DNA from: Guptibacillus hwajinpoensis
GTDB taxonomy: Bacteria; Bacillota; Bacilli; Bacillales; Guptibacillaceae
Reading direction: 5' to 3'
Assembly (NCBI RefSeq): GCF_020171785.1
Contig: NZ_JAIVAE010000010.1
Location: forward strand, 1-64,000
Length of the DNA stretch: 64,000 bases
In this document: piece after piece, positions 1 through 64,000 of the stretch
Position numbering within the stretch: position 1 is the stretch's first letter
How the letters are laid out: each line of letters opens with the position of its first letter
Notes under the pieces: model-generated
Databases searched by the model: none
What the model was told of the DNA's origin: nothing
Seen by the model: only the letters and a program-made list of their open reading frames with translations
Translations under genes and position numbers: made by a program

Positions 1-115
1 CTCACCCGTCCGCCGCTAAGATCAGGGAGCAAGCTCCCATCTCTTCGCTCGACTTGCATGTATTAGGCACGCCGCCAGCGTTCGTCCTGAGCCAGGATCA
101 AACTCTCCGATAGAA
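1..115 (-). rRNA. 16S ribosomal RNA, 5' end only
   Basis: Read on the minus strand, 85-108 gives the universal 27F region (GAGTTTGATCCTGGCTCAG), followed towards base 1 by the conserved stretch ending in a Bacillus-type V1 start. Only about 115 bases of the 5' end are in the window; the gene continues off the left edge. The mature 5' end is placed near 115 by similarity to the Bacillus start (…ATCGGAGAG). In B. subtilis an rRNA operon also follows ygxA, so the neighbourhood agrees. Confidence 0.97.
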
Positions 116-176
116 AGCTCAATCTAGCTTTTAAAACAATTTATTTCCGTAGAAACAACTACTTACATGGCGTTTC

Positions 177-195
177 GTTCAGTTTTCAAAGAGCA
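177..195 (-). promoter_or_regulatory. rRNA leader boxA antitermination element
   Basis: The minus strand reads TGCTCTTTGAAAACTGAAC, the boxA-type sequence found in the leaders of Bacillus rRNA operons, about 60 bases upstream of the mature 16S end. In this family the element recruits Nus factors to make transcription of rRNA resistant to Rho. The motif is seen directly; its function is taken from the family. Confidence 0.8.
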
Positions 196-232
196 ATTTG
201 TTTCTTTCAATGTCGTTTTCAGCGACTTTATT

Positions 233-262
233 AATGTAACACATTAACTCGGTTGGCGTCAA
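233..262 (-). promoter_or_regulatory. rRNA promoter P2 (SigA type)
   Basis: Minus strand: TTGACG (257-262) and TACATT (233-238) separated by 18 bases, located about 120 bases upstream of 16S. It lies downstream of a stronger P1, giving the usual tandem rrn promoter pair of Bacillus. Confidence 0.7.
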
Positions 263-316
263 CAACTTTTTTTAATTTCTTTGTTGCCGTGTTAATCTCT
301 CGCGGCGACAAGTAAT

Positions 317-345
317 AATATACCACGGAGAAAAAATAGGGTCAA
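317..345 (-). promoter_or_regulatory. rRNA promoter P1 (SigA type)
   Basis: Minus strand: TTGACC (340-345) and TATATT (317-322) with an ideal 17-base spacer. The -35 region sits between the arms of a 13-base inverted repeat (326-338 and 358-370), described among the findings. AT-rich sequence lies upstream, as is common for rrn promoters. Confidence 0.82.
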
Positions 346-380
346 CCCTTTTCTTGATATTTTTTCTCCGCATATTACAT

Positions 381-1250
381 TTATTCGATTGCGCTGTATT
401 CTCTAATAAAAATACCAGATCCTTTTGTCTCGCTTCTATGCACTTCAATCAAACCTTTTTCAATCATATATTCTAGCAGGGCACCAAGATCTATTCTATA
501 TTCTTTAAGCTGCTCTTCTTCCATTAATTCCTGATAGGTCCAGGCATTACTACGTTCATTCATAACCTTTCTAATATGAACAGTCGCATTTTTTGATTTT
601 GATGATAATGAAAAATCATTAGCAAGCAGCAGTAATTCCAGGCGCTTATCAAGCGGGTCTTCCCCCGATAAGAGCTCAGTATAAAGCTTGAAAATTTCAG
701 GTTCAATATGTTTCACCTGATTCCATACCGTAATCTCTGGATGAAATCCATGCTCAATTACAGATAAACGAGCAAGGTGATGCAAAGCATGAAGAATAAA
801 ATTATAGGCATCCATGTATTGCCTCGATGCAAACAATTCTTTTCCTTCTGTATAGCGACGAATTAATCTTGCAAACTCCACGCCAATTTTACGAGTGCGC
901 TCTTCATAAGGAAAGTCCCTGATTCTCTCTTTCACCCCAGCTATGTACTCATTACGATCGAAAATAATTTTCCCATTAACAAGCCAAGCTACAAGACGTC
1001 GATGGCTACCCGAAATCAACCATTCATTAACTTGCTCTTCCGACACTACGTGCATAGCTGCTTTCTTACCTTCAAAATCATAATGTTTAACGAACCATGG
1101 TTTCTCATTATCTTGAACAATGATCAGTAATACTACATCAAAATTATCAGTAAGCGGATGAAAAGGCTTTGTTTTTTCAATGACTAGTACACCGAGCGTT
1201 CCTGGGTGGCTCGCTCTCTCTTGATAAATCGGCCTTAAAAGATTTTCCAT
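381..1250 (-). CDS. ygxA: YgxA-type nucleotidyltransferase-like protein
   Basis: 289 residues, start ATG preceded by GGAGGATCGAATA. The protein corresponds by position and general character to B. subtilis YgxA, described as nucleotidyltransferase-like, which also lies between ygzB and an rRNA operon. It begins with a short strand/loop region that resembles a nucleotidyltransferase N-terminus, and continues as a helical protein (about residues 110-240) ending in a winged-helix-like segment (ALLEYMIEKGLIEVH near 260). I see no classical GS…DxD active-site signature, so catalytic activity is doubtful. The biological role is unknown. It is transcribed towards the rRNA operon. Confidence 0.8.
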   Translation of the reverse strand: MENLLRPIYQERASHPGTLGVLVIEKTKPFHPLTDNFDVVLLIIVQDNEKPWFVKHYDFEGKKAAMHVVSEEQVNEWLISGSHRRLVAWLVNGKIIFDRNEYIAGVKERIRDFPYEERTRKIGVEFARLIRRYTEGKELFASRQYMDAYNFILHALHHLARLSVIEHGFHPEITVWNQVKHIEPEIFKLYTELLSGEDPLDKRLELLLLANDFSLSSKSKNATVHIRKVMNERSNAWTYQELMEEEQLKEYRIDLGALLEYMIEKGLIEVHRSETKGSGIFIREYSAIE

Positions 1251-1518
1251 TATTCGATCCTCCAGAACTACTTATACTTTTGTTTCATTACAAAAATCAT
1301 TTTTCTCTTTTCAGTATTATCTTAAGTATTCAACAGTCCATATTATAAATCCTGTCGAAAATTAAGCAATCCCTGAATTTGAAGTTTCACTAAGAAAACG
1401 ACTCGTTCCTTCTATAGAAACATTACGTTACGAAGAAATAACTTTCATCAGTTTGCCTAATAAGGAAAGTGCTTACACCTTTTGCTTATGCTATAATTGG
1501 GAGCAGGAGGGACACGCA

Positions 1519-1884
1519 ATGCAATTAAAGTATACTAATAAGATTAATAAAATTCGTACGTTCGCGCTGAGTCTCGTTTTTATTGGAATTGCGATTATGT
1601 ATATAGGAATATTCTTCAAGACTTCTGTCTTGCTTATGACCATCTTCATGCTCATTGGATTTCTTGCAACAATCGCAAGTGCTGTTGTTTATTTTTGGAT
1701 CGGTATGCTCTCAACAAGAGCGATACAGGTAGTCTGTCCAAATTGTGAAAAACCAACGAAAGTTCTCGGACGTGTAGATGCCTGTATGCATTGCAAGCAG
1801 CCTTTAACGATGGACCCTGACTTGGATGGTAAAGAGTTTGATGAGAAATATAATGTAAAGAGAGCACAAAAAAGAACGCAGTGA
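1519..1884 (+). CDS. ygzB: YgzB family membrane protein (UPF0295)
   Basis: 121 residues. The ATG at 1519 is chosen because GGAGGGACACGCA lies directly before it; an upstream in-frame start at 1453 has no such site. Two membrane segments (about residues 16-36 and 42-62) are followed by a cytosolic zinc-ribbon-like tail with two Cys-x2-Cys pairs (CPNC and CMHC) and a conserved KEFDEKYN end. The function is not known. It sits convergent to perR with a shared terminator, the same order as in B. subtilis. Confidence 0.9.
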
Positions 1885-1921
1885 AAAAAGAGCCTCCGCT
1901 ATTTTAGCGGAAGCTCTTTTT
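1885..1921. terminator. Bidirectional terminator between ygzB and perR
   Basis: Hairpin with arms GAGCCTCCGCTA and TAGCGGAAGCTC, flanked by A and T runs on opposite sides, so it can end transcripts from both convergent genes. Confidence 0.88.
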
Positions 1922-1923
1922 AA

Positions 1924-2358
1924 TTAATGTTTGCTTTTTTGGCAATCTGGACACTTTCCGTAAATCTCCATTCTATGATCGCCGACTCGGAAGCCTGTTA
2001 CCTGTTCCGCAAGCGTTTCTACTTCGTCCAATCCCGGATAATGAAAGTCTACAATCTTACCACAATCATCACAGATAATATGATAATGATCTGTTGTGAC
2101 ACAATCAAACCGGCTGGAAGCATCTCCGTACGTTAATTCTTTCACCAGTCCAATTTCCTTAAATACTCTCAGGTTATTATAAACAGTTGCTACACTCATA
2201 TTAGGAAATTTTCCTTCAAGAGACTTATATATTTCATCTGCTGTAGGATGTGACATGGACTGGATTAAATGCTCCAGAATGGCATGACGCTGCGGGGTAA
2301 TACGCACTCCTGAATTTTTCATTGCATCAATTGCTTCATGCAGTTTCTCTTCAGCCAT
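1924..2358 (-). CDS. perR: Peroxide-responsive repressor PerR (Fur family)
   Basis: 144 residues. PerR is a metal-dependent repressor that senses peroxide by iron-catalysed oxidation of metal-binding histidines. All expected residues are visible: His37, Asp85, His91, His93 and Asp104 for the regulatory metal, and Cys96, Cys99, Cys136 and Cys139 for the structural zinc. The winged-helix DNA-binding half is at residues 1-80 ([22 protein letters not shown]). His37 and Asp104 argue for PerR rather than Fur or Zur. A Per-like box lies upstream, consistent with the autoregulation known for this gene. Context ygxA-ygzB-perR matches B. subtilis. Confidence 0.96.
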
Positions 2359-2403
2359 TCGTCATGCACCTCGCTTTCAACAAGCATTCTTACTTTGTAA
2401 TGT

Positions 2404-2418
2404 TTATAATTAGTGTAC
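2404..2418. promoter_or_regulatory. Candidate Per box upstream of perR
   Basis: TTATAATTAGTGTAC compared with the Per box consensus TTATAATNATTATAA has three mismatches outside the central N, all in the right half. It lies 46 bases upstream of the perR start codon, where autoregulation would be expected. The match is seen; binding is inferred. Confidence 0.5.
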
Positions 2419-2471
2419 ATGGTAAAAGAGGGTTTTGTCAATAACGGCACGTATATGGAGGGTTCTTACTT

Positions 2472-3020
2472 CTAATCTTGATGAAGCACTGACTCATTTT
2501 CTCCCATATGATAGTTAATGAAACGTGCCGCAACGAATAAGAAATCAGAGAGACGATTCAAAAATGAAAGAACAAGTGGATTCGTCTCTTCAACCATAGT
2601 CGTCAGACGCTCGGCACGCCTAACAATAGTGCGCGCAACATGTAAGCATGCTCCCGCTGAGTGCCCACCTGGCAAAATAAAGTTACGCAAAGGTTCAAGT
2701 TGCTGCTCCCAAGCGTCGATTTGCTTTTCCATTTCATTAATATGCGCTTCTTCAATTGTCCATCCTACTTTTTTTCCTTTTGGAGTTGCAAGCTCAGCGC
2801 CAACATGGAAAAGCCATGTTTGTACTTTATGAAAAATAGACTCCCACTCTTCCTTTCCTTCAAAGTGAGTGGCACCAATATAACTTAAGGCAAGTCCAAT
2901 TTGTGAATTCGCCTCATCACATGTTCCATAAGCTTCAACCCGAATATCGCTTTTTAATACCCGCTGTCCATAAACGAGGGATGTTTCCCCTTTATCGCCT
3001 GTCTTCGTATAAATCTTCAA
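2472..3020 (-). CDS. yvqK: Cob(I)alamin adenosyltransferase, PduO type
   Basis: 182 residues, TTG start at 3020 placed eight bases after AGGGGGTATT. This family transfers the 5'-deoxyadenosyl group of ATP to cob(I)alamin, making coenzyme B12. The N-terminal signature KIYTKTGDKGETSLVYG, the conserved DEANSQIG stretch and the C-terminal LSFLNRLSDFLFVAAR are all present, and the length is normal. It starts two bases after the stop of the upstream dehydrogenase, so the two are probably translated from one message. Confidence 0.92.
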   Translation of the reverse strand: MKIYTKTGDKGETSLVYGQRVLKSDIRVEAYGTCDEANSQIGLALSYIGATHFEGKEEWESIFHKVQTWLFHVGAELATPKGKKVGWTIEEAHINEMEKQIDAWEQQLEPLRNFILPGGHSAGACLHVARTIVRRAERLTTMVEETNPLVLSFLNRLSDFLFVAARFINYHMGENESVLHQD

Positions 3021-3022
3021 AT

Positions 3023-3973
3023 TTAATACCCCCTATCCGGATCAATGACATTCTTATAATCGTTCAGTCTATTTTGGTATTGCCGTAAGTTATGTTCAAA
3101 AATTTCAATTGCTCTAGGTTGATAGTTGTCTGATATAGCTGAATGATGCGGCGTAACGGTTACATTTTCCATTTCCCAAAAAGGATGAGACGGATCAAGT
3201 GGTTCGTTTTTAAACACATCTAGCACGGCATGAGCTAGCTGATTTTCATTTAATGCATCAATAAGATCCTGTTCCTTTACAGTATCTCCTCGACCAATAT
3301 TAATAAATACACCTGAGTCTTTCATTGCTAGAAATTGCTCTTTCTTAAAATAATTCATTGTTTCATTCGTACTAGGTAGCACACTAATAACGAAGTCACA
3401 TTTTGGAAGCATTGTTAAAAGGTCTTCATTTTTATAAATTTCATCAAAGTGCTCTACTTTATGACCTGATCGATTGACGCCAAGCGTTTTTATTCGGAAG
3501 GTTTTAGCTACCCTTGCAATCTCACTTCCGATAGCACCCGTTCCAATAATCCCTATTGTGCTACCAGTGATTTCGCGTATCGGGGTTTTCTTCTTCCAAA
3601 TCTTCGATGATTCATTTGCGAGAACTACTTTCGTATCTCTAGCAACTTGAAGCATAACGGAAAGGGTATATTCAGCCATAGGTATACGATGGATCCCTCT
3701 CGCATTTGTAAGAAGAATGTTTTTCTCTTTAATCGCTTGTAGTGGCATACGTTCTAGTCCTGCTGAAAGGACCATTATCCATTTAAGTTGGGTAGCTTTC
3801 TGAATAAGAGTATCGTTCACGTCTTCCCCATATGTAAGAAGAACTTCCGCTTCAGAAAGATACGGTTCGGCTTCTCCCATTGATGAAAAGAACTGAAATG
3901 TGAGCTCTGGATAATTTTCTTTTAAGTGATCTTTAATTGTTGTTTTAAGTTTACCAGTTGATAATACCTTCAT
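3023..3973 (-). CDS. D-2-hydroxyacid dehydrogenase family protein
   Basis: 316 residues. An NAD-dependent oxidoreductase of the 2-hydroxyacid (phosphoglycerate/glyoxylate reductase-like) family. Visible are the Rossmann motif GIIGTGAIGSEIA (about residue 140), the substrate Arg in INIGRGDTV (about 227), and the catalytic His in TPHHSAIS near the end. The substrate cannot be told from sequence. It forms a tight two-gene unit with the adenosyltransferase downstream (two-base gap). Confidence 0.88.
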   Translation of the reverse strand: MKVLSTGKLKTTIKDHLKENYPELTFQFFSSMGEAEPYLSEAEVLLTYGEDVNDTLIQKATQLKWIMVLSAGLERMPLQAIKEKNILLTNARGIHRIPMAEYTLSVMLQVARDTKVVLANESSKIWKKKTPIREITGSTIGIIGTGAIGSEIARVAKTFRIKTLGVNRSGHKVEHFDEIYKNEDLLTMLPKCDFVISVLPSTNETMNYFKKEQFLAMKDSGVFINIGRGDTVKEQDLIDALNENQLAHAVLDVFKNEPLDPSHPFWEMENVTVTPHHSAISDNYQPRAIEIFEHNLRQYQNRLNDYKNVIDPDRGY

Positions 3974-4058
3974 CTTTTCACCACTTTCATAAGTTTCTTA
4001 ACTATAAGTATAGCCGAATCAGCGGTGGCATTTAAATATAAGCTCTTTCTTCTAAGTC

Positions 4059-4084
4059 AAAAAAAAAGAGCGCATGATGCGCCC
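4059..4084 (-). terminator. Terminator downstream of bcp
   Basis: On the minus strand GGGCGCATCATGCGCTC is followed by a run of nine T. It lies about 80 bases past the bcp stop codon. Confidence 0.8.
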
Positions 4085-4161
4085 TCAACTGAAGATATGA
4101 TCTACTATACTCTATGTACAAAAATCGAAGGAGTATAGCCAAGTGCCCTGTAGACAATCGT

Positions 4162-4632
4162 TTAAGATAAGTTTTCTTTAATATAGCTTAAAGCGGACTC
4201 TACATGATCTTTCACACGGACCTTGCGCCACTCTTTGACAAGGTTTCCTTCTTTATCAATAACAAAAGTAGAGCGAACAATGCCCATGTATTCTTTACCA
4301 AAGTTTTTCTTTAACTGCCATACATCATATGACTCTGCAGCAGAATGATCCTCATCCGCAAGTAGAAGAAACGGAAGATCATATTTATCAATAAATTTCT
4401 TATGTTTTTCGACAGGATCAGGACTCACTCCCAAGATTACTGTATCTAGTTCTTCAAATCCTTTAATGTGATCCCGAAAATCACATGCCTCCGTCGTACA
4501 TCCAGGTGTCATATCTTTAGGGTAAAAATAAAGCACGACATTTTTTCCTTTGTAGTCGGAAAGAGACACAGTCTCCCCCGTGCTTGCTTCTAATTTAAAA
4601 TCAGGAGCTTTTTCGCCAACTTCAATACTCAT
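4162..4632 (-). CDS. bcp: Thiol peroxidase Bcp (thioredoxin-dependent peroxiredoxin)
   Basis: 156 residues, starting MSIEVG. The ATG at 4632 is chosen because AAAGGAGGCGTAACA precedes it; the longer start at 4653 overlaps this site. Bcp-type peroxiredoxins reduce hydroperoxides using thioredoxin. The peroxidatic Cys45 sits in TPGCTTEAC and a resolving-type Cys50 follows five residues later. It corresponds to YgaF, which neighbours perR in B. subtilis; here three other genes separate them. Confidence 0.93.
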   Translation of the reverse strand: MSIEVGEKAPDFKLEASTGETVSLSDYKGKNVVLYFYPKDMTPGCTTEACDFRDHIKGFEELDTVILGVSPDPVEKHKKFIDKYDLPFLLLADEDHSAAESYDVWQLKKNFGKEYMGIVRSTFVIDKEGNLVKEWRKVRVKDHVESALSYIKENLS

Positions 4633-4685
4633 TGTTACGCCTCCTTTAATCATCTTAAGTTAAGCGTAACGAAATTCATGTTAAC

Positions 4686-5117
4686 TTACAACTTCGAGCT
4701 TTCTCGATAATCGACAATTGTAGTGACAAAAAAAGCAGCTGGCATTAAGTAGCCAATTAATGCTTCAATAATCGCAATCCATCTCCCTATTCCAATTGGT
4801 GTAAGATCTCCATAGCCAACAGATAGAAGCGTGACGGCACTGAAATAGAGTACAGACTGAACTCTTGTAAGCGGCGTTAATGTCATGTCCGCTAAATCGA
4901 CTTGTCCTTCTTGAAGAACAGGGATATCAAGTATGATTAGACTTAAATACATACTTCCAAATGCGGTAATCATCGTTAAATAGACAAGAAATAGCAGAAA
5001 CATCTTATACACAGAGAGAAGACTTCCAGGTACTCTCGTTCTTTTCATGAGAGCGATCATACTTCTCCCCACACTAATAAGGGCAAGAATAATAGCACAA
5101 GTAATCAATAAGAGCAT
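4686..5117 (-). CDS. Two-TM potassium channel-like protein
   Basis: 143 residues from the ATG at 5117, chosen because GAGGTG lies eight bases before it; an ATG at 5132 overlaps that site. The C-terminal half has the ion-channel pore layout: a helix, the filter-like SVGYGDLTPIG and a final membrane helix. Extra hydrophobic segments lie near residues 1-18 and 33-65. No RCK/TrkA-N regulatory domain is attached. SVGYGD is a close variant of the TVGYGD selectivity filter, so potassium is the likely ion. Its ribosome binding site lies inside a 12-bp hairpin (see findings). Confidence 0.82.
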   Translation of the reverse strand: MLLLITCAIILALISVGRSMIALMKRTRVPGSLLSVYKMFLLFLVYLTMITAFGSMYLSLIILDIPVLQEGQVDLADMTLTPLTRVQSVLYFSAVTLLSVGYGDLTPIGIGRWIAIIEALIGYLMPAAFFVTTIVDYRESSKL

Positions 5118-5122
5118 TAGTA

Positions 5123-5151
5123 AACACCTCATAATAGGTTTATGAGGTGTT
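5123..5151. repeat. 12-bp perfect inverted repeat covering the channel gene's ribosome binding site
   Basis: AACACCTCATAA (5123-5134) and TTATGAGGTGTT (5140-5151) are separated by five bases. In the minus-strand transcript the 3' arm contains the GAGGTG site of the channel gene. No T run follows, so it is not a normal terminator. Confidence 0.85.
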
Positions 5152-5169
5152 CGTTGAATTTAGGACGAA

Positions 5170-5808
5170 CTATTCTGAAACAAGTGTCGTGTAGACAACC
5201 ATCCGCTCCTCGTGGGTTCCTGCATCTCGATCAAATGTCCCTGCACAAGTAATTAAATTGAGGCTTGATTTGGAACTTGTTCCAAATACTTTCTCGAGTG
5301 GCGCATTATTTCTAGGATAAGACTCAACAGCATTCACCTCAAAATCATACGCCAACCCTTGCTCATCCGTAACTGTAACGAGATCTCCAGCTTCTAAATC
5401 TCCAAGGTGAAAGAACACCGATGGTCCAGTTTTGTTATCAACGTGACCGGCAAGGACGGCATTTCCTCTATCACCAGGTTTTGCTCCAGGCTGATACCAT
5501 CCAACATTAGATTCATCTTTTGGCACATCCATTTGCCCATCTGGTAATTGGCCCACATGCTCCACTTTTGCGTCTACTTGAATAGCTGGAATGGATAATT
5601 GAGCTGGAATGATCCCTTCTAACGCAGGGTCAACGGATTCGTTACTCTTAGATGAAGAAGAGACTGTTAAATCTGGAGCAGAGATCAGATCTGTTTCTTC
5701 AATGTTAGGTAAAACTTCTTTCATTTCATCTAATTGGTTAGAAGAAGGGGAACAACCTGCCGCTGCTCCTAACAGTAACATACTTAATAAAAGCTTTTGA
5801 CACGGCAT
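5170..5808 (-). CDS. Class F-type sortase, lipoprotein-like
   Basis: 212 residues, ATG after AAGGAGGAGCACAT. Sortases cut sorting signals of surface proteins and join them to the cell wall. The catalytic His is in AGHVDNKTG, the catalytic Cys in LNLITCAG and the Arg in HEERMVVY near the C-terminus. The N-terminus has a hydrophobic stretch ending in AAGC (Cys19), which could be lipidated or simply a membrane anchor. Residues 20-75 look like an unstructured linker. A likely substrate, with an MPQTG tail, is encoded immediately upstream. Confidence 0.9.
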   Translation of the reverse strand: MPCQKLLLSMLLLGAAAGCSPSSNQLDEMKEVLPNIEETDLISAPDLTVSSSSKSNESVDPALEGIIPAQLSIPAIQVDAKVEHVGQLPDGQMDVPKDESNVGWYQPGAKPGDRGNAVLAGHVDNKTGPSVFFHLGDLEAGDLVTVTDEQGLAYDFEVNAVESYPRNNAPLEKVFGTSSKSSLNLITCAGTFDRDAGTHEERMVVYTTLVSE

Positions 5809-5831
5809 ATGTGCTCCTCCTTCTACCTTGA

Positions 5832-6638
5832 TTAAACTGTTTGCTTCTTACGAAGATAGATTCCAGTTCCTGCAGCTAAAATCGCTCCACCCAGAAGTGC
5901 CCAAGCAACTGTGTTGGACTGATCCGCTGTACCACCCATACCTGTTTGCGGCATTTCTGAAGGCATGTTTGTCGCATCAACCATTGGCCAAGCTTCAAGA
6001 GTTGGATCACCTTCTACAAAACCAATAGCATATACCGAATAAACATACCCTTCTTTCAACTCAACACCAGGGATTTCAAGAACAACATCTTCAGATCCTG
6101 CTGGTCGAACTTCAAGGTCTACTGTCATTGGATCAACTTCTGCATAATCAGACGTCGATTTGAATGCAACATCGGAGAAGAGTACATCCCCATCTTTAAC
6201 AGCTACATCTACATTAGGTGCATCTGGAGAAGCATGTACCACTCTTACTTTTGCTTTTCCTTCAGAAGCTTCCATATCATCATTCAGTGCCCAAAGCGAA
6301 ATGCTATCAAGTTTACCGACAGCTGCAGCAGAATACTTCATTCCTTCTTCAAGTGTCACGGACTGACTGATAACTGGATCACCTTCTCCATTCTCTCCAG
6401 CTGGGAACACTTCAATTTCATGATCTCCGGCTGGAAGTGCCATGTAATCTGTTGCCTGCTTATATTCAGCACCTTCTACTACTGCTTCACCATCCACATA
6501 CACATCAACTGCAGGTGCATCTGGAGAAGCATGGATCACACGTACCATCGCTTCGTGATTATCCGCAAACGCTGTTCCACCAATAATCCCAAACACCATA
6601 ACCATTGCAACCGCAGCTGCCATAAACTTCCTAAGCAT
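5832..6638 (-). CDS. DUF4397 surface protein with LPxTG-like sorting signal
   Basis: 268 residues from ATG 6638, eight bases after GGGGAG (a GTG at 6647 is also open). A signal peptide (about residues 1-26, cleaved near AFADN) is followed by two DUF4397 repeats, each starting with a VRV(I/V)HASPDAP motif. The tail has MPQTG (about 229-233), a hydrophobic helix and a basic RKKQTV end, the layout of a cell-wall sorting signal. It is probably anchored by the sortase encoded 23 bases downstream. The role of the DUF4397 beta domains is unknown. Confidence 0.88.
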   Translation of the reverse strand: MLRKFMAAAVAMVMVFGIIGGTAFADNHEAMVRVIHASPDAPAVDVYVDGEAVVEGAEYKQATDYMALPAGDHEIEVFPAGENGEGDPVISQSVTLEEGMKYSAAAVGKLDSISLWALNDDMEASEGKAKVRVVHASPDAPNVDVAVKDGDVLFSDVAFKSTSDYAEVDPMTVDLEVRPAGSEDVVLEIPGVELKEGYVYSVYAIGFVEGDPTLEAWPMVDATNMPSEMPQTGMGGTADQSNTVAWALLGGAILAAGTGIYLRKKQTV

Positions 6639-6665
6639 CCCAACCACTCCCCTTATTTAATTTTT

Positions 6666-6683
6666 GTTATACTTTTGTATAAC
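6666..6683. promoter_or_regulatory. Palindrome in the divergent sigma factor/surface protein region
   Basis: GTTATAC TTTT GTATAAC is a perfect 7-bp inverted repeat with a four-base centre. It lies 28 bases upstream of the DUF4397 start and within the only intergenic space between that gene and the ECF sigma factor, so it may be an operator. No regulator is identified. Confidence 0.4.
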
Positions 6684-6807
6684 CTTTGTTCACTTGTTAA
6701 TACGACAAAACCCTGGCATTTGGATCACTTTTTTTACACTTTATTTGTTTTTATTTCGAATTCAAGGGAATAGAGCTACTAGCAAAGCTCGGAGGAGGAA
6801 CAAACTA

Positions 6808-7353
6808 ATGAGTAAAGGCAATTATGCGATTGCTTACTGGGATAGTGGAAACGAGGAGCAATTTAAAGTCTTTTGTACCGAAAACCATCAGACGCTTTTA
6901 CACATCGCCCGTCGCATAGTCAATGACCAGCAAATTGCCGAAGAGATCGTTCAGGATGTTTATTTAGAAGTTTGGAATAAGCGAAGTCAATTCAAGCCTG
7001 ATAAAGGTAAACTCTCCTCGTGGGTTAACCAGATTACACGAAACCGAGCTATTGATCGGATTAAGAAAGAGCAGCGTGATTTTAAAGAAACAGTTGTTGA
7101 AGATCACCAGTTGGTCGATAAAGAACTTTATATTCAAGATGACTTTGGAAACAAAGATATAATTGATGGAGCCTTAAATACTTTGAATACAGAACAAAAA
7201 GAAATTCTTAAACTCATCTACTTAGAGGGTTATAGTCAAGCAGAAGTAGCTTCCAAAAAGAAGATTCCCCTTGGAACAGTGAAAAGTCGCGTTAGGCTTG
7301 GCATGAAAAAATTAAAAGAAACGATTGATTTATCATTATTAGAAACTGTCTAA
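6808..7353 (+). CDS. ECF-type RNA polymerase sigma factor
   Basis: 181 residues from ATG 6808, preceded by GGAGGAGGAACAAACTA. Region 2 is at about residues 25-95 (AEEIVQDVYLEVWN, WVNQITRNRAIDRIKKE) and region 4 at about 125-175 (LNTEQKEILKLIYLEGYSQAEVA with the helix-turn-helix end IPLGTVKSRVRLGMKKLK). No anti-sigma gene follows: the next gene is convergent. It is divergent from the sortase/DUF4397 pair, which makes that pair its most obvious target by inference. Confidence 0.92.
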   Translation: MSKGNYAIAYWDSGNEEQFKVFCTENHQTLLHIARRIVNDQQIAEEIVQDVYLEVWNKRSQFKPDKGKLSSWVNQITRNRAIDRIKKEQRDFKETVVEDHQLVDKELYIQDDFGNKDIIDGALNTLNTEQKEILKLIYLEGYSQAEVASKKKIPLGTVKSRVRLGMKKLKETIDLSLLETV

Positions 7354-7361
7354 TCATAAAC

Positions 7362-7395
7362 AAAAAGTCCAGAGGGAGATCCCTCTGGACTTTTT
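7362..7395. terminator. Bidirectional terminator
   Basis: AAAAAGTCCAGAGGGA and TCCCTCTGGACTTTTT form a perfect hairpin with a two-base centre between the sigma factor and the convergent ABC permease; it overlaps the permease stop codon. Confidence 0.93.
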
Positions 7396-8179
7396 AGTTA
7401 CCTGCGCCCCTATATTTCGTGACGCCAATATTCCACATAAAGATCGCGAATCCAAAAAAGACAGCGCCCATCACTGGGGTAAGAAAAGCATAACCGTACC
7501 ATTCTTCACGACCCAAGAAATAAGCAGATGGATAAACACCAACAAAAGCAAAAGGTAAGATCCACGTTAACACAAAGCGAATAACTTTATTGTAGATATC
7601 AACTGGATATCTACCATAGTTTCCGATATTATACATCATTGGCATAATGCTTGTTCTGCTATCTGACCAAAAACTAATACTGGCCAGCAAAATAAAGATC
7701 CCTGCGTAGACAAAAGCTCCGCCTAGAACCATGAAAAGAAACACAATAGGATCATACCAGGATAAGCTTAGATCAAGACGACTTCCTGCATATATCATAA
7801 CAGCGATACCAGTTAGTACCCCGAACAATGATTCAAGCTCCATCCGTTCTAAAATAATTTGAAACAAACTATGCACAGGTCTTGTTAAGATTCGATCCAT
7901 CTCCCCTTTAACAATATACCTTTCATTGAAATCCCAAATATTAAAGAAGGCGCCAAAAATGGCAAATGGAACGAGAAAAAAACCATAAATAAAAATAATT
8001 TCATCCTTCGACCAGCCGCTCAACATATTTGTATGTCCGAATACTACCAATATAAAAATGAGATTGACTGCTTGAAACAATAAATCTGACATAATTTCCA
8101 TCAGCATATCAACACGATAGGTTAATCTTGTTTTCATATACTGCGCTACATATAGAAAGAAAATACTCGTATGCTTCAT
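7394..8179 (-). CDS. ABC-2 type exporter permease (second subunit)
   Basis: 261 residues with about six membrane helices. It belongs to the ABC-2 permease group that works in pairs with a second permease and one ATPase. The conserved motif MDRILTRPVHSLFQ lies near residue 90, matching EFIRPYHYLL in the partner subunit. The start ATG follows GGAGGGTAATGG, and the gene begins three bases after the partner's stop. Substrate unknown; related systems export drugs or small lipophilic molecules. Confidence 0.85.
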   Translation of the reverse strand: MKHTSIFFLYVAQYMKTRLTYRVDMLMEIMSDLLFQAVNLIFILVVFGHTNMLSGWSKDEIIFIYGFFLVPFAIFGAFFNIWDFNERYIVKGEMDRILTRPVHSLFQIILERMELESLFGVLTGIAVMIYAGSRLDLSLSWYDPIVFLFMVLGGAFVYAGIFILLASISFWSDSRTSIMPMMYNIGNYGRYPVDIYNKVIRFVLTWILPFAFVGVYPSAYFLGREEWYGYAFLTPVMGAVFFGFAIFMWNIGVTKYRGAGN

Positions 8180-8182
8180 CCA

Positions 8183-8974
8183 TTACCCTCCCTGCACAAT
8201 CAAGCGTTTTTTTGCAATAACCCATAGCGCTTGAATTGGAAGAATCAAAATAACCGCCCAGACAAGCTGGAAAAGAATCGCCTCCCAAACCGCACTCCCA
8301 GTAAAACCTTCTGTAAAGATCATACTTGGAATATAGCTAATGGCTTGGAACGGAAGAAAGTCCATGACATTCTGTGCCCAACCTGGGTAGAAACTAATTG
8401 GAAGTAATAACCCCGAGAACAAATCGATGACAACGCGCTTTGCACGAATCAGTCCATCGTTGTTAAAGAAGAAAAAGGTCATAACACCTGTTAGCAAATT
8501 AATTTGAGTATTAACAATAAAACTTAGAATAATGGCAACCATAAAGAACATCCACGTCGAGAATGCAGCAGAAAATTCAATCGGGAAAATGAGGCTAACA
8601 ATAATCATCCCTGGAATAGAGAAGAAGCTTAATCTAAAAATCCCCTCCCCTAGTCCCTGCATCGTTTTCATTAGTAAATAGTGATAAGGCCGAATAAATT
8701 CTACTGCCACCTTACCTTCTTTAATCTCCTGAGCGATTTCTCGATCAATGTTGTTAAAGTAAAAAGCTCTTGCCATCCAGGCAACCGCAACATAGGTTGT
8801 CATCTGAATCACGGATAATCCTTCAATTTCTCCTTTTCCACCATAAATGGCATTCCACAAAAAGTAGTACGCTCCGATATTAATGCTATAAATTAAAATT
8901 CCGCTATAATAGTTCGTTCGATAGGCAAGCATCATTAAAAAACGAACTCGAATCATTTCGAGATATTTACCCAT
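8183..8974 (-). CDS. ABC-2 type exporter permease (first subunit)
   Basis: 263 residues from ATG 8974. The ATG lies within the end of the ATPase gene (ATGGGTAA overlap of eight bases), which is typical of translational coupling; a longer reading from 9073 would overlap the ATPase by more than 100 bases and has a basic, unlikely N-terminus. Six membrane segments are visible (MMLAYRTNYYSGILIYSIN, MIIVSLIF, IILSFIV and others). It pairs with the downstream permease. Confidence 0.85.
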   Translation of the reverse strand: MGKYLEMIRVRFLMMLAYRTNYYSGILIYSINIGAYYFLWNAIYGGKGEIEGLSVIQMTTYVAVAWMARAFYFNNIDREIAQEIKEGKVAVEFIRPYHYLLMKTMQGLGEGIFRLSFFSIPGMIIVSLIFPIEFSAAFSTWMFFMVAIILSFIVNTQINLLTGVMTFFFFNNDGLIRAKRVVIDLFSGLLLPISFYPGWAQNVMDFLPFQAISYIPSMIFTEGFTGSAVWEAILFQLVWAVILILPIQALWVIAKKRLIVQGG

Positions 8975-9980
8975 TGAGCATACCTTCTTCATAGATATTT
9001 CGAATAATCTCTTCCGTCGAAATTTCATGAATTTTAATATCCGTAATTCGATTTGCCGCCACAACTCGACCAATCACTTCAGAAATCACGTGCTCTTCGT
9101 TAATCACATTCGCAATCCATACGTTATCTCGGTCACCTTTTGTCCATTCTGCTTCGAGTTCTTTCAATAAAGGTTGGAGTTGTTCACCACTAACCTGTTC
9201 ACCAAACTGAAATTCAATCTGCTTTCCTTCTCCCCAGTTAGAACGGAGCTTAGCAAGTTCCCCATCATAAATAATTTGTCCTTCATCAAGCATGACAACC
9301 CGATCACATAACGCTTCAATATCTGTAAGGTCATGGGTGGTAAGTAAGATAGTGGTCTTGTACTTCTCATTAATCTCCTTCAAGAAATTACGAATCTTTA
9401 ATTTTACAAGGACATCAAGACCAATAGTTGGTTCATCCAGAAATAGAAGCTTTGGATTATGGAGAAGAGCCGCTGCTAATTCACAACGCATCCGTTGGCC
9501 AAGTGATAATTTTCTTACAGGCTTATCAAGAAGCGGTCCAATATCAAGCGATTCAATAACGTGATTCATATGTTCGTTATACACATCATCCGGTACGTTA
9601 TAGACTTTCTTAAGCAAACGAAACGATTCCTGTACGGCAATATCCCACCACAATTGAGAACGTTGACCAAACACAACGCCAATGGAACGAACAAACTTTT
9701 CACGTTCTTTATGAGGGTCCATTCCATTCACCCGAACAGTCCCAGAAGTTGGTGTTAAAATGCCAGTTAGCATTTTAATGCTTGTTGACTTTCCAGCACC
9801 ATTTTCTCCGATATACCCTACCATTTCTCCTTCGTTAACAGTAAACGATATATCTTTTACAGCAGAAATCACTTTATAATTACGCGTAAACAGATCTCGA
9901 AACGCTCCTTTTAAGCCTGAACGACTTGAATGAGATTTAAAATCCTTACGCAACGACTGCACATCAATAACCTTTTCCAT
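8967..9980 (-). CDS. ABC exporter ATPase
   Basis: 337 residues; ATG after AAAAAGGAGGATAACGA. Walker A GENGAGKST (about residue 58), signature LSLGQRMRCELAAALLH (about 158), Walker B LLFLDEPTIGLD and the switch His in LLTTHDLTDIE are complete. The insertion between residues 20 and 40 (KGAFRDLFTRNYK) is a feature of ATPases that partner paired ABC-2 permeases. A C-terminal domain of about 80 residues follows. First gene of a three-gene operon; the block is inserted relative to the B. subtilis order. Confidence 0.9.
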   Translation of the reverse strand: MEKVIDVQSLRKDFKSHSSRSGLKGAFRDLFTRNYKVISAVKDISFTVNEGEMVGYIGENGAGKSTSIKMLTGILTPTSGTVRVNGMDPHKEREKFVRSIGVVFGQRSQLWWDIAVQESFRLLKKVYNVPDDVYNEHMNHVIESLDIGPLLDKPVRKLSLGQRMRCELAAALLHNPKLLFLDEPTIGLDVLVKLKIRNFLKEINEKYKTTILLTTHDLTDIEALCDRVVMLDEGQIIYDGELAKLRSNWGEGKQIEFQFGEQVSGEQLQPLLKELEAEWTKGDRDNVWIANVINEEHVISEVIGRVVAANRITDIKIHEISTEEIIRNIYEEGMLNG

Positions 9981-10132
9981 TCGTTATCCTCCTTTTTACA
10001 CACCAACTTAGTTTACAAGAGCCAATCCTATTAAACAATCATTGCGCTTAAGTACAAGTGGGAATAGTGTTTTGTTCCGCTCTACTCATGCTACAATGGA
10101 TAGTGATGAACAAGTAAGACTAGGAGGTTAAC

Positions 10133-11422
10133 ATGAATTTCACGAAATCAGAACAACACCATAAAGAATCACTTGATATTATGCTAGGTGGTGTGAACAG
10201 TCCATCTCGATCCTATAAAGGCGTTGGAGGAGGCACTCCCATCTTCATGGAAACAGCAAAGGGGCCTTATTTCTGGGATGTAGATGGAAATAAGTACATA
10301 GACTATCTAGCCGCTTATGGACCAATTATTACTGGACATGCTCATCCTCACATTACAAAAGCGATCACAAAAGCTGCAGAGAATGGCGTGCTATATGGGA
10401 CACCGACCGTTCTAGAGAATCGCTTTGGCTCAATGCTTCAAGAAGCCATTCCTTCTCTTGAACGAGTTCGGTTTGTAAACTCCGGTACTGAAGCGGTTAT
10501 GACAACGATTCGTGTTGCAAGGGCCTATACCGGTCGCAACAAAATTGTGAAATTCGCTGGTTGCTATCATGGACACTCAGATCTTGTCTTGGTGGCTGCT
10601 GGTTCTGGTCCTGCTACGCTTGGAAGTCCTGATTCAGCAGGCGTTCCGAAAAGCATTGCTAGAGAGGTAATCACGGTACCGTTTAACGACATTGAGGCTT
10701 ATAAAGAAGCAATGGACAAATGGGGAGATGAAGTAGCGGGTGTTCTCGTGGAGCCGATTGTTGGTAACTTTGGAATCGTTGAGCCTGAAGAAGGTTTTCT
10801 TGAACAGGTCAATGAAATCACTCACCAACACGGTGCTCTCGTAATCTACGATGAAGTGATCACGGCGTTCCGGTTTATGTACGGCGGTGCTCAGAACTTA
10901 CTTGGTGTTGAGCCAGATATGACAGCACTCGGAAAGATTATTGGAGGAGGTCTCCCGATTGGCGCATACGGCGGTAAGCGCGAGATTATGGAACACGTTG
11001 CCCCTCTAGGACCAGCTTATCAAGCTGGAACAATGGCAGGAAATCCTGCTTCAATCTCAGCAGGTATTGCGTGTCTTGAAGTCCTCCAAGAAGAAGGGGT
11101 ATATCACCACTTAGACAAACTTGGAGAACGACTTGAATTAGGCATCCTCCAACACGCAAAGGAAGCCGGGATTCAGATTACAATCAATCGTCTCAAAGGG
11201 GCTCTTACCGTCTACTTTAATAACGAGAAAGTAATCAATTACAAACAGGCTGAGGATTCTGATGGAGAGAGATTTGCCCAATTCTTTAAACTCATGCTTC
11301 AAGAAGGAATTAATCTTGCCCCTTCTAAATACGAAGCTTGGTTTCTAACAACAGAACATACTGAAGAAGACATTGATGAAACGCTTGAAGCAGTAAAACG
11401 CGTCTTCCAACAGATGGCTTAA
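10133..11422 (+). CDS. gsaB: Glutamate-1-semialdehyde 2,1-aminomutase paralogue
   Basis: 429 residues, ATG after AGGAGGTTAAC. A PLP enzyme that converts glutamate-1-semialdehyde to 5-aminolevulinate, the first committed tetrapyrrole precursor. The PLP lysine is Lys268 in [18 protein letters not shown]; the NSGTEA (about 116-121) and YDEVITAFR (about 239-247) motifs are present. B. subtilis has this second copy (GsaB) next to ygaD and ygaE besides HemL in the hem operon; the context here supports GsaB. Confidence 0.93.
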
Positions 11423-11433
11423 TGGAAATTGAT

Positions 11434-11467
11434 AAAGACAGAATGAAGCAACTTCATTCTGTCTTTT
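11434..11467 (+). terminator. Terminator of gsaB
   Basis: AAAGACAGAATGAA / TTCATTCTGTCTTTT hairpin with a T run directly after gsaB. Confidence 0.9.
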
Positions 11468-11607
11468 CTACTATCTTTGGTATTATTTGAAATAAGCCTT
11501 GCTATCCGAACCATTCCGATGTATAACTAGAACGTCTCATATGTTTAAAAGAGGAAATAGAGGTTACTCTCTATATTAATAGTATGCAATGAAAGGATAA
11601 TAACAGA

Positions 11608-12690
11608 ATGAAGTTTGGTGCCCGTATTTTTAAAACAGGGCTTGCGATTACCATCGCCTTATATTTAGCAACATGGCTTGGATTAGAGCCACCTACTTTC
11701 GCTGGTGTAGCTGCATTGTTTGCGATCCAACCATCCATCTACAGATCGTATCAAACGATTATCGATCAATTTCAATCTAACATTATTGGAGCCCTGCTAG
11801 CCGTCGTTCTTGTTCTTCTTTTCGGAAATCAACCCATTGTCATTGGATTAGGCGCTATTATCATTATCGCCATTAACATTAAATTAAATATTGAGAGTAC
11901 AATTCCACTAGCTGTTGTAACAGTAATATTAATTATGAACGCACCACAAGAGGAATTTATTACTTTTGCCACCAATCGATTTCTCGTCATTATGGTTGGG
12001 GTCGTCAGTTCTTTCTTTGTGAATTTGATTTTCCTCCCACCAAAGTATGAAACGAAATTGTTTCATAAAATCGTAAGCAACACTGAATATATCTCACAAT
12101 GGATTCGACTTGCTACGAGAAATGACGCGGAACACAAAGTTCTTAAAGAAAACTTGATTAAATTAAAAGAAGACACAGTGAAAAGTGATCAGTACTTTCT
12201 TCTTTATAAGGAAGAGCGAACCTATTTCAAAAGAAGAGATTTTGTAAAAGCTCGTAAGCTTGTTCTATTCAGACAGATGATCGCTACAACAGAAAAATCA
12301 CTCGCTATTCTAAAAATGCTTGATCAACTTGATGTCAAGATTTTGATCATGCCCGATGAGGTAAGAAGGATGATTCAGACTCACCTTGATGAGCTGACCA
12401 ATTATCACGAACGTATCCATTTAAAATATATCGGCAAAGTAAGGCATCAGTCTCCTGAAGAAATGTTAAACACAGTTGGATCTGGTGAATCTACTTTAAC
12501 CGAACGCTATGTTGATTTATACGAAAGTGGTGAATGTAATCGTGAACTTTGGATGACAATCTTTCCTTTAATCGGTATGATTATTGATTACAACGACCAT
12601 CTAGAACACCTTGATCTGCTAGTCGATAGCTTCCATTCGTATCACCAAGAAGAAAATGAAGTCGACATACAAGAGCTTCATGCCAAATAA
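11608..12690 (+). CDS. ygaE: YgaE, aromatic acid exporter family membrane protein
   Basis: 360 residues; ATG after GAAAGGATAATAACAG. Four to five membrane helices fill residues 1-145 (GLAITIALYLATWLGLEPP, ALLAVVLVLLFG, VIGLGAIIIIAIN and others), followed by a charged cytosolic domain of about 200 residues. This matches the ArAE/FUSC-like half-transporter family to which B. subtilis YgaE belongs. Export of aromatic or other organic acids is a family-level guess. It lies downstream of gsaB but with its own 185-base upstream region. Confidence 0.85.
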   Translation: MKFGARIFKTGLAITIALYLATWLGLEPPTFAGVAALFAIQPSIYRSYQTIIDQFQSNIIGALLAVVLVLLFGNQPIVIGLGAIIIIAINIKLNIESTIPLAVVTVILIMNAPQEEFITFATNRFLVIMVGVVSSFFVNLIFLPPKYETKLFHKIVSNTEYISQWIRLATRNDAEHKVLKENLIKLKEDTVKSDQYFLLYKEERTYFKRRDFVKARKLVLFRQMIATTEKSLAILKMLDQLDVKILIMPDEVRRMIQTHLDELTNYHERIHLKYIGKVRHQSPEEMLNTVGSGESTLTERYVDLYESGECNRELWMTIFPLIGMIIDYNDHLEHLDLLVDSFHSYHQEENEVDIQELHAK

Positions 12691-12719
12691 AAAAATCAGC
12701 CGAATCGGCTGATTTTTTT
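12689..12719. terminator. Bidirectional terminator between ygaE and the peptide importer
   Basis: AAAAAATCAGCCG / CGGCTGATTTTTTT hairpin placed exactly between convergent stop codons. Confidence 0.92.
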
Positions 12720-13617
12720 ATTTCTTCATTTTAGGATCCAACGCATCACGGAGACCGTCACCTAGTAGGTTAAATCCAAGAACTGTTAGCATAATCGCAA
12801 GTCCTGGAAAAAACACTGTCCACGGAGCCTGGATAATGTATGAACGCGAGTCTGCTAGCATTTTTCCCCACTCAGGTTGTGGCGCCTGTGCACCGAGACC
12901 TAGAAAACTAAGCGCAGCCGCTTCTAGTATAGCAGTCGCGATCGCAAGCGTTCCTTGCACAATAATAGGTGCGAGGGAATTCGGTAATACGTGATGAAAA
13001 ATGATTCTTGAGTCTCTCATTCCAACAGCCCTTGCCGCCATCACATACTCTTCCTGTTTCACACTTAGCACTCTCGAACGAACAAGCCGTCCAAAGTTTG
13101 GAATATTTATAATGGCAATCGCGATCAGCGCATTTCTTAATGATGGTCCTAAAACTGCTACAACTGCAATCGCAAGAAGGATACTTGGAAAGGCAAGCAT
13201 GATATCAAAGATACGTGAAATAATTGTATCTACTAATTTACCGTAATATCCCGCTACCATACCTAATAAACTCCCTACCGCTGCTGAACCGAGTACGGCA
13301 AAGAAACCAACCCATAAAGAAATACGCGCCCCATAAATAATACGTGATAAAATATCGCGACCGAAATCATCAGTTCCAAACCAATGACTCGCTGATGGTG
13401 ATTGAAGTCGTTCACCTAATTTTTGTTCGTTAATCCCTTCAGGAGCGATGACCCCTGCAAAGATCGCTAGAAGAATGAAAAAAAGTACAATCCCCATGCC
13501 GACCATCGCTAGCTTATTTCTCCTGAATCCTTTCCAGGCTTCACGCCATGGCGATAATACTTCTTCATCTGGTTGTTTCTGAACGTTCACTTGTTTCTGC
13601 GGAGCAATTTCAGCCAT
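12718..13617 (-). CDS. Peptide ABC transporter permease, DppC/OppC type
   Basis: 299 residues with six membrane helices. The N-terminal cytosolic tail ending in WREAWKGFRRNKLAMVG is typical of the C-type subunit. The EAA loop for the ATPase contact is visible near residue 200 (EYVMAARAVGMRDSRIIFHHVLPN). Last gene of the five-gene importer operon, 14 bases after the B subunit. Confidence 0.93.
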   Translation of the reverse strand: MAEIAPQKQVNVQKQPDEEVLSPWREAWKGFRRNKLAMVGMGIVLFFILLAIFAGVIAPEGINEQKLGERLQSPSASHWFGTDDFGRDILSRIIYGARISLWVGFFAVLGSAAVGSLLGMVAGYYGKLVDTIISRIFDIMLAFPSILLAIAVVAVLGPSLRNALIAIAIINIPNFGRLVRSRVLSVKQEEYVMAARAVGMRDSRIIFHHVLPNSLAPIIVQGTLAIATAILEAAALSFLGLGAQAPQPEWGKMLADSRSYIIQAPWTVFFPGLAIMLTVLGFNLLGDGLRDALDPKMKK

Positions 13618-13631
13618 TTTAGAAGCCCCCC

Positions 13632-14636
13632 TTAGTTGTATTTGATTCGAGGATCAATTGCAGCATAAAGCAGATCGACAATTAAATTAATAAAAACAAA
13701 GATAACTGCAACAATGAGAATACCGGATTGAATGACAGGGTAATCCCTGAAATTAATCGCATCGTAAATATAACGGCCGATTCCTGGCCATCCAAAGATT
13801 GTCTCAGTCAGAATGGCACCCCCGAGAAGTAACCCCATTTGCAGACCAATAACGGTTAGAACGGGAATAAAAGCATTTTTCAAAGAATGTTTATAAACTA
13901 CCCAAAACATTTTTGTACCTTTTGCACGTGCTGTACGAACGAAATCAGATCGCATAACCTCAAGCATACTTGAGCGTGTCATTCGTGCAATAATAGCCAT
14001 TGGAATCGTCCCAAGAGCAATCCCAGGTAGAATCAAATGCTTAATGACTTCAACAAATTGATCCATTCTACCCTGAATTAAGGTATCAATAAGATAAAGA
14101 TGAGTAATGGCATCTACAGGATTTCTCACATTTTCGCGACCTGTTGATGGAAGCCATCCGAGTTCAAGAGAGAAAGCCCACTGTTCCATCAATCCAAGCC
14201 AGAAAACAGGCATGGAAACACCAACTAGCGCTAATACCATAGCCGTGTAATCAAACCATGAGTTTTGGAACCAGGCACTAATGATCCCTGCATTTACACC
14301 GATAAAAATCGCAATAACCATCGCAACAAGCGACAGTTCAAGAGTAGCAGCAAGATATGGCCAAATTTCCCCACTAATATCTGAACTTGTCCGAAGAGAA
14401 GTACCTAAATCTCCTGTAAATAAGTTTTTAATATAATCGATATACTGTAGATACCACGGCTGATCAAGACCAAGCTGTTTTGTTAAACTTTTTATTGCTT
14501 CCTCTGTTGCCTGTTGTCCTAAAATAACCTGTGCTGGATCGCCAGGAATTGCTCGAATCATAAAGAATACAATGAGTGTCATCCCGAACAATACCGGGAT
14601 GAGCATCAGCAATCGTCTAACTGTATAAGCAAGCAT
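13632..14636 (-). CDS. Peptide ABC transporter permease, DppB/OppB type
   Basis: 334 residues, ATG after GGAAGAGGTGAGTAG. Six membrane helices; the conserved start YTVRRLLMLIPVLFGMTLIVF, the GDLGTSLRTS periplasmic stretch and the EAA loop DFVRTARAKGTKMFWVVYKH are all present. It forms the membrane channel with the C subunit. Confidence 0.94.
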   Translation of the reverse strand: MLAYTVRRLLMLIPVLFGMTLIVFFMIRAIPGDPAQVILGQQATEEAIKSLTKQLGLDQPWYLQYIDYIKNLFTGDLGTSLRTSSDISGEIWPYLAATLELSLVAMVIAIFIGVNAGIISAWFQNSWFDYTAMVLALVGVSMPVFWLGLMEQWAFSLELGWLPSTGRENVRNPVDAITHLYLIDTLIQGRMDQFVEVIKHLILPGIALGTIPMAIIARMTRSSMLEVMRSDFVRTARAKGTKMFWVVYKHSLKNAFIPVLTVIGLQMGLLLGGAILTETIFGWPGIGRYIYDAINFRDYPVIQSGILIVAVIFVFINLIVDLLYAAIDPRIKYN

Positions 14637-14702
14637 CTACTCACCTCTTCCATCTGTAAAAATCATGTCGTCATAATATGTATGTAATGTTATGAAGAAT
14701 AA

Positions 14703-14725
14703 AAGGGGAGTGCATCACTCCCCTT
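14703..14725 (-). terminator. Intra-operon hairpin after the binding protein gene
   Basis: AAGGGGAGTG / CACTCCCCTT with TTTT on the minus-strand 3' side, between the substrate-binding protein and the permeases. It probably stops part of the transcripts, leaving more binding protein than permease, a common arrangement in importer operons. Confidence 0.72.
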
Positions 14726-14734
14726 CCTTATTTC

Positions 14735-16348
14735 CTATTGAAGCGTTACTTTTGTTAGCTTGTCAGATCCAGTTGGATGCGGGGAGAAACCTTTGATTGT
14801 ACTAGAGCCGCCAAGTGCTGGCTTGGAGTGTACAAGAGGAATCCACGGTGCATCTTCATGAATGATTTCTTGTGCTTCTGCATAAAGCTTATTACGCTCT
14901 TCTTCATCTGGTGTTGACTGTGCTTCGATTAGAAGATCATGAAGCTCCTGGTTTTCATAGTACGTATAGTTGTTGCTTCCAATGTTATCTTGATCAAGAA
15001 GGACGTATAGGAAGTTATCAGCGTCACCGTTATCGCCAGTCCATCCTAATAAGAAGCTATCCGCTTCACCATTACGAGCTTTTTCAAGATACGTTGCCCA
15101 CTCGTAAGATTTGATTTCAGCATCTACGCCAATTTCAGCGAAACTTTTCTGAAGAACTTCTGCTACTTTTTGACCATCTGGCATGTACGGACGTGGAACA
15201 GGCATAGCCCAAAGCTCCATTTCAAATCCATCTTCGTAGCCTGCTTCTTTTAGAAGTTCCTTCGCTTTATCAAGATCATACTCATAAGGTTCGATCTCAT
15301 CGTTATACCCACCGATTACTGGAGGCATCGGATTTTTCGCCGGCTCTGCTTGTCCTGCATAGAAAGAATCAATAAGCGCTTGCTTGTCTACTGCATGGTT
15401 TAGCGCTTGACGGACAAGCTTGTTGTTTAATGGCTCACGGTTTGATGTAAGACCAAGGTATCCAACGTTCATAGAAGGACGGAAGAACGTTTGAAGATCT
15501 CCATTGTCTTCTACCTGCTGAACATCAGAAGGGTTAAGACCATCCATCAAATCGATTTCTCCAGCCATTAAGGCATTTAGACGTGCTGAGTTATCAGGAA
15601 TCGCTCTGAAAATAACACTATCAAGTTTTGGATAACCATCCATCCAGTACTCTTCGTTTTTATTTAGAACGATTTTGTCATTTCTGTTCCACTGATCAAA
15701 TACAAACGGACCAGTACCTACAGGATTTTCACCAAACTTATCGCCCTGCTTTTCAAGTGCATCTGGACTAGCAATCGCAAATGGAGACATTGCGATATTT
15801 TTTAAGAATGGCGCCTGTGGACGCTTCAATTTAAATTCAACTGTGTAATCGTCTTTCGCCGTTACACTTTCAATAACGTGCCCTTCGTCACCTTTAAATC
15901 CACCAAACATGGATTTATAGTAATAGAACGCTTCTTCATTCCCATTCATCCAACGTTCGAAGTTGTAAACTACAGAGTCTGCATTAAAGTCAGTACCATC
16001 ATGGAACTTCACGCCTTCACGAAGAGTGAACGTATATGTCTTGCCATCGTCAGAAACTTCCCACTCTGTCGCAAGGGCTTCTTGCACATCTGTGTTATCG
16101 TCACCGTAATCAAGAAGCGTATCAAAAATATTCTTTGTTACTTTAAATGATTCCCCGTCTGTTACAGATGCTGGATCAAGTGATACGGAGTCACCGCCAC
16201 GGCCAAAGATCAACGTTCCACCGGCTTCTTCGCCTCCGTCTCCGGAGTCTCCCCCGCCGTTGCCACTCGATTCGTTCGATCCACCGCAACCGGCTAGACC
16301 AATCGAAAGTAGCAAAACAAAAAGTAATGAAAAAATGGTTTTCTTCAT
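14735..16348 (-). CDS. Peptide-binding lipoprotein of the ABC importer
   Basis: 537 residues. A signal peptide ends in the lipobox LAGC (Cys21) followed by a Gly/Ser/Asp-rich linker (residues 22-42). The body is a family 5 solute-binding protein, with the diagnostic stretch YTFTLREGVKFHDGTDFNADSVVYNFERW near 110-140. It captures oligopeptides or dipeptides outside the membrane. It is encoded third in the operon, after both ATPases, an order different from the usual A-B-C-D-F. Confidence 0.93.
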   Translation of the reverse strand: MKKTIFSLLFVLLLSIGLAGCGGSNESSGNGGGDSGDGGEEAGGTLIFGRGGDSVSLDPASVTDGESFKVTKNIFDTLLDYGDDNTDVQEALATEWEVSDDGKTYTFTLREGVKFHDGTDFNADSVVYNFERWMNGNEEAFYYYKSMFGGFKGDEGHVIESVTAKDDYTVEFKLKRPQAPFLKNIAMSPFAIASPDALEKQGDKFGENPVGTGPFVFDQWNRNDKIVLNKNEEYWMDGYPKLDSVIFRAIPDNSARLNALMAGEIDLMDGLNPSDVQQVEDNGDLQTFFRPSMNVGYLGLTSNREPLNNKLVRQALNHAVDKQALIDSFYAGQAEPAKNPMPPVIGGYNDEIEPYEYDLDKAKELLKEAGYEDGFEMELWAMPVPRPYMPDGQKVAEVLQKSFAEIGVDAEIKSYEWATYLEKARNGEADSFLLGWTGDNGDADNFLYVLLDQDNIGSNNYTYYENQELHDLLIEAQSTPDEEERNKLYAEAQEIIHEDAPWIPLVHSKPALGGSSTIKGFSPHPTGSDKLTKVTLQ

Positions 16349-16376
16349 GTTCTTCCCCCTTAGTCATGTTTGTGAT

Positions 16377-17357
16377 TTATACAAGGTCTTCTTCATACAG
16401 ATGACACGCTGTATGGTGTCCAGGTTCTATCTCTCTGAATTCAGGGACAACGGAGCTGCACACGTCCATCGCCTTAGGACATCTTGTGTGAAAAGGACAC
16501 CCTGATGGCGGGTTCGACGGGCTTGGCACATCTCCAGTAAGAATAATTCTGTCTTTCCCATAATCAGGATCTGGAACCGGCACTGCTGAAAGAAGAGCCT
16601 GTGTATACGGATGTTTTGAATCCAAATAAAGTTTTTCACTATCTGCCATTTCAACAATACGTCCAAGGTACATCACTCCGACGCGATCGCTAATATGACG
16701 AACAACTCCTAAATCATGAGCTATAAACAAATATGTTAGGCCAAGCTCCTTCTGAAGATCTTCTAAAAGATTTAATACTTGAGCTTGGATCGAAACATCA
16801 AGTGCTGAAACAGGTTCATCTGCAATAATTAACTTCGGATTAACTGCAAGTGCCCGTGCTATACCTATTCTTTGGCGCTGACCACCACTGAATTGATGAG
16901 GGTACCGCTTGGCATGGTAGGCACTTAGACCGACAATTTCAAGAAGTTCTCTTACCCTTTTTTTACGCTCTGCTTTATTACCTAGCTGATGAACAATAAG
17001 AGGTTCTTCGATAATTTTTTCAACTGTATGCCTCGGATTCAGCGATGCAAAAGGATCCTGAAATACCATTTGAATATCTTTTCTAAGGTGACGAAGATCC
17101 TTTTTGTTTAAGGTCGTCATTTCTTTCCCATCAAAAAGAACTTCACCTTCGCTTGGTTCAAGCAGTCTCATTAACATCCGTCCAGTTGTAGACTTTCCAC
17201 ATCCACTTTCTCCAACCAGTCCAAAAGTTTCTCCTTTATGTAATGTAAAGGTCACACCATCCACGGCTTTTACTGTTCCTACCTGCTGCTTAAGTACGCC
17301 TCCCTGAATGGGAAAATGTTTCTTGAGCTGTTTAACTTCAAGTAGTGCTTCTTGCAA
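16377..17357 (-). CDS. Peptide ABC transporter ATPase, DppF/OppF type
   Basis: 326 residues, TTG start at 17357 nine bases after AAGGGGGCACC. Walker [10 protein letters not shown] (about 52), signature [15 protein letters not shown] (about 157), Walker [13 protein letters not shown] and the C-terminal oligopeptide extension with GCPFHTRCP cysteines are present. Pairs with the D-type ATPase encoded 14 bases upstream. Confidence 0.94.
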
Positions 17358-17371
17358 AATAGGTGCCCCCT

Positions 17372-18376
17372 TTAGCTTTTCACTCTCTCTAATACAGCTG
17401 CTTTCTCGGCATCTTCATGAAGCCAGCATCTGGCCTGTTGTGCTGGTCCTGCCTCTAAAAGCATTGGATTTTCTTCATAACATTTATCAAAAGCGAAACT
17501 ACAACGCGGTGCAAAGTGACATCCCTTATGGATAGAACCCGGTTTTGGAACATTTCCAGGTATTGAATACAGCCTGTCTTTTCGAACGCGAACGTCAGGT
17601 ACTGATTCGATTAAACCAATCGTATAGGGATGCTTAGGGTGCTGAAATATATCCTGTGTTTTCCCTTGCTCTACGATTTTCCCAGAATACATGACAGCAA
17701 TCCGATCACAAATCTCTGCCACTACACCAAGATCATGCGTAATCATAATGATTGAAGTGTTTGTTTCTTTATTCAACTTTTTCATCAACTCAAGAATCTG
17801 AGCTTGAATGGTCACATCGAGAGCAGTTGTTGGCTCATCCGCGATAAGAACTTCTGGTTCACATGCCATTGCCATTGCGATCATAACGCGCTGACGCATC
17901 CCACCAGATAATTGGTGAGGATATTCGTTCATTAGCTCTTCAGCTCTTGGTAATCCCACCAACTTAAGAATTGATACAGCATGCTCCCAGGCTTTTTTCT
18001 TGTTCCATTTCTTATGTATTCGAATTCCTTCGATCAGCTGATTTCCTATTCGGAAGACTGGATTCAGCGATGTCATCGGCTCCTGAAAAATCATGCCAAT
18101 TTCATTCCCTCTGATCTTCCTCATCTCTTTCTCAGATTTAGCGATAAGATTCTCGCCTTTGTATGTAATTTCGCCACCGACTACCTTACCAGGGGCCTGA
18201 ATGAGCTGCATAATAGATAATGAGGTAACACTTTTCCCGGATCCGGACTCCCCTACAATCCCAAGCACCTCTCCTTTATTGACATAAAAATCAACAGAAT
18301 CGACTGCCGGAATTTCTCCATCATCTGTAAAAAAGTGAGTTTCTAACCCGCTAACTTTTAATACTGGTTGTTCCAC
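17372..18376 (-). CDS. Peptide ABC transporter ATPase, DppD/OppD type
   Basis: 334 residues, GTG start at 18376 after AAAGGGGTGAGGGT. Walker [10 protein letters not shown] (about 41), signature [15 protein letters not shown], Walker [13 protein letters not shown] and the C-terminal [15 protein letters not shown] extension are seen. First gene of the importer operon. The whole five-gene block separates gsaB/ygaE from ygaD, which are neighbours in B. subtilis, so it is an insertion or the B. subtilis lineage lost it. Confidence 0.94.
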
Positions 18377-18528
18377 ACCCTCACCCCTTTCTATTAATTC
18401 TGAATTTTTTAATTTAACTAAAATCTGTTTATCATTATTACATTAATTTAACCAATTGGCAACGTATATTGAGGTAATTTTCTGTCTTTCTTTGTCGCTT
18501 TTACGCGATAATGTGCATAATTAAACAA

Positions 18529-18555
18529 AAAAAGCATCTAAAATAGATGCTTTTT
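18529..18555 (-). terminator. Terminator of ygaD
   Basis: AAAAAGCATCTA / TAGATGCTTTTT hairpin ten bases past the ygaD stop codon. The rest of 18377-18528, upstream of the importer operon, shows no gene. Confidence 0.9.
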
Positions 18556-18564
18556 GATGAATCA

Positions 18565-20304
18565 TTATAAATTTTGCACTTGGAACAGATTATGGTATGA
18601 CCCTTTTTGTTTCATCAGTTCTTGATGATTTCCGCTCTCAGAAATTTGTCCATTTTCAACAACAACAATTCGATCCGCATGCGTCACTGTTGCAAGACGG
18701 TGCGCTACGATGAATGTGGTTCGATCTTTTGCAAGTATTTCGAGCGCCTCCTGGATAAGATGTTCACTCTCAAGATCAAGAGCTGACGTCGCTTCATCCA
18801 AAATGAGGATAGGAGGATTTTTGAGAAAGACACGGGCGATGGCGATCCTTTGCTTTTGTCCTCCAGATAATTTCACACCACGTTCACCAACGGGCGTATC
18901 GTAACCTTCCGGAAGGCTGTTGATAAACTCATGCGCATTCGCTGCTTTTGCTGCACGTATGACATCTTCTTCAGAAGCATTCGGATTTCCCATCATAATA
19001 TTCATTCGAACCGATTCACTAAACAAGATATTATCCTGTAAAACCATTCCGATATTGTCACGAAGACTTCTTGCTTCGTAATCCCGAATATCCGTGCCAT
19101 CGATAAGAATTCGCCCACCTGTTACCTCGTAGAAACGTGGAATCAAACTAACGAGAGACGATTTCCCACCTCCGCTCATACCAACGAGAGCAATGGTTTC
19201 CCCAGCCCTTACATCTAGATCAATTCCTTTTAGAACAGGAAGATCATTTTCATTGTATTTGAAATAAACATCTTCAAACTGTATATTTCCTCGAACATTA
19301 CTCAACTTTCGAGCATCTTCTCTATCCACAATATCGTATTTCTCATCAACAAATTCGAAAACTCGATCCATTGAAGCAATGGATTGCGTTAGTGTGGTAG
19401 ATGAGTTTACCAATCGTCTAAGTGGACTATATAGGCGATCCATATAAGTTACAAAGGCTACCATCTCACCAATTTGAAGTCCTCCCGAAATTACAAGGTA
19501 CGCAGAGAAGGCAATAACAATAAGAGGCGCTACATCCGTAATTGTATTAACGACAGCGAACGTTTTGGCATTCCACCTTGTATGATCAAGGGCTCGTTCT
19601 AAGAAATTCGTATTTCTTTTGTTAAATTGATCTTGTTCATAATCTTCCAGGGCAAAACTTCTAATCACCGACATCCCTTGAACTCGTTCATGAAGGTGAC
19701 CTTGAACTTCTGCAAGTGCTTGTGAGCGGTCCTTCGTTAAGTCCCGCAGTCGCTTATAGAAAAACTTAACTGAAAGTCCATACAGAGGAAGAAGAACAAT
19801 TGCTGCAAGCGTAAGCCAGACATTCATAAACGATAATATGCCGATAATGATGACGATCGTAATGAGATCAAGCCAAACATTCATCATCCCAGTAATCACA
19901 AATGTTTTAGTCTGTTCCACGTCATTTATTACTCTTGAAATGATTTCGCCTGCTTTGTTATTAGAGTAGAACTTCAAACTTAATTGTTGAATATGAGAAA
20001 ACAATTTATCTCTTATATCATAAAGAATCTTACTTCCAATCCATTGAGCGTAATACTGACGGAAGTATTCTACCGGTGGTCTGACAACCACGAATAGGAA
20101 GAAAGCTCCTCCCATCAACCAAAGAAGTTGCTCATATTTATCCCCAGCTGGCATTTCTGCATTGATAATATCATCAATGACATACTTTAAAATCAATGGC
20201 AGAAGAAGAGGAATTCCAAACTTTACTATTCCGATTCCAATTGTAATTCCAATTTGTTTTTTATATGGCCTGACGAAAGTCATATATCTTTTTATACTAC
20301 CCAG
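18565..20304 (-). CDS. ygaD: YgaD, multidrug-type ABC exporter (fused half-transporter)
   Basis: A 572-residue reading starts at ATG 20283, but I extend it to CTG 20304 (579 residues). The seven added codons translate as (L/M)GSIKRY, which I recall as the usual N-terminus of YgaD homologues, and AAAGGA lies nine bases before the CTG. Six membrane helices fill residues 20-300; the ATPase half has Walker [10 protein letters not shown], signature [15 protein letters not shown], Walker [13 protein letters not shown] and switch His in VAHRLATV. Homodimer expected. Substrate unknown. It lies between ygaC and (formerly) gsaB as in B. subtilis. Confidence 0.88.
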
Positions 20305-20348
20305 ATGGCATCATCCTTTAGCTATTCACGTGCTTTTTAATATCATGC

Positions 20349-20381
20349 AAAAACCTGTTGAAAAACATTCAACAGGTTTTT
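20349..20381 (-). terminator. Terminator of ygaC
   Basis: AAAAACCTGTTGA / TCAACAGGTTTTT hairpin right after the ygaC stop. Confidence 0.9.
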
Positions 20382-20382
20382 C

Positions 20383-20910
20383 TTACCTATATTGGAGAAA
20401 CTGTTCGTACCACTGATCCACAAAACCTGGAGCAAATGGTCCTTTACGCTGATGAATCCAGTTCATCAGCTCTTTTACATTTTGTTGTATAATGCGGTCA
20501 ATGGCTTCGGGATAATTCATCTCTTCGCGGTGTGCTTCATACTCATCTTCATCAAGAAGTTTAAAGGTCATATCAGGGTAGATCTTAATATCAAGATCAT
20601 AATCAATATATTTCAACGCCTCTTCGTCGTACGTAAATGGTGTACCTAAATTACAATAGTAATAAAGTCCATCCGTCCGAATCATTCCAATGACATTAAA
20701 CCAGTGGTTCGCACTAAAATAGCAAATCGCAGGTTCACGCGTACGCCATTGTCTTCCATCAGCTTCTGTCACGAGAATGCGGTCGTTACCCCCAATGATT
20801 TCTTTTGAGGTACCTTTCAGTACGATGCTTTCTTCCCAAGTACGATGAAGTGTACCGCGATGTTTGTAACTTTGAATTTGAATTCTCGTCCCGGTCGTTG
20901 GGAAACTCAT
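20383..20910 (-). CDS. ygaC: YgaC, DUF402 nucleoside tri/diphosphatase-type protein
   Basis: 175 residues; ATG after GGAAAGGAGAAGGAG. DUF402 proteins of this type hydrolyse nucleoside tri- and diphosphates. The conserved acidic/aromatic residues are visible in [22 protein letters not shown] (about 86-107), [10 protein letters not shown] and LLDEDEYE. Length is as in B. subtilis YgaC, and ygaB lies on the upstream side. Activity is inferred from the family. Confidence 0.88.
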
Positions 20911-21117
20911 CTCCTTCTCCTTTCCTAAGAAATTCCGGAAAACGATGAATGCCTCTTACATATTGGCAGACTCACAGTATCCATTCTTTCTTACCGTTCA
21001 ATACATGACTATCATCAAATTTCTTACATCTCATCTATATTCTTCTCCATTATAACGCTTAACAAAATAAAATTAAAATAAAAGCGCCACTCGAATTGAA
21101 TGGCACCTGGATTGCTA

Positions 21118-21342
21118 TTAATAAATTGGTGTATTTTCAAAGGTAGAGATGACATTCTCAATCAGTCGTTCAAACTCTTCTTCCAAATGCAACAACCGGT
21201 CTTTTTTTTCTACAATTATCGTTTTCATCGCTTCATCCGACCCACTTAACGTCTCCTCTAACTTTTGTATTTCTTCCCTGGTATGAATCATCTGATCGGC
21301 AAGCTTGAGCTGTTGTTGAATAAGCTCATCAAACTCGGTCAT
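21118..21342 (-). CDS. ygaB: YgaB-like coiled-coil protein
   Basis: 74 residues, ATG after GAAAGGAGAAGGTTAG. Almost the whole protein is heptad-rich and charged (QLKLADQMIHTREEIQKLEETL…RLLHLEEEFERLIENVI), so a helical coiled coil. It has the size and place of B. subtilis YgaB, next to ygaC. Function unknown. Confidence 0.75.
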   Translation of the reverse strand: MTEFDELIQQQLKLADQMIHTREEIQKLEETLSGSDEAMKTIIVEKKDRLLHLEEEFERLIENVISTFENTPIY

Positions 21343-21509
21343 CTAACCTTCTCCTTTCAAACTAAACGTGTTAACTCACATATACGAAACATCTTCAGCA
21401 AACAAATTCCATATGTGAGATGAAATACCTTTGGAAAGTTCTGTAGAGAAGTAGGAGGTTTTGTCAAAAACAAAAATCTTGAGCTCTTCCCCCTGTAACG
21501 GAAAACAGA

Positions 21510-22175
21510 TTAAATAGGTATGATACATTCATGCTTTTCATTTTTAGGTGAATTGACAATTGTGGAAACTTCGTAAGCATTCATCTCAGAAGATGCAAAA
21601 GGCTTCATGCACTGTTTTAATTCGGCTACATCATTCACAGAAGAATCAAGCCAAATTTTTTCCGTTACCTTTGTTAAAATGACAGGCATTCGATTATGTA
21701 TTTCTTCCATTAGAACATTTGCTTCAGTCGTCAAAATGGTACATGTATAGTGTGTTCGCTTACCATCATCCCATTTTTCCCATAATCCAGCCATTGCAAA
21801 CGGCTCACCTTTTCTTACTTGAATTCGCATAGGTACTTTCCTATTTTCTGTTTGTTTCCATTCATAGAAGCCATCGGATAAGATCAGGCATCTCTGCTTT
21901 TTAAGTGCGTGCTTAAAACTTGCCTTTTGATCTGCCGTTTCACTCCTTGCATTGATCAATTTGGATGCCATCGAAGCATCCTTTGCCCAAAAAGGGATTA
22001 ACCCCCACCTTAATGTTCCCATTCGATTGCAATGCCCTGCTCGAATAACGGCTGGAATTTGTTGAGATGGCGCGATGTTATACCTTGGCTCGTAGCCTTC
22101 CATAGTTGTCTGTTCAATTTGAAACCGTTCTAGTAGAACGTCTAGTTCTGTTGTTAAGGAAAAGCGTCCACACAT
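21510..22175 (-). CDS. SOS response-associated peptidase family (YedK/HMCES-like)
   Basis: 221 residues starting MCGRFSLT. SRAP proteins use the N-terminal Cys2, exposed after removal of Met, to form a covalent link with abasic sites in single-stranded DNA. Cys2, the Asn in YNIAPSQ, the Glu in GFYEWK (about 103-108) and the His in HNRMPVIL are all present. The ATG follows AAGGAGGCTTCAT. Not part of the B. subtilis order here, so probably inserted. Confidence 0.92.
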   Translation of the reverse strand: MCGRFSLTTELDVLLERFQIEQTTMEGYEPRYNIAPSQQIPAVIRAGHCNRMGTLRWGLIPFWAKDASMASKLINARSETADQKASFKHALKKQRCLILSDGFYEWKQTENRKVPMRIQVRKGEPFAMAGLWEKWDDGKRTHYTCTILTTEANVLMEEIHNRMPVILTKVTEKIWLDSSVNDVAELKQCMKPFASSEMNAYEVSTIVNSPKNEKHECIIPI

Positions 22176-22250
22176 ATGAAGCCTCCTTCCTTCTAGTAAG
22201 TGTTTCGATGTTTTCGTTAAAATCCCTACCGATTTTAACTATTTGAAAGA

Positions 22251-22279
22251 AAAACAGGGCTGACTAAGTCAGCCCTGCA
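22251..22279 (-). terminator. Terminator of sspE
   Basis: GCAGGGCTGACTTAGTCAGCCCTGTTTTT on the minus strand: near-perfect hairpin plus T run, just past the sspE stop. Confidence 0.92.
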
Positions 22280-22291
22280 TGGGAAGTTCTC

Positions 22292-22615
22292 TTATTGTTG
22301 CTGCTGGTTGTTCTTCGCAGATGCTTGCTGCTTATTTTGAGCAGACTTTGCGTTACGAGCTTTCACTTGCTGAGCATCCGTTTCGCTTGCAAATTCAGCA
22401 CCGTATTGTTGCTGACCTGCTTGTCCTGCAGATGCTTGCTGCTTGTTTTGAGCAGACTTCGCATTGCGAGCTTTCACTTCTTGAGCATCTGTTTCACTTG
22501 CAAATTCAGCACCGTATTGTTGCTGACCTGCTTGTCCTGCAGAAGCTTGTTGATTCTGCTGTTTTACGTGTTGAATACTTGTACCAGCTTGAGTTTGTCC
22601 TGGTTTCTTTGCCAT
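22292..22615 (-). CDS. sspE: Gamma-type small acid-soluble spore protein
   Basis: 107 residues, ATG after GGGAGGTGATAAGCC. Gln/Ala/Asn-rich storage protein made in the forespore and degraded by GPR protease at germination; it does not bind DNA like the alpha/beta type. Two 37-residue repeats (from QQASAGQAGQ to KSAQNK) each carry EFASETDA, the GPR cleavage context. The DNA repeats have a 111-base period. Position beside ygaB and the fabL locus matches B. subtilis sspE. Confidence 0.96.
   Translation of the reverse strand: MAKKPGQTQAGTSIQHVKQQNQQASAGQAGQQQYGAEFASETDAQEVKARNAKSAQNKQQASAGQAGQQQYGAEFASETDAQQVKARNAKSAQNKQQASAKNNQQQQ
22320..22541. repeat. Two 111-bp tandem repeat units inside sspE
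   Basis: Two direct copies with a period of 111 bases (for example ATGCTTGCTGCTT at 22321 and 22432) encode the duplicated 37-residue unit of the gamma-SASP. In-frame coding repeat, not a CRISPR or a mobile element. Confidence 0.88.
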
Positions 22616-22663
22616 GGCTTATCACCTCCCACAAACAATAGAATATCCAGATCAGACATTCTT

Positions 22664-22693
22664 ATGTATGCTATTACAAAAAATAAAAAATCC
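22664..22693 (-). promoter_or_regulatory. Candidate SigG promoter of sspE
   Basis: Minus strand: CATACAT (22664-22670), close to the SigG -10 consensus CATACTA, with GGATT 18 bases upstream (22689-22693). It is about 50 bases before the sspE start, as expected for a forespore gene. Confidence 0.45.
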
Positions 22694-22770
22694 TTTCTTG
22701 GCTTCTCAAAACTTCCCTTCATACTACATACATTTCTGTAGCAAAATATAATGGAAAAGGAGGATCTTAA

Positions 22771-22962
22771 ATGGATCATCGAGATATGACTGAGCTATCC
22801 ATGATGGCAAAAAAGGATTGGGCTGACCAGGAGCTTTCCTTTTTTCACCACAGTTTGCAGCAAATTGCACCTTATTTAAACAGTGAGGGCCTGGCAATTC
22901 ATAGAGAAATCATGAAAGAAATTGAACAACGTGGTGGATTGTCTGCGTTTATGCCTGATTAA
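22771..22962 (+). CDS. Small hypothetical helical protein
   Basis: 63 residues, ATG after GGAAAAGGAGGATCTTAA, a very strong ribosome binding site. Sequence is polar and predicted helical (WADQELSFFHHSLQQIAPYLNSEGLAIHREIMKEIEQRGG), no membrane segment and no cysteine. I do not recognise the family. It is divergent from sspE, and its own terminator follows, so it looks like a real single gene. Several B. subtilis relatives carry small genes of this size in the mutY-sspE interval (yfhS), but similarity is not claimed. Confidence 0.75.
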   Translation: MDHRDMTELSMMAKKDWADQELSFFHHSLQQIAPYLNSEGLAIHREIMKEIEQRGGLSAFMPD

Positions 22963-22971
22963 AATGATATA

Positions 22972-23004
22972 CAAAAGCCCTCCGGATACTCACGGAGGGC
23001 TTTT
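22972..23004. terminator. Bidirectional terminator
   Basis: AAAAGCCCTCCG / CGGAGGGCTTTT hairpin between the small gene and the convergent SDR gene. Confidence 0.92.
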
Positions 23005-23011
23005 GACATCT

Positions 23012-23773
23012 TTAAAAATTAGACTTTGATTGGCCACCATCTACTGTGATGGTAGCACCGACGATCCAGGAGGCTTTGTCAGAAGCTAGAAAAATGACGG
23101 CATTTGCTACTTCCTCAGGTGTACCAAATCTCCCACCTGGAATTTCTTTTTCCACAAACTGAGCAATTTTTTCTGGATTTTCTTCCATGCGCTTTTGCCA
23201 ATTTCCTGAAGGGTGAAGAATCGCCCCTGGTGCTACGCCATTTACCCGCACACCATCTTGAATTAATTCATCACCCATTGCTTTTGTAAAGCTAATCATG
23301 GCTGCTTTTGAGTTATTGTAAGTTGGCTTGCCGCCAGATTCCCGACCAAAGATCGAAGAAATATTGACAATCACTCCTTCACCCAGCTCCTTCATTTTTT
23401 CTGCTGATAGTTGACTGAGGTGAACCGCTGAATAGAAATTCAGATCCATCGCCTTATGAAATTCAGAGAGATTTGTTTCCATAATCGCCCCTCCATTGCT
23501 TCCTCCAGCATTATTAATGAGGATATCAATAGAACCAAATTCCATTATAAATGAATCCAATAGCTGTACACGTTTTCTTTCATCTGTTACATCCGCTTCG
23601 AATAAAGCAAGGTTCGGGCCAATTTCATCTTTCGCCATCTCAAGATCCTCGCGATTCCTTCCACAAATACCTACCTTTGCACCTTCTTCATAAAATGCCT
23701 TCGCAATCGATTTGCCAATGCCTTTTGAACCACCTGTAATTAAAACGCGTTTATTTTCTAAATTCAACTCCAC
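23012..23773 (-). CDS. Short-chain dehydrogenase/reductase at the fabL locus
   Basis: 253 residues, GTG start at 23773 whose ribosome site (AAGGAGAGGAA) is the end of mutY. Rossmann motif TGGSKGIGKSIA (about 13-24), NNAGG, catalytic Ser in NISSIFG and classical YxxxK as YNNSK. B. subtilis has FabL (enoyl-ACP reductase III) here, but FabL uses a wider Tyr-Lys spacing, so this is a different SDR, more like a 3-oxoacyl-ACP reductase or a general NAD(P) oxidoreductase. Substrate not determinable. Confidence 0.85.
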   Translation of the reverse strand: MELNLENKRVLITGGSKGIGKSIAKAFYEEGAKVGICGRNREDLEMAKDEIGPNLALFEADVTDERKRVQLLDSFIMEFGSIDILINNAGGSNGGAIMETNLSEFHKAMDLNFYSAVHLSQLSAEKMKELGEGVIVNISSIFGRESGGKPTYNNSKAAMISFTKAMGDELIQDGVRVNGVAPGAILHPSGNWQKRMEENPEKIAQFVEKEIPGGRFGTPEEVANAVIFLASDKASWIVGATITVDGGQSKSNF

Positions 23774-23775
23774 AA

Positions 23776-24867
23776 TTATTCCTCTCCTTCTAGAACCATT
23801 TGTGTGATTTTTTGATGAGCAACGGGAAAAGCGAAATTCTTCAAATTCTTTTTCTCTACCATTTTAAAGTTCTTAGGAGAAATTTCACCATCATACGTTC
23901 CTTTATACACGGTTAATTGCCATTTTAGATGACTAAAAATATGATTAAAAGTAGCTAACTCCTTCTCAATTTCAACATCGATTTGGTATTCTTCCCATAT
24001 ATGATTACGAAGCTGATCCTCTTTTGATCCTTCACTCAGTTCAACGTTTGGAAATTCCCATAAGCTTGCTAGAAGGCCTGTTTCCGGTCGCTGCCTAACA
24101 AGAAATTTACCTGAATTATCTTCAAGTGCTACTACCGCTATTGGGACAGGGCGTGGAGCTTTTTTCTTTGATTTAATCGGCAGCTCTTCTTGTGATCCTT
24201 CCTCAAAAGCTCTACAATGCTCCTGTACCGGACATAAGAGACAAGAAGGAGATCTTGGGGTACATACAATTGCCCCTAGCTCCATCATTCCTTGATTAAA
24301 TGATGATGGGTCCTCATTTGAGATAATTCGTCGTGTTATTTCTTCGAACGTCTTACGAGCTGAAGGTTTTGCGATATCCTCCCATATTCCAATAATTCTT
24401 GATAGAACACGCATGACGTTTCCATCAACTGCAGGTTCCGGTATATCGTAAGCAATACTTAGAATTGCACCCGCTGTATAAGGACCTACACCCTTCAATT
24501 CAGAAATTTGCTTCGGTTCATTGGGTACGATTCCGTTATACGACTCTGCCACTTCGCGAACAGCACTCTGGAGATTTCGTGCTCTTGAATAATATCCAAG
24601 CCCTTCCCATGCCTTTAATACGTCTGCTTCTTCAGCTTCTGCAAGTGCATAAACTGTAGGAAAAAGGCTCATAAACCGCTCGTAATAAGGGATGACCGTA
24701 TCGACCCTTGTTTGTTGTAGCATGATTTCAGACACCCACACCCGATAAGGGTCCTTACTTTCACGCCATGGAAGCGTTCGCTGTTCTTTTTTAAACCAAG
24801 TAATAAGATCTTGTTGGAATTTTTGTTCGTCAAATAAATGTAAAAGGTCTGTCACTTTCTTTGTCAT
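23776..24867 (-). CDS. mutY: Adenine DNA glycosylase MutY
   Basis: 363 residues. Removes adenine mispaired with 8-oxoguanine. Catalytic Glu47 in SEIMLQQT, helix-hairpin-helix ELKGVGPYTAGAI, catalytic Asp148 in AVDGNV, and the iron-sulphur ligands Cys202-x6-Cys209-x2-Cys212-x5-Cys218 are visible. The C-terminal NUDIX-like domain (about 235-360), which reads 8-oxoG, is complete. Corresponds to B. subtilis YfhQ. Two bases separate its stop from the SDR start, so they are co-translated. Confidence 0.96.
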   Translation of the reverse strand: MTKKVTDLLHLFDEQKFQQDLITWFKKEQRTLPWRESKDPYRVWVSEIMLQQTRVDTVIPYYERFMSLFPTVYALAEAEEADVLKAWEGLGYYSRARNLQSAVREVAESYNGIVPNEPKQISELKGVGPYTAGAILSIAYDIPEPAVDGNVMRVLSRIIGIWEDIAKPSARKTFEEITRRIISNEDPSSFNQGMMELGAIVCTPRSPSCLLCPVQEHCRAFEEGSQEELPIKSKKKAPRPVPIAVVALEDNSGKFLVRQRPETGLLASLWEFPNVELSEGSKEDQLRNHIWEEYQIDVEIEKELATFNHIFSHLKWQLTVYKGTYDGEISPKNFKMVEKKNLKNFAFPVAHQKITQMVLEGEE

Positions 24868-25093
24868 GCATCAACTCTCCGATATGATATAGTAAATGGT
24901 AATAAAGAATGATTAATATTCACTTTTAACTTCCTCCACCTTCATCTATCACATATAATAACTCATCATACCTTATCATTCACCTTTTAACTTTTCACAT
25001 TTGTTTTAATTGGGTATAACTAAAGAGAGAACGCTAAACTTCATGCGATATTGGCAATTTAATCGATTTGCTTCACAAGGAGGATCTTACCCT

Positions 25094-26074
25094 ATGGATA
25101 CTGGGACACATGTGGTCATGGGACTGGGGATTGGAGCTCTCGCAACTTTAGATCCAGCTATTGCGCAGGACCCTATTACCGCACAAAGCGTTCTAATTGG
25201 GGCGCTAATCGGATCGCAGGCCCCCGACTTTGATACAGTATTAAAATTAAAAAATAACGCTGTCTATATACGCCATCATAGAGGAATTACGCACTCGATT
25301 CCTGCCGTCCTTCTCTGGCCCATTATTATTAGTAGTGGTATCATGCTTTTTTATCCTGAAACAAACTGGCTGCATCTCTGGTTATGGACATTTCTTGCCG
25401 TCTTCATTCATGTGTTTGTCGATATTTTCAATGCTTATGGAACACAGGCCATTCGACCATTTTCCAATAGATGGGTTGCACTTGGCGTCATAAATATCTT
25501 TGACCCATTTATTTTCCTCAGCCATATTGCTGGTCTGATTCTGTGGTACATTGGTGCAAATCCTGGTTTTACCTTTTTAACGATATACGGCGTTCTCATT
25601 CTCTATTATCTATGGCGGATTTCAGAACAGAAAAAAGTGATTCGTGCTGTTAGAGAACGAATTCCTGATGCCGTGGAAGTCATTGTGTCTCCTACTATTC
25701 GTTGGAGTAGATGGCACATTGCAGTTAAATCCGAAACACAGTTCTATGTCGCCCGTGCGGAAGGAACGACCATACACGTTCAAGATGAATTTGAACGAGT
25801 GCCCGTTCCGAAAACGCCTGTACTCGAATCTGCAAAAGAAGACCCGAACTTGAGTGCTTTCCTCTCTTTTTCACCCGTATATCGCTGGGAAATTGAAGAA
25901 AAAGAAGTGGGATACGAGGTGCGATTTATCGATCTTCGCTATCGCAATAAAGGTCACTATCCTTTTGTTGCCGTTGTACAGATGGAAGATCAGCTTGAAA
26001 TCACTAGCTCCTATACAGGTTGGGTATACAGTGAAGACACGCTTAGAAAAAAATTGGATCCTGCTGTCGACTGA
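25094..26074 (+). CDS. yfhP: YfhP, membrane-bound metal-dependent hydrolase family
   Basis: 326 residues from ATG 25094, nine bases after AAGGAGG; an upstream GTG at 25010 is open but lacks a site. The N-terminal half has four to five membrane helices and the YdjM/DUF457 signature: MDTGTHVVMG, QAPDFD (about 47), RHHRGITHS (about 64-72) and HVFVDIFNAYGTQ. These His/Asp residues are thought to bind metal. The C-terminal 120 residues are a soluble beta-rich domain. B. subtilis YfhP (next to mutY) has nearly the same length. Confidence 0.93.
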   Translation: MDTGTHVVMGLGIGALATLDPAIAQDPITAQSVLIGALIGSQAPDFDTVLKLKNNAVYIRHHRGITHSIPAVLLWPIIISSGIMLFYPETNWLHLWLWTFLAVFIHVFVDIFNAYGTQAIRPFSNRWVALGVINIFDPFIFLSHIAGLILWYIGANPGFTFLTIYGVLILYYLWRISEQKKVIRAVRERIPDAVEVIVSPTIRWSRWHIAVKSETQFYVARAEGTTIHVQDEFERVPVPKTPVLESAKEDPNLSAFLSFSPVYRWEIEEKEVGYEVRFIDLRYRNKGHYPFVAVVQMEDQLEITSSYTGWVYSEDTLRKKLDPAVD

Positions 26075-26107
26075 TCTGCTAAGTGACTCGTTGAAGGATT
26101 ATATAAG

Positions 26108-26137
26108 AAACCGGCTGGACAATTGTCCAGCCGGTTT
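26108..26137. terminator. Bidirectional terminator between yfhP and yfhJ
   Basis: Perfect 30-base palindrome with 15-base arms (AAACCGGCTGGACAA / TTGTCCAGCCGGTTT). Confidence 0.9.
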
Positions 26138-26141
26138 CTAT

Positions 26142-26411
26142 TTAGTGCTTTATGCTTCTATCGTCTCCAAAATAACCTTTGTATTTTGGATTACTCATCA
26201 TAAAGTCATGAAGAACTGGACCATAATAATCAATCCACTGTTTCACGATTTTTTCAGTTACATCTTGACCTTTATACTCTCTTCCAGCCTTCGCTCTTGA
26301 TGATTCAAAGTCCTCCCACAGTAATTCCACCATTGTTCTTGCCTGTCCGTAAGAAAGATGGTCGTTTTTCTCAAGAAGGTTATGAGTAAGCCTTTGAAAT
26401 AGATCTTCCAT
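26142..26411 (-). CDS. yfhJ: YfhJ (WVELL-type) small protein
   Basis: 89 residues from ATG 26411. AAAGGAGCATGCCTC precedes it; the in-frame ATG at 26429 overlaps this site and is less likely. The sequence has the MVELLWEDFESSRAK motif near residue 28 and W…YGP near 70. Soluble helical protein of unknown function, located between yfhP and sspK as in B. subtilis. Confidence 0.86.
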   Translation of the reverse strand: MEDLFQRLTHNLLEKNDHLSYGQARTMVELLWEDFESSRAKAGREYKGQDVTEKIVKQWIDYYGPVLHDFMMSNPKYKGYFGDDRSIKH

Positions 26412-26462
26412 GAGGCATGCTCCTTTCATGTTGTACTTTCAATGTAGAAATTAATAAATCAC

Positions 26463-26492
26463 ACATAACATAACGTTCCGATTCGCATACTA
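26463..26492 (+). promoter_or_regulatory. Candidate SigG promoter of sspK
   Basis: CATACTA at 26486-26492 is a perfect SigG -10, with ACATA (26463-26467) 18 bases upstream. It is 47 bases before the sspK start codon, fitting forespore expression. Confidence 0.65.
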
Positions 26493-26539
26493 AATGTGTG
26501 CCTGCTTCACAACACGATATTGGAAAGGGGCGCACAAAA

Positions 26540-26695
26540 ATGAGAAACAAAAAAACCGGTTTTCCAGATGCGAAGTTTTCTGGAGAACCACGCGCAAAAG
26601 AAGAATATGCTTCGAAACGAGCTGACGGAACGATTAACACTCATCCACAGGAGCGTATGAGCGCATCTAATCGTACGGGCAACCGTCAGGGATAA
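26540..26695 (+). CDS. sspK: Small acid-soluble spore protein K
   Basis: 51 residues from ATG 26540 after GGAAAGGGGCGCACAAAA; a longer in-frame start at 26498 would precede the likely promoter's transcript start region and has no site. The conserved core [26 protein letters not shown] identifies the SspK family, minor DNA-unrelated spore proteins. Same locus as in B. subtilis. Confidence 0.9.
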
Positions 26696-26720
26696 CTTTC
26701 TCATATAGGAGGCAGCAGCT

Positions 26721-26879
26721 ATGGGTAAAAATAACCGAAATCAGCTTCATCCGAAATATGAGGATCCATTCCAATCTCCAACTGCAAATCCTAAACACGC
26801 GCACAATCAGGTAAATGGACAATCAAAGCAAACGTATAACGATATCGTTCTTCAAGTGCAAACGCGAAAACGATCTTAG
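26721..26879 (+). CDS. YpzG-like small protein
   Basis: 52 residues, too short for most ORF cut-offs, with ATGGG following TAGGAGGCAGCAGCT. The core DPFQSPTANPKHAHNQVNGQ resembles the YpzG family of small, basic, spore-type proteins as I remember it. It directly follows sspK (25 bases), and a terminator follows, so both may be expressed together in the forespore. Family call is moderately sure; function unknown. Confidence 0.72.
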   Translation: MGKNNRNQLHPKYEDPFQSPTANPKHAHNQVNGQSKQTYNDIVLQVQTRKRS

Positions 26880-26887
26880 AAATGAAG

Positions 26888-26914
26888 AGAGCAGCATTAC
26901 TGCTGCTCTTTTTT
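26888..26914 (+). terminator. Terminator of the sspK-ypzG-like unit
   Basis: AGAGCAGCA / TGCTGCTCT hairpin plus TTTTTT; it overlaps the 3' end of yfhH on the other strand. Confidence 0.88.
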
Positions 26915-27217
26915 AATGAGCATCGAGATAGGAAATGCTTCTATTTCCTTATTCCCCTCACGATATCCCCAGGCAAACGTACCGTTCATATAGTCGATTG
27001 TAAATGTTGAACCTGGGTCGCCATCTATTTCATACTTCTCACCTGGAGCAAAGTTCTCAGGGTTTATTAAATAGGATTTTGCAAGAGCTATTCTGCGTTC
27101 ATGAACAGCATATTCATTCACCATTCCCATTTGTTCCGCTCGACGTGCTTTTTCACCAAGAAGTGCTATTTCACTTCGTAATTCCTGCTCACTCATTTCA
27201 CTAAAACGCTTTTCCAT
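26897..27217 (-). CDS. yfhH: YfhH family protein
   Basis: 106 residues starting MEKRFSEMSEQELRSEIALL, with a helical N-terminal half (about 1-45) and a small beta domain containing YEIDGDPGSTFTIDYMNGTFAWGYR. The fold and length correspond to B. subtilis YfhH (DUF1811), a single-copy neighbour of recX. Function unknown. The next gene, recX, is on the same strand about 750 bases upstream, beyond an oppositely oriented SDR. Confidence 0.9.
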   Translation of the reverse strand: MEKRFSEMSEQELRSEIALLGEKARRAEQMGMVNEYAVHERRIALAKSYLINPENFAPGEKYEIDGDPGSTFTIDYMNGTFAWGYREGNKEIEAFPISMLIKKEQQ

Positions 27218-27312
27218 CCTTAACCTCCACTACTCTATTCTTCTCCCAAGTATAGTTTATTTTCTGCTTCCTGACAAAAATATGCTACGCTTACATCAAG
27301 GAGTGATTTACT

Positions 27313-27984
27313 ATGAAAACCATCTTAATTACGGGGGCTGGGTCTGGCCTAGGCGCTGAACTTGCAAAGCGCTGGGCATTAGAAGGACACCGTATGGTAT
27401 TAGTAGGAAGAACAAAAGAAAAACTTACCTCTATCTGTCAGCATATCGAGAAAGAAAACGCGACATGTCTGAGCTACCAATGCGACATAACAAACCCTGA
27501 TGATCTAGCACATTTGACAAAGAAACTGAAAGAAGATGACCTTAGCATTGATCTTCTTGTGAATAATGCCGGAATAGGAGCATTCGGTTCTTTAGAAGAG
27601 ATGACGATTTCAGACATTCATCATGTTATAGATACAAATGTAAAAGGGACGATTTTCACGACCCAAGCCTTTCTACCGCTATTAAAAGAAAGGAAAGGTC
27701 GCATTATGAATATCATCTCGACGGCAGGCTTGAAAGGAAAGAAACATGAATCTGTTTATGTGGCCTCGAAATATGCTGTGAGAGGATTTACAGAGAGCCT
27801 GTGGAAAGAACTTGAAGGCACTGGTGTAAGCGCTACGGCGGTCTATATGGGTGGAATGAATACGCCTTTCTGGTCTCATTCAAACCATATATCTGATCCC
27901 ACTAAATTAAAATCCGCTTTAGAGAAAGCAAGACAAATCATTGAGGAAGATAAGGGGCAGAGAGAAATTTTTATTGATCGTTAA
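27313..27984 (+). CDS. Short-chain dehydrogenase/reductase
   Basis: 223 residues, ATG after CAAGGAGTGATTTACT. Complete classical SDR set: TGAGSGLGAELA (Rossmann, residues 7-18), NNAGIG (about 85), catalytic Ser in NIISTAGLKG and YVASK (Tyr-x3-Lys). It is shorter at the C-terminus than most SDRs. Inserted between yfhH and recX relative to B. subtilis; its last 14 bases overlap the end of recX on the opposite strand. Substrate unknown. Confidence 0.88.
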   Translation: MKTILITGAGSGLGAELAKRWALEGHRMVLVGRTKEKLTSICQHIEKENATCLSYQCDITNPDDLAHLTKKLKEDDLSIDLLVNNAGIGAFGSLEEMTISDIHHVIDTNVKGTIFTTQAFLPLLKERKGRIMNIISTAGLKGKKHESVYVASKYAVRGFTESLWKELEGTGVSATAVYMGGMNTPFWSHSNHISDPTKLKSALEKARQIIEEDKGQREIFIDR

Positions 27985-28777
27985 GTTCTTCCAAGTACTT
28001 ATTGATAAGTGGAAAAGGGAACCCTTTACGGTACAAAAATTGCTTCATTTTATGATCGAATTCTCTACGGTCTAACTTACTGTAGCGACGTTCGGCTTTT
28101 TGAGCTTGCATTACAAGGGCTTCCCATTCTTCGTTATCGCCCTTATCTAAATGGATTTGTTCCATCACTTCTTGAATAATATCTCGGTCGAATCCTTTTG
28201 CTCTCAGCTCCTGGTTCACTTTCTGTTTTTGCTCCGTTGCTGATGACTTCTTAAGCTTTGACGCTTTCTTCTCAGCTAACTTAGTAGCAATCTCAAGCTG
28301 CTGTTCGTAAGAGTATTCTTCAAGTGATTGGTCAATCATTGGTTTCGTAACCCCTTTTTGGTTAAGCTCTTGTGCAAGTACATACGGTCCTTTTCCACCC
28401 GCATTTATCTTGGTTCTTACAAATGCAATGGCGAACTCAAGATCATTTATATAGCCATAGCGTTTAAGCTTTTCAATTATCTTAGGAAATGCTTCTTCTG
28501 GTACCTCTTTTTTTAGAAGGTAATCTTTCACTTCTTTTTCTGAGCGCATCCGGTAAGATAGATAATTCAAAGCGTAATTCATGCCTTTTTTTATCTGGTC
28601 CTCAAACTGAATGCCTTCAAGCATTTCGGCACTTAATTCAACACCTTTTCGGAGACCAAAGCTAATCAAAACATCTTGATCCACTCCGAAACCGAACTCT
28701 TCACCAGATCCTTTATCAATAAATATTGAAAAACGCTCATTATTATTTTTCTGAGTCGTTATTCGTGTAATCTTCAC
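27971..28777 (-). CDS. recX: Recombination regulator RecX
   Basis: 268 residues from GTG 28777, which follows GGAGGTGAGTGCATC; the ORF is open further upstream but without a site. RecX binds RecA filaments and modulates their activity. Three three-helix repeats are visible in the second half (NYLSYRMRSEKEVKDYLLKKEVPE, DDLEFAIAFVRT-type segment, RAKGFDRDIIQEVMEQI). Length agrees with B. subtilis RecX. Confidence 0.93.
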   Translation of the reverse strand: MKITRITTQKNNNERFSIFIDKGSGEEFGFGVDQDVLISFGLRKGVELSAEMLEGIQFEDQIKKGMNYALNYLSYRMRSEKEVKDYLLKKEVPEEAFPKIIEKLKRYGYINDLEFAIAFVRTKINAGGKGPYVLAQELNQKGVTKPMIDQSLEEYSYEQQLEIATKLAEKKASKLKKSSATEQKQKVNQELRAKGFDRDIIQEVMEQIHLDKGDNEEWEALVMQAQKAERRYSKLDRREFDHKMKQFLYRKGFPFPLINKYLEELNDQ

Positions 28778-28910
28778 GATGCACTCACCTCCAGTTCCAT
28801 TGTAGCACTTTCTGAAATTAGCCATGAAGTTTGAGCATTTGATTAAAGGATTATGATTATGGGTAAAGAAGTATTAGAAGTACATCGCGCACGCTTAGGA
28901 GGAAAATAAT

Positions 28911-29813
28911 ATGAACATTGCGATTACCGGAGGAACAGGATTTGTCGGAAGCGCTCTAACTGAGTCATTTGTTAATGATGGGCATTCTGTGTATATCCTC
29001 ACACGTAATCCTGCAAACAAACCTGTGAAAAAAGGTGTTACATATGTGAAATGGTTGCAGGACGACGCTGAGCCAGAAAAAGAACTGCCAAATATTCATG
29101 CTTTTATTAATTTAGCCGGCGAATCGATCAATAGTGGACGATGGACGGAAGAGCGAAAACAACGTATTCTCGATAGTCGTATCTCAGCAACTAGAGAGAT
29201 CACTTCAATCATAGAGAAACTTGATCAAAAACCTCGCGTACTTGTAAACGCTTCGGCGATTGGCTTTTACGGCTCCTCTCTTGATCAATCATTTACGGAA
29301 AATGATACAGAGCCCGGCTCAGATTTTCTAGCTGATGTTTCAAGGAAATGGGAAGATGAAGCAATGAAAGCACAAAACCATGGTGTAAGAACGGTTCTTG
29401 CTCGTTTTGGCGTTATTCTTGGCGAAGAAGGTGCACTTCCATTAATGGTACTCCCATATAAATTATTTATGGGTGGAAAACTTGGAGACGGACGTCAATG
29501 GTATTCATGGGTACACATCATGGACGTTGTTGGAATGATCAGATTTGCCGTCGATCACGAATCAGTTCAAGGACCATTAAACGTTACGGCACCTGAACCA
29601 AAAAGAATGAATGATTTTGGTAAAACGGTCGGTGAAGTACTGAATCGACCACACTGGATGCCTGTTCCCGAAGCTCCAGTGCAGGCTGCTTTAGGAGAAA
29701 AGAGCGGAATTGTGTTAAAAGGTCAATGTGTCCTACCACAAAAAGCGAAAGAACTCGGCTACCCTTTCCGCTATATTAAATTAAAAGATGCTCTCGAGAA
29801 CCTGCTGGTATAA
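28911..29813 (+). CDS. yfhF: YfhF, TIGR01777-type NAD(P)-binding epimerase family protein
   Basis: 300 residues, ATG after TAGGAGGAAAATAAT. Extended SDR: GGTGFVGSALTESF at the N-terminus, INLAGESINSGRW and NASAIGFYGSS (about 120) are the diagnostic stretches of this family; a C-terminal DUF1731 cap (LNRPHWMPVPEAPVQAALGE…VLPQKAKELGYPFRY) is complete. Substrate unknown. Divergent from recX as in B. subtilis. Confidence 0.94.
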   Translation: MNIAITGGTGFVGSALTESFVNDGHSVYILTRNPANKPVKKGVTYVKWLQDDAEPEKELPNIHAFINLAGESINSGRWTEERKQRILDSRISATREITSIIEKLDQKPRVLVNASAIGFYGSSLDQSFTENDTEPGSDFLADVSRKWEDEAMKAQNHGVRTVLARFGVILGEEGALPLMVLPYKLFMGGKLGDGRQWYSWVHIMDVVGMIRFAVDHESVQGPLNVTAPEPKRMNDFGKTVGEVLNRPHWMPVPEAPVQAALGEKSGIVLKGQCVLPQKAKELGYPFRYIKLKDALENLLV

Positions 29814-29829
29814 TATCAGCAGGTTTTTT
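29799..29829 (+). terminator. Terminator of yfhF
   Basis: AACCTGCTG / CAGCAGGTT plus TTTTT; the 5' arm includes the last sense codons of yfhF. Confidence 0.9.
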
Positions 29830-29991
29830 CTAACTTACCAAGACTTAGAAATGCGCTTAAAGCCGATTAAAATAATTCTTCGCTGTCTACACTCGATTAT
29901 ATAGCAACCTTTCACGATAATGGCTATACTATATAAAAACCTAAAAGCGGCTATGTCAAACATTAAAACTAATAGATAATAGGTGAATAAG

Positions 29992-31107
29992 ATGACAATT
30001 TTATTTAAGCAAGCTCGCGTCTATCCGGTTGCTTCTCCATTACTACCCTGTGCTGATGTTCTCGTAAAAGATGGTCTTATCCATCAAATATCCCCATCTA
30101 TACCTGAGGAACCTGCAATGACAGTTATTGACGGAAAAGGATATCATCTACTTCCAGGGTTTATTGATGCTCATACACATTTAGGTCTTTATGATGAAGG
30201 AACAGGCTGGGCTGGAAATGATGCAAATGAAACAGTAGAAGCCCTAACACCACACGTGAGAGCACTTGATGGTGTGAACCCGCTTGATGTCGGTTTTAAA
30301 GATGCCATCGCTTTTGGTGTCACCGCTGTTCAGGTGATGCCCGGAAGCGCGAATATTATAGGGGGCATAACAACCGTTTTAAAAACAAATGGAAAAAATG
30401 TAGAGAAAATGATTGTAAGAGAAACGGCTGGTTTAAAAATCGCTCTCGGCGAGAATCCAAAACGTGTGCACAGCCACTCAAACAATGATTCCATCACACG
30501 AATGGGGATTATGGGTTTACTTCGTGAAGCATTCTACGATGCTAGTCGCTCAAATCAAAAAGAGCATCCGCGAATTGCCCCTATTATGGCGGCACTAAAT
30601 CGAGAAATCCCAGTAAGAATTCATGCTCATCGTGCAGATGACATTCTAACAGCCGTTCGTTTCGCCCGGGAATTTAATCTCGATCTTAGAATTGAGCATT
30701 GTACAGAAGGACATCTAATCGCCGATGAACTTAGCGGACAAAACTTAAAGGTAACCGTAGGACCATCAATGACAAGACGATCTAAAATTGAACTTAAAAA
30801 TAAAACATGGGCTACTTATGGAATCTTAAATAGTCATGGAATCGAAGTGTCGATTACGACAGATCATCCGTACGTCCCGATCCAATACTTAAACATTTGT
30901 GCTGCACTTGCAGTTAGAGAAGGATTAAGTGAAGAAAAAGCCATTGAAGGCATTACCCTTAATCCCGCAAAAAGTCTTGGCGTTGACCATCGAATTGGCA
31001 GCATTGAAGTCGGAAAAGATGCCGACTTAGTACTCTGGTCCAACCATCCTTTTCAGTATGATGCTCGCCCTCTTTTAACCATGATTAACGGGGAAATTAT
31101 TCGCTAA
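29992..31107 (+). CDS. Amidohydrolase family protein (imidazolonepropionase-like)
   Basis: 371 residues from ATG 29992, seven bases after AGGTG; a GTG at 29983 overlaps that site. Metal-dependent hydrolase of the amidohydrolase superfamily: HxH in GFIDAHTHLG (about 57-66), the second His in RIHAHRADD, His in IEHCTEGH and the catalytic Asp in TTDHPYVP (about 292). Likely cytosolic, as no signal peptide is seen. Cyclic amide or peptide substrates are typical; the actual one is unknown. Confidence 0.87.
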   Translation: MTILFKQARVYPVASPLLPCADVLVKDGLIHQISPSIPEEPAMTVIDGKGYHLLPGFIDAHTHLGLYDEGTGWAGNDANETVEALTPHVRALDGVNPLDVGFKDAIAFGVTAVQVMPGSANIIGGITTVLKTNGKNVEKMIVRETAGLKIALGENPKRVHSHSNNDSITRMGIMGLLREAFYDASRSNQKEHPRIAPIMAALNREIPVRIHAHRADDILTAVRFAREFNLDLRIEHCTEGHLIADELSGQNLKVTVGPSMTRRSKIELKNKTWATYGILNSHGIEVSITTDHPYVPIQYLNICAALAVREGLSEEKAIEGITLNPAKSLGVDHRIGSIEVGKDADLVLWSNHPFQYDARPLLTMINGEIIR

Positions 31108-31256
31108 ATTACTATGGTTTTCCTGTCACGTAGAGGCTTACAAAAAGTTTACATTTTACAGAGAAAAATACGCGAAAAACTAGTATCTTTTTTTGAATAA
31201 ATCGAGTATGATACTTTTGTAATTAAAATAAAATGAACTAACAACTTCATATCTGA

Positions 31257-31325
31257 ATATGGGAAGGCAATTGGTGCGCCACCAGCAATGACTGGTCCTA
31301 GTGGGTTCGATTCCCACCCCGAATA
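31257..31325 (+). ncRNA. tRNA-like cloverleaf in the leader of the GNAT gene
   Basis: 69 bases fold as a tRNA shape: acceptor ATATGGG/CCCGAAT (one A-A mismatch, one wobble); D arm GGC/GCC with loop AATTGGTGC including the conserved GG; anticodon stem ACCAG/CTGGT with a six-base loop CAATGA; variable loop CCTA; perfect T arm GTGGG-TTCGATT-CCCAC with all invariant T-loop bases; discriminator A. No CCA is encoded, base 8 is A, and the anticodon loop is one base short, so it is unlikely to decode. It is followed by a chain of competing hairpins up to the GNAT start. Could be a degenerate tRNA gene or a regulatory tRNA mimic. Confidence 0.6.
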
Positions 31326-31381
31326 ATAATTCAACATACTATTATTCGAGGGTGGGGATTCGTCTGCCCTCGACAGGAGGG
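31308..31381 (+). promoter_or_regulatory. Candidate translational switch before the GNAT gene
   Basis: Three mutually exclusive hairpins follow or overlap the tRNA-like fold. (1) 31308-31328 pairs with 31340-31362 (about 19 pairs, 11-base loop) and uses the T-loop, 3' T-stem and acceptor strand of the tRNA-like element. (2) CGAGGG 31347-31352 pairs with CCCTCG 31367-31372. (3) CCCTC 31367-31371 pairs with GAGGG 31377-31381, hiding the AGGAGGG ribosome site of the gene starting at 31388. Pairings are seen; the switching is inferred. Confidence 0.55.
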
Positions 31382-31387
31382 AAACTC

Positions 31388-31942
31388 ATGATTAAACATC
31401 GTGACCTGTCGGAATGTCATGTGCTATTTGACTTGATGGTTGACCCAGCTGTCTTCCCATTCGTGCGTCATAAAGCAAGCTCTTACGAAGAATATTTGTT
31501 CTTAACCAAACAACTCATTGAAGCTGAGGAACAGGGGGAGCTTGTTTCTCGAACCATTCTAGATGAATGGGGTAATCCAATCGGTACAATTAATTTATAT
31601 GATATTGAACAAGAAACCGGATTTCTCGGCACCTGGATCGGAACTCCTTATCACGGTAAAGGGTATAATCAACTTGCTAAAGAAGCCTTTTTTAACGAGT
31701 TGTTTTTTAATAAGCAAATCAAAACCATTTTTATGAGAATCAACAAGGAAAACACGAGGTCGCAAAAAGCAGCTGAAAAAATTCCTTATGTTGAAAAAGC
31801 CGATGACAAATGGCCAGAAGTTTATCATAAAATCAATTCTGGAGAAAATTCATATCATTTATATGAAATCGAACGAGATAACTACCATCTTCATGTAATG
31901 CGTGAAGGACTAGAGTCTGTTGAAGTTCAAATGGAAGCATAA
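31388..31942 (+). CDS. GNAT family N-acetyltransferase (RimJ/RimL-like)
   Basis: 184 residues from ATG 31388, directly after AGGAGGGAAACTC; upstream in-frame codons run through the structured leader and are not coding. GNAT features: IGTINLYDIEQETGFLGTWIGTPYHGKGYNQLA, with the acetyl-CoA loop in YHGKGY (about 97-102), and the MRINKENTRSQKAAEK motif (about 122-137) typical of RimJ/RimL-type enzymes that acetylate amino groups. Substrate unknown. The leader with a tRNA-like fold suggests tight translational control. Confidence 0.85.
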   Translation: MIKHRDLSECHVLFDLMVDPAVFPFVRHKASSYEEYLFLTKQLIEAEEQGELVSRTILDEWGNPIGTINLYDIEQETGFLGTWIGTPYHGKGYNQLAKEAFFNELFFNKQIKTIFMRINKENTRSQKAAEKIPYVEKADDKWPEVYHKINSGENSYHLYEIERDNYHLHVMREGLESVEVQMEA

Positions 31943-31967
31943 GTTCCTTACAAAGGAACTTTTTTTA
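31941..31967 (+). terminator. Terminator of the GNAT gene
   Basis: AAGTTCCTT / AAAGGAACTTTTTTT hairpin overlapping the stop codon. Confidence 0.9.
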
Positions 31968-32071
31968 TTGCTATTTGGTTAGAATAGTTTGCGAACGCTC
32001 TTTGTCCACATGTGCATAGAACTTTTTTGGATGGCAATGCTAGTACCATCTTAAAGAAGAGAGGGATTATT

Positions 32072-32185
32072 GTGGATAAACGAAAAGGTAGAGATAACAA
32101 AGAATCAAAAATGACGTTAACCAAAACACAAGATGTACTTTTTGGGCGTGAATTTAAACGCGCTGACAGGGCTGGTCATAAGTAA
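32072..32185 (+). CDS. yfhE: YfhE-like small protein
   Basis: 37 residues, GTG start after AAGAGAGGGATTATT. The core MTLTKTQDVLFGREFKRADRAGHK has the (L/M)-x-x-x-Q-x-V-x-x-x-R-E-F-K-x-A-D-R pattern of the YfhE family. Small, basic and probably spore-associated; function unknown. yfhD lies 80 bases downstream, and yfhF is nearby, the same trio as in B. subtilis. Confidence 0.82.
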   Translation: MDKRKGRDNKESKMTLTKTQDVLFGREFKRADRAGHK

Positions 32186-32265
32186 ATATGTATATTTAAC
32201 TGATAAGTAGCCATCCTAATGAGTGGAGAGGACCTCTCCAAACACATTTACAGGAGCTGATTAAG

Positions 32266-32436
32266 ATGGCAAAACGTCCAAATTATTCAGAAGGTAAACA
32301 AAAACGTCAGGCTAAAAACCCAATTCCATCAGCACAAAACGAAGATGTAGAATTCGCAAGTGAATTCGATTCAGCTGATGCGAAAGCAGCAGAAAGAGCA
32401 CGAGCAGCAGATCAGCGTAACAAGAAAAACAAATAA
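32266..32436 (+). CDS. yfhD: YfhD-like small protein
   Basis: 56 residues, ATG after CAGGAGCTGATTAAG. Charged, Ala-rich and likely unstructured or helical, with the NEDVEFASEFDSADAKAAERARAADQR segment typical of YfhD proteins. Function unknown; spore localisation is plausible from size, composition and neighbours. A terminator follows. Confidence 0.82.
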   Translation: MAKRPNYSEGKQKRQAKNPIPSAQNEDVEFASEFDSADAKAAERARAADQRNKKNK

Positions 32437-32439
32437 CAC

Positions 32440-32465
32440 AAAAAGGGACCTCAATGGTCCCTTTT
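32440..32465 (+). terminator. Terminator of yfhD
   Basis: AAAAGGGACC / GGTCCCTTTT hairpin four bases past the stop. Confidence 0.9.
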
Positions 32466-32506
32466 CAAATTCAGAACAAACATGCAATTCTGAAGTTAAC
32501 AACAAG

Positions 32507-32667
32507 TTATCCACAAGATGTTAATATTGTGGATAATGTTTCATAACCCTCGCTACAACGGGAAAATTTATTAACATCTCGAACTTTTGATAACACCTAT
32601 GTTTTTTGTGGATAATGTTAATAAATTTGTTAGTAACGCCTGTGAACTCTATTCAATGTGTGTATAA
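32507..32667. promoter_or_regulatory. Cluster of four DnaA boxes
   Basis: Within 161 intergenic bases there are four perfect matches to the DnaA box TTATNCACA: TTATCCACA at 32507-32515 on the plus strand, and TGTGGATAA at 32528-32536 and 32607-32615 and TGTGTATAA at 32659-32667, which are the box on the minus strand. The region 32466-32728 holds no gene and is AT-rich. dnaA and dnaN are not nearby, so this is not a normal oriC; a DnaA-titrating or regulatory cluster is the likely role by inference. Confidence 0.75.
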
Positions 32668-32728
32668 CTCTGTGGAAAGTGTTGATGACTACTTTCGCTT
32701 TTCAGTCGAATCCACGCCATTGACGATT

Positions 32729-34129
32729 TTAGCGATGTTTCTTCTTGAACACCGATACCACTTCTACATGAGAGGTTTGTGGGAACATATCAACTGGCTG
32801 TAATTGCTCTAGCTTATATCCTTTTTTCATTAAATAGCTGGCATCTTTGGCCAAAGTAGAAGGATTACACGATACATAAACAATGCGGTCTGCTTTCGCT
32901 TTCACCATCGTAGCTAATAAAGTATCATCACAACCTGTTCTAGGTGGATCCACCACGATAACATTTGGCTTAAACCCTTCTTTTATCCACTTCGGTACAA
33001 CTTCTTCTGCCTTTCCAACATTATAAGTCATTTTTGACTCATACCCATGTCTTCGAGCATTCTCCCTGGCATCATCAATTGACTCTTTGATGACGTCCAT
33101 TCCTCTTACTTCTTTGGCTTCTTCAGCAAGCCAAAGACCAATTGTACCCACTCCACAATATGCATCAATGACATTTTCGTTACCTGTAAGATCAGCAGCC
33201 TTTTTCACTTCATCATATAGTTTTACGGTTTGAAGTGGATTAAGCTGGAAGAACGCACGAGCAGATAATTCGAAATCCAAATCACCTAATGACTCTTGAA
33301 TCACTTCTTCTCCATCTAATACAAGGGTTTTCTCACCAAAAATTAGCGAAGTTCGTTTTCCATTTACATTTTGAATAACGGATCTAACTTCTGGCAGTCT
33401 TTTCTTAATTTCTTTTATTAACAATTCTTTTCTAGGAATCGTTTCTTCTGAAGTAACAAGAACAAGTTGAATTTGTCCAGTTTCAAACCCCACTCTTGTC
33501 ACAATGGTCCGAACAAGACCATTTCGCTTCTTTTCATGATAAATTGAAATGTTTAAATCTTGTAGAATGTTTACAACCTGACGTGTAACGCGATTTGTTT
33601 CAGGATGTTGAACGAGGCAATTTGTCAGTTCAACAAGTTCATGAGAACCCGCGCCGTATAATCCTGCAATAACCTTTCCTTTTTGCTTTCTAACCTGTAG
33701 CTGGCTCTTGTTTCGATAATTCCATGGATCTTCCATTCCGATAACGGGTTTTATAGTTAAATCGTTTTCACCTAATTTTGCATGCCGTTCAAACGACTGA
33801 ATTACGATATCACGCTTCTCACGTAATTGAGCCTGATAACTCATATGTTGTAGCTGACATCCACCACATTCTTCATAAACCGGACATGGAGGTGTAACTC
33901 GATCCTTCGACTTTTTACGTAGTCGCTTTACTTTACCTTCTGCTCGGTTAGGAAAAACTTTTGTCACTTCAGCTGTAATTTCTTCCCCAGGCAGTGCTCC
34001 TGGTACAAAAACAACCGTTCTCTTAAAGAACCCTACACCTTCCCCGTTTATGCCTAATCGTTTAATTGTTAAAGGAATCGTTTGACCGTTCGTAAGCCCT
34101 GTTCCTTTCACCTTTTTGTTATCCAACAA
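32729..34129 (-). CDS. rlmD: RNA (uracil-5-)-methyltransferase, RlmD/RlmCD/YfjO family
   Basis: 466 residues; TTG start at 34129 after AAGGAGAGATT. Transfers methyl from SAM to C5 of uracil in 23S rRNA. An N-terminal TRAM domain (about 12-75), iron-sulphur ligands [10 protein letters not shown] (about 82-91), SAM region [19 protein letters not shown] (about 315) and the catalytic Cys in [10 protein letters not shown] near the C-terminus are visible. The neighbouring glycosylase and pdaA point to the YfjO locus of B. subtilis, so it may be that paralogue; the exact uracil modified is uncertain. Confidence 0.9.
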
Positions 34130-34144
34130 AATCTCTCCTTCTAT

Positions 34145-35014
34145 TTAACCGCTTAAGCTTTCCCATAAATACATGGAAACATAGCTTGAATACGGTGACC
34201 ACTTCTTTTTATATGCCTGTACTTCTTCTTTTGACGGCTTCGTTGGTAGCTGATACAACTTCATGAGGGCGTTTTGAATGCCGACATCACCTGCTGGCAA
34301 AATATCCTTTCTTCCTAAACCAAAAAGAAGGACACATTCAACTGTCCACGGGCCAACACCTCTGATTGGAAGCAACTCATCATACACTTCATTATTTGTT
34401 TGTGCATAGAGCTTCTCCAAATCAAGATCGCCTGATAGCATCTTCTCGGCAATTCCAATCACGTATTCCGCTTTTCTTTTACTAAATTGTAGCTCTCTCA
34501 ACTCATCTACCTTAAGCTTGCTTACAACTTCGGGGTTAGGATAAAACCATACGTCATCCATTTTAGTACCATAACGCGTCACAAAGCGATACATTAGTGT
34601 ATAAGCAAACTTCATATTAAGCTGCTGATGAACAATATTCTTTAGTAAAGCACTGTATACATCTGGCTCACAAATAATAGGCATACCTATATAATCGTCG
34701 ACTAATGAATGAATATTTGTTTTTCTTAATGTTGAAGTGATACTAGGCGTATCCATTTGAAAGTCAAACATTTGGTTAATGCGAGTAACAGCTTCGTTTT
34801 TTTTGCTAACATCTTGTCCACTTATCTCAAAGCAAGGTTGTTCGTCTGTTCCAATGAACTGAACAGAATAAGCATCTTTTTCTTGATGTATGATTAACGG
34901 AACTTTAAGGATTTGATTATGATCATCCACGTACTGAAGCGGATCTAAGTTTAACCTTCGAAAAAGTCGATTCACATTGTACGGTTTTTGAGGAAATATT
35001 TTCTCAGCCCACAC
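34145..35014 (-). CDS. DNA-3-methyladenine glycosylase II family protein
   Basis: 289 residues, GTG start after AAAGGGGCGGTATC. AlkA-type base excision enzyme removing alkylated purines. The helix-hairpin-helix LLPIRGVGPWTVECVLLFGLGRKD (about 217-240) and the catalytic Asp in LPAGDVGIQNA (about 244) are present, preceded by a divergent N-terminal domain. Matches the position of B. subtilis YfjP. 15 bases separate it from the methyltransferase, so they form an operon. Confidence 0.9.
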   Translation of the reverse strand: MWAEKIFPQKPYNVNRLFRRLNLDPLQYVDDHNQILKVPLIIHQEKDAYSVQFIGTDEQPCFEISGQDVSKKNEAVTRINQMFDFQMDTPSITSTLRKTNIHSLVDDYIGMPIICEPDVYSALLKNIVHQQLNMKFAYTLMYRFVTRYGTKMDDVWFYPNPEVVSKLKVDELRELQFSKRKAEYVIGIAEKMLSGDLDLEKLYAQTNNEVYDELLPIRGVGPWTVECVLLFGLGRKDILPAGDVGIQNALMKLYQLPTKPSKEEVQAYKKKWSPYSSYVSMYLWESLSG

Positions 35015-35111
35015 GATACCGCCCCTTTCATCATGTCCTGTATATTATCGCAAATACCACACTTGATTACTAGTTGTACATTGAAGTGCATCCCTCTCTC
35101 AAACCACATGC

Positions 35112-35138
35112 AAAAGACTGCCATCTCTGGCAGTCTTT
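35112..35138 (-). terminator. Terminator of pdaA
   Basis: AAAGACTGCC / GGCAGTCTTT hairpin immediately past the pdaA stop. Confidence 0.85.
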
Positions 35139-35139
35139 C

Positions 35140-35919
35140 TTAAGGCATAGTCGGCAGTTTTTCCTTCAAAACAAGATCATCGAGACTCTTAAACGTATAG
35201 CCCTCTTTCTTTAGATCCTTGATAACCTTTTCAAGAGCTTCTGCGTTATCTTTTGAAACGGTATGAAGTAGCATGATGGCGCCGGGATGCACCTGTTTCA
35301 TGATGGAGTCATATGCATACTGACTACCCTTTTGCTTATTCGTTTCCCAATCTTTATATGCGAGTGACCAAAAGATGTTATGGTATCCTTCTTCATGAGA
35401 AATTGCAAGTGATCGTTCGCTAAAAACCCCACGCGGTGGTCGTAAATATTGCATCGTTTCATCTCCCGTTAAACGAGCATATTCCTCTTTAACCTTACGT
35501 AACTCGATCCTTATTTTATCATCAGAAATCGCCGTCATATCTGGATGGCTCCAAGAATGATTTCCAACAAGATGCCCCTCTTTCACCATTCGCTTCACAA
35601 GATCGGGTTGATCTCTCAAGTAATGGCCCGTTACAAAGAAAGTTGCAGGTACTTCTTCTTTTCTTAGAACGTCCAAGATTTCATCTGTATAACCATTTTC
35701 ATATCCGTTATCAAACGTCATATATAGCTCTTTTTTCTCTGACTGACCAATAAAATAACTATCATACGGTTTTAGCATTTCTTGAAATTCACGTTCTGTC
35801 GTAGCGGGTGCATGATTTTTACTACGTTTAAAATACCAATCATGTGATTCATTATCGATCGCATGTGCTCCACTCATCGTGCCCACAACTAGAACAATTG
35901 TTAATAAGACTATCCTCAT
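35140..35919 (-). CDS. pdaA: Spore cortex peptidoglycan deacetylase PdaA
   Basis: 259 residues, ATG after AAGGAGGGGTTAG. Polysaccharide deacetylase that removes the acetyl group from muramic acid during muramic-delta-lactam synthesis in the spore cortex. Signal peptide at residues 1-20; the PdaA hallmark TFDNGYENG (about 68-76; Asn replaces the second Asp of the usual TFDDG), the metal His pair in HSWSHPD (about 121-127), RPPRG and the LLHTV motif are all present. Context with the glycosylase and YfjO-like gene matches B. subtilis yfjO-yfjP-pdaA. Confidence 0.95.
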   Translation of the reverse strand: MRIVLLTIVLVVGTMSGAHAIDNESHDWYFKRSKNHAPATTEREFQEMLKPYDSYFIGQSEKKELYMTFDNGYENGYTDEILDVLRKEEVPATFFVTGHYLRDQPDLVKRMVKEGHLVGNHSWSHPDMTAISDDKIRIELRKVKEEYARLTGDETMQYLRPPRGVFSERSLAISHEEGYHNIFWSLAYKDWETNKQKGSQYAYDSIMKQVHPGAIMLLHTVSKDNAEALEKVIKDLKKEGYTFKSLDDLVLKEKLPTMP

Positions 35920-36042
35920 CTAACCCCTCCTTCTCTACCCTCCTATTTAGTGTGTGAAGTTCGATCTGCTTTCTATCCGCATTACCATACAACTCTCTCA
36001 GGTAATTATCCCCAGTCTCAATAGAATTTCCCTTTTTCGTAA

Positions 36043-36069
36043 AAGTAACCAGCGTTTTTGCTGGTTACT
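36043..36069 (-). terminator. Terminator of yfkD
   Basis: AGTAACCAGC / GCTGGTTACT hairpin overlapping the yfkD stop, then TTTTACG on the minus strand. Confidence 0.75.
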
Positions 36070-36859
36070 GACGAGTATTAAATTCAAAACTTAAATAATC
36101 CTGAACAGGTATCCATGCTCCAATTCCCTGCTGTGTTACATTTCGTACTTCCAATTTCATTTTGCTTCCTTTTAACACAAGATACACTTCACCATAGGTT
36201 ACTTTGCCTTTCTCATTCACTGCAGGTACAAAACTTGTCAGTGTGCCATAATGCTTTGGACCTACGTTATAAACATTTCCTTTTTTCGTATCTTTCCCAA
36301 TCATTGTTTGAAAAGAAAGAGATAGCTTCGTTTTTTCAGAAGCCTTCATCATCATCATTTTTTTTACATCTTCACTGTCAGGAATTGAGGCAGTTAGACC
36401 GCCGTTTACTTTTTTCTCTTCTTCTTGACGATAGGTCATTTGAACTGGACCACTTCCACCTCTATTGTCTACTCGGTTCACATTCGCCTGCTTATATTGC
36501 CAATTAACATTTGTCTCAGCAGAGTCATAATTGAGCGCCCACTTGCCAAGATAAATGCTCGCACGATAGCCAATCGCAACCTTAGATGGCGAAATTGAAG
36601 AGTCATTTAATATCTGAATTAGCTCAGGATTTTCGATACGAACCTCAGCGGATCCAGTCAACTCTTTTGTTAGCTCACTCGGCTGTAAAGTGGGTAAATC
36701 TTGGGCTGGATTGGGGTATGTGTTCTCCTTTGAAATATTGACCGTCGAATCTGGAACTTGTAGCGATTGATTATTTCCTGCTTTCTTCCCCTCGGCAGCT
36801 AAGGAATTTAGTGGCGAGATAAAGGTTAAAAGTAGGATAATTAAGACTAATTTCTTCAT
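36065..36859 (-). CDS. yfkD: YfkD family secreted protein
   Basis: 264 residues from ATG 36859, after AAAGGAGAATTAAA; an ORF extension to 36949 has no site and would bury the signal peptide. Signal peptide MKKLVLIILLLTFISPLNSLAAEG. The rest is soluble, beta-rich, with SKVAIGYRASIYLGKWALNYDSAETNVNWQYK near 95-125, and matches the YfkD family in length. Function unknown. It lies beside pdaA as in B. subtilis. Confidence 0.88.
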   Translation of the reverse strand: MKKLVLIILLLTFISPLNSLAAEGKKAGNNQSLQVPDSTVNISKENTYPNPAQDLPTLQPSELTKELTGSAEVRIENPELIQILNDSSISPSKVAIGYRASIYLGKWALNYDSAETNVNWQYKQANVNRVDNRGGSGPVQMTYRQEEEKKVNGGLTASIPDSEDVKKMMMMKASEKTKLSLSFQTMIGKDTKKGNVYNVGPKHYGTLTSFVPAVNEKGKVTYGEVYLVLKGSKMKLEVRNVTQQGIGAWIPVQDYLSFEFNTRQ

Positions 36860-37002
36860 TTTAATTCTCCTTTGTTGGCAACTGTTCATTACGAATGATT
36901 CAGACTCATACCCGTATTTTTTTCTAGAAACCTTTCTTTTATCCAACAAAGTAAGATTTTAAAGCCTTAGTTCTCATTAATGTTTAAACATACATCCTAT
37001 AT

Positions 37003-37033
37003 AAAAAAAACGAACGCTTAAGCGTTCATTTTC
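37003..37033 (-). terminator. Terminator of the YczE-type gene
   Basis: AACGCTTAAGCGTT palindrome with eight T on the minus-strand 3' side; it contains the stop codon region. Confidence 0.82.
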
Positions 37034-37611
37034 TCAAAAGTAGGATAGAAAAACTGTACCAGTGGACCAATACCAAATGTAATAGCCAGGGTACCGATTC
37101 CGATCGGCCCTCCTAAAATAACAGCGGCAAGTAGGGCAATCAGCTCACCAATTGTTTTTGAAGTTCGAATGCTTAGACCTGTTTTGTGATGAATCGCAAG
37201 CATTAACCCATCAATCGGAATAACAGCAAATTTCGCTTGAAGATAAATTGCGATTCCAAGTCCTACCAAGATCATTCCAATTGCAAAAACAGCGTATGCT
37301 ATGAAAACATCAGAAATCGTCCAATCTGCAAATAATGTTAATAACCAAAAATCAATGAATAACCCTGTAACAATAATTGTAATGAGTGCAAAGAAATCCG
37401 GCCACGCTCTCATTAGAATTGCATTTACAATAATCAAGATTATTCCAACAATAATGACCCAACTGCCAACTGTAAAGCCGATTGTTTCTGATAATCCAAC
37501 ATTAAGGGCATCCCAGGCCCCCGCACCAATATCTGATTTGATAGTTAATGTTATCCCCGCTGTTAATACGAATAACCCAACTACATAGAACAAAAAACGC
37601 TTCATTTTCAA
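37018..37611 (-). CDS. YczE/YitT-like integral membrane protein
   Basis: About 197 residues from TTG 37611, nine bases after AGAGG; ATG 37620 abuts that site and ATG 37653 has none, so the start is uncertain. Five to six membrane helices, with the family motif TIKSDIGAGAWDALNVGLSE near residue 25, GPIGIGTLAITFGIGPLVQFFYP near the end. Related YczE proteins are membrane proteins of unclear function. Confidence 0.82.
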   Translation of the reverse strand: MKMKRFLFYVVGLFVLTAGITLTIKSDIGAGAWDALNVGLSETIGFTVGSWVIIVGIILIIVNAILMRAWPDFFALITIIVTGLFIDFWLLTLFADWTISDVFIAYAVFAIGMILVGLGIAIYLQAKFAVIPIDGLMLAIHHKTGLSIRTSKTIGELIALLAAVILGGPIGIGTLAITFGIGPLVQFFYPTFEKMNA

Positions 37612-37697
37612 TGATGGCATCCTCTCTTTAACTGCATAGACTCCATTGTCCATTGTAACGCAGGAAACAGTTAAAAGACGATACTTTCCTTGAGCAT

Positions 37698-39080
37698 TTA
37701 ACCATTCTTTTTTTGAGGGACTTTGTCATCGCTTGTCTCTTGATTACCTTCAAACAAATCAATTTCACGCCATTTCCCATATCGGTAATAGGCAATCGCG
37801 AATAGACTTGAGATGATAAAGCTTACTCCTATTCCATATGCAATCCCCTCTGCGCCTAACCATTTTGAGAAAAGGTAAGTAAGCGGTACACGAAGGACCC
37901 AGAACGAAATAATATTAAGGACGAGCACTTGAACCATCGCACCTGCTGCTTTCACAACGCCGTTTAAAACAAAGTTAATGCCAAGAAACGGATAGAAAAA
38001 GGCAACCGTTTTTAAATAGTTTTCACCAAAGGCAATTGTCTTCGGATCGTTAATGAACAGGCGAATCATTGATTCAGCTGAAAAAAAGATGATGGCGCTA
38101 ATGGTAAGAGAAACGGAAAGAATTAAAATAATTCCATTTTTAGAGATCGCAGAAACTCTCCCCCATTTCCCGGAGCCAATATTTTGTCCAGCCATACTGT
38201 TCACCGCTGCTCCAAGCGTAAAAGCCGGTAACATTATAATACGATCAAGTCTTTGTGCTGCACCAAATCCTGCAACTACTTGCGTACCAAAGCTCGCTAC
38301 AATTCCCATAATCGCTGTTACTCCCGCAGATACAGTCATCATTTGCAATCCTGCTGGTATTCCTAGCTTTGAAATACGCTTAATTTCTTTTGAGTCAGGA
38401 AGATGCGGAATTGTAAATGGAATTTTAGATTTCCATACTGAATAAATTACGCCATACAAAAAGGCAGTCCCTTGTGAAAGAATTGTCGCATAAGCTGCCC
38501 CTTCAATTCCCCAATTAAAATAAGAAATGAAAAGAGGGTCCAAAACGGTATTTAATATAACAGCAAACAGTACAAAGCGAATCGGAGTTTTGCTATCCCC
38601 AAGCGCTCGTAAAACTGTCCCAATAAAGTTATAGCCAAATAAGAACAAAATACCGAGAAAATTAATTCGTAAGTACACTTTCGTACTCTCAAATATTTCA
38701 TCAGGCGTTCCTAAAAATTTTAGAATGGGATCAGTAAAAACAAATCCAATAATGCCAAAAAGAACCGAGAGAATCGTTAAAGCTACAACGAATGCGTTTA
38801 GCGACTCAATTAGACCGTTTTGATCAGAAGCTCCCTTCCTCTGAGACAATACGGTTAACGTCGCACTATTCACCCCGATAATGAATGAAAGAACAGTAAA
38901 GATCACCGGAGCTGCAATAGATATCGCTCCAAGAGCATTTGCCCCGAGTAAGTTCCCCACCCAGATGCTATCGATAAATTGATACGACGTTTGGAGTAAA
39001 TTTGTTAAGAATATAGGTAACGAAAAAAAGACCATTTGTTTCGCAATATTTCCTTGAGTAAAGTCATGTGTTTTGTTCAT
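37698..39080 (-). CDS. MATE family efflux transporter
   Basis: 460 residues with 12 membrane helices in two similar halves. The start MNKTHDFTQGNIAKQMVFFSLPIFLTNLLQTSYQFIDSIWVGNLLG is characteristic, with VLRALGDSKTPIRF near residue 155 and GFGAAQRLDRIIMLPAFTLGAAVNSMAGQNIGSG near 270. Exports cationic drugs or metabolites using Na+ or H+. Substrate not predictable. Single gene. Confidence 0.93.
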   Translation of the reverse strand: MNKTHDFTQGNIAKQMVFFSLPIFLTNLLQTSYQFIDSIWVGNLLGANALGAISIAAPVIFTVLSFIIGVNSATLTVLSQRKGASDQNGLIESLNAFVVALTILSVLFGIIGFVFTDPILKFLGTPDEIFESTKVYLRINFLGILFLFGYNFIGTVLRALGDSKTPIRFVLFAVILNTVLDPLFISYFNWGIEGAAYATILSQGTAFLYGVIYSVWKSKIPFTIPHLPDSKEIKRISKLGIPAGLQMMTVSAGVTAIMGIVASFGTQVVAGFGAAQRLDRIIMLPAFTLGAAVNSMAGQNIGSGKWGRVSAISKNGIILILSVSLTISAIIFFSAESMIRLFINDPKTIAFGENYLKTVAFFYPFLGINFVLNGVVKAAGAMVQVLVLNIISFWVLRVPLTYLFSKWLGAEGIAYGIGVSFIISSLFAIAYYRYGKWREIDLFEGNQETSDDKVPQKKNG

Positions 39081-39259
39081 CTGATACCCTTCTTACTTCA
39101 CGTTTTAGAATCTCACTTTGGTATACCCTTAGTATCGGTTTGAAAAACGATCGAATGCGCCACAATGACTTGTAGGAAATAATGGCATATTCAGGTGTTT
39201 TAGAATTTGAGAATAGAGGAAGATTAAGACTAGAGTTAAATTCGAAAGGAGAATTTGTA

Positions 39260-39688
39260 ATGTCAATGTCTCAATCAGAAATAAAAAATAAGGTTTTAAG
39301 CATTTTCGATTCTCACTATGTTGGTACCTTAAGTACTGTGAAGGATAATAAACCTCACTCACGTTTTATGACTTTCTTCCATGATGAGCTTACGCTAATG
39401 ACACCAACAAGTAAGGAAACACATAAGGTGGAAGACATCGAACAAAATAAAAATGTGCATGTCCTACTTGGATACGATGGCGAAGGATGGCATGATCGTT
39501 TCGTAGAAGTACAGGGGCAGGTTACCATCGATGATTCCAAAGAAACGAAGGAAAAGCTATGGGGGGATCAACTGAAACGCTGGTTTGATTCACCTGAAGA
39601 TCCGAACTACATCGTTCTTAGAATTAAACCGGATACAATCCGCCTTATGAACGAAGGAGAAAACACTCCAGAAACGCTAGAATTGTAG
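39260..39688 (+). CDS. General stress protein 26-like (pyridoxamine 5'-phosphate oxidase fold)
   Basis: 142 residues from ATG 39260, after CGAAAGGAGAATTTGTA. A split beta-barrel flavin-binding type protein; HYVGTLSTVKDNKPHSRFMTFFHDELTLMTPTSKETHKVEDI and the C-terminal YIVLRIKPDTIRLMNEG are typical of the YdaG/GS26 group, SigB-controlled stress proteins in B. subtilis. Cofactor and substrate are not known. Confidence 0.87.
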   Translation: MSMSQSEIKNKVLSIFDSHYVGTLSTVKDNKPHSRFMTFFHDELTLMTPTSKETHKVEDIEQNKNVHVLLGYDGEGWHDRFVEVQGQVTIDDSKETKEKLWGDQLKRWFDSPEDPNYIVLRIKPDTIRLMNEGENTPETLEL

Positions 39689-39692
39689 AGCA

Positions 39693-39734
39693 GAAACGAA
39701 AGAAGGGACACGCTCGTGTCCCTTCTTTCGTTTC
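39693..39734. terminator. Bidirectional terminator with a 20-bp perfect stem
   Basis: GAAACGAAAGAAGGG… pairs perfectly over 20 bases with …CCCTTCTTTCGTTTC around a CT centre, between the GS26-like gene and the convergent OsmC gene. Confidence 0.88.
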
Positions 39735-40127
39735 TTATTTAGCTACAATTTCATAGGATTCTTCCAGTTCAATACTGCTAATAACAGATTGCGCCATAGA
39801 GCAATGCTTTTTCGTTAATTCGAGCGCTCTTTCAACCTTTTGATCGTCAAGGTCACCATATAATGTAAAGTGAAGGTGGATTTTTTCAACGCGATTCGCT
39901 TCTTCTTTATTACGTGTAACATCAGCATTTATTTTAATATCGTCATATTTCATTCGCTTTTTATCAAGGATCTGTCGTAGCACACCACCGCTACAAACTG
40001 CTACAGACGAGACAAGCAGCTGGTAAGGTCGAAAGCCAAACTGTTCATCTCCAGATATGTGAAGTGTCCCATACTCAAAATCAGCTGTAAAACCTGTTTC
40101 TTCTTTTTTCATGTTAAATTCCAACAT
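39735..40127 (-). CDS. OsmC family protein
   Basis: 130 residues from ATG 40127, five bases after GAGGAG. Members reduce organic hydroperoxides or have related thiol roles. Cys in SVAVCSGGVLRQILDKK (about residue 45) and a C-terminal Cys in KKHCSMAQSV (about 111) are the two expected redox cysteines. Subgroup unclear. Convergent with the GS26-like gene, both stress-type proteins. Confidence 0.88.
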   Translation of the reverse strand: MLEFNMKKEETGFTADFEYGTLHISGDEQFGFRPYQLLVSSVAVCSGGVLRQILDKKRMKYDDIKINADVTRNKEEANRVEKIHLHFTLYGDLDDQKVERALELTKKHCSMAQSVISSIELEESYEIVAK

Positions 40128-40266
40128 GCCCACTCCTCGTTACTAGACGTTGCTCTTATTTTAAATCAGGAAATGAAAAATTGCGAACGGTAGCCCTTTT
40201 CTTTCCATTCTATTATAATGGCATTGATAAGAATTTCCTTTTTTGGCCAGATGGAGTGTGAACAGC

Positions 40267-41436
40267 TTGTTTGAATCAAAACGATATCGTTTCCTAATTT
40301 TAATTTCGATTGTCTTTATTTCAGGGTACTCTCAAGGTATGCTACTTCCATTATTATCTATTCTTCTTGAAGAAGCAGGCGTTTCGTCAAGTATGAATGG
40401 ATTAAATGCTTCTGCTCTTTATATCGGAATATTATTTGCTTCACCATTTATCGAAAAACCCGTGCGCAAATACGGGTACAAACCTGCCATTGCTGTTGGA
40501 CTTTTTCTCGTTATCGTTTCAATTACGTTAATTCCTATCTGGCAAGCTTTCTGGTTCTGGTTTATTTTAAGGGTAATTGTAGGAATTGGTGATAACCTTC
40601 TACACTTTGCCACACAGCTCTGGATTACAACTACCACTCCAAAAGAAAAACGGGGAAGGAACATTGCAATATACGGCTCTGCTTTTGGGTTAGGGTTTGC
40701 AGCAGGACCACTTTCTACGATTTTAGTTGAATATTCCTTGTATCTTCCATTTTTACTTGCTTCAGGAATTGCTTGCGTTACCTGGCTGTTACTATCGAAA
40801 ATTAAAAATGAGTTTCCCGACCCATTAACACATGGCTCTGAACGGGTTCTCTCTAAATATGCTCACGTATTAAAAATCGGCTGGGCAGCCCTATTGCCTT
40901 CGTTTGGATACGGTTTCCTTGAGGCCTCCCTTCATGGGAATTTTCCTGTGTATGCGCTTCGAGCAGGGTTAGATGTAAAAGCTGTTTCAATTCTTCTTCC
41001 CGCCTTTGTTGTAGGAAGTCTGGTGTTTCAAATGCCACTTGGGATCATTAGTGATAAATTCGGACGTAAAAACATCCTGCTTATTAGTATTCTGATTGGC
41101 TGGGTTTGTTTTTCAAGTGCGATCTTTACAACATCCATCCCGCTGCTATTTACACTATTCTTCCTAGCTGGAATGATGGTTGGATCACTTTTTTCCTTGA
41201 GCATCACTTACCTAGCCGATCTTCTCCCCACTGGTCTTCTGCCGACGGGAAACATTTTAGCAGGCATTTTCTTTGGCGTTGGCAGCATTCTCGGACCGTT
41301 CCTTGGTGGAGTTTTTATCGATTGGTTTGCTACGGGAAGCATCTTCTATGCGATTAGCGGTATGTTGCTAACTTTATTTATTGCAACGGCTGTCCATAAA
41401 AATCCTGAGCCAATGAGACAATATTCTACTTCTTGA
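40267..41436 (+). CDS. Major facilitator superfamily transporter
   Basis: 389 residues if started at TTG 40267, ten bases after GGAG; GTG 40258 and TTG 40243 are also open. Twelve membrane helices with a conserved loop 2-3 (EKPVRKYGYKP) and loop 8-9 (ISDKFGRKNILL) MFS motif. Resembles drug or sugar efflux permeases of Bacillus; substrate unknown. Confidence 0.87.
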   Translation: MFESKRYRFLILISIVFISGYSQGMLLPLLSILLEEAGVSSSMNGLNASALYIGILFASPFIEKPVRKYGYKPAIAVGLFLVIVSITLIPIWQAFWFWFILRVIVGIGDNLLHFATQLWITTTTPKEKRGRNIAIYGSAFGLGFAAGPLSTILVEYSLYLPFLLASGIACVTWLLLSKIKNEFPDPLTHGSERVLSKYAHVLKIGWAALLPSFGYGFLEASLHGNFPVYALRAGLDVKAVSILLPAFVVGSLVFQMPLGIISDKFGRKNILLISILIGWVCFSSAIFTTSIPLLFTLFFLAGMMVGSLFSLSITYLADLLPTGLLPTGNILAGIFFGVGSILGPFLGGVFIDWFATGSIFYAISGMLLTLFIATAVHKNPEPMRQYSTS

Positions 41437-41490
41437 GTAAAGAAACGTTTTTATAGCCATTTTAATACTATATGGAATGAACCCTTTTCA

Positions 41491-41518
41491 TTGACTTATG
41501 ATGGATATGTACTATAAT
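41491..41518 (+). promoter_or_regulatory. SigA promoter of the thioredoxin-like gene
   Basis: TTGACT (41491-41496) and TATAAT (41513-41518) with a 16-base spacer; the Per/Fur-like box begins 17 bases downstream. Confidence 0.75.
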
Positions 41519-41534
41519 AATAACTGTGATTATC

Positions 41535-41549
41535 TGATAATGATTATAA
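41535..41549. promoter_or_regulatory. Per/Fur-type operator
   Basis: TGATAATGATTATAA differs from the Per box TTATAATNATTATAA only at base 2 and from the Fur box TGATAATNATTATCA only at base 14. It overlaps the expected transcript start, so a bound repressor would block the promoter. Extra half-sites (TGATTAT at 41527) lie upstream. Which Fur-family protein binds cannot be told. Confidence 0.7.
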
Positions 41550-41578
41550 TTAATTCCGAATAAAGGAGTCGATAGAGA

Positions 41579-42037
41579 ATGAAATTACGCGAAGAAATGC
41601 CTGAATTAGAAGGCGCTACACAATGGTTTAACGGAGAAGTTAAAAAAAGTGATCTCGTTGGCAACAAGCCACTTACACTTGTTCACTTCTGGTCGATTAG
41701 CTGCGGCCTGTGTAAAGAAGCAATGCCAATGGTAAATGAATTTCGTGACGAGTATAGTGAAGACATGAATGTTGTAGCCGTTCATATGCCCCGATCTGAG
41801 AAGGATCTTGATCTAGACGAAATCAAAAAGGTTGCCGATCAGCATGATATTAGTCAACCGATCTTTGTCGATAGCGACCACAAACTAACAGATGCATTCG
41901 ACAATCAATATGTCCCTGCTTATTACGTATTTGATTCAGAAGGCAAACTGCGCCATTTCCAGGCAGGTGGAGAAGGACGCAAAATGCTTACGAAACGAAT
42001 TACAAAACTTCTTGATAAAGCAAAAAAAGAAGACTAA
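41579..42037 (+). CDS. Thioredoxin-like (TlpA/ResA-type) cytosolic protein
   Basis: 152 residues, ATG after AAAGGAGTCGATAGAGA. Thioredoxin fold with the active site CGLC in FWSISCGLCKEAMP (about 40-53) and the cis-Pro in QYVPAYYVFD (about 118-127). No signal peptide or membrane anchor, so it acts in the cytosol, unlike ResA. A Per/Fur-type box in its promoter suggests induction by peroxide or low iron. Confidence 0.88.
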   Translation: MKLREEMPELEGATQWFNGEVKKSDLVGNKPLTLVHFWSISCGLCKEAMPMVNEFRDEYSEDMNVVAVHMPRSEKDLDLDEIKKVADQHDISQPIFVDSDHKLTDAFDNQYVPAYYVFDSEGKLRHFQAGGEGRKMLTKRITKLLDKAKKED

Positions 42038-42050
42038 GCTATAAATCACG

Positions 42051-42077
42051 AAAGAGGCAGCGAATCGCTGCCTCTTT
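42051..42077. terminator. Bidirectional terminator
   Basis: AAAGAGGCAGCG / CGCTGCCTCTTT hairpin between the thioredoxin-like gene and convergent vanZ-like gene. Confidence 0.9.
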
Positions 42078-42539
42078 CTATTTTCTCTTTATTATTTTCT
42101 GATAGATGATAAGAACGAAATGATAAGCCCCATAACCTACAAGTGCTCCGAAAGCATTTAAGAGAATATCGTCTATATCAAAAATTCGATGAGCCACAAA
42201 GTACTGAAGTAATTCAATAACCGTGCTCGTTAAAAATCCGATGATTCCAATGATAAGGAAAGATCTCCCCTTTTTACTGACTAGTGGCATCAAAAACCCT
42301 AACGGCATAAAAAGCAAAATGTTCCCGATGATATTCTTTAAGATAAGCCAATAACTTCCGCTTTCCCACATAAGCTTAATGCTATCAAATAGAACAAGGT
42401 TAACGGATTTCCCATACGGATAATAATTATAAATAAACAACGTTGCATAGAAAAGTGCAAGTAAGTAGATACCTAATGCGAAGGATCCGCCTCTTTTCAC
42501 CCACTTTTCTGTTGACACACCTTCATTCTGAGTCTGCAT
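42078..42539 (-). CDS. VanZ-like family membrane protein
   Basis: 153 residues. VanZ-like domain with four to five membrane segments and the typical ILLFMPLGFLMPLVSKKGRSFLIIGIIGFLTSTVIELLQYFVAHRIFDIDDILLNAFGALVGY pattern (about 70-135), including the E…Q and R-x-F-D-x-D-D residues. Prototype VanZ gives teicoplanin resistance, but most homologues have no known role. Confidence 0.9.
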   Translation of the reverse strand: MQTQNEGVSTEKWVKRGGSFALGIYLLALFYATLFIYNYYPYGKSVNLVLFDSIKLMWESGSYWLILKNIIGNILLFMPLGFLMPLVSKKGRSFLIIGIIGFLTSTVIELLQYFVAHRIFDIDDILLNAFGALVGYGAYHFVLIIYQKIIKRK

Positions 42540-42639
42540 AATCTCTGTCTCTCCCTATTCTTCAGATGCCTTATGGGCTGTCTATATGCTATAGTATTCT
42601 ATACAAAATATGTTCATGTAATAAAATTGAGGTGGAAAA

Positions 42640-43809
42640 ATGCCGAGCTCCAAAGAAAATGTCTTATTGCAACTATCTTCAGACCTGAATAACTATAACA
42701 TTCCTTATTTTTTCATAAACGAAACAGCACTTTGGCTTCAAGGTGCAGTGGATGCACCTCATTCTATAGCCGTTTCGGTTCAATGGGATGCTTTTGAGTC
42801 CGTACTTGAGGAATTCAACCTAAAATACGGCATTGCAATACCAGAACACAAGGCTGATATTTCTTATGCTGTCTATTCGATTGCTAATACATCTGTACGA
42901 ATAGAATGCACATATAACACGGTCATCCGAACGAACCCTTACTTAGTTTATATTGATTTTAAAGAAGAAAGCGTCCCTTGCCTTTCACTTTACTACTATC
43001 AGCAGATTCCAGAGTGGCGTATGACTGTTGAAGCCCACCTAAATAATGTTCAAGAGAGCGTGACAGAACAAAACAAAAAATCTTGGAATCAACAAACATA
43101 TGAAGCTTTATTAAATCGTTTCGGTACTCCGGAAGAAGCAGCAATAAAGTTAAAAGAAAATCCAACTTCACGAATGAAATCATTATTGCCTTATCTTCCT
43201 GCACTACAAGGAAAGAAAGTAGCCAATCTAATGGGTTCACATGGTATGAAAGCAACAGCGATGAGTCTTATGGGCGCCGATGCAACGGTGATTGATTTTT
43301 CATATGAAAATGAACGTTATGCCAAGGAAGTAGCCTCTAAATGTGGTATTGACCTCACATATATAGTAGCTGATATTTTAAAAATGGATCATCATCAAGA
43401 CGGAGAATTTGATGTCATTGTGATGGAGCTAGGGATCCTACATTATTTCCTTGATCTTCATCCATTGTTTAAAGTAGTGTTTCGCCTCCTTAAAAGCGGC
43501 GGCACGTTTGTCCTTCAGGATTTCCATCCGATTTCTACAAAGCTTATTACATCTAAAGGTAAGAAGCATAAAGTGGATGGTAACTATTTCGATCCTACAA
43601 TTCACAAAACTGTAGTCGCATATGAAAAGCATCTAACAAACGAAAAGGAAGAAAGTGTGGTCTTGCAGCGAAAATGGACGCTCGGTGAAATTCTAACGAG
43701 CATGGCAGATGAGGATTTGATTATTAAGCAAGTATCCGAGGAACCGAACATCAAACTTCATGATCGAGGAATCCCCAAAGTTTTTACTGTCAAAGCAACG
43801 AAAGCATAA
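42640..43809 (+). CDS. Nucleotidyltransferase-like domain fused to a SAM methyltransferase
   Basis: 389 residues, ATG after GAGGTGGAAAA. Residues 1-135 resemble the start of minimal nucleotidyltransferase domains (NIPYFFINETALWLQGAVDAPHS) but lack the catalytic GS and DxD. Residues 180-300 are a class I SAM methyltransferase: motif I KVANLMGSHGMKATAMSLMGA, acidic VIDFS, and VIVMELGILHYFLDL. The C-terminal 90 residues complete the methyltransferase fold. Target unknown. The fusion itself is the odd point (see findings). Confidence 0.8.
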   Translation: MPSSKENVLLQLSSDLNNYNIPYFFINETALWLQGAVDAPHSIAVSVQWDAFESVLEEFNLKYGIAIPEHKADISYAVYSIANTSVRIECTYNTVIRTNPYLVYIDFKEESVPCLSLYYYQQIPEWRMTVEAHLNNVQESVTEQNKKSWNQQTYEALLNRFGTPEEAAIKLKENPTSRMKSLLPYLPALQGKKVANLMGSHGMKATAMSLMGADATVIDFSYENERYAKEVASKCGIDLTYIVADILKMDHHQDGEFDVIVMELGILHYFLDLHPLFKVVFRLLKSGGTFVLQDFHPISTKLITSKGKKHKVDGNYFDPTIHKTVVAYEKHLTNEKEESVVLQRKWTLGEILTSMADEDLIIKQVSEEPNIKLHDRGIPKVFTVKATKA

Positions 43810-43815
43810 AAAAGA

Positions 43816-43843
43816 ACAAAAGCACCCATTTGGGTGCTTTTGT
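43816..43843. terminator. Bidirectional terminator
   Basis: ACAAAAGCACCCA / TGGGTGCTTTTGT hairpin between convergent genes. Confidence 0.9.
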
Positions 43844-43845
43844 CG

Positions 43846-44643
43846 TTAAGATACAAGAGCCTCAATTACTTCATCGTCTCGTTTATCAGAATAATTTTTT
43901 CCGACAACGATCGACTCTTTGTTCATTAACTCATTCAATTCACTAGCTTCTTCTTTTTCACCAGCTACGTATATTTTTTCCCACTGACGATTTTTCGCTT
44001 TTTTATCAAGTTTCGCTGCCATTGACTTATACCATCTTTCACGATTGGCTTTAATGCGATCTTCATAAAGCTCTCGCTGAGCGGTACTACCGTTTCCAGA
44101 AATATTCTCATTTCCAGTAGTTCCTTCGTAGATTTTCCAGTTGTCTTCATCAGGATCCCAAGCATACTCTTCACTTTTTGTTAGAAAACCAAGCTCTGTT
44201 TCAAGAATACGTACATAATCATGATGAACAAGAATGATCCCTGTGTTCGGATAGTCACTTTTCAACTTCTCTAGCGCTTCAAGTTGAGGTTCTTCTTCCC
44301 AATATAAATTTGTTTCAACTGGTACCTGGGTGCGCTCCACAAACCATATTTGGTCGTCTGACGAAGCAATAATAACAAGACCACGCTTTAAATCATTTTC
44401 GATGCGATTGAGCTCATCTTGAACTTTTTCTTTTACTTTTTCGTATTTTTCAAGCTCTTCTTTATTACCACTTTGGTTTAAATAATCTTCAAAGTTACGA
44501 AAGCCGTTTTTTAGCTGAATCTTCCATTCACCATTTTGTCGGTCGGCATCACGACGGTCCGTATTTAAATATAAGGTAAACACTTTATCAGGTTTTTGAA
44601 CATGAGCATGTTTTAACTGATCTAACTTCTCTTTTAATAACAT
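43846..44643 (-). CDS. VLRF1-type (aeRF1-like) release-factor-fold protein
   Basis: 265 residues from ATG 44643, after GAGGAGGAGAAAA. The sequence begins KPDKVFTLYLNTDRRDADRQNGEWKIQLKNGFRNFEDYLN, like bacterial proteins related to archaeal/eukaryotic peptide release factor 1 (VLRF1 family, with a predicted role on stalled ribosomes). Central helical segment 65-95, and a GNENISGNGSTAQRELYEDR loop near 180, where release-factor relatives carry their catalytic loop. No GGQ is seen. Function is family-based. Confidence 0.72.
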   Translation of the reverse strand: MLLKEKLDQLKHAHVQKPDKVFTLYLNTDRRDADRQNGEWKIQLKNGFRNFEDYLNQSGNKEELEKYEKVKEKVQDELNRIENDLKRGLVIIASSDDQIWFVERTQVPVETNLYWEEEPQLEALEKLKSDYPNTGIILVHHDYVRILETELGFLTKSEEYAWDPDEDNWKIYEGTTGNENISGNGSTAQRELYEDRIKANRERWYKSMAAKLDKKAKNRQWEKIYVAGEKEEASELNELMNKESIVVGKNYSDKRDDEVIEALVS

Positions 44644-44784
44644 TTTTCTCCTCCTCATGATTACTTTGTTATTAACTCCATTCCCTCCATTTTCCTATTC
44701 TTAAACGTAAAATCCAACAGCCCAATTGTGATGATAAATATAGTCAAGATTTAAAGTATGTGATAGAATAAAATCATTAAAACA

Positions 44785-44799
44785 TAATAATAATTCTAA
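44785..44799. promoter_or_regulatory. Candidate Per box upstream of zosA
   Basis: TAATAATAATTCTAA matches the Per box TTATAATNATTATAA at 12 of 14 specified positions. It lies just downstream of a TAGAAT-like -10 (44764-44769). zosA is a known PerR target in B. subtilis, which supports the reading. Confidence 0.6.
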
Positions 44800-44857
44800 T
44801 CTATTGAAATCCATTCTCAGTAACGAAATCAAATGACTTATTTGTCAGTACTTGATA

Positions 44858-44931
44858 TGCTGTGACCTCAAAAGTGGTCACAGCATTGCACGTTTATAAG
44901 GAGAATGATGATGACTATTATTCTCAATTAG
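44858..44931 (+). promoter_or_regulatory. zosA leader: hairpin and six-codon upstream ORF
   Basis: TGCTGTGACC (44858-44867) and GGTCACAGCA (44876-44885) form a perfect 10-bp hairpin without a T run. Then AAGGAG (44898-44903) is followed at seven bases by ATG 44911 and five more codons (ACT ATT ATT CTC AAT) and TAG (44929-44931). The stop lies 17 bases before the zosA start. The elements are plain in sequence; a regulatory role is inferred. Confidence 0.5.
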
Positions 44932-44948
44932 GAAAAGGAGGAATGATA

Positions 44949-46856
44949 ATGGAACAGATAAATCTACGGTCAGACACATACCCTTCTCACTCGTCATTCT
45001 GGTGGAATACGTTAAAAAAACATGGAGAACTAGGTGCTGCCCTGTTAAGTGGAATCATTATTGCATTTACATGGATCACAGAAGGTAGCTACTCTCCTAC
45101 GATTGAATCTGTTTTATATATTACCGCATTTATCATCGGTGGATTCGCAAAAGCGAAAGAGGGAATTGAAGACTCTTTTGCTGAAAAAGATGTAAATGTT
45201 GAGCTTCTTATGATTATTGCTGCCATTGGAGCAGGAAGTATTGGTTACTGGACAGAGGGCGCTATTCTAATTTTTATTTTCGCACTCAGTGGAGCTCTTG
45301 AAACTTACACTCTTAATAAAAGCGAAAGTGAACTTCAGTCTCTCATGGAAATACAACCAGAGACGGCAACGATTCTATCTAACGGAGAAGAACGCATTGT
45401 ACCCGCAGAATCTCTTTCAATAGGAAATCTCATTCTAGTCAAACCAGGAGAACGGGTGCCTGCTGATGGTGTGATCACAAAAGGTCAAACATCTCTTGAT
45501 CAGTCAGCCATTACTGGTGAATCCATTCCAGTTATTAAACGAATTGACGAAGAGGTATTTGCTGGAACGTTAAATATCTCTGGTCATTTAACGATAAAAA
45601 TGACCAAACGTAGTCAGGATACGGTGTTCCAAAAAATTATCGCACTTGTTCAGGAAGCACAAGATCAAAAAGCACCTTCCCAGCTTTTTATTGAAAAACT
45701 AGAAGGTTGGTACGTGAAAATCGTTTTAATTGTAGGCGCACTTCTCATGGTCCTTCCCCATTTTCTACTTGGCTGGACATGGGATGAAACGATCTATCGC
45801 GCAATGGTCTTTCTCGTTGTTGCCTCTCCTTGTGCACTAGTCGCATCGATTATGCCTGCCACGCTCTCCGCTATTTCTGCAGGCGCACGAAATGGTATTC
45901 TTTTTAAAGGCGGAGTGCATCTTGAACAGCTAGGTTCGATGAAGGCTGTTGCGCTTGATAAGACAGGAACGTTAACGGAAGGCTCTCCTGTTGTCACAGA
46001 TGTTTTCACTAGAAGTGATATAGATGAAAAGACGTTTATCAAAATCGTCGCTTCAATCGAGCGACAATCAACACATCCACTTGCTAAAGCGATTGTCGAT
46101 CATGCCGGAGAGGTCATCTTTCTAGAGCCAAATGATATGATGGATCATTCTGGATGGGGCGTGGAAGCCACAATTGAGGGAATTAGTTGGAAAGTCGGTA
46201 AATTAGCGTTCTTGTCTGAAGAGGATGGATTCAATTTATTTGAAGAAAACTATCGTCAACTGCAATCAAGTGGAAAAACAATCGTACTTGCTGCAGATAA
46301 CCAGGGCATAGCTGGAATGATTGCTTTAAAAGACAAAGTTCGTAGTGAATCAGCGAATATGGTGAAGGAACTGAAAAAGCGTGGAATTGAACCGGTGATG
46401 TTAACTGGTGACAGCGAGCAAACGGCAAAAGCCATTGCTGAAGAAATCGGGATCGATACGTATTACGCCAATTGTCTTCCAGAAGACAAAGTAAATCGAA
46501 TGAAAGAATTAAAAGAAAAATACCATACGGTTGGAATGATTGGGGACGGCATTAACGATGCACCTGCTCTTGCCGCATCTGATGTAGGAATTGCAATGGG
46601 TCAGGGTACTGATGTCGCTCTTGAAACCGCAGATGTTGTTCTTATGAAGAACGATCTCGGAAAACTGACACGAGCCGTAAAGCTCTCAAACCGATTAAAC
46701 AAAATCGTAAAACAAAACGTGATATTCTCTATTTCCGTTATTCTTATTTTAATTGCATCTAACTTCTTTCAATTCCTAACCCTCCCTTTAGGAGTACTCG
46801 GCCATGAAGGTAGTACAATACTCGTCATATTAAATGGACTGAGGTTATTAAAATAA
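44949..46856 (+). CDS. zosA: Zinc transporting P-type ATPase ZosA
   Basis: 635 residues from ATG 44949, after AAAGGAGGAATGATA; an upstream ATG at 44862 would read through the leader hairpin. P1B-type ATPase: TGES (actuator, 189-192), SPC metal motif in VVASPCALVAS (293-295), phosphorylation DKTGTLT (Asp337), HP in STHPLAKA and GDGINDAPALAASD. There is no N-terminal Cys-x2-Cys metal domain. ZosA of B. subtilis imports zinc during peroxide stress and has about the same length. The upstream Per box agrees with PerR control. Confidence 0.92.
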   Translation: MEQINLRSDTYPSHSSFWWNTLKKHGELGAALLSGIIIAFTWITEGSYSPTIESVLYITAFIIGGFAKAKEGIEDSFAEKDVNVELLMIIAAIGAGSIGYWTEGAILIFIFALSGALETYTLNKSESELQSLMEIQPETATILSNGEERIVPAESLSIGNLILVKPGERVPADGVITKGQTSLDQSAITGESIPVIKRIDEEVFAGTLNISGHLTIKMTKRSQDTVFQKIIALVQEAQDQKAPSQLFIEKLEGWYVKIVLIVGALLMVLPHFLLGWTWDETIYRAMVFLVVASPCALVASIMPATLSAISAGARNGILFKGGVHLEQLGSMKAVALDKTGTLTEGSPVVTDVFTRSDIDEKTFIKIVASIERQSTHPLAKAIVDHAGEVIFLEPNDMMDHSGWGVEATIEGISWKVGKLAFLSEEDGFNLFEENYRQLQSSGKTIVLAADNQGIAGMIALKDKVRSESANMVKELKKRGIEPVMLTGDSEQTAKAIAEEIGIDTYYANCLPEDKVNRMKELKEKYHTVGMIGDGINDAPALAASDVGIAMGQGTDVALETADVVLMKNDLGKLTRAVKLSNRLNKIVKQNVIFSISVILILIASNFFQFLTLPLGVLGHEGSTILVILNGLRLLK

Positions 46857-46894
46857 AAAGCCTGATAGCGCCATGCGCGCTGTCAGGCTTTTTT
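46856..46894. terminator. Bidirectional terminator between zosA and yfkH
   Basis: AAAAAGCCTGATAGCGC / GCGCTGTCAGGCTTTTT hairpin. Confidence 0.92.
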
Positions 46895-47704
46895 TCTAAA
46901 ATAATTCGAAGTGGCATTCACTTCTCCACCAATAATAATAACAAGACCTGTCAGGTAAAACCAGAGCATTAGCGCGATTACGCCTCCAAGACTTCCGTAC
47001 GTTGCAGAATAGTTACTGAAGTTATTTATGTAATAAGAAAAAGCCAGAGAGACAAGCTGCCATAGCACTGAAGCAAAGATAGATCCTAACAGCACATCTT
47101 TATAATTCAATCGTTTATTCGGTGCATAGAAATAAATAAACATAAACACAACAATCATGATCGAAAGACTTAGAATCCACCGAATAATCCCAAACATAAA
47201 GCTTAATGACTCCGGCAAATCAAAAAATGTAACGAAAAATCTCCACAGAGTTTCACCAAAAACAGGTAATACCAATGCAACAACAATAACAAAAATCATT
47301 GCTAATGATAAAAGAACAGACAAACCTCGCGCAAGTAGAAAATGCCGACTTTCTTGAACGTTATATGCACGGTTAAGTGATTTAATAATGGCATTAATTG
47401 CATTGGAAGCAGACCATATTGTCGCGATCACCCCGAAGGATAAAAGCCCTTTCCGAGCTCCATCTTCGAGAATAATGTTCTCTTGTATCGTGACAAATGA
47501 CTCAGATGGTGCATATTGAGCGATTAAATCAAGAATTTGATCCTGTGAGAAATCAAAATGAGTCAGGAGGGTAATTGCAAATATAAGAAAAGGAAACAGC
47601 GATAACAAGAAATAATAAGCAAGTTGCGCTGACAAATCAGTCACCTGATGTTCTTTTATTCTTGAAAAAAGCTGTTTTGTAAATTGTCCTAGCGATGCAT
47701 CCAC
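46883..47704 (-). CDS. yfkH: YihY/BrkB family inner membrane protein
   Basis: 273 residues, GTG start at 47704 after AGGAGGGTAAATA. Six membrane helices; the family start LSAQLAYYFLLSLFPFLIFAITLL, WSASNAINAIIKSLNRAYN and the ending LMLWFYLTGLVIIIGGEVNA are clear. Formerly called ribonuclease BN, but it is a membrane protein of unknown role. In B. subtilis yfkH lies close to yfkJ, as here. Confidence 0.92.
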   Translation of the reverse strand: MDASLGQFTKQLFSRIKEHQVTDLSAQLAYYFLLSLFPFLIFAITLLTHFDFSQDQILDLIAQYAPSESFVTIQENIILEDGARKGLLSFGVIATIWSASNAINAIIKSLNRAYNVQESRHFLLARGLSVLLSLAMIFVIVVALVLPVFGETLWRFFVTFFDLPESLSFMFGIIRWILSLSIMIVVFMFIYFYAPNKRLNYKDVLLGSIFASVLWQLVSLAFSYYINNFSNYSATYGSLGGVIALMLWFYLTGLVIIIGGEVNATSNYFRKKA

Positions 47705-47726
47705 TATTTACCCTCCTGGGACTCGA

Positions 47727-48128
47727 TTAGTGTGTCATTGGATCGCCGTTGTTACCAGTAAGCTCTTCACCGGCTTCAACGACTCTCGAGCCTATTTCTT
47801 TAAGATCATGCTGCGTTTCTTTCACAAGATTAAAGGCTTCAACTGAACTTTCTTTCAGTCCGTTAAACTTCTCTGATAAAGTTGAAATATCATCTTGTAC
47901 TTCCTTCATTAGCTCACTAGCATCATCCACCGTTTGCTTCCATTTATCCGTATAGTAAGAAGGATTATTCTTAACGTCACGCAAAATACTTCCTGCTTTT
48001 TTCGAACCATTCTGAATGGATTCTCTCGTCCCTCGATCTAGAAGTGAAATAAGGGCACCTGCCAGCCCACCAATAAGGACTGCCTTAAACAGTTTATTTT
48101 GACTACCGCCTGAATATGTTTGACTCAT
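47727..48128 (-). CDS. YtxH domain-containing protein
   Basis: 133 residues, ATG after GAGGAAATGAA. One N-terminal membrane segment rich in small residues (LFKAVLIGGLAGALISLLD) followed by an amphipathic helical region (40-120), the layout of YtxH-type general stress proteins. It ends 22 bases before yfkH and is probably cotranscribed with it. By position it may be the counterpart of yfkI. Confidence 0.8.
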   Translation of the reverse strand: MSQTYSGGSQNKLFKAVLIGGLAGALISLLDRGTRESIQNGSKKAGSILRDVKNNPSYYTDKWKQTVDDASELMKEVQDDISTLSEKFNGLKESSVEAFNLVKETQHDLKEIGSRVVEAGEELTGNNGDPMTH

Positions 48129-48197
48129 TTCATTTCCTCCTCATTAGATTAAGATGACATTTATTTCCCTTAATCGTTCATAATGAAACCATTGCAG

Positions 48198-49058
48198 TCA
48201 AAACGTATACTTTTGCAGTATGCGATCCACTGCACTTCCATAGCTTTCCCCAAATAAGATCAGATGAACAAGTAAATAATATAATTGATAAATGGGAAGA
48301 CGATCGGTAAATTCTTTCTCTAGCGGAAAATCAGCTTGATATTGATCGTAAAATGCTTTCGAATACCCACCAAATAAATATGTAAAAGCAATATCGATCT
48401 CGCGGTCTCCATAATAAACAGCAGGATCGATTAAATAAGGTCCTTCATCCGTCATGAGCCAATTTCCTCCCCAAAGATCACCATGTAAGAGCGAAAAACC
48501 GGGTTGATGCCCAATAATTGCATCCAGACGTTGACGGAGTTTTGACAAACGTTGATCACGTTCCTTAGTAAGCTTTCCTATCTTACGAGCGAGGTTCTGC
48601 ATTCTCCCTAGTCGTTGATCCCTAAAAAAGGTGACCCAATCAGTGGATGGTTCATTTAGTTGATCTAATTCACCAATAAAATTGGCTTGATGTAAACCAG
48701 CAAAATTCTCTTTCTTCTGATGTAAGGATGCAACTAGACTTCCAAGTGCTCGGTCCCCTTCCTTGCTCGATGGCACAGATCGAATCCATTCCATAAGAAA
48801 AACACTCTCACGATTACCTTGAGATAGAATTAAAAGAGGTTCAGGTACCGAGACCCCATGTCGTCCTAACAGCTCAAGACCATTTTTTTCAGCGTGAAAA
48901 AAACCTTCTGGTACTGATGAATTACTTTTCGCAAAGTACTCCCTATCCTTTGTTCGAACATAGTAAGCGTCATTTATTGACCCACCTGACACACCTTCTA
49001 CTACCTCAACGGAAGTCAAGTCACCGCTTTTTTTAATCGCTTCTTCGATTTGTTTCAT
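48198..49058 (-). CDS. Fructosamine/ketosamine kinase family protein
   Basis: 286 residues. Protein-kinase-like fold that phosphorylates ketosamines on glycated amines, allowing deglycation. GGSINDAYYVRTKDREYFAKSN at the N-terminus, LLHGDLWGGNWLMTDEGPYLIDPAVYYGDREIDIAF (about 190-225) with catalytic HGDLWGGN and DPA are diagnostic. Its start overlaps the phosphatase stop by four bases (ATGA), so the two are coupled; phosphatase plus kinase could act in one repair route. Confidence 0.93.
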   Translation of the reverse strand: MKQIEEAIKKSGDLTSVEVVEGVSGGSINDAYYVRTKDREYFAKSNSSVPEGFFHAEKNGLELLGRHGVSVPEPLLILSQGNRESVFLMEWIRSVPSSKEGDRALGSLVASLHQKKENFAGLHQANFIGELDQLNEPSTDWVTFFRDQRLGRMQNLARKIGKLTKERDQRLSKLRQRLDAIIGHQPGFSLLHGDLWGGNWLMTDEGPYLIDPAVYYGDREIDIAFTYLFGGYSKAFYDQYQADFPLEKEFTDRLPIYQLYYLLVHLILFGESYGSAVDRILQKYTF

Positions 49059-49528
49059 ATACCTTCTTCTTTTCTGATATGTTCCAACAATTTCTCACAC
49101 CCAGCATCTACCATTTCATACACTTCTTTAAAATTCCCTTCAAAATAAGGATCAGGTACATCTTCTATTTCACTTCCACTCACATAATCCATTAACCTTG
49201 AAATAGAGGTTGTTGGATTAATCCCTGCCATTTCATGAAGTTCTCCGAGATTTCCTGCATCCATTGCGACAACGTATTGAAAGTGAAGCAGATCAGCTTC
49301 CTTCACTTGTCTCGCTTTTATCCCATCTGTTGAGATGTTTTGTTTTAAGAGTATGTCGGCTGTCCCTTCATGTGGGGGTTCGCCTATGTGCCAATCGCCA
49401 GTTCCAGCTGAGTCGATTTCAATTTGATTAGCTAATCCAGCTTTCTCTACTTTAGACCGGAGAACAGCTTCTGCCATTGGAGAACGACAGATGTTCCCAA
49501 GACATACGAATAGAACTCGGATCATCAT
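49055..49528 (-). CDS. yfkJ: Low-molecular-weight protein-tyrosine phosphatase
   Basis: 157 residues. The P-loop VCLGNICRSPMAEAV (Cys9/10, Arg16) and the general acid Asp in DVPDPYFEGN (about 121) are intact. Corresponds to B. subtilis YfkJ, near yfkH. It overlaps the YjbQ gene upstream by one base (TAATG) and the kinase downstream by four, forming a three-gene coupled unit. Confidence 0.94.
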   Translation of the reverse strand: MMIRVLFVCLGNICRSPMAEAVLRSKVEKAGLANQIEIDSAGTGDWHIGEPPHEGTADILLKQNISTDGIKARQVKEADLLHFQYVVAMDAGNLGELHEMAGINPTTSISRLMDYVSGSEIEDVPDPYFEGNFKEVYEMVDAGCEKLLEHIRKEEGI

Positions 49529-49929
49529 TATCCCTCCATAACTTTAATGTAAACAGTACGGTTCCGTGGACCATCAAATTCACAGAAATAAACTCCCTGC
49601 CACGTGCCGAGAATCAATTTCCCTTCTTCAATGATGATCATTTGCGAAGCCCCAACTGTACTCGTTTTTAGATGCGAAGCAGAATTCCCTTCAGCGTGTC
49701 GATACTTAGGGTGCTCCCAAGGATAAACTTCATTCAACCTCATTAGCATATCGTGCTTCACATCAGGATCCGCATTTTCATTGATCGTAACTCCCGCTGT
49801 TGTATGCGCAGAATAAACCATTACCATTCCCTGTTTGATATTTGCATCGTGAACTGCGCTCCTCACGTCACTTGTAATATCAATCATTTCATCTCGTTTA
49901 CTTGTTTTCACAGAAATTCTTTTAAGCAT
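49528..49929 (-). CDS. YjbQ family protein (UPF0047)
   Basis: 133 residues. Small beta-barrel family with the conserved [25 protein letters not shown] (about 38-62), [15 protein letters not shown] type stretch ([16 protein letters not shown]) and [24 protein letters not shown]. Weak thiamine-phosphate synthase activity has been described for family members; the physiological role is uncertain. First gene of the coupled unit with yfkJ and the kinase. Confidence 0.93.
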
Positions 49930-50039
49930 ACGATCCCTCCTCCGATTACTGTATTACTTCTACCCTTGTTACTGTGATTTCATTCTAATTTCAGTATGAA
50001 TAACCACGTGGAACATCGATTACTAATAAGAGTCTCGTT

Positions 50040-51254
50040 TTAATAGTCATCACGCTCGTAAAGATAAAGGTATGGAATGTCGAGAAACAAGTAGTAAGAC
50101 TCGTTTATAGGATAAGAATAGGTACGAATCAGTTCATTTGTTTCGATATCACTATAAAGATCGGAAAGGATCCCTACCTGATCATGTTTCATCCTGACAA
50201 TGTTCTCTAGGAAATAAGGACGCCAACTCCAGTTATCACCTTCATATTCAGGTTGAAATTCCCAATTTCCATCACCATTACGATAATAGTTAGCTGAAAC
50301 TTGATGACCGTCTTCATCGCAAATATATCCTCTAAAACACGCATTTCCAAGCGAATGAGCCGCTTCAGACACAATCGTATTCCAATCATGTTGTTTATTT
50401 CGCTTCAACTGCTGCTGCAAATGACGGTTAAAATTTTGGGAAAGCTCGTAAAGTGAAAGAAGACGCTTTCTCTCATGTGTAATAAAATGTTGAAATTCTT
50501 TTGTTAGGAGTGCTCTGTACTTGTTCACATCATGAAATTCTGCCTCAGGCTTGCCAAAATAATGACCTTGATAATACCTTCCACCATTCTCCCACGCATA
50601 CTTTAATTGGCCAATCGCTTCAATCCCTTCAAACAATAGGGTTGCGCCGATTTTTCTTCCTAACATAGACAATGCATAGAGCACTTCTCGATACTCTGGA
50701 GGCATTCCTTTGTCTTTTAAGTTTAATAATCCTACTTTAATGATGTTTGGATTAAGTATAGCGATTTTCTCAATATTACTCATTGTGTTTCCGGCATGAC
50801 TTATCGCAACTTGTACCCCAAGACTTTTATAGTAAGTAAGAATGTGTTGCAGTTTCTGAAGGCTTTCATCAGCCATATCGTAATCAGACACTTCAATCAC
50901 AATTTGTTCATAAGCAATGCCTTTATTAAAGTATTCTTCAAGAGAATGTGTTAGCGTTTCACCATGGTCAAATAGTAAATGTCTTGCACTAGCATTAAAA
51001 AACACGCTCTGACTCGTACCACGCTCTAAAAATAGATCAATGGCACAATCACGAATGTGCGTATCAATTTCCAATATGTACTCTTCAGGAATCGATTGAT
51101 CCTGAAAGAAAAAGCCGAGACTTTTCATTCCTTCTTCTGTGTTAATTCTTCCAAGAACTTCATATCCAATAATTTGCTGCTTATCAGCACTAACAATCGG
51201 CTGGAAGTACGGGAAGATCTCTTCTTTTTTTCCCATAACATCAAGTGCATCCAT
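50040..51254 (-). CDS. ykuI: YkuI-type degenerate EAL domain protein
   Basis: 404 residues from ATG 51254, eight bases after GGGAGG. EAL domain at about 10-245 and a C-terminal PAS/cache-like domain (285-400) ending WSWRPYFLENIVRMKHDQVGILSDLYSDIETNELIRTYSYPI, as in B. subtilis YkuI, which binds c-di-GMP but is not clearly active. The signature reads EVL instead of EAL, and the region that is normally DDFGTG is SHAGNT, so metal ligands are missing. A c-di-GMP-binding or non-binding effector is more likely than a phosphodiesterase. Confidence 0.9.
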   Translation of the reverse strand: MDALDVMGKKEEIFPYFQPIVSADKQQIIGYEVLGRINTEEGMKSLGFFFQDQSIPEEYILEIDTHIRDCAIDLFLERGTSQSVFFNASARHLLFDHGETLTHSLEEYFNKGIAYEQIVIEVSDYDMADESLQKLQHILTYYKSLGVQVAISHAGNTMSNIEKIAILNPNIIKVGLLNLKDKGMPPEYREVLYALSMLGRKIGATLLFEGIEAIGQLKYAWENGGRYYQGHYFGKPEAEFHDVNKYRALLTKEFQHFITHERKRLLSLYELSQNFNRHLQQQLKRNKQHDWNTIVSEAAHSLGNACFRGYICDEDGHQVSANYYRNGDGNWEFQPEYEGDNWSWRPYFLENIVRMKHDQVGILSDLYSDIETNELIRTYSYPINESYYLFLDIPYLYLYERDDY

Positions 51255-51493
51255 AACAAGGTCCTCCCATTCGATCACATTAAATACTCTTATTATACCA
51301 TGTATACCAAACTACCTTTCTTCTCGAAAGATGTTTTTCTAATATTTCAAAAAATATACTCCGAAACTTTTACTCAAAGGTGTTAGATGGGTTTTTATTG
51401 GATTTTTTACGATAGCGTTTTATACTAGAAGTACCATTCAATTGTAAAAGGTGATGATCAAATGAGAACCTCGACGTCATGGAGTTGTTTATC

Positions 51494-52300
51494 ATGAAAG
51501 TAAACAAAGAACAATTTAAGCGTATGAAAAGAAATGAATTTGTCAGAACGGCAATCGAGTATGTTGATACAGGTGTAGTCATTACTGATCCCGAACTTCC
51601 GGACAACCCGATCGTGTATGCGAATGAAGGATTTGAGAAGCTAACCGGATATACTTCAGAAGAAATCCTTGGCTCTAATTGCCGATTTTTGCAAGGAGAA
51701 GACACGGATTCAGGAACAATCGCTGAATTAAGAGATGCGATTAATAAAGAAAAAAAAGTTAGAATCGAAATTAAAAACTATAGAAAAAACGGGCAATATT
51801 TTTGGAATGAACTGCAAATTTATCCCGTTCACATTGAAAGTGAAAATCAAACATACTTTGTCGGTGTTCAACAAGATATTACAAAGAGAAAAGAAGCGGA
51901 AGAACGTTCTGAGCACTACCTCGATGAGGTCAAACGCTTATCCACGCCCATTGTACCAATTGACCGGAATGTATCCATCGTACCGCTCGTTGGAAAAATC
52001 GATGAAGAACGAATTGAGCTTCTCTTACATCACGTAAGTTCTCATATCCAAAAAAGCGGAGATGAGTTTCTAATACTGGACCTGTCTGGAGTCAGTCATT
52101 TCACTTCTGAACTTCACAAAGGTGTTTATCAACTTCATCAACTAATTAAATTAATGGGGGCTGAATTAAGAATAACAGGAATTCGTCCTGATTTTGTTTT
52201 AGAAGGGATTCAGGCGGATTTCTCTTTATCATCTGTGAAAAGTTTCCCATCTGTTAAACATGCCTTAAAAAACATAGATGATTCAAGTTCGATCAACTGA
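51494..52300 (+). CDS. ytvA: Blue-light photoreceptor, LOV-STAS protein (YtvA type)
   Basis: 268 residues from ATG 51494, nine bases after GGAG. LOV domain at about 15-120 with the flavin-adduct Cys63 in GSNCRFLQGED and the flavin-pocket motif NYRKNGQYFWNELQIYPV; linker helix 125-145; STAS domain about 150-262 (ISTPIVPIDRNV-type start, FLILDLSGVSHF). YtvA of B. subtilis is a stressosome component turning on SigB in blue light. All LOV residues are intact. Confidence 0.95.
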   Translation: MKVNKEQFKRMKRNEFVRTAIEYVDTGVVITDPELPDNPIVYANEGFEKLTGYTSEEILGSNCRFLQGEDTDSGTIAELRDAINKEKKVRIEIKNYRKNGQYFWNELQIYPVHIESENQTYFVGVQQDITKRKEAEERSEHYLDEVKRLSTPIVPIDRNVSIVPLVGKIDEERIELLLHHVSSHIQKSGDEFLILDLSGVSHFTSELHKGVYQLHQLIKLMGAELRITGIRPDFVLEGIQADFSLSSVKSFPSVKHALKNIDDSSSIN

Positions 52301-52314
52301 GTATGTCTATGATT

Positions 52315-52348
52315 AATAAGCTTTCGATACTAGTCTCGAAAGCTTATT
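52315..52348 (+). terminator. Terminator of the LOV-STAS gene
   Basis: AATAAGCTTTCGA / TCGAAAGCTTATT hairpin followed by TCATTTT. Confidence 0.82.
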
Positions 52349-52400
52349 TCATTTTGTATCCCAACTCTATATGTCCCTTATTAAAATAGAGGTGTTGTCA

Positions 52401-53165
52401 GTGGAGAGATATTTTTCATGGTTTACCGAGAGTTCATTTACCCTATTTTCATTTCCACATCTCTTGACACTCTTCCTAGTAGGAAGTTGTATAGTTGGAA
52501 TGTTTCTTTTTCGAAAAACGTTAAGAAACAAACTTCCCAACCTCGTTATTCGACTAATGATTGCTTTTCTCTTACTCCTATCAGAGATAAGTTTTCATGC
52601 CTGGTTCGCCTACTATAATGAGTGGAGCATCACAACGACTTTGCCACTACAGCTTAGTAGCATATCCCTATTTCTAGCGATCGCACTCGTTTTAACAAAG
52701 AATAAAACGCTATTTCCGATCACTTATTTTGCTGGTTCCGCTAGTGCCCTGCTTGCTATGATCACTCCGGACCTCGGGCCGTATGCTTTCCCCCATTTTC
52801 GTTTTTTTCACTTCTTTATTGCTCATGGGGGAATACTTCTTACCACCTGGTTTATGATTATCGTTGAAAAAGCTTTTCCCTCATATCGCTCCTTATGGAT
52901 GTCGTTTGCGGGATTAAACATTTACGTTCTTTTGCTGTTCCCACTTAATCTAACACTGGGCTCAAACTATATGTTTTTAATGAAAGAACCCGAAAGTCTA
53001 ACGCTCATCTCATATCTTGGTCCCTGGCCATTCTACTTACTTTCACTTGAAGTAATCACAATCGTTGTATTTCACCTCCTATACTTCCCATTCTCTTTTC
53101 TACTTCGGCGTTTTCTCCATTCCTCTCCGTTTAATAACAGAGAAATTAGGAAAAGAACGTTATAA
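52401..53165 (+). CDS. TIGR02206/YwaF-type integral membrane protein
   Basis: 254 residues from GTG 52401, after GAGGTGTTGTCA. Six to seven membrane helices, with LPLQLSSISLFLAIALVLTKNK (about 75-96), DLGPYAFPHFRFFHFFIAHGGIL (about 120-142) and LNLTLGSNYMFLMKEPESLTLISYLGPWPFYLL near the end, all typical of this family. Function unknown. It is followed after 25 bases by acylphosphatase. Confidence 0.85.
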   Translation: MERYFSWFTESSFTLFSFPHLLTLFLVGSCIVGMFLFRKTLRNKLPNLVIRLMIAFLLLLSEISFHAWFAYYNEWSITTTLPLQLSSISLFLAIALVLTKNKTLFPITYFAGSASALLAMITPDLGPYAFPHFRFFHFFIAHGGILLTTWFMIIVEKAFPSYRSLWMSFAGLNIYVLLLFPLNLTLGSNYMFLMKEPESLTLISYLGPWPFYLLSLEVITIVVFHLLYFPFSFLLRRFLHSSPFNNREIRKRTL

Positions 53166-53190
53166 GACTTTATGGAAAGGATGACATAAA

Positions 53191-53463
53191 ATGAAACGGT
53201 ATCAGTTTATCGTGAAAGGAAGAGTCCAGGGTGTTGGATTTCGTGCTTTCACACAGCAAAAAGCAGCTCAGCTTGGCCTAACTGGGTATGTGATGAACCA
53301 GATGGATCATTCTGTAGAAATTGAAGCACAGGGTGAAGAGAACACACTTACAAAGTTTCAATCTGCCTTACAAAATGGCAGTCCCTTTTCAGCTGTTGAT
53401 GAAGTTCAGGTGAACGAAAAACAAGTCCATGACCACGAGCGCTCCTTTTCCATTAGATATTAA
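53191..53463 (+). CDS. acyP: Acylphosphatase
   Basis: 90 residues, ATG after GGAAAGGATGACATAAA. Hydrolyses acyl phosphates. The active-site loop VKGRVQGVGFRAF (Arg20 region) and the catalytic Asn in GYVMNQMDHSVEIEAQG are both present. Matches B. subtilis YflL in size and rough map position. Confidence 0.95.
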   Translation: MKRYQFIVKGRVQGVGFRAFTQQKAAQLGLTGYVMNQMDHSVEIEAQGEENTLTKFQSALQNGSPFSAVDEVQVNEKQVHDHERSFSIRY

Positions 53464-53528
53464 TAGGCATTCTAACCTCTTTCCACTATAATAAAAGAAA
53501 AAGTTAGTTGAATTACGGAGGTAGTGAG

Positions 53529-54317
53529 TTGGTAGAAACAACTTTTTTTTCACATAGTGAAACAGTTAGGGCTCTTAACAGTTTAGGAGATAATATATTC
53601 GTATGCGATTTAGACTTAAGAATAGTCTGGTTTAATGACCAGGCCGAAACCTTATTACACTCAATCATCTCTTATTTGCATATTAATCATCCTTTAGATC
53701 TGATTGGAAAAAGCATTGCTGAATTTCATCAAAACCCTTCACATCAAAGAAACATTTTACTTCATCGTCTTCCATATGAAAGTACCATCACTTTATTCGA
53801 CCGCTTTGCGGCAAGCATTGTGATATCGGAATACAAAGATGATGCAGGAGTTAAGATAGGATACCTTCTTGTGTGGCGTGATGTTACGGAAAGACAAAAA
53901 GAGCTTCAGGAAACTAAAAAACTAGTCCATGAATTGTCTACTGTCATTATTCCTACAGTAATCGATAATGCCATCCTTATCCCCCTTATCGGGACAATGA
54001 ATGAAGAACGAACAGAAAGGCTCGTTCAAAGGACATTGAATTACTGTGTAACGAACAATACTGATTACGTATTACTTGATTTCTCTGGACTGTCCGAACT
54101 GGATAATAGCTCAGCACAAGTCCTCTGTGAAACGATGACCAAGTCTCTGGCTTTGATGGGTGTTATCGTCGTTTATGTCGGAATTACAAAGCAAGTCGTG
54201 CAGTGGCTAATGAACCTTAACTTAGATCCGACTATCCCCACTTTTGCTACATTTCGTCAGGGCATTAACCATGTTGTCAATCTTGAAGGTTACTCGCTCG
54301 TTTACGAGAAAAGATAA
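53529..54317 (+). CDS. PAS-STAS sensor, RsbR-like
   Basis: 262 residues from TTG 53529, seven bases after GGAGG. An N-terminal PAS-like domain (about 10-125: LGDNIFVCDLDLRIVWFNDQAE…GYLLVWRDVTERQ), then a STAS domain (about 140-250: VIIPTVIDNAILIPLIGTMNEERTERL, YVLLDFSGLSEL). The PAS domain lacks the LOV Cys motif, so it probably senses something other than light, or heme or a small ligand. It resembles RsbR paralogues that build the stressosome together with YtvA. Confidence 0.85.
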   Translation: MVETTFFSHSETVRALNSLGDNIFVCDLDLRIVWFNDQAETLLHSIISYLHINHPLDLIGKSIAEFHQNPSHQRNILLHRLPYESTITLFDRFAASIVISEYKDDAGVKIGYLLVWRDVTERQKELQETKKLVHELSTVIIPTVIDNAILIPLIGTMNEERTERLVQRTLNYCVTNNTDYVLLDFSGLSELDNSSAQVLCETMTKSLALMGVIVVYVGITKQVVQWLMNLNLDPTIPTFATFRQGINHVVNLEGYSLVYEKR

Positions 54318-54348
54318 AAAAGAAGCTGAACGATTCAGCTTCTTTTTT
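54316..54348. terminator. Bidirectional terminator
   Basis: AAAAAAGAAGCTGAA / TTCAGCTTCTTTTTT hairpin between the PAS-STAS gene and the convergent hydroxylase gene. Confidence 0.92.
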
Positions 54349-54358
54349 GTGCTACATT

Positions 54359-55672
54359 TTATACTAATTTGTTGTTATCTTTACTAGAAAATTGTTGGAA
54401 AACCGTATTAGTGTTCACTTTAAAAAGAGATTTTCCTGCTACAGCATTTAACACTCGCTTATTTCGCTCGACTGAAAGAGCCAGGTTCGTAGCTCCCGTT
54501 CCATGTGAATGATCTAGGTTTGTTAAGGAAAAAATGTGATTCACTCTTCCGTCTTTAAAAACGAGTTGTTGATCTCGTTCCACTTTAAACCGCTTCTCAT
54601 CTTCCCATTCAATTTCATTCTCTATACGTTTAAACCATTCTGGAAAATGAGGCTTGTATCCAGTAGCCAGAACAATTTTTTCGGTTTTGACCTCGAACTC
54701 ATTGTCCTCTTGCCACTGTCTGCAACTTAACTCATAGTGCCCCTCTGACTTTTCCACTCCATTTACTTCTGCTAACGGTTGAATCATAACGTCTAACGGT
54801 TGCTCAGAAGAGCGATGATAAAGAAGGTGATAAATGTTTTTTAATGTAGATGGATCGATTCCTTTTCTCAATGTACCAAGCGTTGAAAGGGCGTCTTTAC
54901 GAGCGTTAAACGAAAGACCGTGAAAGTAACTCACATAATCAGGCGAGAATACTTCCTGACCTAATTTCGCCGATTCTAATTGAAAGAAACCTGCTGATCG
55001 CGTTAGCCAATTTATCTGATAACCATATCGCTCTTGATCATGAAGGAGATCATAGAATACTTCCGCAGCACTTTGTCCCGATCCTACTACTGTAACGGAT
55101 TTTGATTTTTTTAACTCTTTTTCATGGAAAAGGTAATGATTCGTATGAAGAACGTCTTCAAGTGGATATGATTCAAATCCTTGTGGAATATTTGGTACGC
55201 TCCCTGTACCAAGAACAACGTGCTTCGCTTGAATGACAGCAGAGCGTTTCGTTTTCACATCCTCAATTGTAACGTTATAGGATTCTTTTTCTTGAGCATA
55301 GTTCACATCAATTACTCTTTTACCAAAAAAACAATTTGATAATTTTGATGCTACCCAGCGAGTATAAGCATTGTATTCCTTTCTCGGAATATCTAATTTA
55401 TTAAAAAAATAAAATTGGTAAAGACGATCATGTTCATGTAAATAATTTATAAACGTATAAGGACTTTTTGGATCTGCAATCGTGACAAGATCAGCTAGAA
55501 ACGGAACTTGCAGATCCGCTCCATCAATCAACATGCCTGGGTGCCAATTAAATTCCTCTTTTTGATCAAAATAAATTGCGTCTACTTCTGATTCATCCGC
55601 AAGGGCTGCCATACCTAAGTTAAATGGACCTATCCCAATTCCTACTAGATCGTATTGTTTTGTTGTATCCAC
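54359..55672 (-). CDS. Lysine/ornithine N-hydroxylase family flavoprotein (IucD/SidA type)
   Basis: 437 residues from GTG 55672, ten bases after AAAGGA; GTG 55681 lies too close to that site. FAD motif GIGIGPFNLGMAAL, NADPH motif VTVVGSGQSAAEVFYDLL (about 195), and LATGYKPHFP near 335 are the family signatures. These enzymes hydroxylate the side-chain amine of lysine or ornithine for hydroxamate siderophores. No siderophore synthetase (IucA/IucC or NRPS) is encoded in this window. Confidence 0.9.
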   Translation of the reverse strand: MDTTKQYDLVGIGIGPFNLGMAALADESEVDAIYFDQKEEFNWHPGMLIDGADLQVPFLADLVTIADPKSPYTFINYLHEHDRLYQFYFFNKLDIPRKEYNAYTRWVASKLSNCFFGKRVIDVNYAQEKESYNVTIEDVKTKRSAVIQAKHVVLGTGSVPNIPQGFESYPLEDVLHTNHYLFHEKELKKSKSVTVVGSGQSAAEVFYDLLHDQERYGYQINWLTRSAGFFQLESAKLGQEVFSPDYVSYFHGLSFNARKDALSTLGTLRKGIDPSTLKNIYHLLYHRSSEQPLDVMIQPLAEVNGVEKSEGHYELSCRQWQEDNEFEVKTEKIVLATGYKPHFPEWFKRIENEIEWEDEKRFKVERDQQLVFKDGRVNHIFSLTNLDHSHGTGATNLALSVERNKRVLNAVAGKSLFKVNTNTVFQQFSSKDNNKLV

Positions 55673-55854
55673 TATTTCCACGTCCTTTTATCTACATTAC
55701 AAATTCAATTGATTTGCTTGATCGAAACACTTGGATGCTCGCATATCTTGTTTTACCCTATTTCTGCCACTTTTAACTCTTAAAATACATATTCATCCCC
55801 CATCATTTATACCGCCCTACTATAATGGTTATTATTAACAGGAGAGGATTTTTA

Positions 55855-56054
55855 ATGATGACGAACTACGCATTCGAATTATACCTAACTGAGGTAGATC
55901 AACCTTTTTCAGGATGGGACTTTTTTATATCACAGACATGGAACGAGTAAGTGCCACTCCGCTTCCATGGTCTTACACTTCTTCAGTGATTAAACCATTC
56001 CGAATAAGTGAGAACGAAGTTGAAGATTGGCTACAAAAAAGAAGCGCGCAGTAA
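55855..56054 (+). pseudogene. Remnant of a SAM-dependent methyltransferase gene
   Basis: After AGGAGAGGATTTTTA, an ATG opens MMTNYAFELYLTEVDQPFSGWDFF, then ends at TAA 55950. A shift of frame in the T6 tract at 55921 continues as YITDMERVSATPLPWSYTSSVIKPF, and then ISENEVEDWLQKRSAQ to TAA 56054. The reading FSGWDF-YIT…PLPWSY is how many Bacillus class I methyltransferases begin, but the SAM-binding core is absent, so a frameshift and a large internal or C-terminal loss are inferred. Confidence 0.65.
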
Positions 56055-56068
56055 GCTTGCGCGCTCTT
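56036..56068 (-). terminator. Terminator of the ABC exporter operon
   Basis: Minus strand GAGCGCGCAA / TTGCGCGC-type hairpin (AAGAGCGCGCAAGC…TGCGCGCTTC) followed by six T. Confidence 0.82.
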
Positions 56069-56858
56069 AGTCAGCACTAACCGCTTTTGAGGCACTTATC
56101 GCTGAGAAGCTAATCGTAATGGCACATAAGAGTGCAATCACTAAGAATCCCCTAACAAGTGGCCAGGCTTCCCACCCGTCAATGAAAACCGACCGCATGG
56201 CTTCAAATAAGTAGGTCGTTGGATTAATCGTTGCTGCTACTTTTAACCAACCTGCTTCGATTAATTCATAAGGTACGAAAGTCGTACTTAGAAATATAAG
56301 TGGAAAAAAGACGAAAGTACCGGCCTGTGCGGATTGGGCATTTTTTGTTCTTAGTGCCACACCAACTGAATACCCCGCAAATGCAAGCCCCCAACCAAGC
56401 GTTAACAATAAAACAACGATTACTCCGCCAAACCCAGCTGCCACTTCTAGACCAAGAAAATAAGCGACAACTAGGATTAAAACCGTTTGAATCAGCAGCT
56501 GTAGCATCCCTGCAATAATCGGTCCAAGAACAATTGCGAGCCTTGAAGAAGGTGTAAGAAGAAGACGTGAAAAATACCCATTTTCTAAATCCTTCACAAG
56601 AGCTTGCCCCGCACCACCTGCTCCTCCAATCGCTGCTGAAACGATTGATACTGGTAAAATAAACGCCAGGTAATTGGCTCCTTCAAATGCCGGAAGCTCT
56701 GAGATTCCGCTTAAACCTCCTTCATACACAAACAGGAAGAAAAGACTAATAATGAGGTTAGGAATAAAGATTAATGGATTTCGAATGATCGTAATGATAC
56801 TCCTTTTTGTAAATACAAATGTATCCACGAGAAAAGAACCCTTTTTTTGTTCACTCAT
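56067..56858 (-). CDS. ABC-2 type exporter permease (DrrB-like)
   Basis: 263 residues from ATG 56858, four bases after the ATPase stop; the longer reading overlaps the ATPase. Six membrane helices with an ABC-2 signature GGAGGAGQALVKDLENGYFSRLLLTPSSRLAIVLGPI (about 75-110). Daunorubicin-resistance-type exporters have one ATPase and one such permease, as here. Substrate unknown. Confidence 0.9.
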   Translation of the reverse strand: MSEQKKGSFLVDTFVFTKRSIITIIRNPLIFIPNLIISLFFLFVYEGGLSGISELPAFEGANYLAFILPVSIVSAAIGGAGGAGQALVKDLENGYFSRLLLTPSSRLAIVLGPIIAGMLQLLIQTVLILVVAYFLGLEVAAGFGGVIVVLLLTLGWGLAFAGYSVGVALRTKNAQSAQAGTFVFFPLIFLSTTFVPYELIEAGWLKVAATINPTTYLFEAMRSVFIDGWEAWPLVRGFLVIALLCAITISFSAISASKAVSAD

Positions 56859-56862
56859 GCCC

Positions 56863-57807
56863 TCACGCCCTTTCCTTCTGTTCATTCGTGACATTAATAA
56901 AGACATCATCCAAAGATGGAGGTTTTACATTCAATGTTTTCGGCGAAAGGTTATGTTCATCAAGTTTTCGGACGAGATCAGGGAGGAGTTTGGTACCGTT
57001 CTCTGTATAAAGCGTTACCTCATTTTTTGAGCGTTCAATATTCTCTCCAACATCTACAAGAATTTGACCTGCTTGCTCTGCTTCTTCATCCAGTTCAAAT
57101 AAAAGTTGAATGGCATCAAAGCCGAGTGTTCTTTTCAACTCTTCAGCACTTCCAGAAGCTACGATTTTCCCTTGATTAATAATACTAATACGATCTGCTA
57201 ATTGATCAGCCTCTTCAAGATATTGCGTTGTGAGGAAGATTGTCGTGCCTTCTTCTTTATTTAATCTCTTAATTTCTTTCCAAATAGCTTTTCGGTTAGA
57301 AGGATCGAGTCCGGTTGTCGGTTCATCTAGAAAAAGAATTTTAGGCTTATGAACTAACGTTAGAGCGAGATCTAGTCTCCTCCTCATACCACCAGAATAT
57401 TTTCCACATGGGCGATCAGCGGCATCATTTAAGTCAACTAAAGCAAGTAACTCAACAGCTCTTATTTTCGCTTCTTTTTTAGTGAAGCCAAATAACCGCG
57501 CCTGCATTTCAATTAATTCTCTTCCCGTTAGTACCGGATCGATTCCCGTTTCTTGTAAGGCTACTCCAATGTTCCAGCGCACGCGCTCTGGTTCTTCCCC
57601 AACATCAACTCCGCCAATCCGAATGGATCCTGTGGTAGGTTTAACGAGTGTAGTTAAGATCTGAACGGTTGTCGATTTTCCCGCGCCATTCGGACCAAGA
57701 AAAGCAAAAAACTCTCCTTCAGCCACTTCAAAACTGACGCCCTGCACCGCCTTCACATCACCTTTATACGTCTTTACTAGATCTTGAACTGAAATAGAAC
57801 CATCCAT
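56863..57807 (-). CDS. ABC exporter ATPase (DrrA-like)
   Basis: 314 residues, ATG after GAGGGGAGCGGGC. Walker A GPNGAGKST (about 38), signature YSGGMRRRLDLALTL (about 138), Walker B ILFLDEPTTGLDP and the usual Gln in place of switch His in FLTTQYLEEADQLAD, a DrrA-group trait. A C-terminal domain ends TLNVKPPSLDDVFINVTN, also DrrA-like. Partner of the permease downstream. Confidence 0.93.
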   Translation of the reverse strand: MDGSISVQDLVKTYKGDVKAVQGVSFEVAEGEFFAFLGPNGAGKSTTVQILTTLVKPTTGSIRIGGVDVGEEPERVRWNIGVALQETGIDPVLTGRELIEMQARLFGFTKKEAKIRAVELLALVDLNDAADRPCGKYSGGMRRRLDLALTLVHKPKILFLDEPTTGLDPSNRKAIWKEIKRLNKEEGTTIFLTTQYLEEADQLADRISIINQGKIVASGSAEELKRTLGFDAIQLLFELDEEAEQAGQILVDVGENIERSKNEVTLYTENGTKLLPDLVRKLDEHNLSPKTLNVKPPSLDDVFINVTNEQKERA

Positions 57808-58217
57808 GCCCGCTCCCCTCTGTTATCGATACGCTTCACGTCGACCTTCTCTTTTCCACGCTGTTATACATACATTCGCCTCAGAACTACCTTCTCCTTT
57901 AAGCGTGCATGCAAAAAACCTCATCGTGTATGAAGGGGTAATAGTACGAATAAGAAAATTTCGTATGCACTCTATGGTGATACTCGAAGACAAAAATGGC
58001 ACGTCGCTCATAAGCTAGTCAAAAAATCCATGCATACTTTTCCTTTCTCTTATGATTCATTTTGCTTTTTAATTTGTTATAAGTTAATAAGAATAATTTC
58101 CACTAAAAGAATTACTGTTTTCCCCTTTTCAATAAATCCAATGGATGATAACATGGTTGACGGTTAAGGTTTATAGAATAATCCTTATAGAATTTTCATT
58201 AGAGAAAGGATGGTTCG
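57808..58217. other. 410-bp intergenic region without a recognised gene
   Basis: Between the divergent ABC exporter and yflJ. Short open frames on both strands lack ribosome sites and recognisable sequence. It must contain the promoters for both flanking units; I cannot fix a convincing -35/-10 pair. AT content rises towards yflJ. Confidence 0.6.
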
Positions 58218-58343
58218 ATGCATTACGCAAGCAAAGGCTGGTACGTTGAACAGCTTAAAAAACATGATGTACGTTACATTGAAGGACGCAAGACAGAGAA
58301 ATTTAAGAAACACGTACTTGCAGCTCTTCTTGAAAAGCAATAA
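58218..58343 (+). CDS. yflJ: YflJ-like small protein (DUF2639)
   Basis: 41 residues, ATG after AGAAAGGATGGTTCG. The start MHYASKGWYVEQLKKHDVRYIEGRK is characteristic of the YflJ family of short Bacillus proteins of unknown function; many small proteins of this type are spore-related. A strong terminator follows directly, supporting it as a real gene. Confidence 0.85.
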   Translation: MHYASKGWYVEQLKKHDVRYIEGRKTEKFKKHVLAALLEKQ

Positions 58344-58357
58344 ATTGAAGTTCCTAT

Positions 58358-58382
58358 AAAGGGGGACCCTCCCCCTTTTTTT
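58358..58382 (+). terminator. Terminator of yflJ
   Basis: AAAGGGGGA / TCCCCCTTT hairpin plus T run. Confidence 0.88.
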
Positions 58383-58391
58383 ACATACCAT

Positions 58392-59090
58392 CTATCCAAA
58401 GATACATAACGTTTGATACATCGGAACGAATTGGTTTTCTTTCCACTGAAGCGGTGTTGAAAGAAAGCCTAGTCCATCCGCATTGTATCTGCCGATTACC
58501 CTCTGATAAACCAATAATTCATCCACTCCATCACGTTGCAAGTCGATTGGATATACGCCTCCTGGAGGCAGCACGTCACCTGCGATTGGTGCTTTTAATT
58601 GGCCATTCTCCTTATATATTTCCGAAAGATATTCCTTTCCCTTATAAAGCAAACTCACAACGTAACTCTGATTTAACGTTTTATTTTCGACCTTCGCTTG
58701 ATAGTAATCAAGATAATTCACCTCATAAGTAAAAGACTCATAAAAGCTTTGTTGATCAAAAAGTAATTTTAAAGATAGATTGAGATAAGAATACAGAAAG
58801 TCATACGTGATGCCTCCACTTCCTCCTGAATCCGTGCGGACTAATATTTCCTTCACCTTACTCCCTGTAAAATCTCCCAAATAAAGAGTAGGCCGATAGC
58901 CACTACTGCCGGGCAGTGAGAAAGAAACCTCTCTTCCCAAACCGTCATTCTGAATCGTTAACAACACCTCATCGACAAACGGCGTGTCGGGTCCATAAGG
59001 TTTGGTACCAGTAAGACGAACAAGATCTGGTAATCCATTACCTGTTACGTCTCCAATTTGTTGATCTAATAAAATTCGTTCAAGTCTCAT
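58392..59090 (-). CDS. VCBS/FG-GAP-repeat-like protein
   Basis: 232 residues from ATG 59090, right after GGAGGAGGGCAAAGGTA. Three Asp/Gly-rich blade-like segments are visible: GDVTGNGLPDLVRL (about 13), GDFTGSKVKEILVRT (about 71) and DLQRDGVDELLVYQ (about 182), like calcium-binding beta-propeller repeats. No signal peptide is seen, so a cytosolic or non-classical location. Similar proteins are common in Bacillus and uncharacterised. Confidence 0.75.
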   Translation of the reverse strand: MRLERILLDQQIGDVTGNGLPDLVRLTGTKPYGPDTPFVDEVLLTIQNDGLGREVSFSLPGSSGYRPTLYLGDFTGSKVKEILVRTDSGGSGGITYDFLYSYLNLSLKLLFDQQSFYESFTYEVNYLDYYQAKVENKTLNQSYVVSLLYKGKEYLSEIYKENGQLKAPIAGDVLPPGGVYPIDLQRDGVDELLVYQRVIGRYNADGLGFLSTPLQWKENQFVPMYQTLCIFG

Positions 59091-59212
59091 TACCTTTGCC
59101 CTCCTCCCTCTTTTACACAATGTATGTTACTATGAGAACTCTTTTTCATTGTAATGATTTGGAAAGGGAGCTAAACTGGTAAGAGTGACATTATTGAAAC
59201 GAGGATTCGTAT

Positions 59213-60154
59213 ATGAAGAACTTAGAGAATGAACAAACAATCGGTATACTTTCCGGTGCAGGCGCCTACTTCTTATGGGGGGTTCTTCCGCTATATTGGA
59301 AGCTAGTCGGGAGCGTGCCATCTGAAGAAGTACTCGCTCACCGTATCATCTGGTCATTTGTTTTTATGTTAATCATTCTAGCTGTGCTCGGGAAAATCTC
59401 TTCTTTTAAAGGTGAACTGTACGCCATCTTTCGCCAACCCAAAAAGCTAATGGCTATTGCCTTTGCTTCTTTATTTATTACAATTAATTGGTTTGCTTTC
59501 ATTTGGGCGGTTAATCACGATCACGTGATTCAAACAAGTCTTGGATATTACATCAATCCTTTAATTAGCGTTCTTCTTGGAATTCTATTTTTAAAAGAAA
59601 GACTGTCATTCTGGCAGCTGATATCTTTCATGCTTGCGACAATTGGCGTATTAAATCTCGTTTTCCGTTTTGGGGAAATACCATGGGTTTCTCTTATTCT
59701 CGCGATGAGCTTTGGTTTATATGGCTTATTGAAAAAGAAAGCAAGGCTTGGTGCTTTAACAGGACTTACCATTGAAACACTACTCATCACGCCGTTTGCA
59801 TTAATCTATTTAATGACAGTGCGCTCTAGCGTTGCGGATGCTTTATATATTCAGGATTCAGTTATTTTCGGTCTATTGCTTGGTGCAGGAATCGTAACGG
59901 CTGTCCCACTCCTTCTATTTGCAAGTGGCGCTAATCGCATCTCTCTTTCCATGATTGGCTTTTTACAATACATCGCTCCCACGCTAATGCTTGTACAAGG
60001 TGTATTTCTTTATGATGAATCATTCACTTCTGTACATGTCGTCAGCTTTACGTTAATTTGGGCAGCGCTCATACTTTTCAGTTTTGCCCGTACGAAATTA
60101 TTCCGTAGAATTGAACCACCTTTCTTTCAAAGAAAACATTCACTAGAATCTTAG
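59213..60154 (+). CDS. rarD: RarD, EamA family transporter
   Basis: 313 residues, ATG after GAGGATTCGTAT. Ten membrane helices; the RarD start GILSGAGAYFLWGVLPLYWKLVGSVPSEEVLAHRIIWSFVF and NWFAFIWAVNHDHVIQTSLGYYINPLISVLLGILFLKERLSFWQ are diagnostic. RarD relatives were first linked to chloramphenicol sensitivity; the true substrate is unknown. It overlaps no neighbour and ends at a shared terminator. Confidence 0.94.
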   Translation: MKNLENEQTIGILSGAGAYFLWGVLPLYWKLVGSVPSEEVLAHRIIWSFVFMLIILAVLGKISSFKGELYAIFRQPKKLMAIAFASLFITINWFAFIWAVNHDHVIQTSLGYYINPLISVLLGILFLKERLSFWQLISFMLATIGVLNLVFRFGEIPWVSLILAMSFGLYGLLKKKARLGALTGLTIETLLITPFALIYLMTVRSSVADALYIQDSVIFGLLLGAGIVTAVPLLLFASGANRISLSMIGFLQYIAPTLMLVQGVFLYDESFTSVHVVSFTLIWAALILFSFARTKLFRRIEPPFFQRKHSLES

Positions 60155-60157
60155 CAA

Positions 60158-60202
60158 GACAACAAGCCCCGCTTCACTTCGAAGAGGGACTTGTTGTTTT
60201 TG
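60158..60202. terminator. Bidirectional terminator
   Basis: ACAACAAGCCCC / GGGACTTGTTGT hairpin with T run between rarD and convergent yqjF. Confidence 0.8.
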
Positions 60203-60896
60203 TTATCTTTTCAAATGGCCACAAATAGGTTGTCACAGATCTAGAAAAATGAGTGATGTAAGGTTCATGATAGTAATACGACTGAGAGAGGGTATCTCGG
60301 AGAACAGCCACGTCTACTTTTTGGAGCGGCCACTTATCATGCCTAATCTCACCCTGATAAACGTTGTTTTCACGTACGATAAAAAGCCGATCTCTTTCTG
60401 TCAGCCAGTAATCAAGATTTCCTTCTGTTGTCTCGAAGCTATCACCTACTGGTTCGTAAATAATGTGATAATCGGCTTGTTTAGCATCTTTATGGGTTCG
60501 TGATGACCAGAAACTAATTTGGTTTCCATCGCTTTTTTTACCCATCTTTGCGTGAAAGTATGGAAGGTGAAAAAAATTTCTAGCAATCGCTACACCTGCT
60601 TTATGACTAGCATCAAGGCTAAAGAAATATACTCCACGCTTTTCACCATATTTCACATACGTTCGAACATTCAATTCAAGTAGTCTTGAAGCAAATGGAA
60701 CCGAAGGCAATCCTCTAAACCGAATATGGGTCATTTCAAATGGAACGATCCCTATCCATGCTTTTCCATCAAACGTATCAACTTCTAATTGAGGTGGAAG
60801 CATTGATTGAAGCCAGGAGGGGTCAACGGACCAGTGCAAGAATAAGAGGTCCTCCCAAGTTTGCTTCATAATCCATCCGGTTAATCTTTGACTCAA
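60174..60896 (-). CDS. yqjF: YqjF family protein (DUF2071)
   Basis: 240 residues; TTG start at 60896, eight bases after AGGAGG. The family pattern is clear: W…LLFLHWSVDPSWLQSMLPPQLEVDTFDGKAWIGIVPFEMTHIRFRGLPSVP at the start, LELNVRTYVKYGEKRGVYFFSLDASHKAGVAIAR in the middle. Fold related to acetoacetate decarboxylase; the function of YqjF is unknown. Confidence 0.92.
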   Translation of the reverse strand: MSQRLTGWIMKQTWEDLLFLHWSVDPSWLQSMLPPQLEVDTFDGKAWIGIVPFEMTHIRFRGLPSVPFASRLLELNVRTYVKYGEKRGVYFFSLDASHKAGVAIARNFFHLPYFHAKMGKKSDGNQISFWSSRTHKDAKQADYHIIYEPVGDSFETTEGNLDYWLTERDRLFIVRENNVYQGEIRHDKWPLQKVDVAVLRDTLSQSYYYHEPYITHFSRSVTTYLWPFEKITKTTSPSSK

Positions 60897-61125
60897 TTGC
60901 CTCTCCTCCTCTCACATGTATCATAACCAATTGCGGCGTTTAGAACCATTTGAATGTGCTCTCAACTAAATATCCCCCTCTATCCTGGGTAACCTAACAA
61001 ATAACACTTTCCATATTTAGAATGCGAATGTTTTGATGAACTGTAATGTTTTATGGTACCGTTTAAGTGGAACAGCTTAGATAGGAAATGAATGAAGCAT
61101 CAATCATATAATGGAGGGATTATGA

Positions 61126-62157
61126 ATGAGTAAACAAAGACAAATTCATCTAGCAAAACGACCAGAAGGTATGCCTTCAATGGAACACTTCAACATTGTT
61201 GAAGCGGATATTCCATCTCCGAAAGATGGAGAAGTTCTTCTGCGCGCACTATACCTTACAGTAGACCCTTACATGAGAGGTCGTATGAGAGATGCAAAAT
61301 CATACGTCGCACCATTCCAAGTAAATGAACCATTAAATGGTGGTGTTGTAGCTGAAGTAGCAGAATCTAAATCATCACACTTTAATCAAGGTGACGTCGT
61401 GATCGGGCACTTGAACTGGGAAGAATATTCAGTAGTTAACGAAAAACACCTTCGCAAAATCGACCCAAGTGTTGCACCAATTACTACGCACCTTGGAATT
61501 CTCGGCATGCCAGGGCAAACGGCTTATTTCGGTCTTTTAGATATCGGTCAACCTAAAGAGGGCGAAACAGTAGTCGTCTCAGGCGCTGCTGGAGCAGTAG
61601 GCTCTGTAGTTGGTCAAATCGCTAAGATCAAAGGCTGCCGTGTCGTTGGAATTGCTGGTTCTGATGACAAGATTGATTATATTAAAAACGAGCTTGGCTT
61701 TGATGAAGGCATTAATTACAAAACACAGGATGTCTATCAAGCATTAAAAGACGCTTGTCCAGACGGCATTGACGTCTATTATGAGAACGTTGGTGGCGAA
61801 ATTGGCGATGCCGCTATTAGCTTACTAAACAAATTTGCTCGCGTCCCTGTATGTGGCGCTATCTCTTCTTACAATAATAAAGAAGCAGATCTTGGTCCAC
61901 GCGTTCAAGGTAAACTAATTCAAACAAGTTCTCTCATGAAAGGCTTTGTTGTTGGCGACTATTCTGATCGTTTTAATGAAGGTGCTGAACAACTTGGTAA
62001 ATGGCTACAAGAAGGCAAATTAAAATACGAAGAAACAATCGTAGAAGGATTCGAAAACGTTCCAAATGCATTCCTTGGCCTTTTTGAAGGTAAAAATCTT
62101 GGAAAACAACTTGTTAAAGTGGCAGATCCAGAATATGCTACACTTCCTAATCGCTAA
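61126..62157 (+). CDS. yfmJ: NADP-dependent oxidoreductase, MDR superfamily (YfmJ type)
   Basis: 343 residues, ATG after GGAGGGATTATGA. Zinc-free medium-chain reductase of the curcumin/prostaglandin reductase group. Opening QIHLAKRPEGMPSMEHF, LTVDPYMRGRM, GMPGQTAYFGLLDIG, Rossmann VSGAAGAVGSVVGQIA and YYENVGGEI are all present. Reduces alkenals or similar carbonyls with NADPH. Matches B. subtilis YfmJ. Confidence 0.94.
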   Translation: MSKQRQIHLAKRPEGMPSMEHFNIVEADIPSPKDGEVLLRALYLTVDPYMRGRMRDAKSYVAPFQVNEPLNGGVVAEVAESKSSHFNQGDVVIGHLNWEEYSVVNEKHLRKIDPSVAPITTHLGILGMPGQTAYFGLLDIGQPKEGETVVVSGAAGAVGSVVGQIAKIKGCRVVGIAGSDDKIDYIKNELGFDEGINYKTQDVYQALKDACPDGIDVYYENVGGEIGDAAISLLNKFARVPVCGAISSYNNKEADLGPRVQGKLIQTSSLMKGFVVGDYSDRFNEGAEQLGKWLQEGKLKYEETIVEGFENVPNAFLGLFEGKNLGKQLVKVADPEYATLPNR

Positions 62158-62165
62158 ACAAATAC

Positions 62166-62194
62166 ACCTGCTCCTTAAACGGAGCAGGTTTTTT
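62166..62194 (+). terminator. Terminator of yfmJ
   Basis: ACCTGCTCC / GGAGCAGGT plus TTTTT hairpin. Confidence 0.92.
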
Positions 62195-62280
62195 GTATGT
62201 GCTCATGCACATAAAAAGACGGTTATCTTTAAGGTGAAGAAGGAATAGTATGTACTATAGACTATTCCAAGGAGGTTCTT

Positions 62281-63009
62281 ATGGGAAGATTTCTTCTTAA
62301 TCTTATTGCTTATATTATCGTCGTAACGGTAAACGGGCTAGCTAATGCACTTCCACTAAATGGACAAACGACTGGAGAAATTTCAAATAGACTAAATGTA
62401 TTGTTTACACCTGCTGGTTATGTGTTTAGTATTTGGGGATTAATTTATCTGTTGTTAGGAATATGGGTTATCCGCCAATTCCCTAAAAGTCGTCGCGATC
62501 TGCCAGTCTATCAGAAAACGAGCGGACTATTTGTATTAAGCTCCATCCTAAATAGTCTATGGATTTTCCTATGGCATTATGAATTCTTCGGACTATCTGT
62601 TATTGTTATGCTTCTTTTACTCTTAACTCTCATCAGACTATACACGAAAGCAAAAGCAGCAGACGGATCCTTCTTTGACTTACTCCCTTTTTCCGTATAT
62701 CTTGGGTGGATTAGCGTAGCGACAATCGCAAACATTAGTTATTATCTAACCTACATCGACTGGGATGGTTTCGGCTTATCTGATTCTTTATGGACTATCC
62801 TTCTTTTAATTATCGCCACAATATTGGCGCTTACTTTCCTAAAAAAAGAGCAAGATTGGGTTTATCCGCTCGTATTTGTATGGGCCTTTATTGGAATTGG
62901 CGTAAAAAATCAAAATGGAGACGTACCGCTGGTCGTCTATTCATCCTACTTTCTTGCTGCACTTATCTTCATCGTCACTATTGTGTATGCTATTAAAAAT
63001 AAACGCTAA
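62281..63009 (+). CDS. TspO/MBR-related membrane protein
   Basis: 242 residues, ATG after AAGGAGGTTCTT. Seven to eight membrane helices, longer than the five-helix classical TspO. The TspO-like block FTPAGYVFSIWGLIYLLLGIW (about 38-58) and tryptophan-rich loops are seen; the C-terminal half extends with further helices. Classical TspO binds tetrapyrroles; this longer group is uncharacterised, so binding is only suggested. Confidence 0.82.
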   Translation: MGRFLLNLIAYIIVVTVNGLANALPLNGQTTGEISNRLNVLFTPAGYVFSIWGLIYLLLGIWVIRQFPKSRRDLPVYQKTSGLFVLSSILNSLWIFLWHYEFFGLSVIVMLLLLLTLIRLYTKAKAADGSFFDLLPFSVYLGWISVATIANISYYLTYIDWDGFGLSDSLWTILLLIIATILALTFLKKEQDWVYPLVFVWAFIGIGVKNQNGDVPLVVYSSYFLAALIFIVTIVYAIKNKR

Positions 63010-63016
63010 ATAAAAG

Positions 63017-63043
63017 CCTCGTTTCCAAAAGGAAACGAGGTTT
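63017..63043. terminator. Bidirectional terminator
   Basis: CCTCGTTTCC / GGAAACGAGG hairpin between the TspO-like gene and the convergent YitT family gene. Confidence 0.85.
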
Positions 63044-63048
63044 ATCAA

Positions 63049-63897
63049 TTAAGCAAGTGATTTAAAGTCCTGACCAAGAATTTCCTTCATACTATGAACT
63101 GTTATAAAGGCTTTTTGATCAACCGCACCAACGTGCTTTTTCAATTTTAGGAGATCTTTTCTTCCAAGAATCGTTGTAATCACTTCTTTTTCATCTGAAG
63201 TAAACGCGCCTCTTGCTGTGTGAATTGTAGCGCCTTTCCCAATTACTTCAACAATAAAGGAACGAATTTCTTCACTCTCTTTACTAATGATTACAATCTC
63301 TTTCTTTGCTTCAAAGCTTTGAAGCGTATAATCAATCACTAAGCCGTTTAATATGACACCAAATATTGCATACATTCCGATTTCAGGTCCAAATAAGACG
63401 ACTGAGAATAGGGCAATTGAAATATCTGAGACTAGAACGGCTTTCCCAACATCCATTGAGAAGAATTTATTGAGAATCATCGCAATGATATCCGTACCGC
63501 CAGTAGAAGCTTTCTGATGAAAAACAAGTCCCATACCAGCTGCAGCAATACACTGTCCAATGATCAATTGAATCAAGATATCCTGACTAAATGGCTCAGT
63601 CACCGGGATAAAGCGCTCAAATGCCCATACAGCAAGTGATAACGCAAAGCTTGCATAGATCGTTTTAACACCGAATTTAGGTCCGAGAAAAAGAATTCCA
63701 ACTAACAAAAGAACTGCGTTCAAAATAATCATGAACATTCCGACTGACAGGTTTGGGACAAGATGGTTCATCAGAATCGACAAACCACTGACTCCCCCTG
63801 TTGCAAGACTATTAGGAGAAAGGAAGAAATGAACGTGGGTAGCAACACCGAGCGCACCCAAAGTAATTAGCAGATAAGTTTTGATGTGATGAAGCAT
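63049..63897 (-). CDS. YitT family membrane protein (DUF161/DUF2179)
   Basis: 282 residues, ATG after GGGAGGGATAATAG. Five to six membrane helices at 8-190 (SPNSLATGGVSGLSILMNHL near residue 28; HQKASTGGTDIIAMILNKF near 128) and a C-terminal soluble DUF2179 domain (about 195-280; VEVIGKGATIHTARGAFTSDEKEVITTILGRKDLLKLK). Several paralogues exist in each Bacillus; function unknown. 103 bases remain to the window's right edge, without a gene. Confidence 0.92.
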   Translation of the reverse strand: MLHHIKTYLLITLGALGVATHVHFFLSPNSLATGGVSGLSILMNHLVPNLSVGMFMIILNAVLLLVGILFLGPKFGVKTIYASFALSLAVWAFERFIPVTEPFSQDILIQLIIGQCIAAAGMGLVFHQKASTGGTDIIAMILNKFFSMDVGKAVLVSDISIALFSVVLFGPEIGMYAIFGVILNGLVIDYTLQSFEAKKEIVIISKESEEIRSFIVEVIGKGATIHTARGAFTSDEKEVITTILGRKDLLKLKKHVGAVDQKAFITVHSMKEILGQDFKSLA

Positions 63898-64000
63898 CTA
63901 TTATCCCTCCCGTTGTTTTGTTTTCGTTTCGTAAGCACAATCGGGATTATAATAGGGATTTAATACTTTGTAAACAACCTAAACCTAAGATTTTTAATTG

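Follow-up and report, generated by a model that had tools for sequence, protein, structure and literature searches.

The thrS leader of E. coli imitates tRNA at the ribosome site, where the protein product binds and represses; the logic put forward here for a leader upstream of a GNAT N-acetyltransferase gene, in contrast, predicts activation. The yjdF riboswitch is reported to be related to tRNA-Lys, to have acetyltransferases among its controlled genes and, from SAXS, probing and translation assays, to adopt a ligand-stabilised tRNA-like ON state (PMC9142559). A later crystal study describes similar helix positions, with the two loops lacking direct contact (PMC10987639). In Bacillus cereus, tRNAOther is a tRNA-like element in a longer RNA, with a Trp anticodon, a location beside a pathogenicity island and no role in translation; sequences like the longer transcript are reported only from the B. 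cereus group, and the text available does not describe it as a GNAT leader (PMC3399842). T-box leaders (RF00230) are likewise Gram-positive leaders organised around tRNA biology; in the GNAT leader, however, the leader itself is the tRNA-like part, and it has no Rfam match. A term search of two surveys of new bacterial RNAs returned no GNAT or tRNA-like motif (PMC11109978, PMC8632094), a B. methanolicus transcriptome study reports leader elements found via comparison with Rfam (PMC4342826), and a literature search, with most subscription papers beyond reach, returned no paper that we recognised as describing the GNAT leader.

The GNAT leader resembles yjdF in secondary structure, i.e. a tRNA-like cloverleaf in an mRNA leader with equivalents of the D- and T-loops, and in its predicted action, by which translation is switched ON from a state with the Shine-Dalgarno (SD) sequence sequestered. 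It differs in its standard TTCGATT T-loop, in the gene controlled, in having only AA or AAA where yjdF has a long purine-rich J1/2 holding the ligand site, and, for most leaders, in a four-strand relay (T-arm, M1, M2 and SD) in place of direct T-loop:SD pairing. The leader falls in no Rfam class and is neither yjdF nor tRNAOther; we place it with the tRNA-like cis-regulatory switches, yjdF being the single example known to us. The preliminary description of this DNA had likened it to neither the T-box nor any other riboswitch family, and no T-box or other Rfam match was indeed found, yet yjdF is a close functional precedent (PMC9142559).

The tRNA-like core and its conservation

The window, i.e. 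the whole stretch of DNA analysed, comprises 64,000 nt of Guptibacillus hwajinpoensis (order Bacillales; contig NZ_JAIVAE010000010.1, positions 1-64,000, forward strand), with a partial 16S rRNA gene on the minus strand at its edge (1-113). The leader and the gene for a GNAT N-acetyltransferase of 184 residues downstream of it (PF13302; 31388-31942) lie on the plus strand. The core reads GGG-AA-GGC-AATTGGTGC-GCC-ACCAG-CAATGA-CTGGT-CCTA-GTGGG-TTCGATT-CCCAC-CCC (31261-31320). Its acceptor and D-stem are 3 bp long, its anticodon-like stem and T-arm have 5 bp each, and a variable region of 4 nt lies between the latter two. In the acceptor remnant, GGG (31261-31263) pairs with CCC (31318-31320). 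The D-arm (31266-31280) has the stem 31266-31268/31278-31280 and a conserved GG (31273-31274) in its loop, and the anticodon-like arm (31281-31296) combines an ACCAG/CTGGT stem with a loop that is 6 nt long in G. hwajinpoensis. The variable region CCTA (31297-31300; consensus YCUA) leads into the T-arm (31301-31317), in which GTGGG (31301-31305) and CCCAC (31313-31317) enclose TTCGATT. The sequence elements of the preliminary description, including the T-loop, the D-loop GG and the 6-nt anticodon-like loop, are all where it had placed them; its near-complete cloverleaf holds for the D-, anticodon-like and T-arms but not for the acceptor, which is only 3 bp long (GGG/CCC) with unmatched flanks. 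As read from the sequence, the bases 5' of the GGG vary among relatives and mismatch the opposite strand. The core shares with tRNA a T-loop of the form TTCRANN on a 5-bp stem and the D-loop GG (TTCGA and TGG being demanded by the search pattern), and it has neither a 7-bp acceptor nor a 7-nt anticodon loop, a hairpin directly abutting the 3 bp of its acceptor. At what we take to be tRNA positions 8 and 48 it has A, which is unusual for tRNA, and the core may therefore be remodelled.

Conservation was assessed in 140 distinct cores, found with a pattern that required GGGA, TGG in the D-loop and TTCGA, leaders breaking these being uncounted. The T-stem is paired in all 140, as GTGGG/CCCAC (128), GTAGG/CCTAC (6), ATGGG/CCCAT (3), GTGGG/CCCAT with a wobble (2) and GCAGG/CCTGC (1), i.e. 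with three kinds of two-sided change. These occur in different genomes and families, for example GTAGG/CCTAC in loci of family f49, which belongs to another order, and in L185, and ATGGG/CCCAT in L141 and L239/L241. The T-loop is TTCGATT throughout (140/140; TTCGA was demanded, and the final TT is found in all 140). Pair 4 of the anticodon-like stem is AT in 129 cores, GC in 7, TA in 2 and GT in 2, and pair 5 is formed in 132 of 139, with compensatory changes at both; the anticodon-like loop varies freely in length and sequence among leaders, which disfavours a decoding role. The D-stem is GGC/GCC in 138 of the 140, with one compensatory GAC/GTC and one mismatched GGC/GGC; the named loci came from an exact D-arm pattern, so that the invariance of the D-arm there is partly by construction. 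GGG is present in 140/140 cores (again demanded) and CCC in 139/140, and no acceptor covariation was seen in a 17-sequence alignment or in the 140 cores. The variable region is TCTA in 106 and CCTA in 27, and the junction between acceptor and D-stem is AA in 138 and AAA in 2, the pattern allowing one to three A. Three divergent leaders, L255-L257, were read separately: the anticodon-like stem has six pairs in L257 (ACUAAC/GUUAGU) and five in L255 (CUAAC/GUUAG, with an A-G mismatch at the base), neither retains the acceptor, and L256 has a GNAT match and no T-arm by the pattern used.

The leader is widespread. A DNA search with 31240-31420 gave a match in 50 of 61 genomes, counting that of the window, and in 37 of 48 genera. 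A covariance model built from 17 leaders (E <= 1e-6) places it in 304 of the 397 genomes and 105 of the 135 genera of the window's order, as one copy per genome except for one genome with three, the divergent ones scoring down to 67.8 bits. It was found in 40 of 121 genomes and 7 of 19 genera of family f49, down to 53.3 bits. Among the matches listed, 34 places in 398 genomes of the class reach at least 77 bits and the rest at most 38.2, and 4 places in 299 genomes of the phylum reach at least 83 bits and the rest at most 37.4; given these gaps, the scores form two well-separated groups. An exact D-arm scan returned at least 119 stretches, 80 named loci among them (including Priestia megaterium, Neobacillus, Halobacillus, Oceanobacillus, Psychrobacillus and Bacillus paralicheniformis), and no match among viral contigs; beyond the 80 listed loci, further loci of the same scan (up to L209) entered the analyses of gene partners, cores, strand swaps and folding. 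The covariance search of homologous leaders, named as a test in the preliminary description, turned out in its favour: by sequence comparison, the T-arm, the anticodon-like arm, the adjoining hairpin and the anti-sequestor described below are conserved and covarying, and the D-arm and 3-bp acceptor are conserved, hardly varying. With conservation across the order and compensatory changes, the comparative data indicate that the element is more than a chance fold.

A tRNA finder and Rfam, which it had also named as checks, were run as well. ARAGORN finds no tRNA in the window, and Rfam 15 gives no match on the window leader at the gathering score. At E up to 10, the window leader matches a tmRNA T-arm piece (E 0.0028, far under the gathering score) and three more entries (E 6.7 to 8.4), and neither T-box RF00230 nor yjdF RF01764 is among the matches listed, which omit one lower-scoring, overlapping match from a shared clan. 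Fifteen relatives gave no leader match at the gathering score, the single match being an FMN riboswitch elsewhere in L239, and the yjdF model (RF01764) matched in none of 10 genomes, with B. subtilis positive as a control. ARAGORN called 2 of 32 leaders tRNA (L016 1497-1568 and L029 1497-1567), one as Cys and one as undetermined; some genome annotations may thus carry false tRNAs at such places.

Of the weaker matches of the covariance model that were examined as loci, 25 of 26 phylum-wide and 6 of 6 selected in the own order are tRNA-Gly genes. tRNA-Gly (UCC/CCC) gives the best genuine-tRNA matches of the model and shares an identical GTGGGTTCGATTCCCA stretch, the leader differing from it in its 3-bp acceptor, the lack of CCA and the variable anticodon loop. 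In plain alignment, Asn and Gln are nearly level with Gly (56, 55, 54). Descent from tRNA-Gly is hence only a lead, which the model favours and plain alignment does not decide.

The GNAT gene and its surroundings

The gene partner is nearly constant. A GNAT homologue follows the leader in 78 of the 80 listed named loci, the sequence of the two others covering only 53 and 136 nt counted from the start of the leader; it is next in 180 of 181 loci found with the core pattern (some being the same genome fetched twice) and in 24 of 25 further, mostly divergent loci. The exception among the latter, L253, is one of three leader copies in a single genome (L253, L230 and L254 in G752), and it precedes a gene similar to the one found next after leader and GNAT in L230; L253 likely reflects loss of GNAT from a duplicated operon. 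Conversely, 15 of 16 leaderless genomes of the own order gave no GNAT match at E 1e-10, the sixteenth having one that is 43% identical. Leaderless f49 genomes kept the GNAT gene in 6 of 7 tested, with a different upstream sequence and no model match. At these leaderless f49 loci (L212-L217), another sequence stands upstream of the same GNAT; TATGG...ATAGTT and ATAACGTCTA are common to L212, L215 and L216 and may belong to an element that replaces the leader.

What the enzyme acetylates is not singled out by Pfam, NCBIfam, PDB profile or Foldseek searches. Pfam returned only GNAT families, a profile search of the PDB returned MccE and RimJ/RimL types, Foldseek placed SpeG first, and a second structural look found FdhC, SpeG, RimL, RimJ and MccE within about three Z units. 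NCBIfam gave a weak match, far under the cut-off, to NF040702, in which an isoleucine-tRNA ligase carries an N-acetyltransferase domain; fusions of this kind might point to a role connected with tRNA.

Directly upstream in the window lies an amidohydrolase-like gene (29983-31107), and in 57 of the 80 listed named loci the leader's strand carries this gene or the epimerase-like gene preceding it. At the f49 loci examined for this, the neighbours differ. A terminator-like hairpin, found by a consensus match, follows the GNAT gene (31941-31961). An open reading frame (31301-31942) joins part of the leader to GNAT; a conserved N-terminal extension of the protein was nevertheless rejected as an explanation, distinct leaders being 102-181 nt long with every remainder modulo 3. 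A search for a sigma-A promoter gave no signal above chance in the window or across 150 upstream stretches.

Predicted competing helices between the core and the ribosome site

Behind the core, an AT-rich hairpin (31321-31347, arms 31321-31328/31340-31347) adjoins the acceptor, position 31321 following 31320 with no gap. It covaries, 4 of 7 pairs having two-sided changes among 17 sequences. The competing hairpin of the preliminary description is thus present, its arms beginning only at 31321. A predicted OFF helix (31314-31355) extends it by pairing 31314-31320, i.e. the 3' strand of the T-arm and the acceptor (M0), with 31348 and 31350-31355. M1, GAGGGTGGG (31348-31356), would alternate between this OFF hairpin and an anti-sequestor with M2, TCTGCCCTC (31363-31371), which in turn may pair through CCCTC (31367-31371) with 31377-31381 of the SD, AGGAGGG (31375-31381), in the OFF state. 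The anti-sequestor exists as earlier proposed and covaries, but with 9 bp (31348-31356/31363-31371) it is longer than the CGAGGG/CCCTCG originally described. Of 200 shuffles of the RNA 31250-31400, 199 fold less well than the native sequence (z -3.4).

The strands were compared in a swap test, in which each was paired with the partner from other leaders (151 leaders, 300 swaps). This test and the folding survey cover 151 of 152 distinct leaders; L200, which has no hairpin, was left out, and L122 was kept despite its empty linker and unusual hairpin. Native M1:M2 pairs average -12.91 kcal/mol compared with -11.16 when swapped, and native M0:M1 pairs -12.68 compared with -12.53, with 0/300 swaps as good in either case, a significance inflated by kinship among the leaders; the M0:M1 difference is small because M0 hardly varies. 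Two controls had no such effect (M1:SD, 30/300 as good; M0:linker, 271/300), and the third, M0:SD, was unexpected at 1/300, for which we can offer only shared G/C-rich tracts. M2:SD showed no significant covariation (-8.57 compared with -8.51, 83/300 as good, 151 leaders). The CCCTC/GAGGG sequestor suggested earlier thus pairs in the free fold but does not covary, which is expected if the ribosome fixes the SD and which leaves the helix likewise unproven.

Individual lineages carry their own M1/M2 pairs, such as GGACAG/CTGTCC (L059), AGGGCAGG/CCTGCCCT (L106) and TGGGGCAG/CTGCCCCA (L187). In Psychrobacillus-type leaders (L093, L105, L157 and L135) the T-stem is GTAGG/CCTAC and M1 has TAGGA opposite TCCTA; the competitor therefore followed the T-stem change. 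Against the relay, the competitor is weak in several f49 leaders (M0:M1 -3.0 in L059, -4.8 in L094 and L090). In L025, L052 and L056, a T run stands after the M2:SD hairpin and before the start codon, and this hairpin could double as a terminator.

In silico, three pairs of states are mutually exclusive: the T-arm 3' strand lies in the cloverleaf or in the long hairpin, M1 in the long hairpin or with M2, and M2 with M1 or with the SD. As is generally expected of riboswitches, exclusive conserved helices are thereby coupled, in prediction, to the ribosome site, the last of them (M2:SD) without covariation. Left free, the window leader folds into the long hairpin, which leaves the SD hidden in part (-51.2); when only the five T-stem pairs are forced, the whole cloverleaf with hairpin and M1:M2 becomes the best fold (-42.2). 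The cloverleaf costs 9.0 kcal/mol in the window and a median of 7.2 kcal/mol in the 151 leaders relative to the best fold, figures that exclude tertiary contacts, which may not suffice to cover the cost. With the cloverleaf forced, the SD becomes more open by over 0.2 in 88 of the 151 leaders and less open by that margin in 3, the other 60 shifting by 0.2 or less; the window is one of these 60, going from 0.33 to 0.39 only. L200 and L122, which are without the usual competitor, have the cloverleaf in their minimum-energy fold. In L235, the only such leader noticed, M1 itself stands at the expected place of the SD, which puts T-arm strand and SD in direct competition, the unpaired fraction of the SD rising from 0.47 to 0.95 with the cloverleaf. 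With zero relays, as in L235, or two, the models predict the same sign, with the tRNA-like fold as ON, in agreement with the logic originally proposed, in which this fold leaves the site open.

Proposed mechanism, alternatives and meaning

Based on these comparisons and foldings, we propose, with moderate confidence, that the conserved leader is a translational ON switch for GNAT, likely acting via a small molecule by which its tRNA-like fold is stabilised. The nascent RNA would make the cloverleaf first, and the hairpin would then zip and invade the T-arm wherever no effector keeps the elbow in place. If no effector is present, the long hairpin would capture M1, leaving M2 free to hide the SD. 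If the effector is present, the elbow of D-loop and T-loop would hold, strand exchange would stop, and M1:M2 would form, leaving the ribosome site open. The least certain step is the effector, which would be a small molecule or polycation, perhaps GNAT's own acetylation substrate. As effector, a small molecule seems to us somewhat more probable than a protein that binds tRNA, because the gene would be ON with the fold held and repression by the own product misfits, because the acceptor and anticodon parts read by synthetases are gone, and because yjdF sets a precedent. Autoregulation by the GNAT product, as had been suggested, loses plausibility in the same way, a stabilised fold that is ON amounting to positive feedback. 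A more specific version, which we offer tentatively as possible rather than probable, is a new order-wide riboswitch class in which a tRNA-body aptamer with a standard D/T elbow senses a fold-stabilising polyamine or tRNA-directed antimicrobial, which GNAT acetylates.

Alternatively, the core may be a decoy for a tRNA-binding protein, which on binding would keep the cloverleaf in place and free the ribosome site; candidates are an elbow binder, a modification enzyme, RNase P, a synthetase or GNAT itself, with free protein rising when tRNA is scarce. The retained T-loop TTCGATT and D-loop GG (TTCGA and TGG being demanded by the pattern), the tRNA-Gly genes among the weaker model matches and the reported action of some GNATs on glycyl-tRNA (PMC9241777) speak for this reading, which we regard as a minority possibility. 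The fold could also enhance expression constitutively, by contacting the ribosome or protecting the mRNA, with hairpins that only tune the level and no signal at all. In work on yjdF, tRNAs grafted before an SD are reported to raise translation 2- to 6.3-fold in vitro (PMC9142559), and L200 and L122 do without the usual competitor; M1:M2 and, weakly, M0:M1 are nevertheless kept by covariation, needless for such an enhancer, and make it unlikely.

Cleavage of the leader by RNase P or RNase Z, with a resulting change in stability or translation, appears quite improbable: both enzymes read the T-arm and D-arm, but T-arm and acceptor here amount to just 8 bp, with another stem at once behind. The likeness to tRNA-Gly and the two ARAGORN calls might suggest that a tRNA gene has decayed beside the GNAT gene or that an attachment site left a relic there; retention in more than three hundred genomes of the order, compensatory changes, a single gene partner and the lack of an exact D-arm match among viral contigs make this hardly credible. 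The tRNA theme in a Gram-positive leader could equally point to a T-box or another known riboswitch class missed by eye, for which the lack of a significant Rfam match, in the window leader or its 15 relatives, leaves next to no room.

In conclusion, about three quarters of the genomes searched in the order (304/397) carry a leader without a match in Rfam 15. If the proposed switch by a tRNA-like fold is true, it would be a second use of a tRNA fold as a cis-regulatory sensor, after yjdF. The natural variants, with direct T-arm/SD competition, with two relays or without the usual competitor, would offer a view of how expression platforms evolve. The function of a widespread orphan GNAT would become testable, as its substrate should be indicated by whatever effector the switch responds to, and, if the chemical-sensor reading is true, these bacteria would be using a tRNA fold as a chemical alarm.
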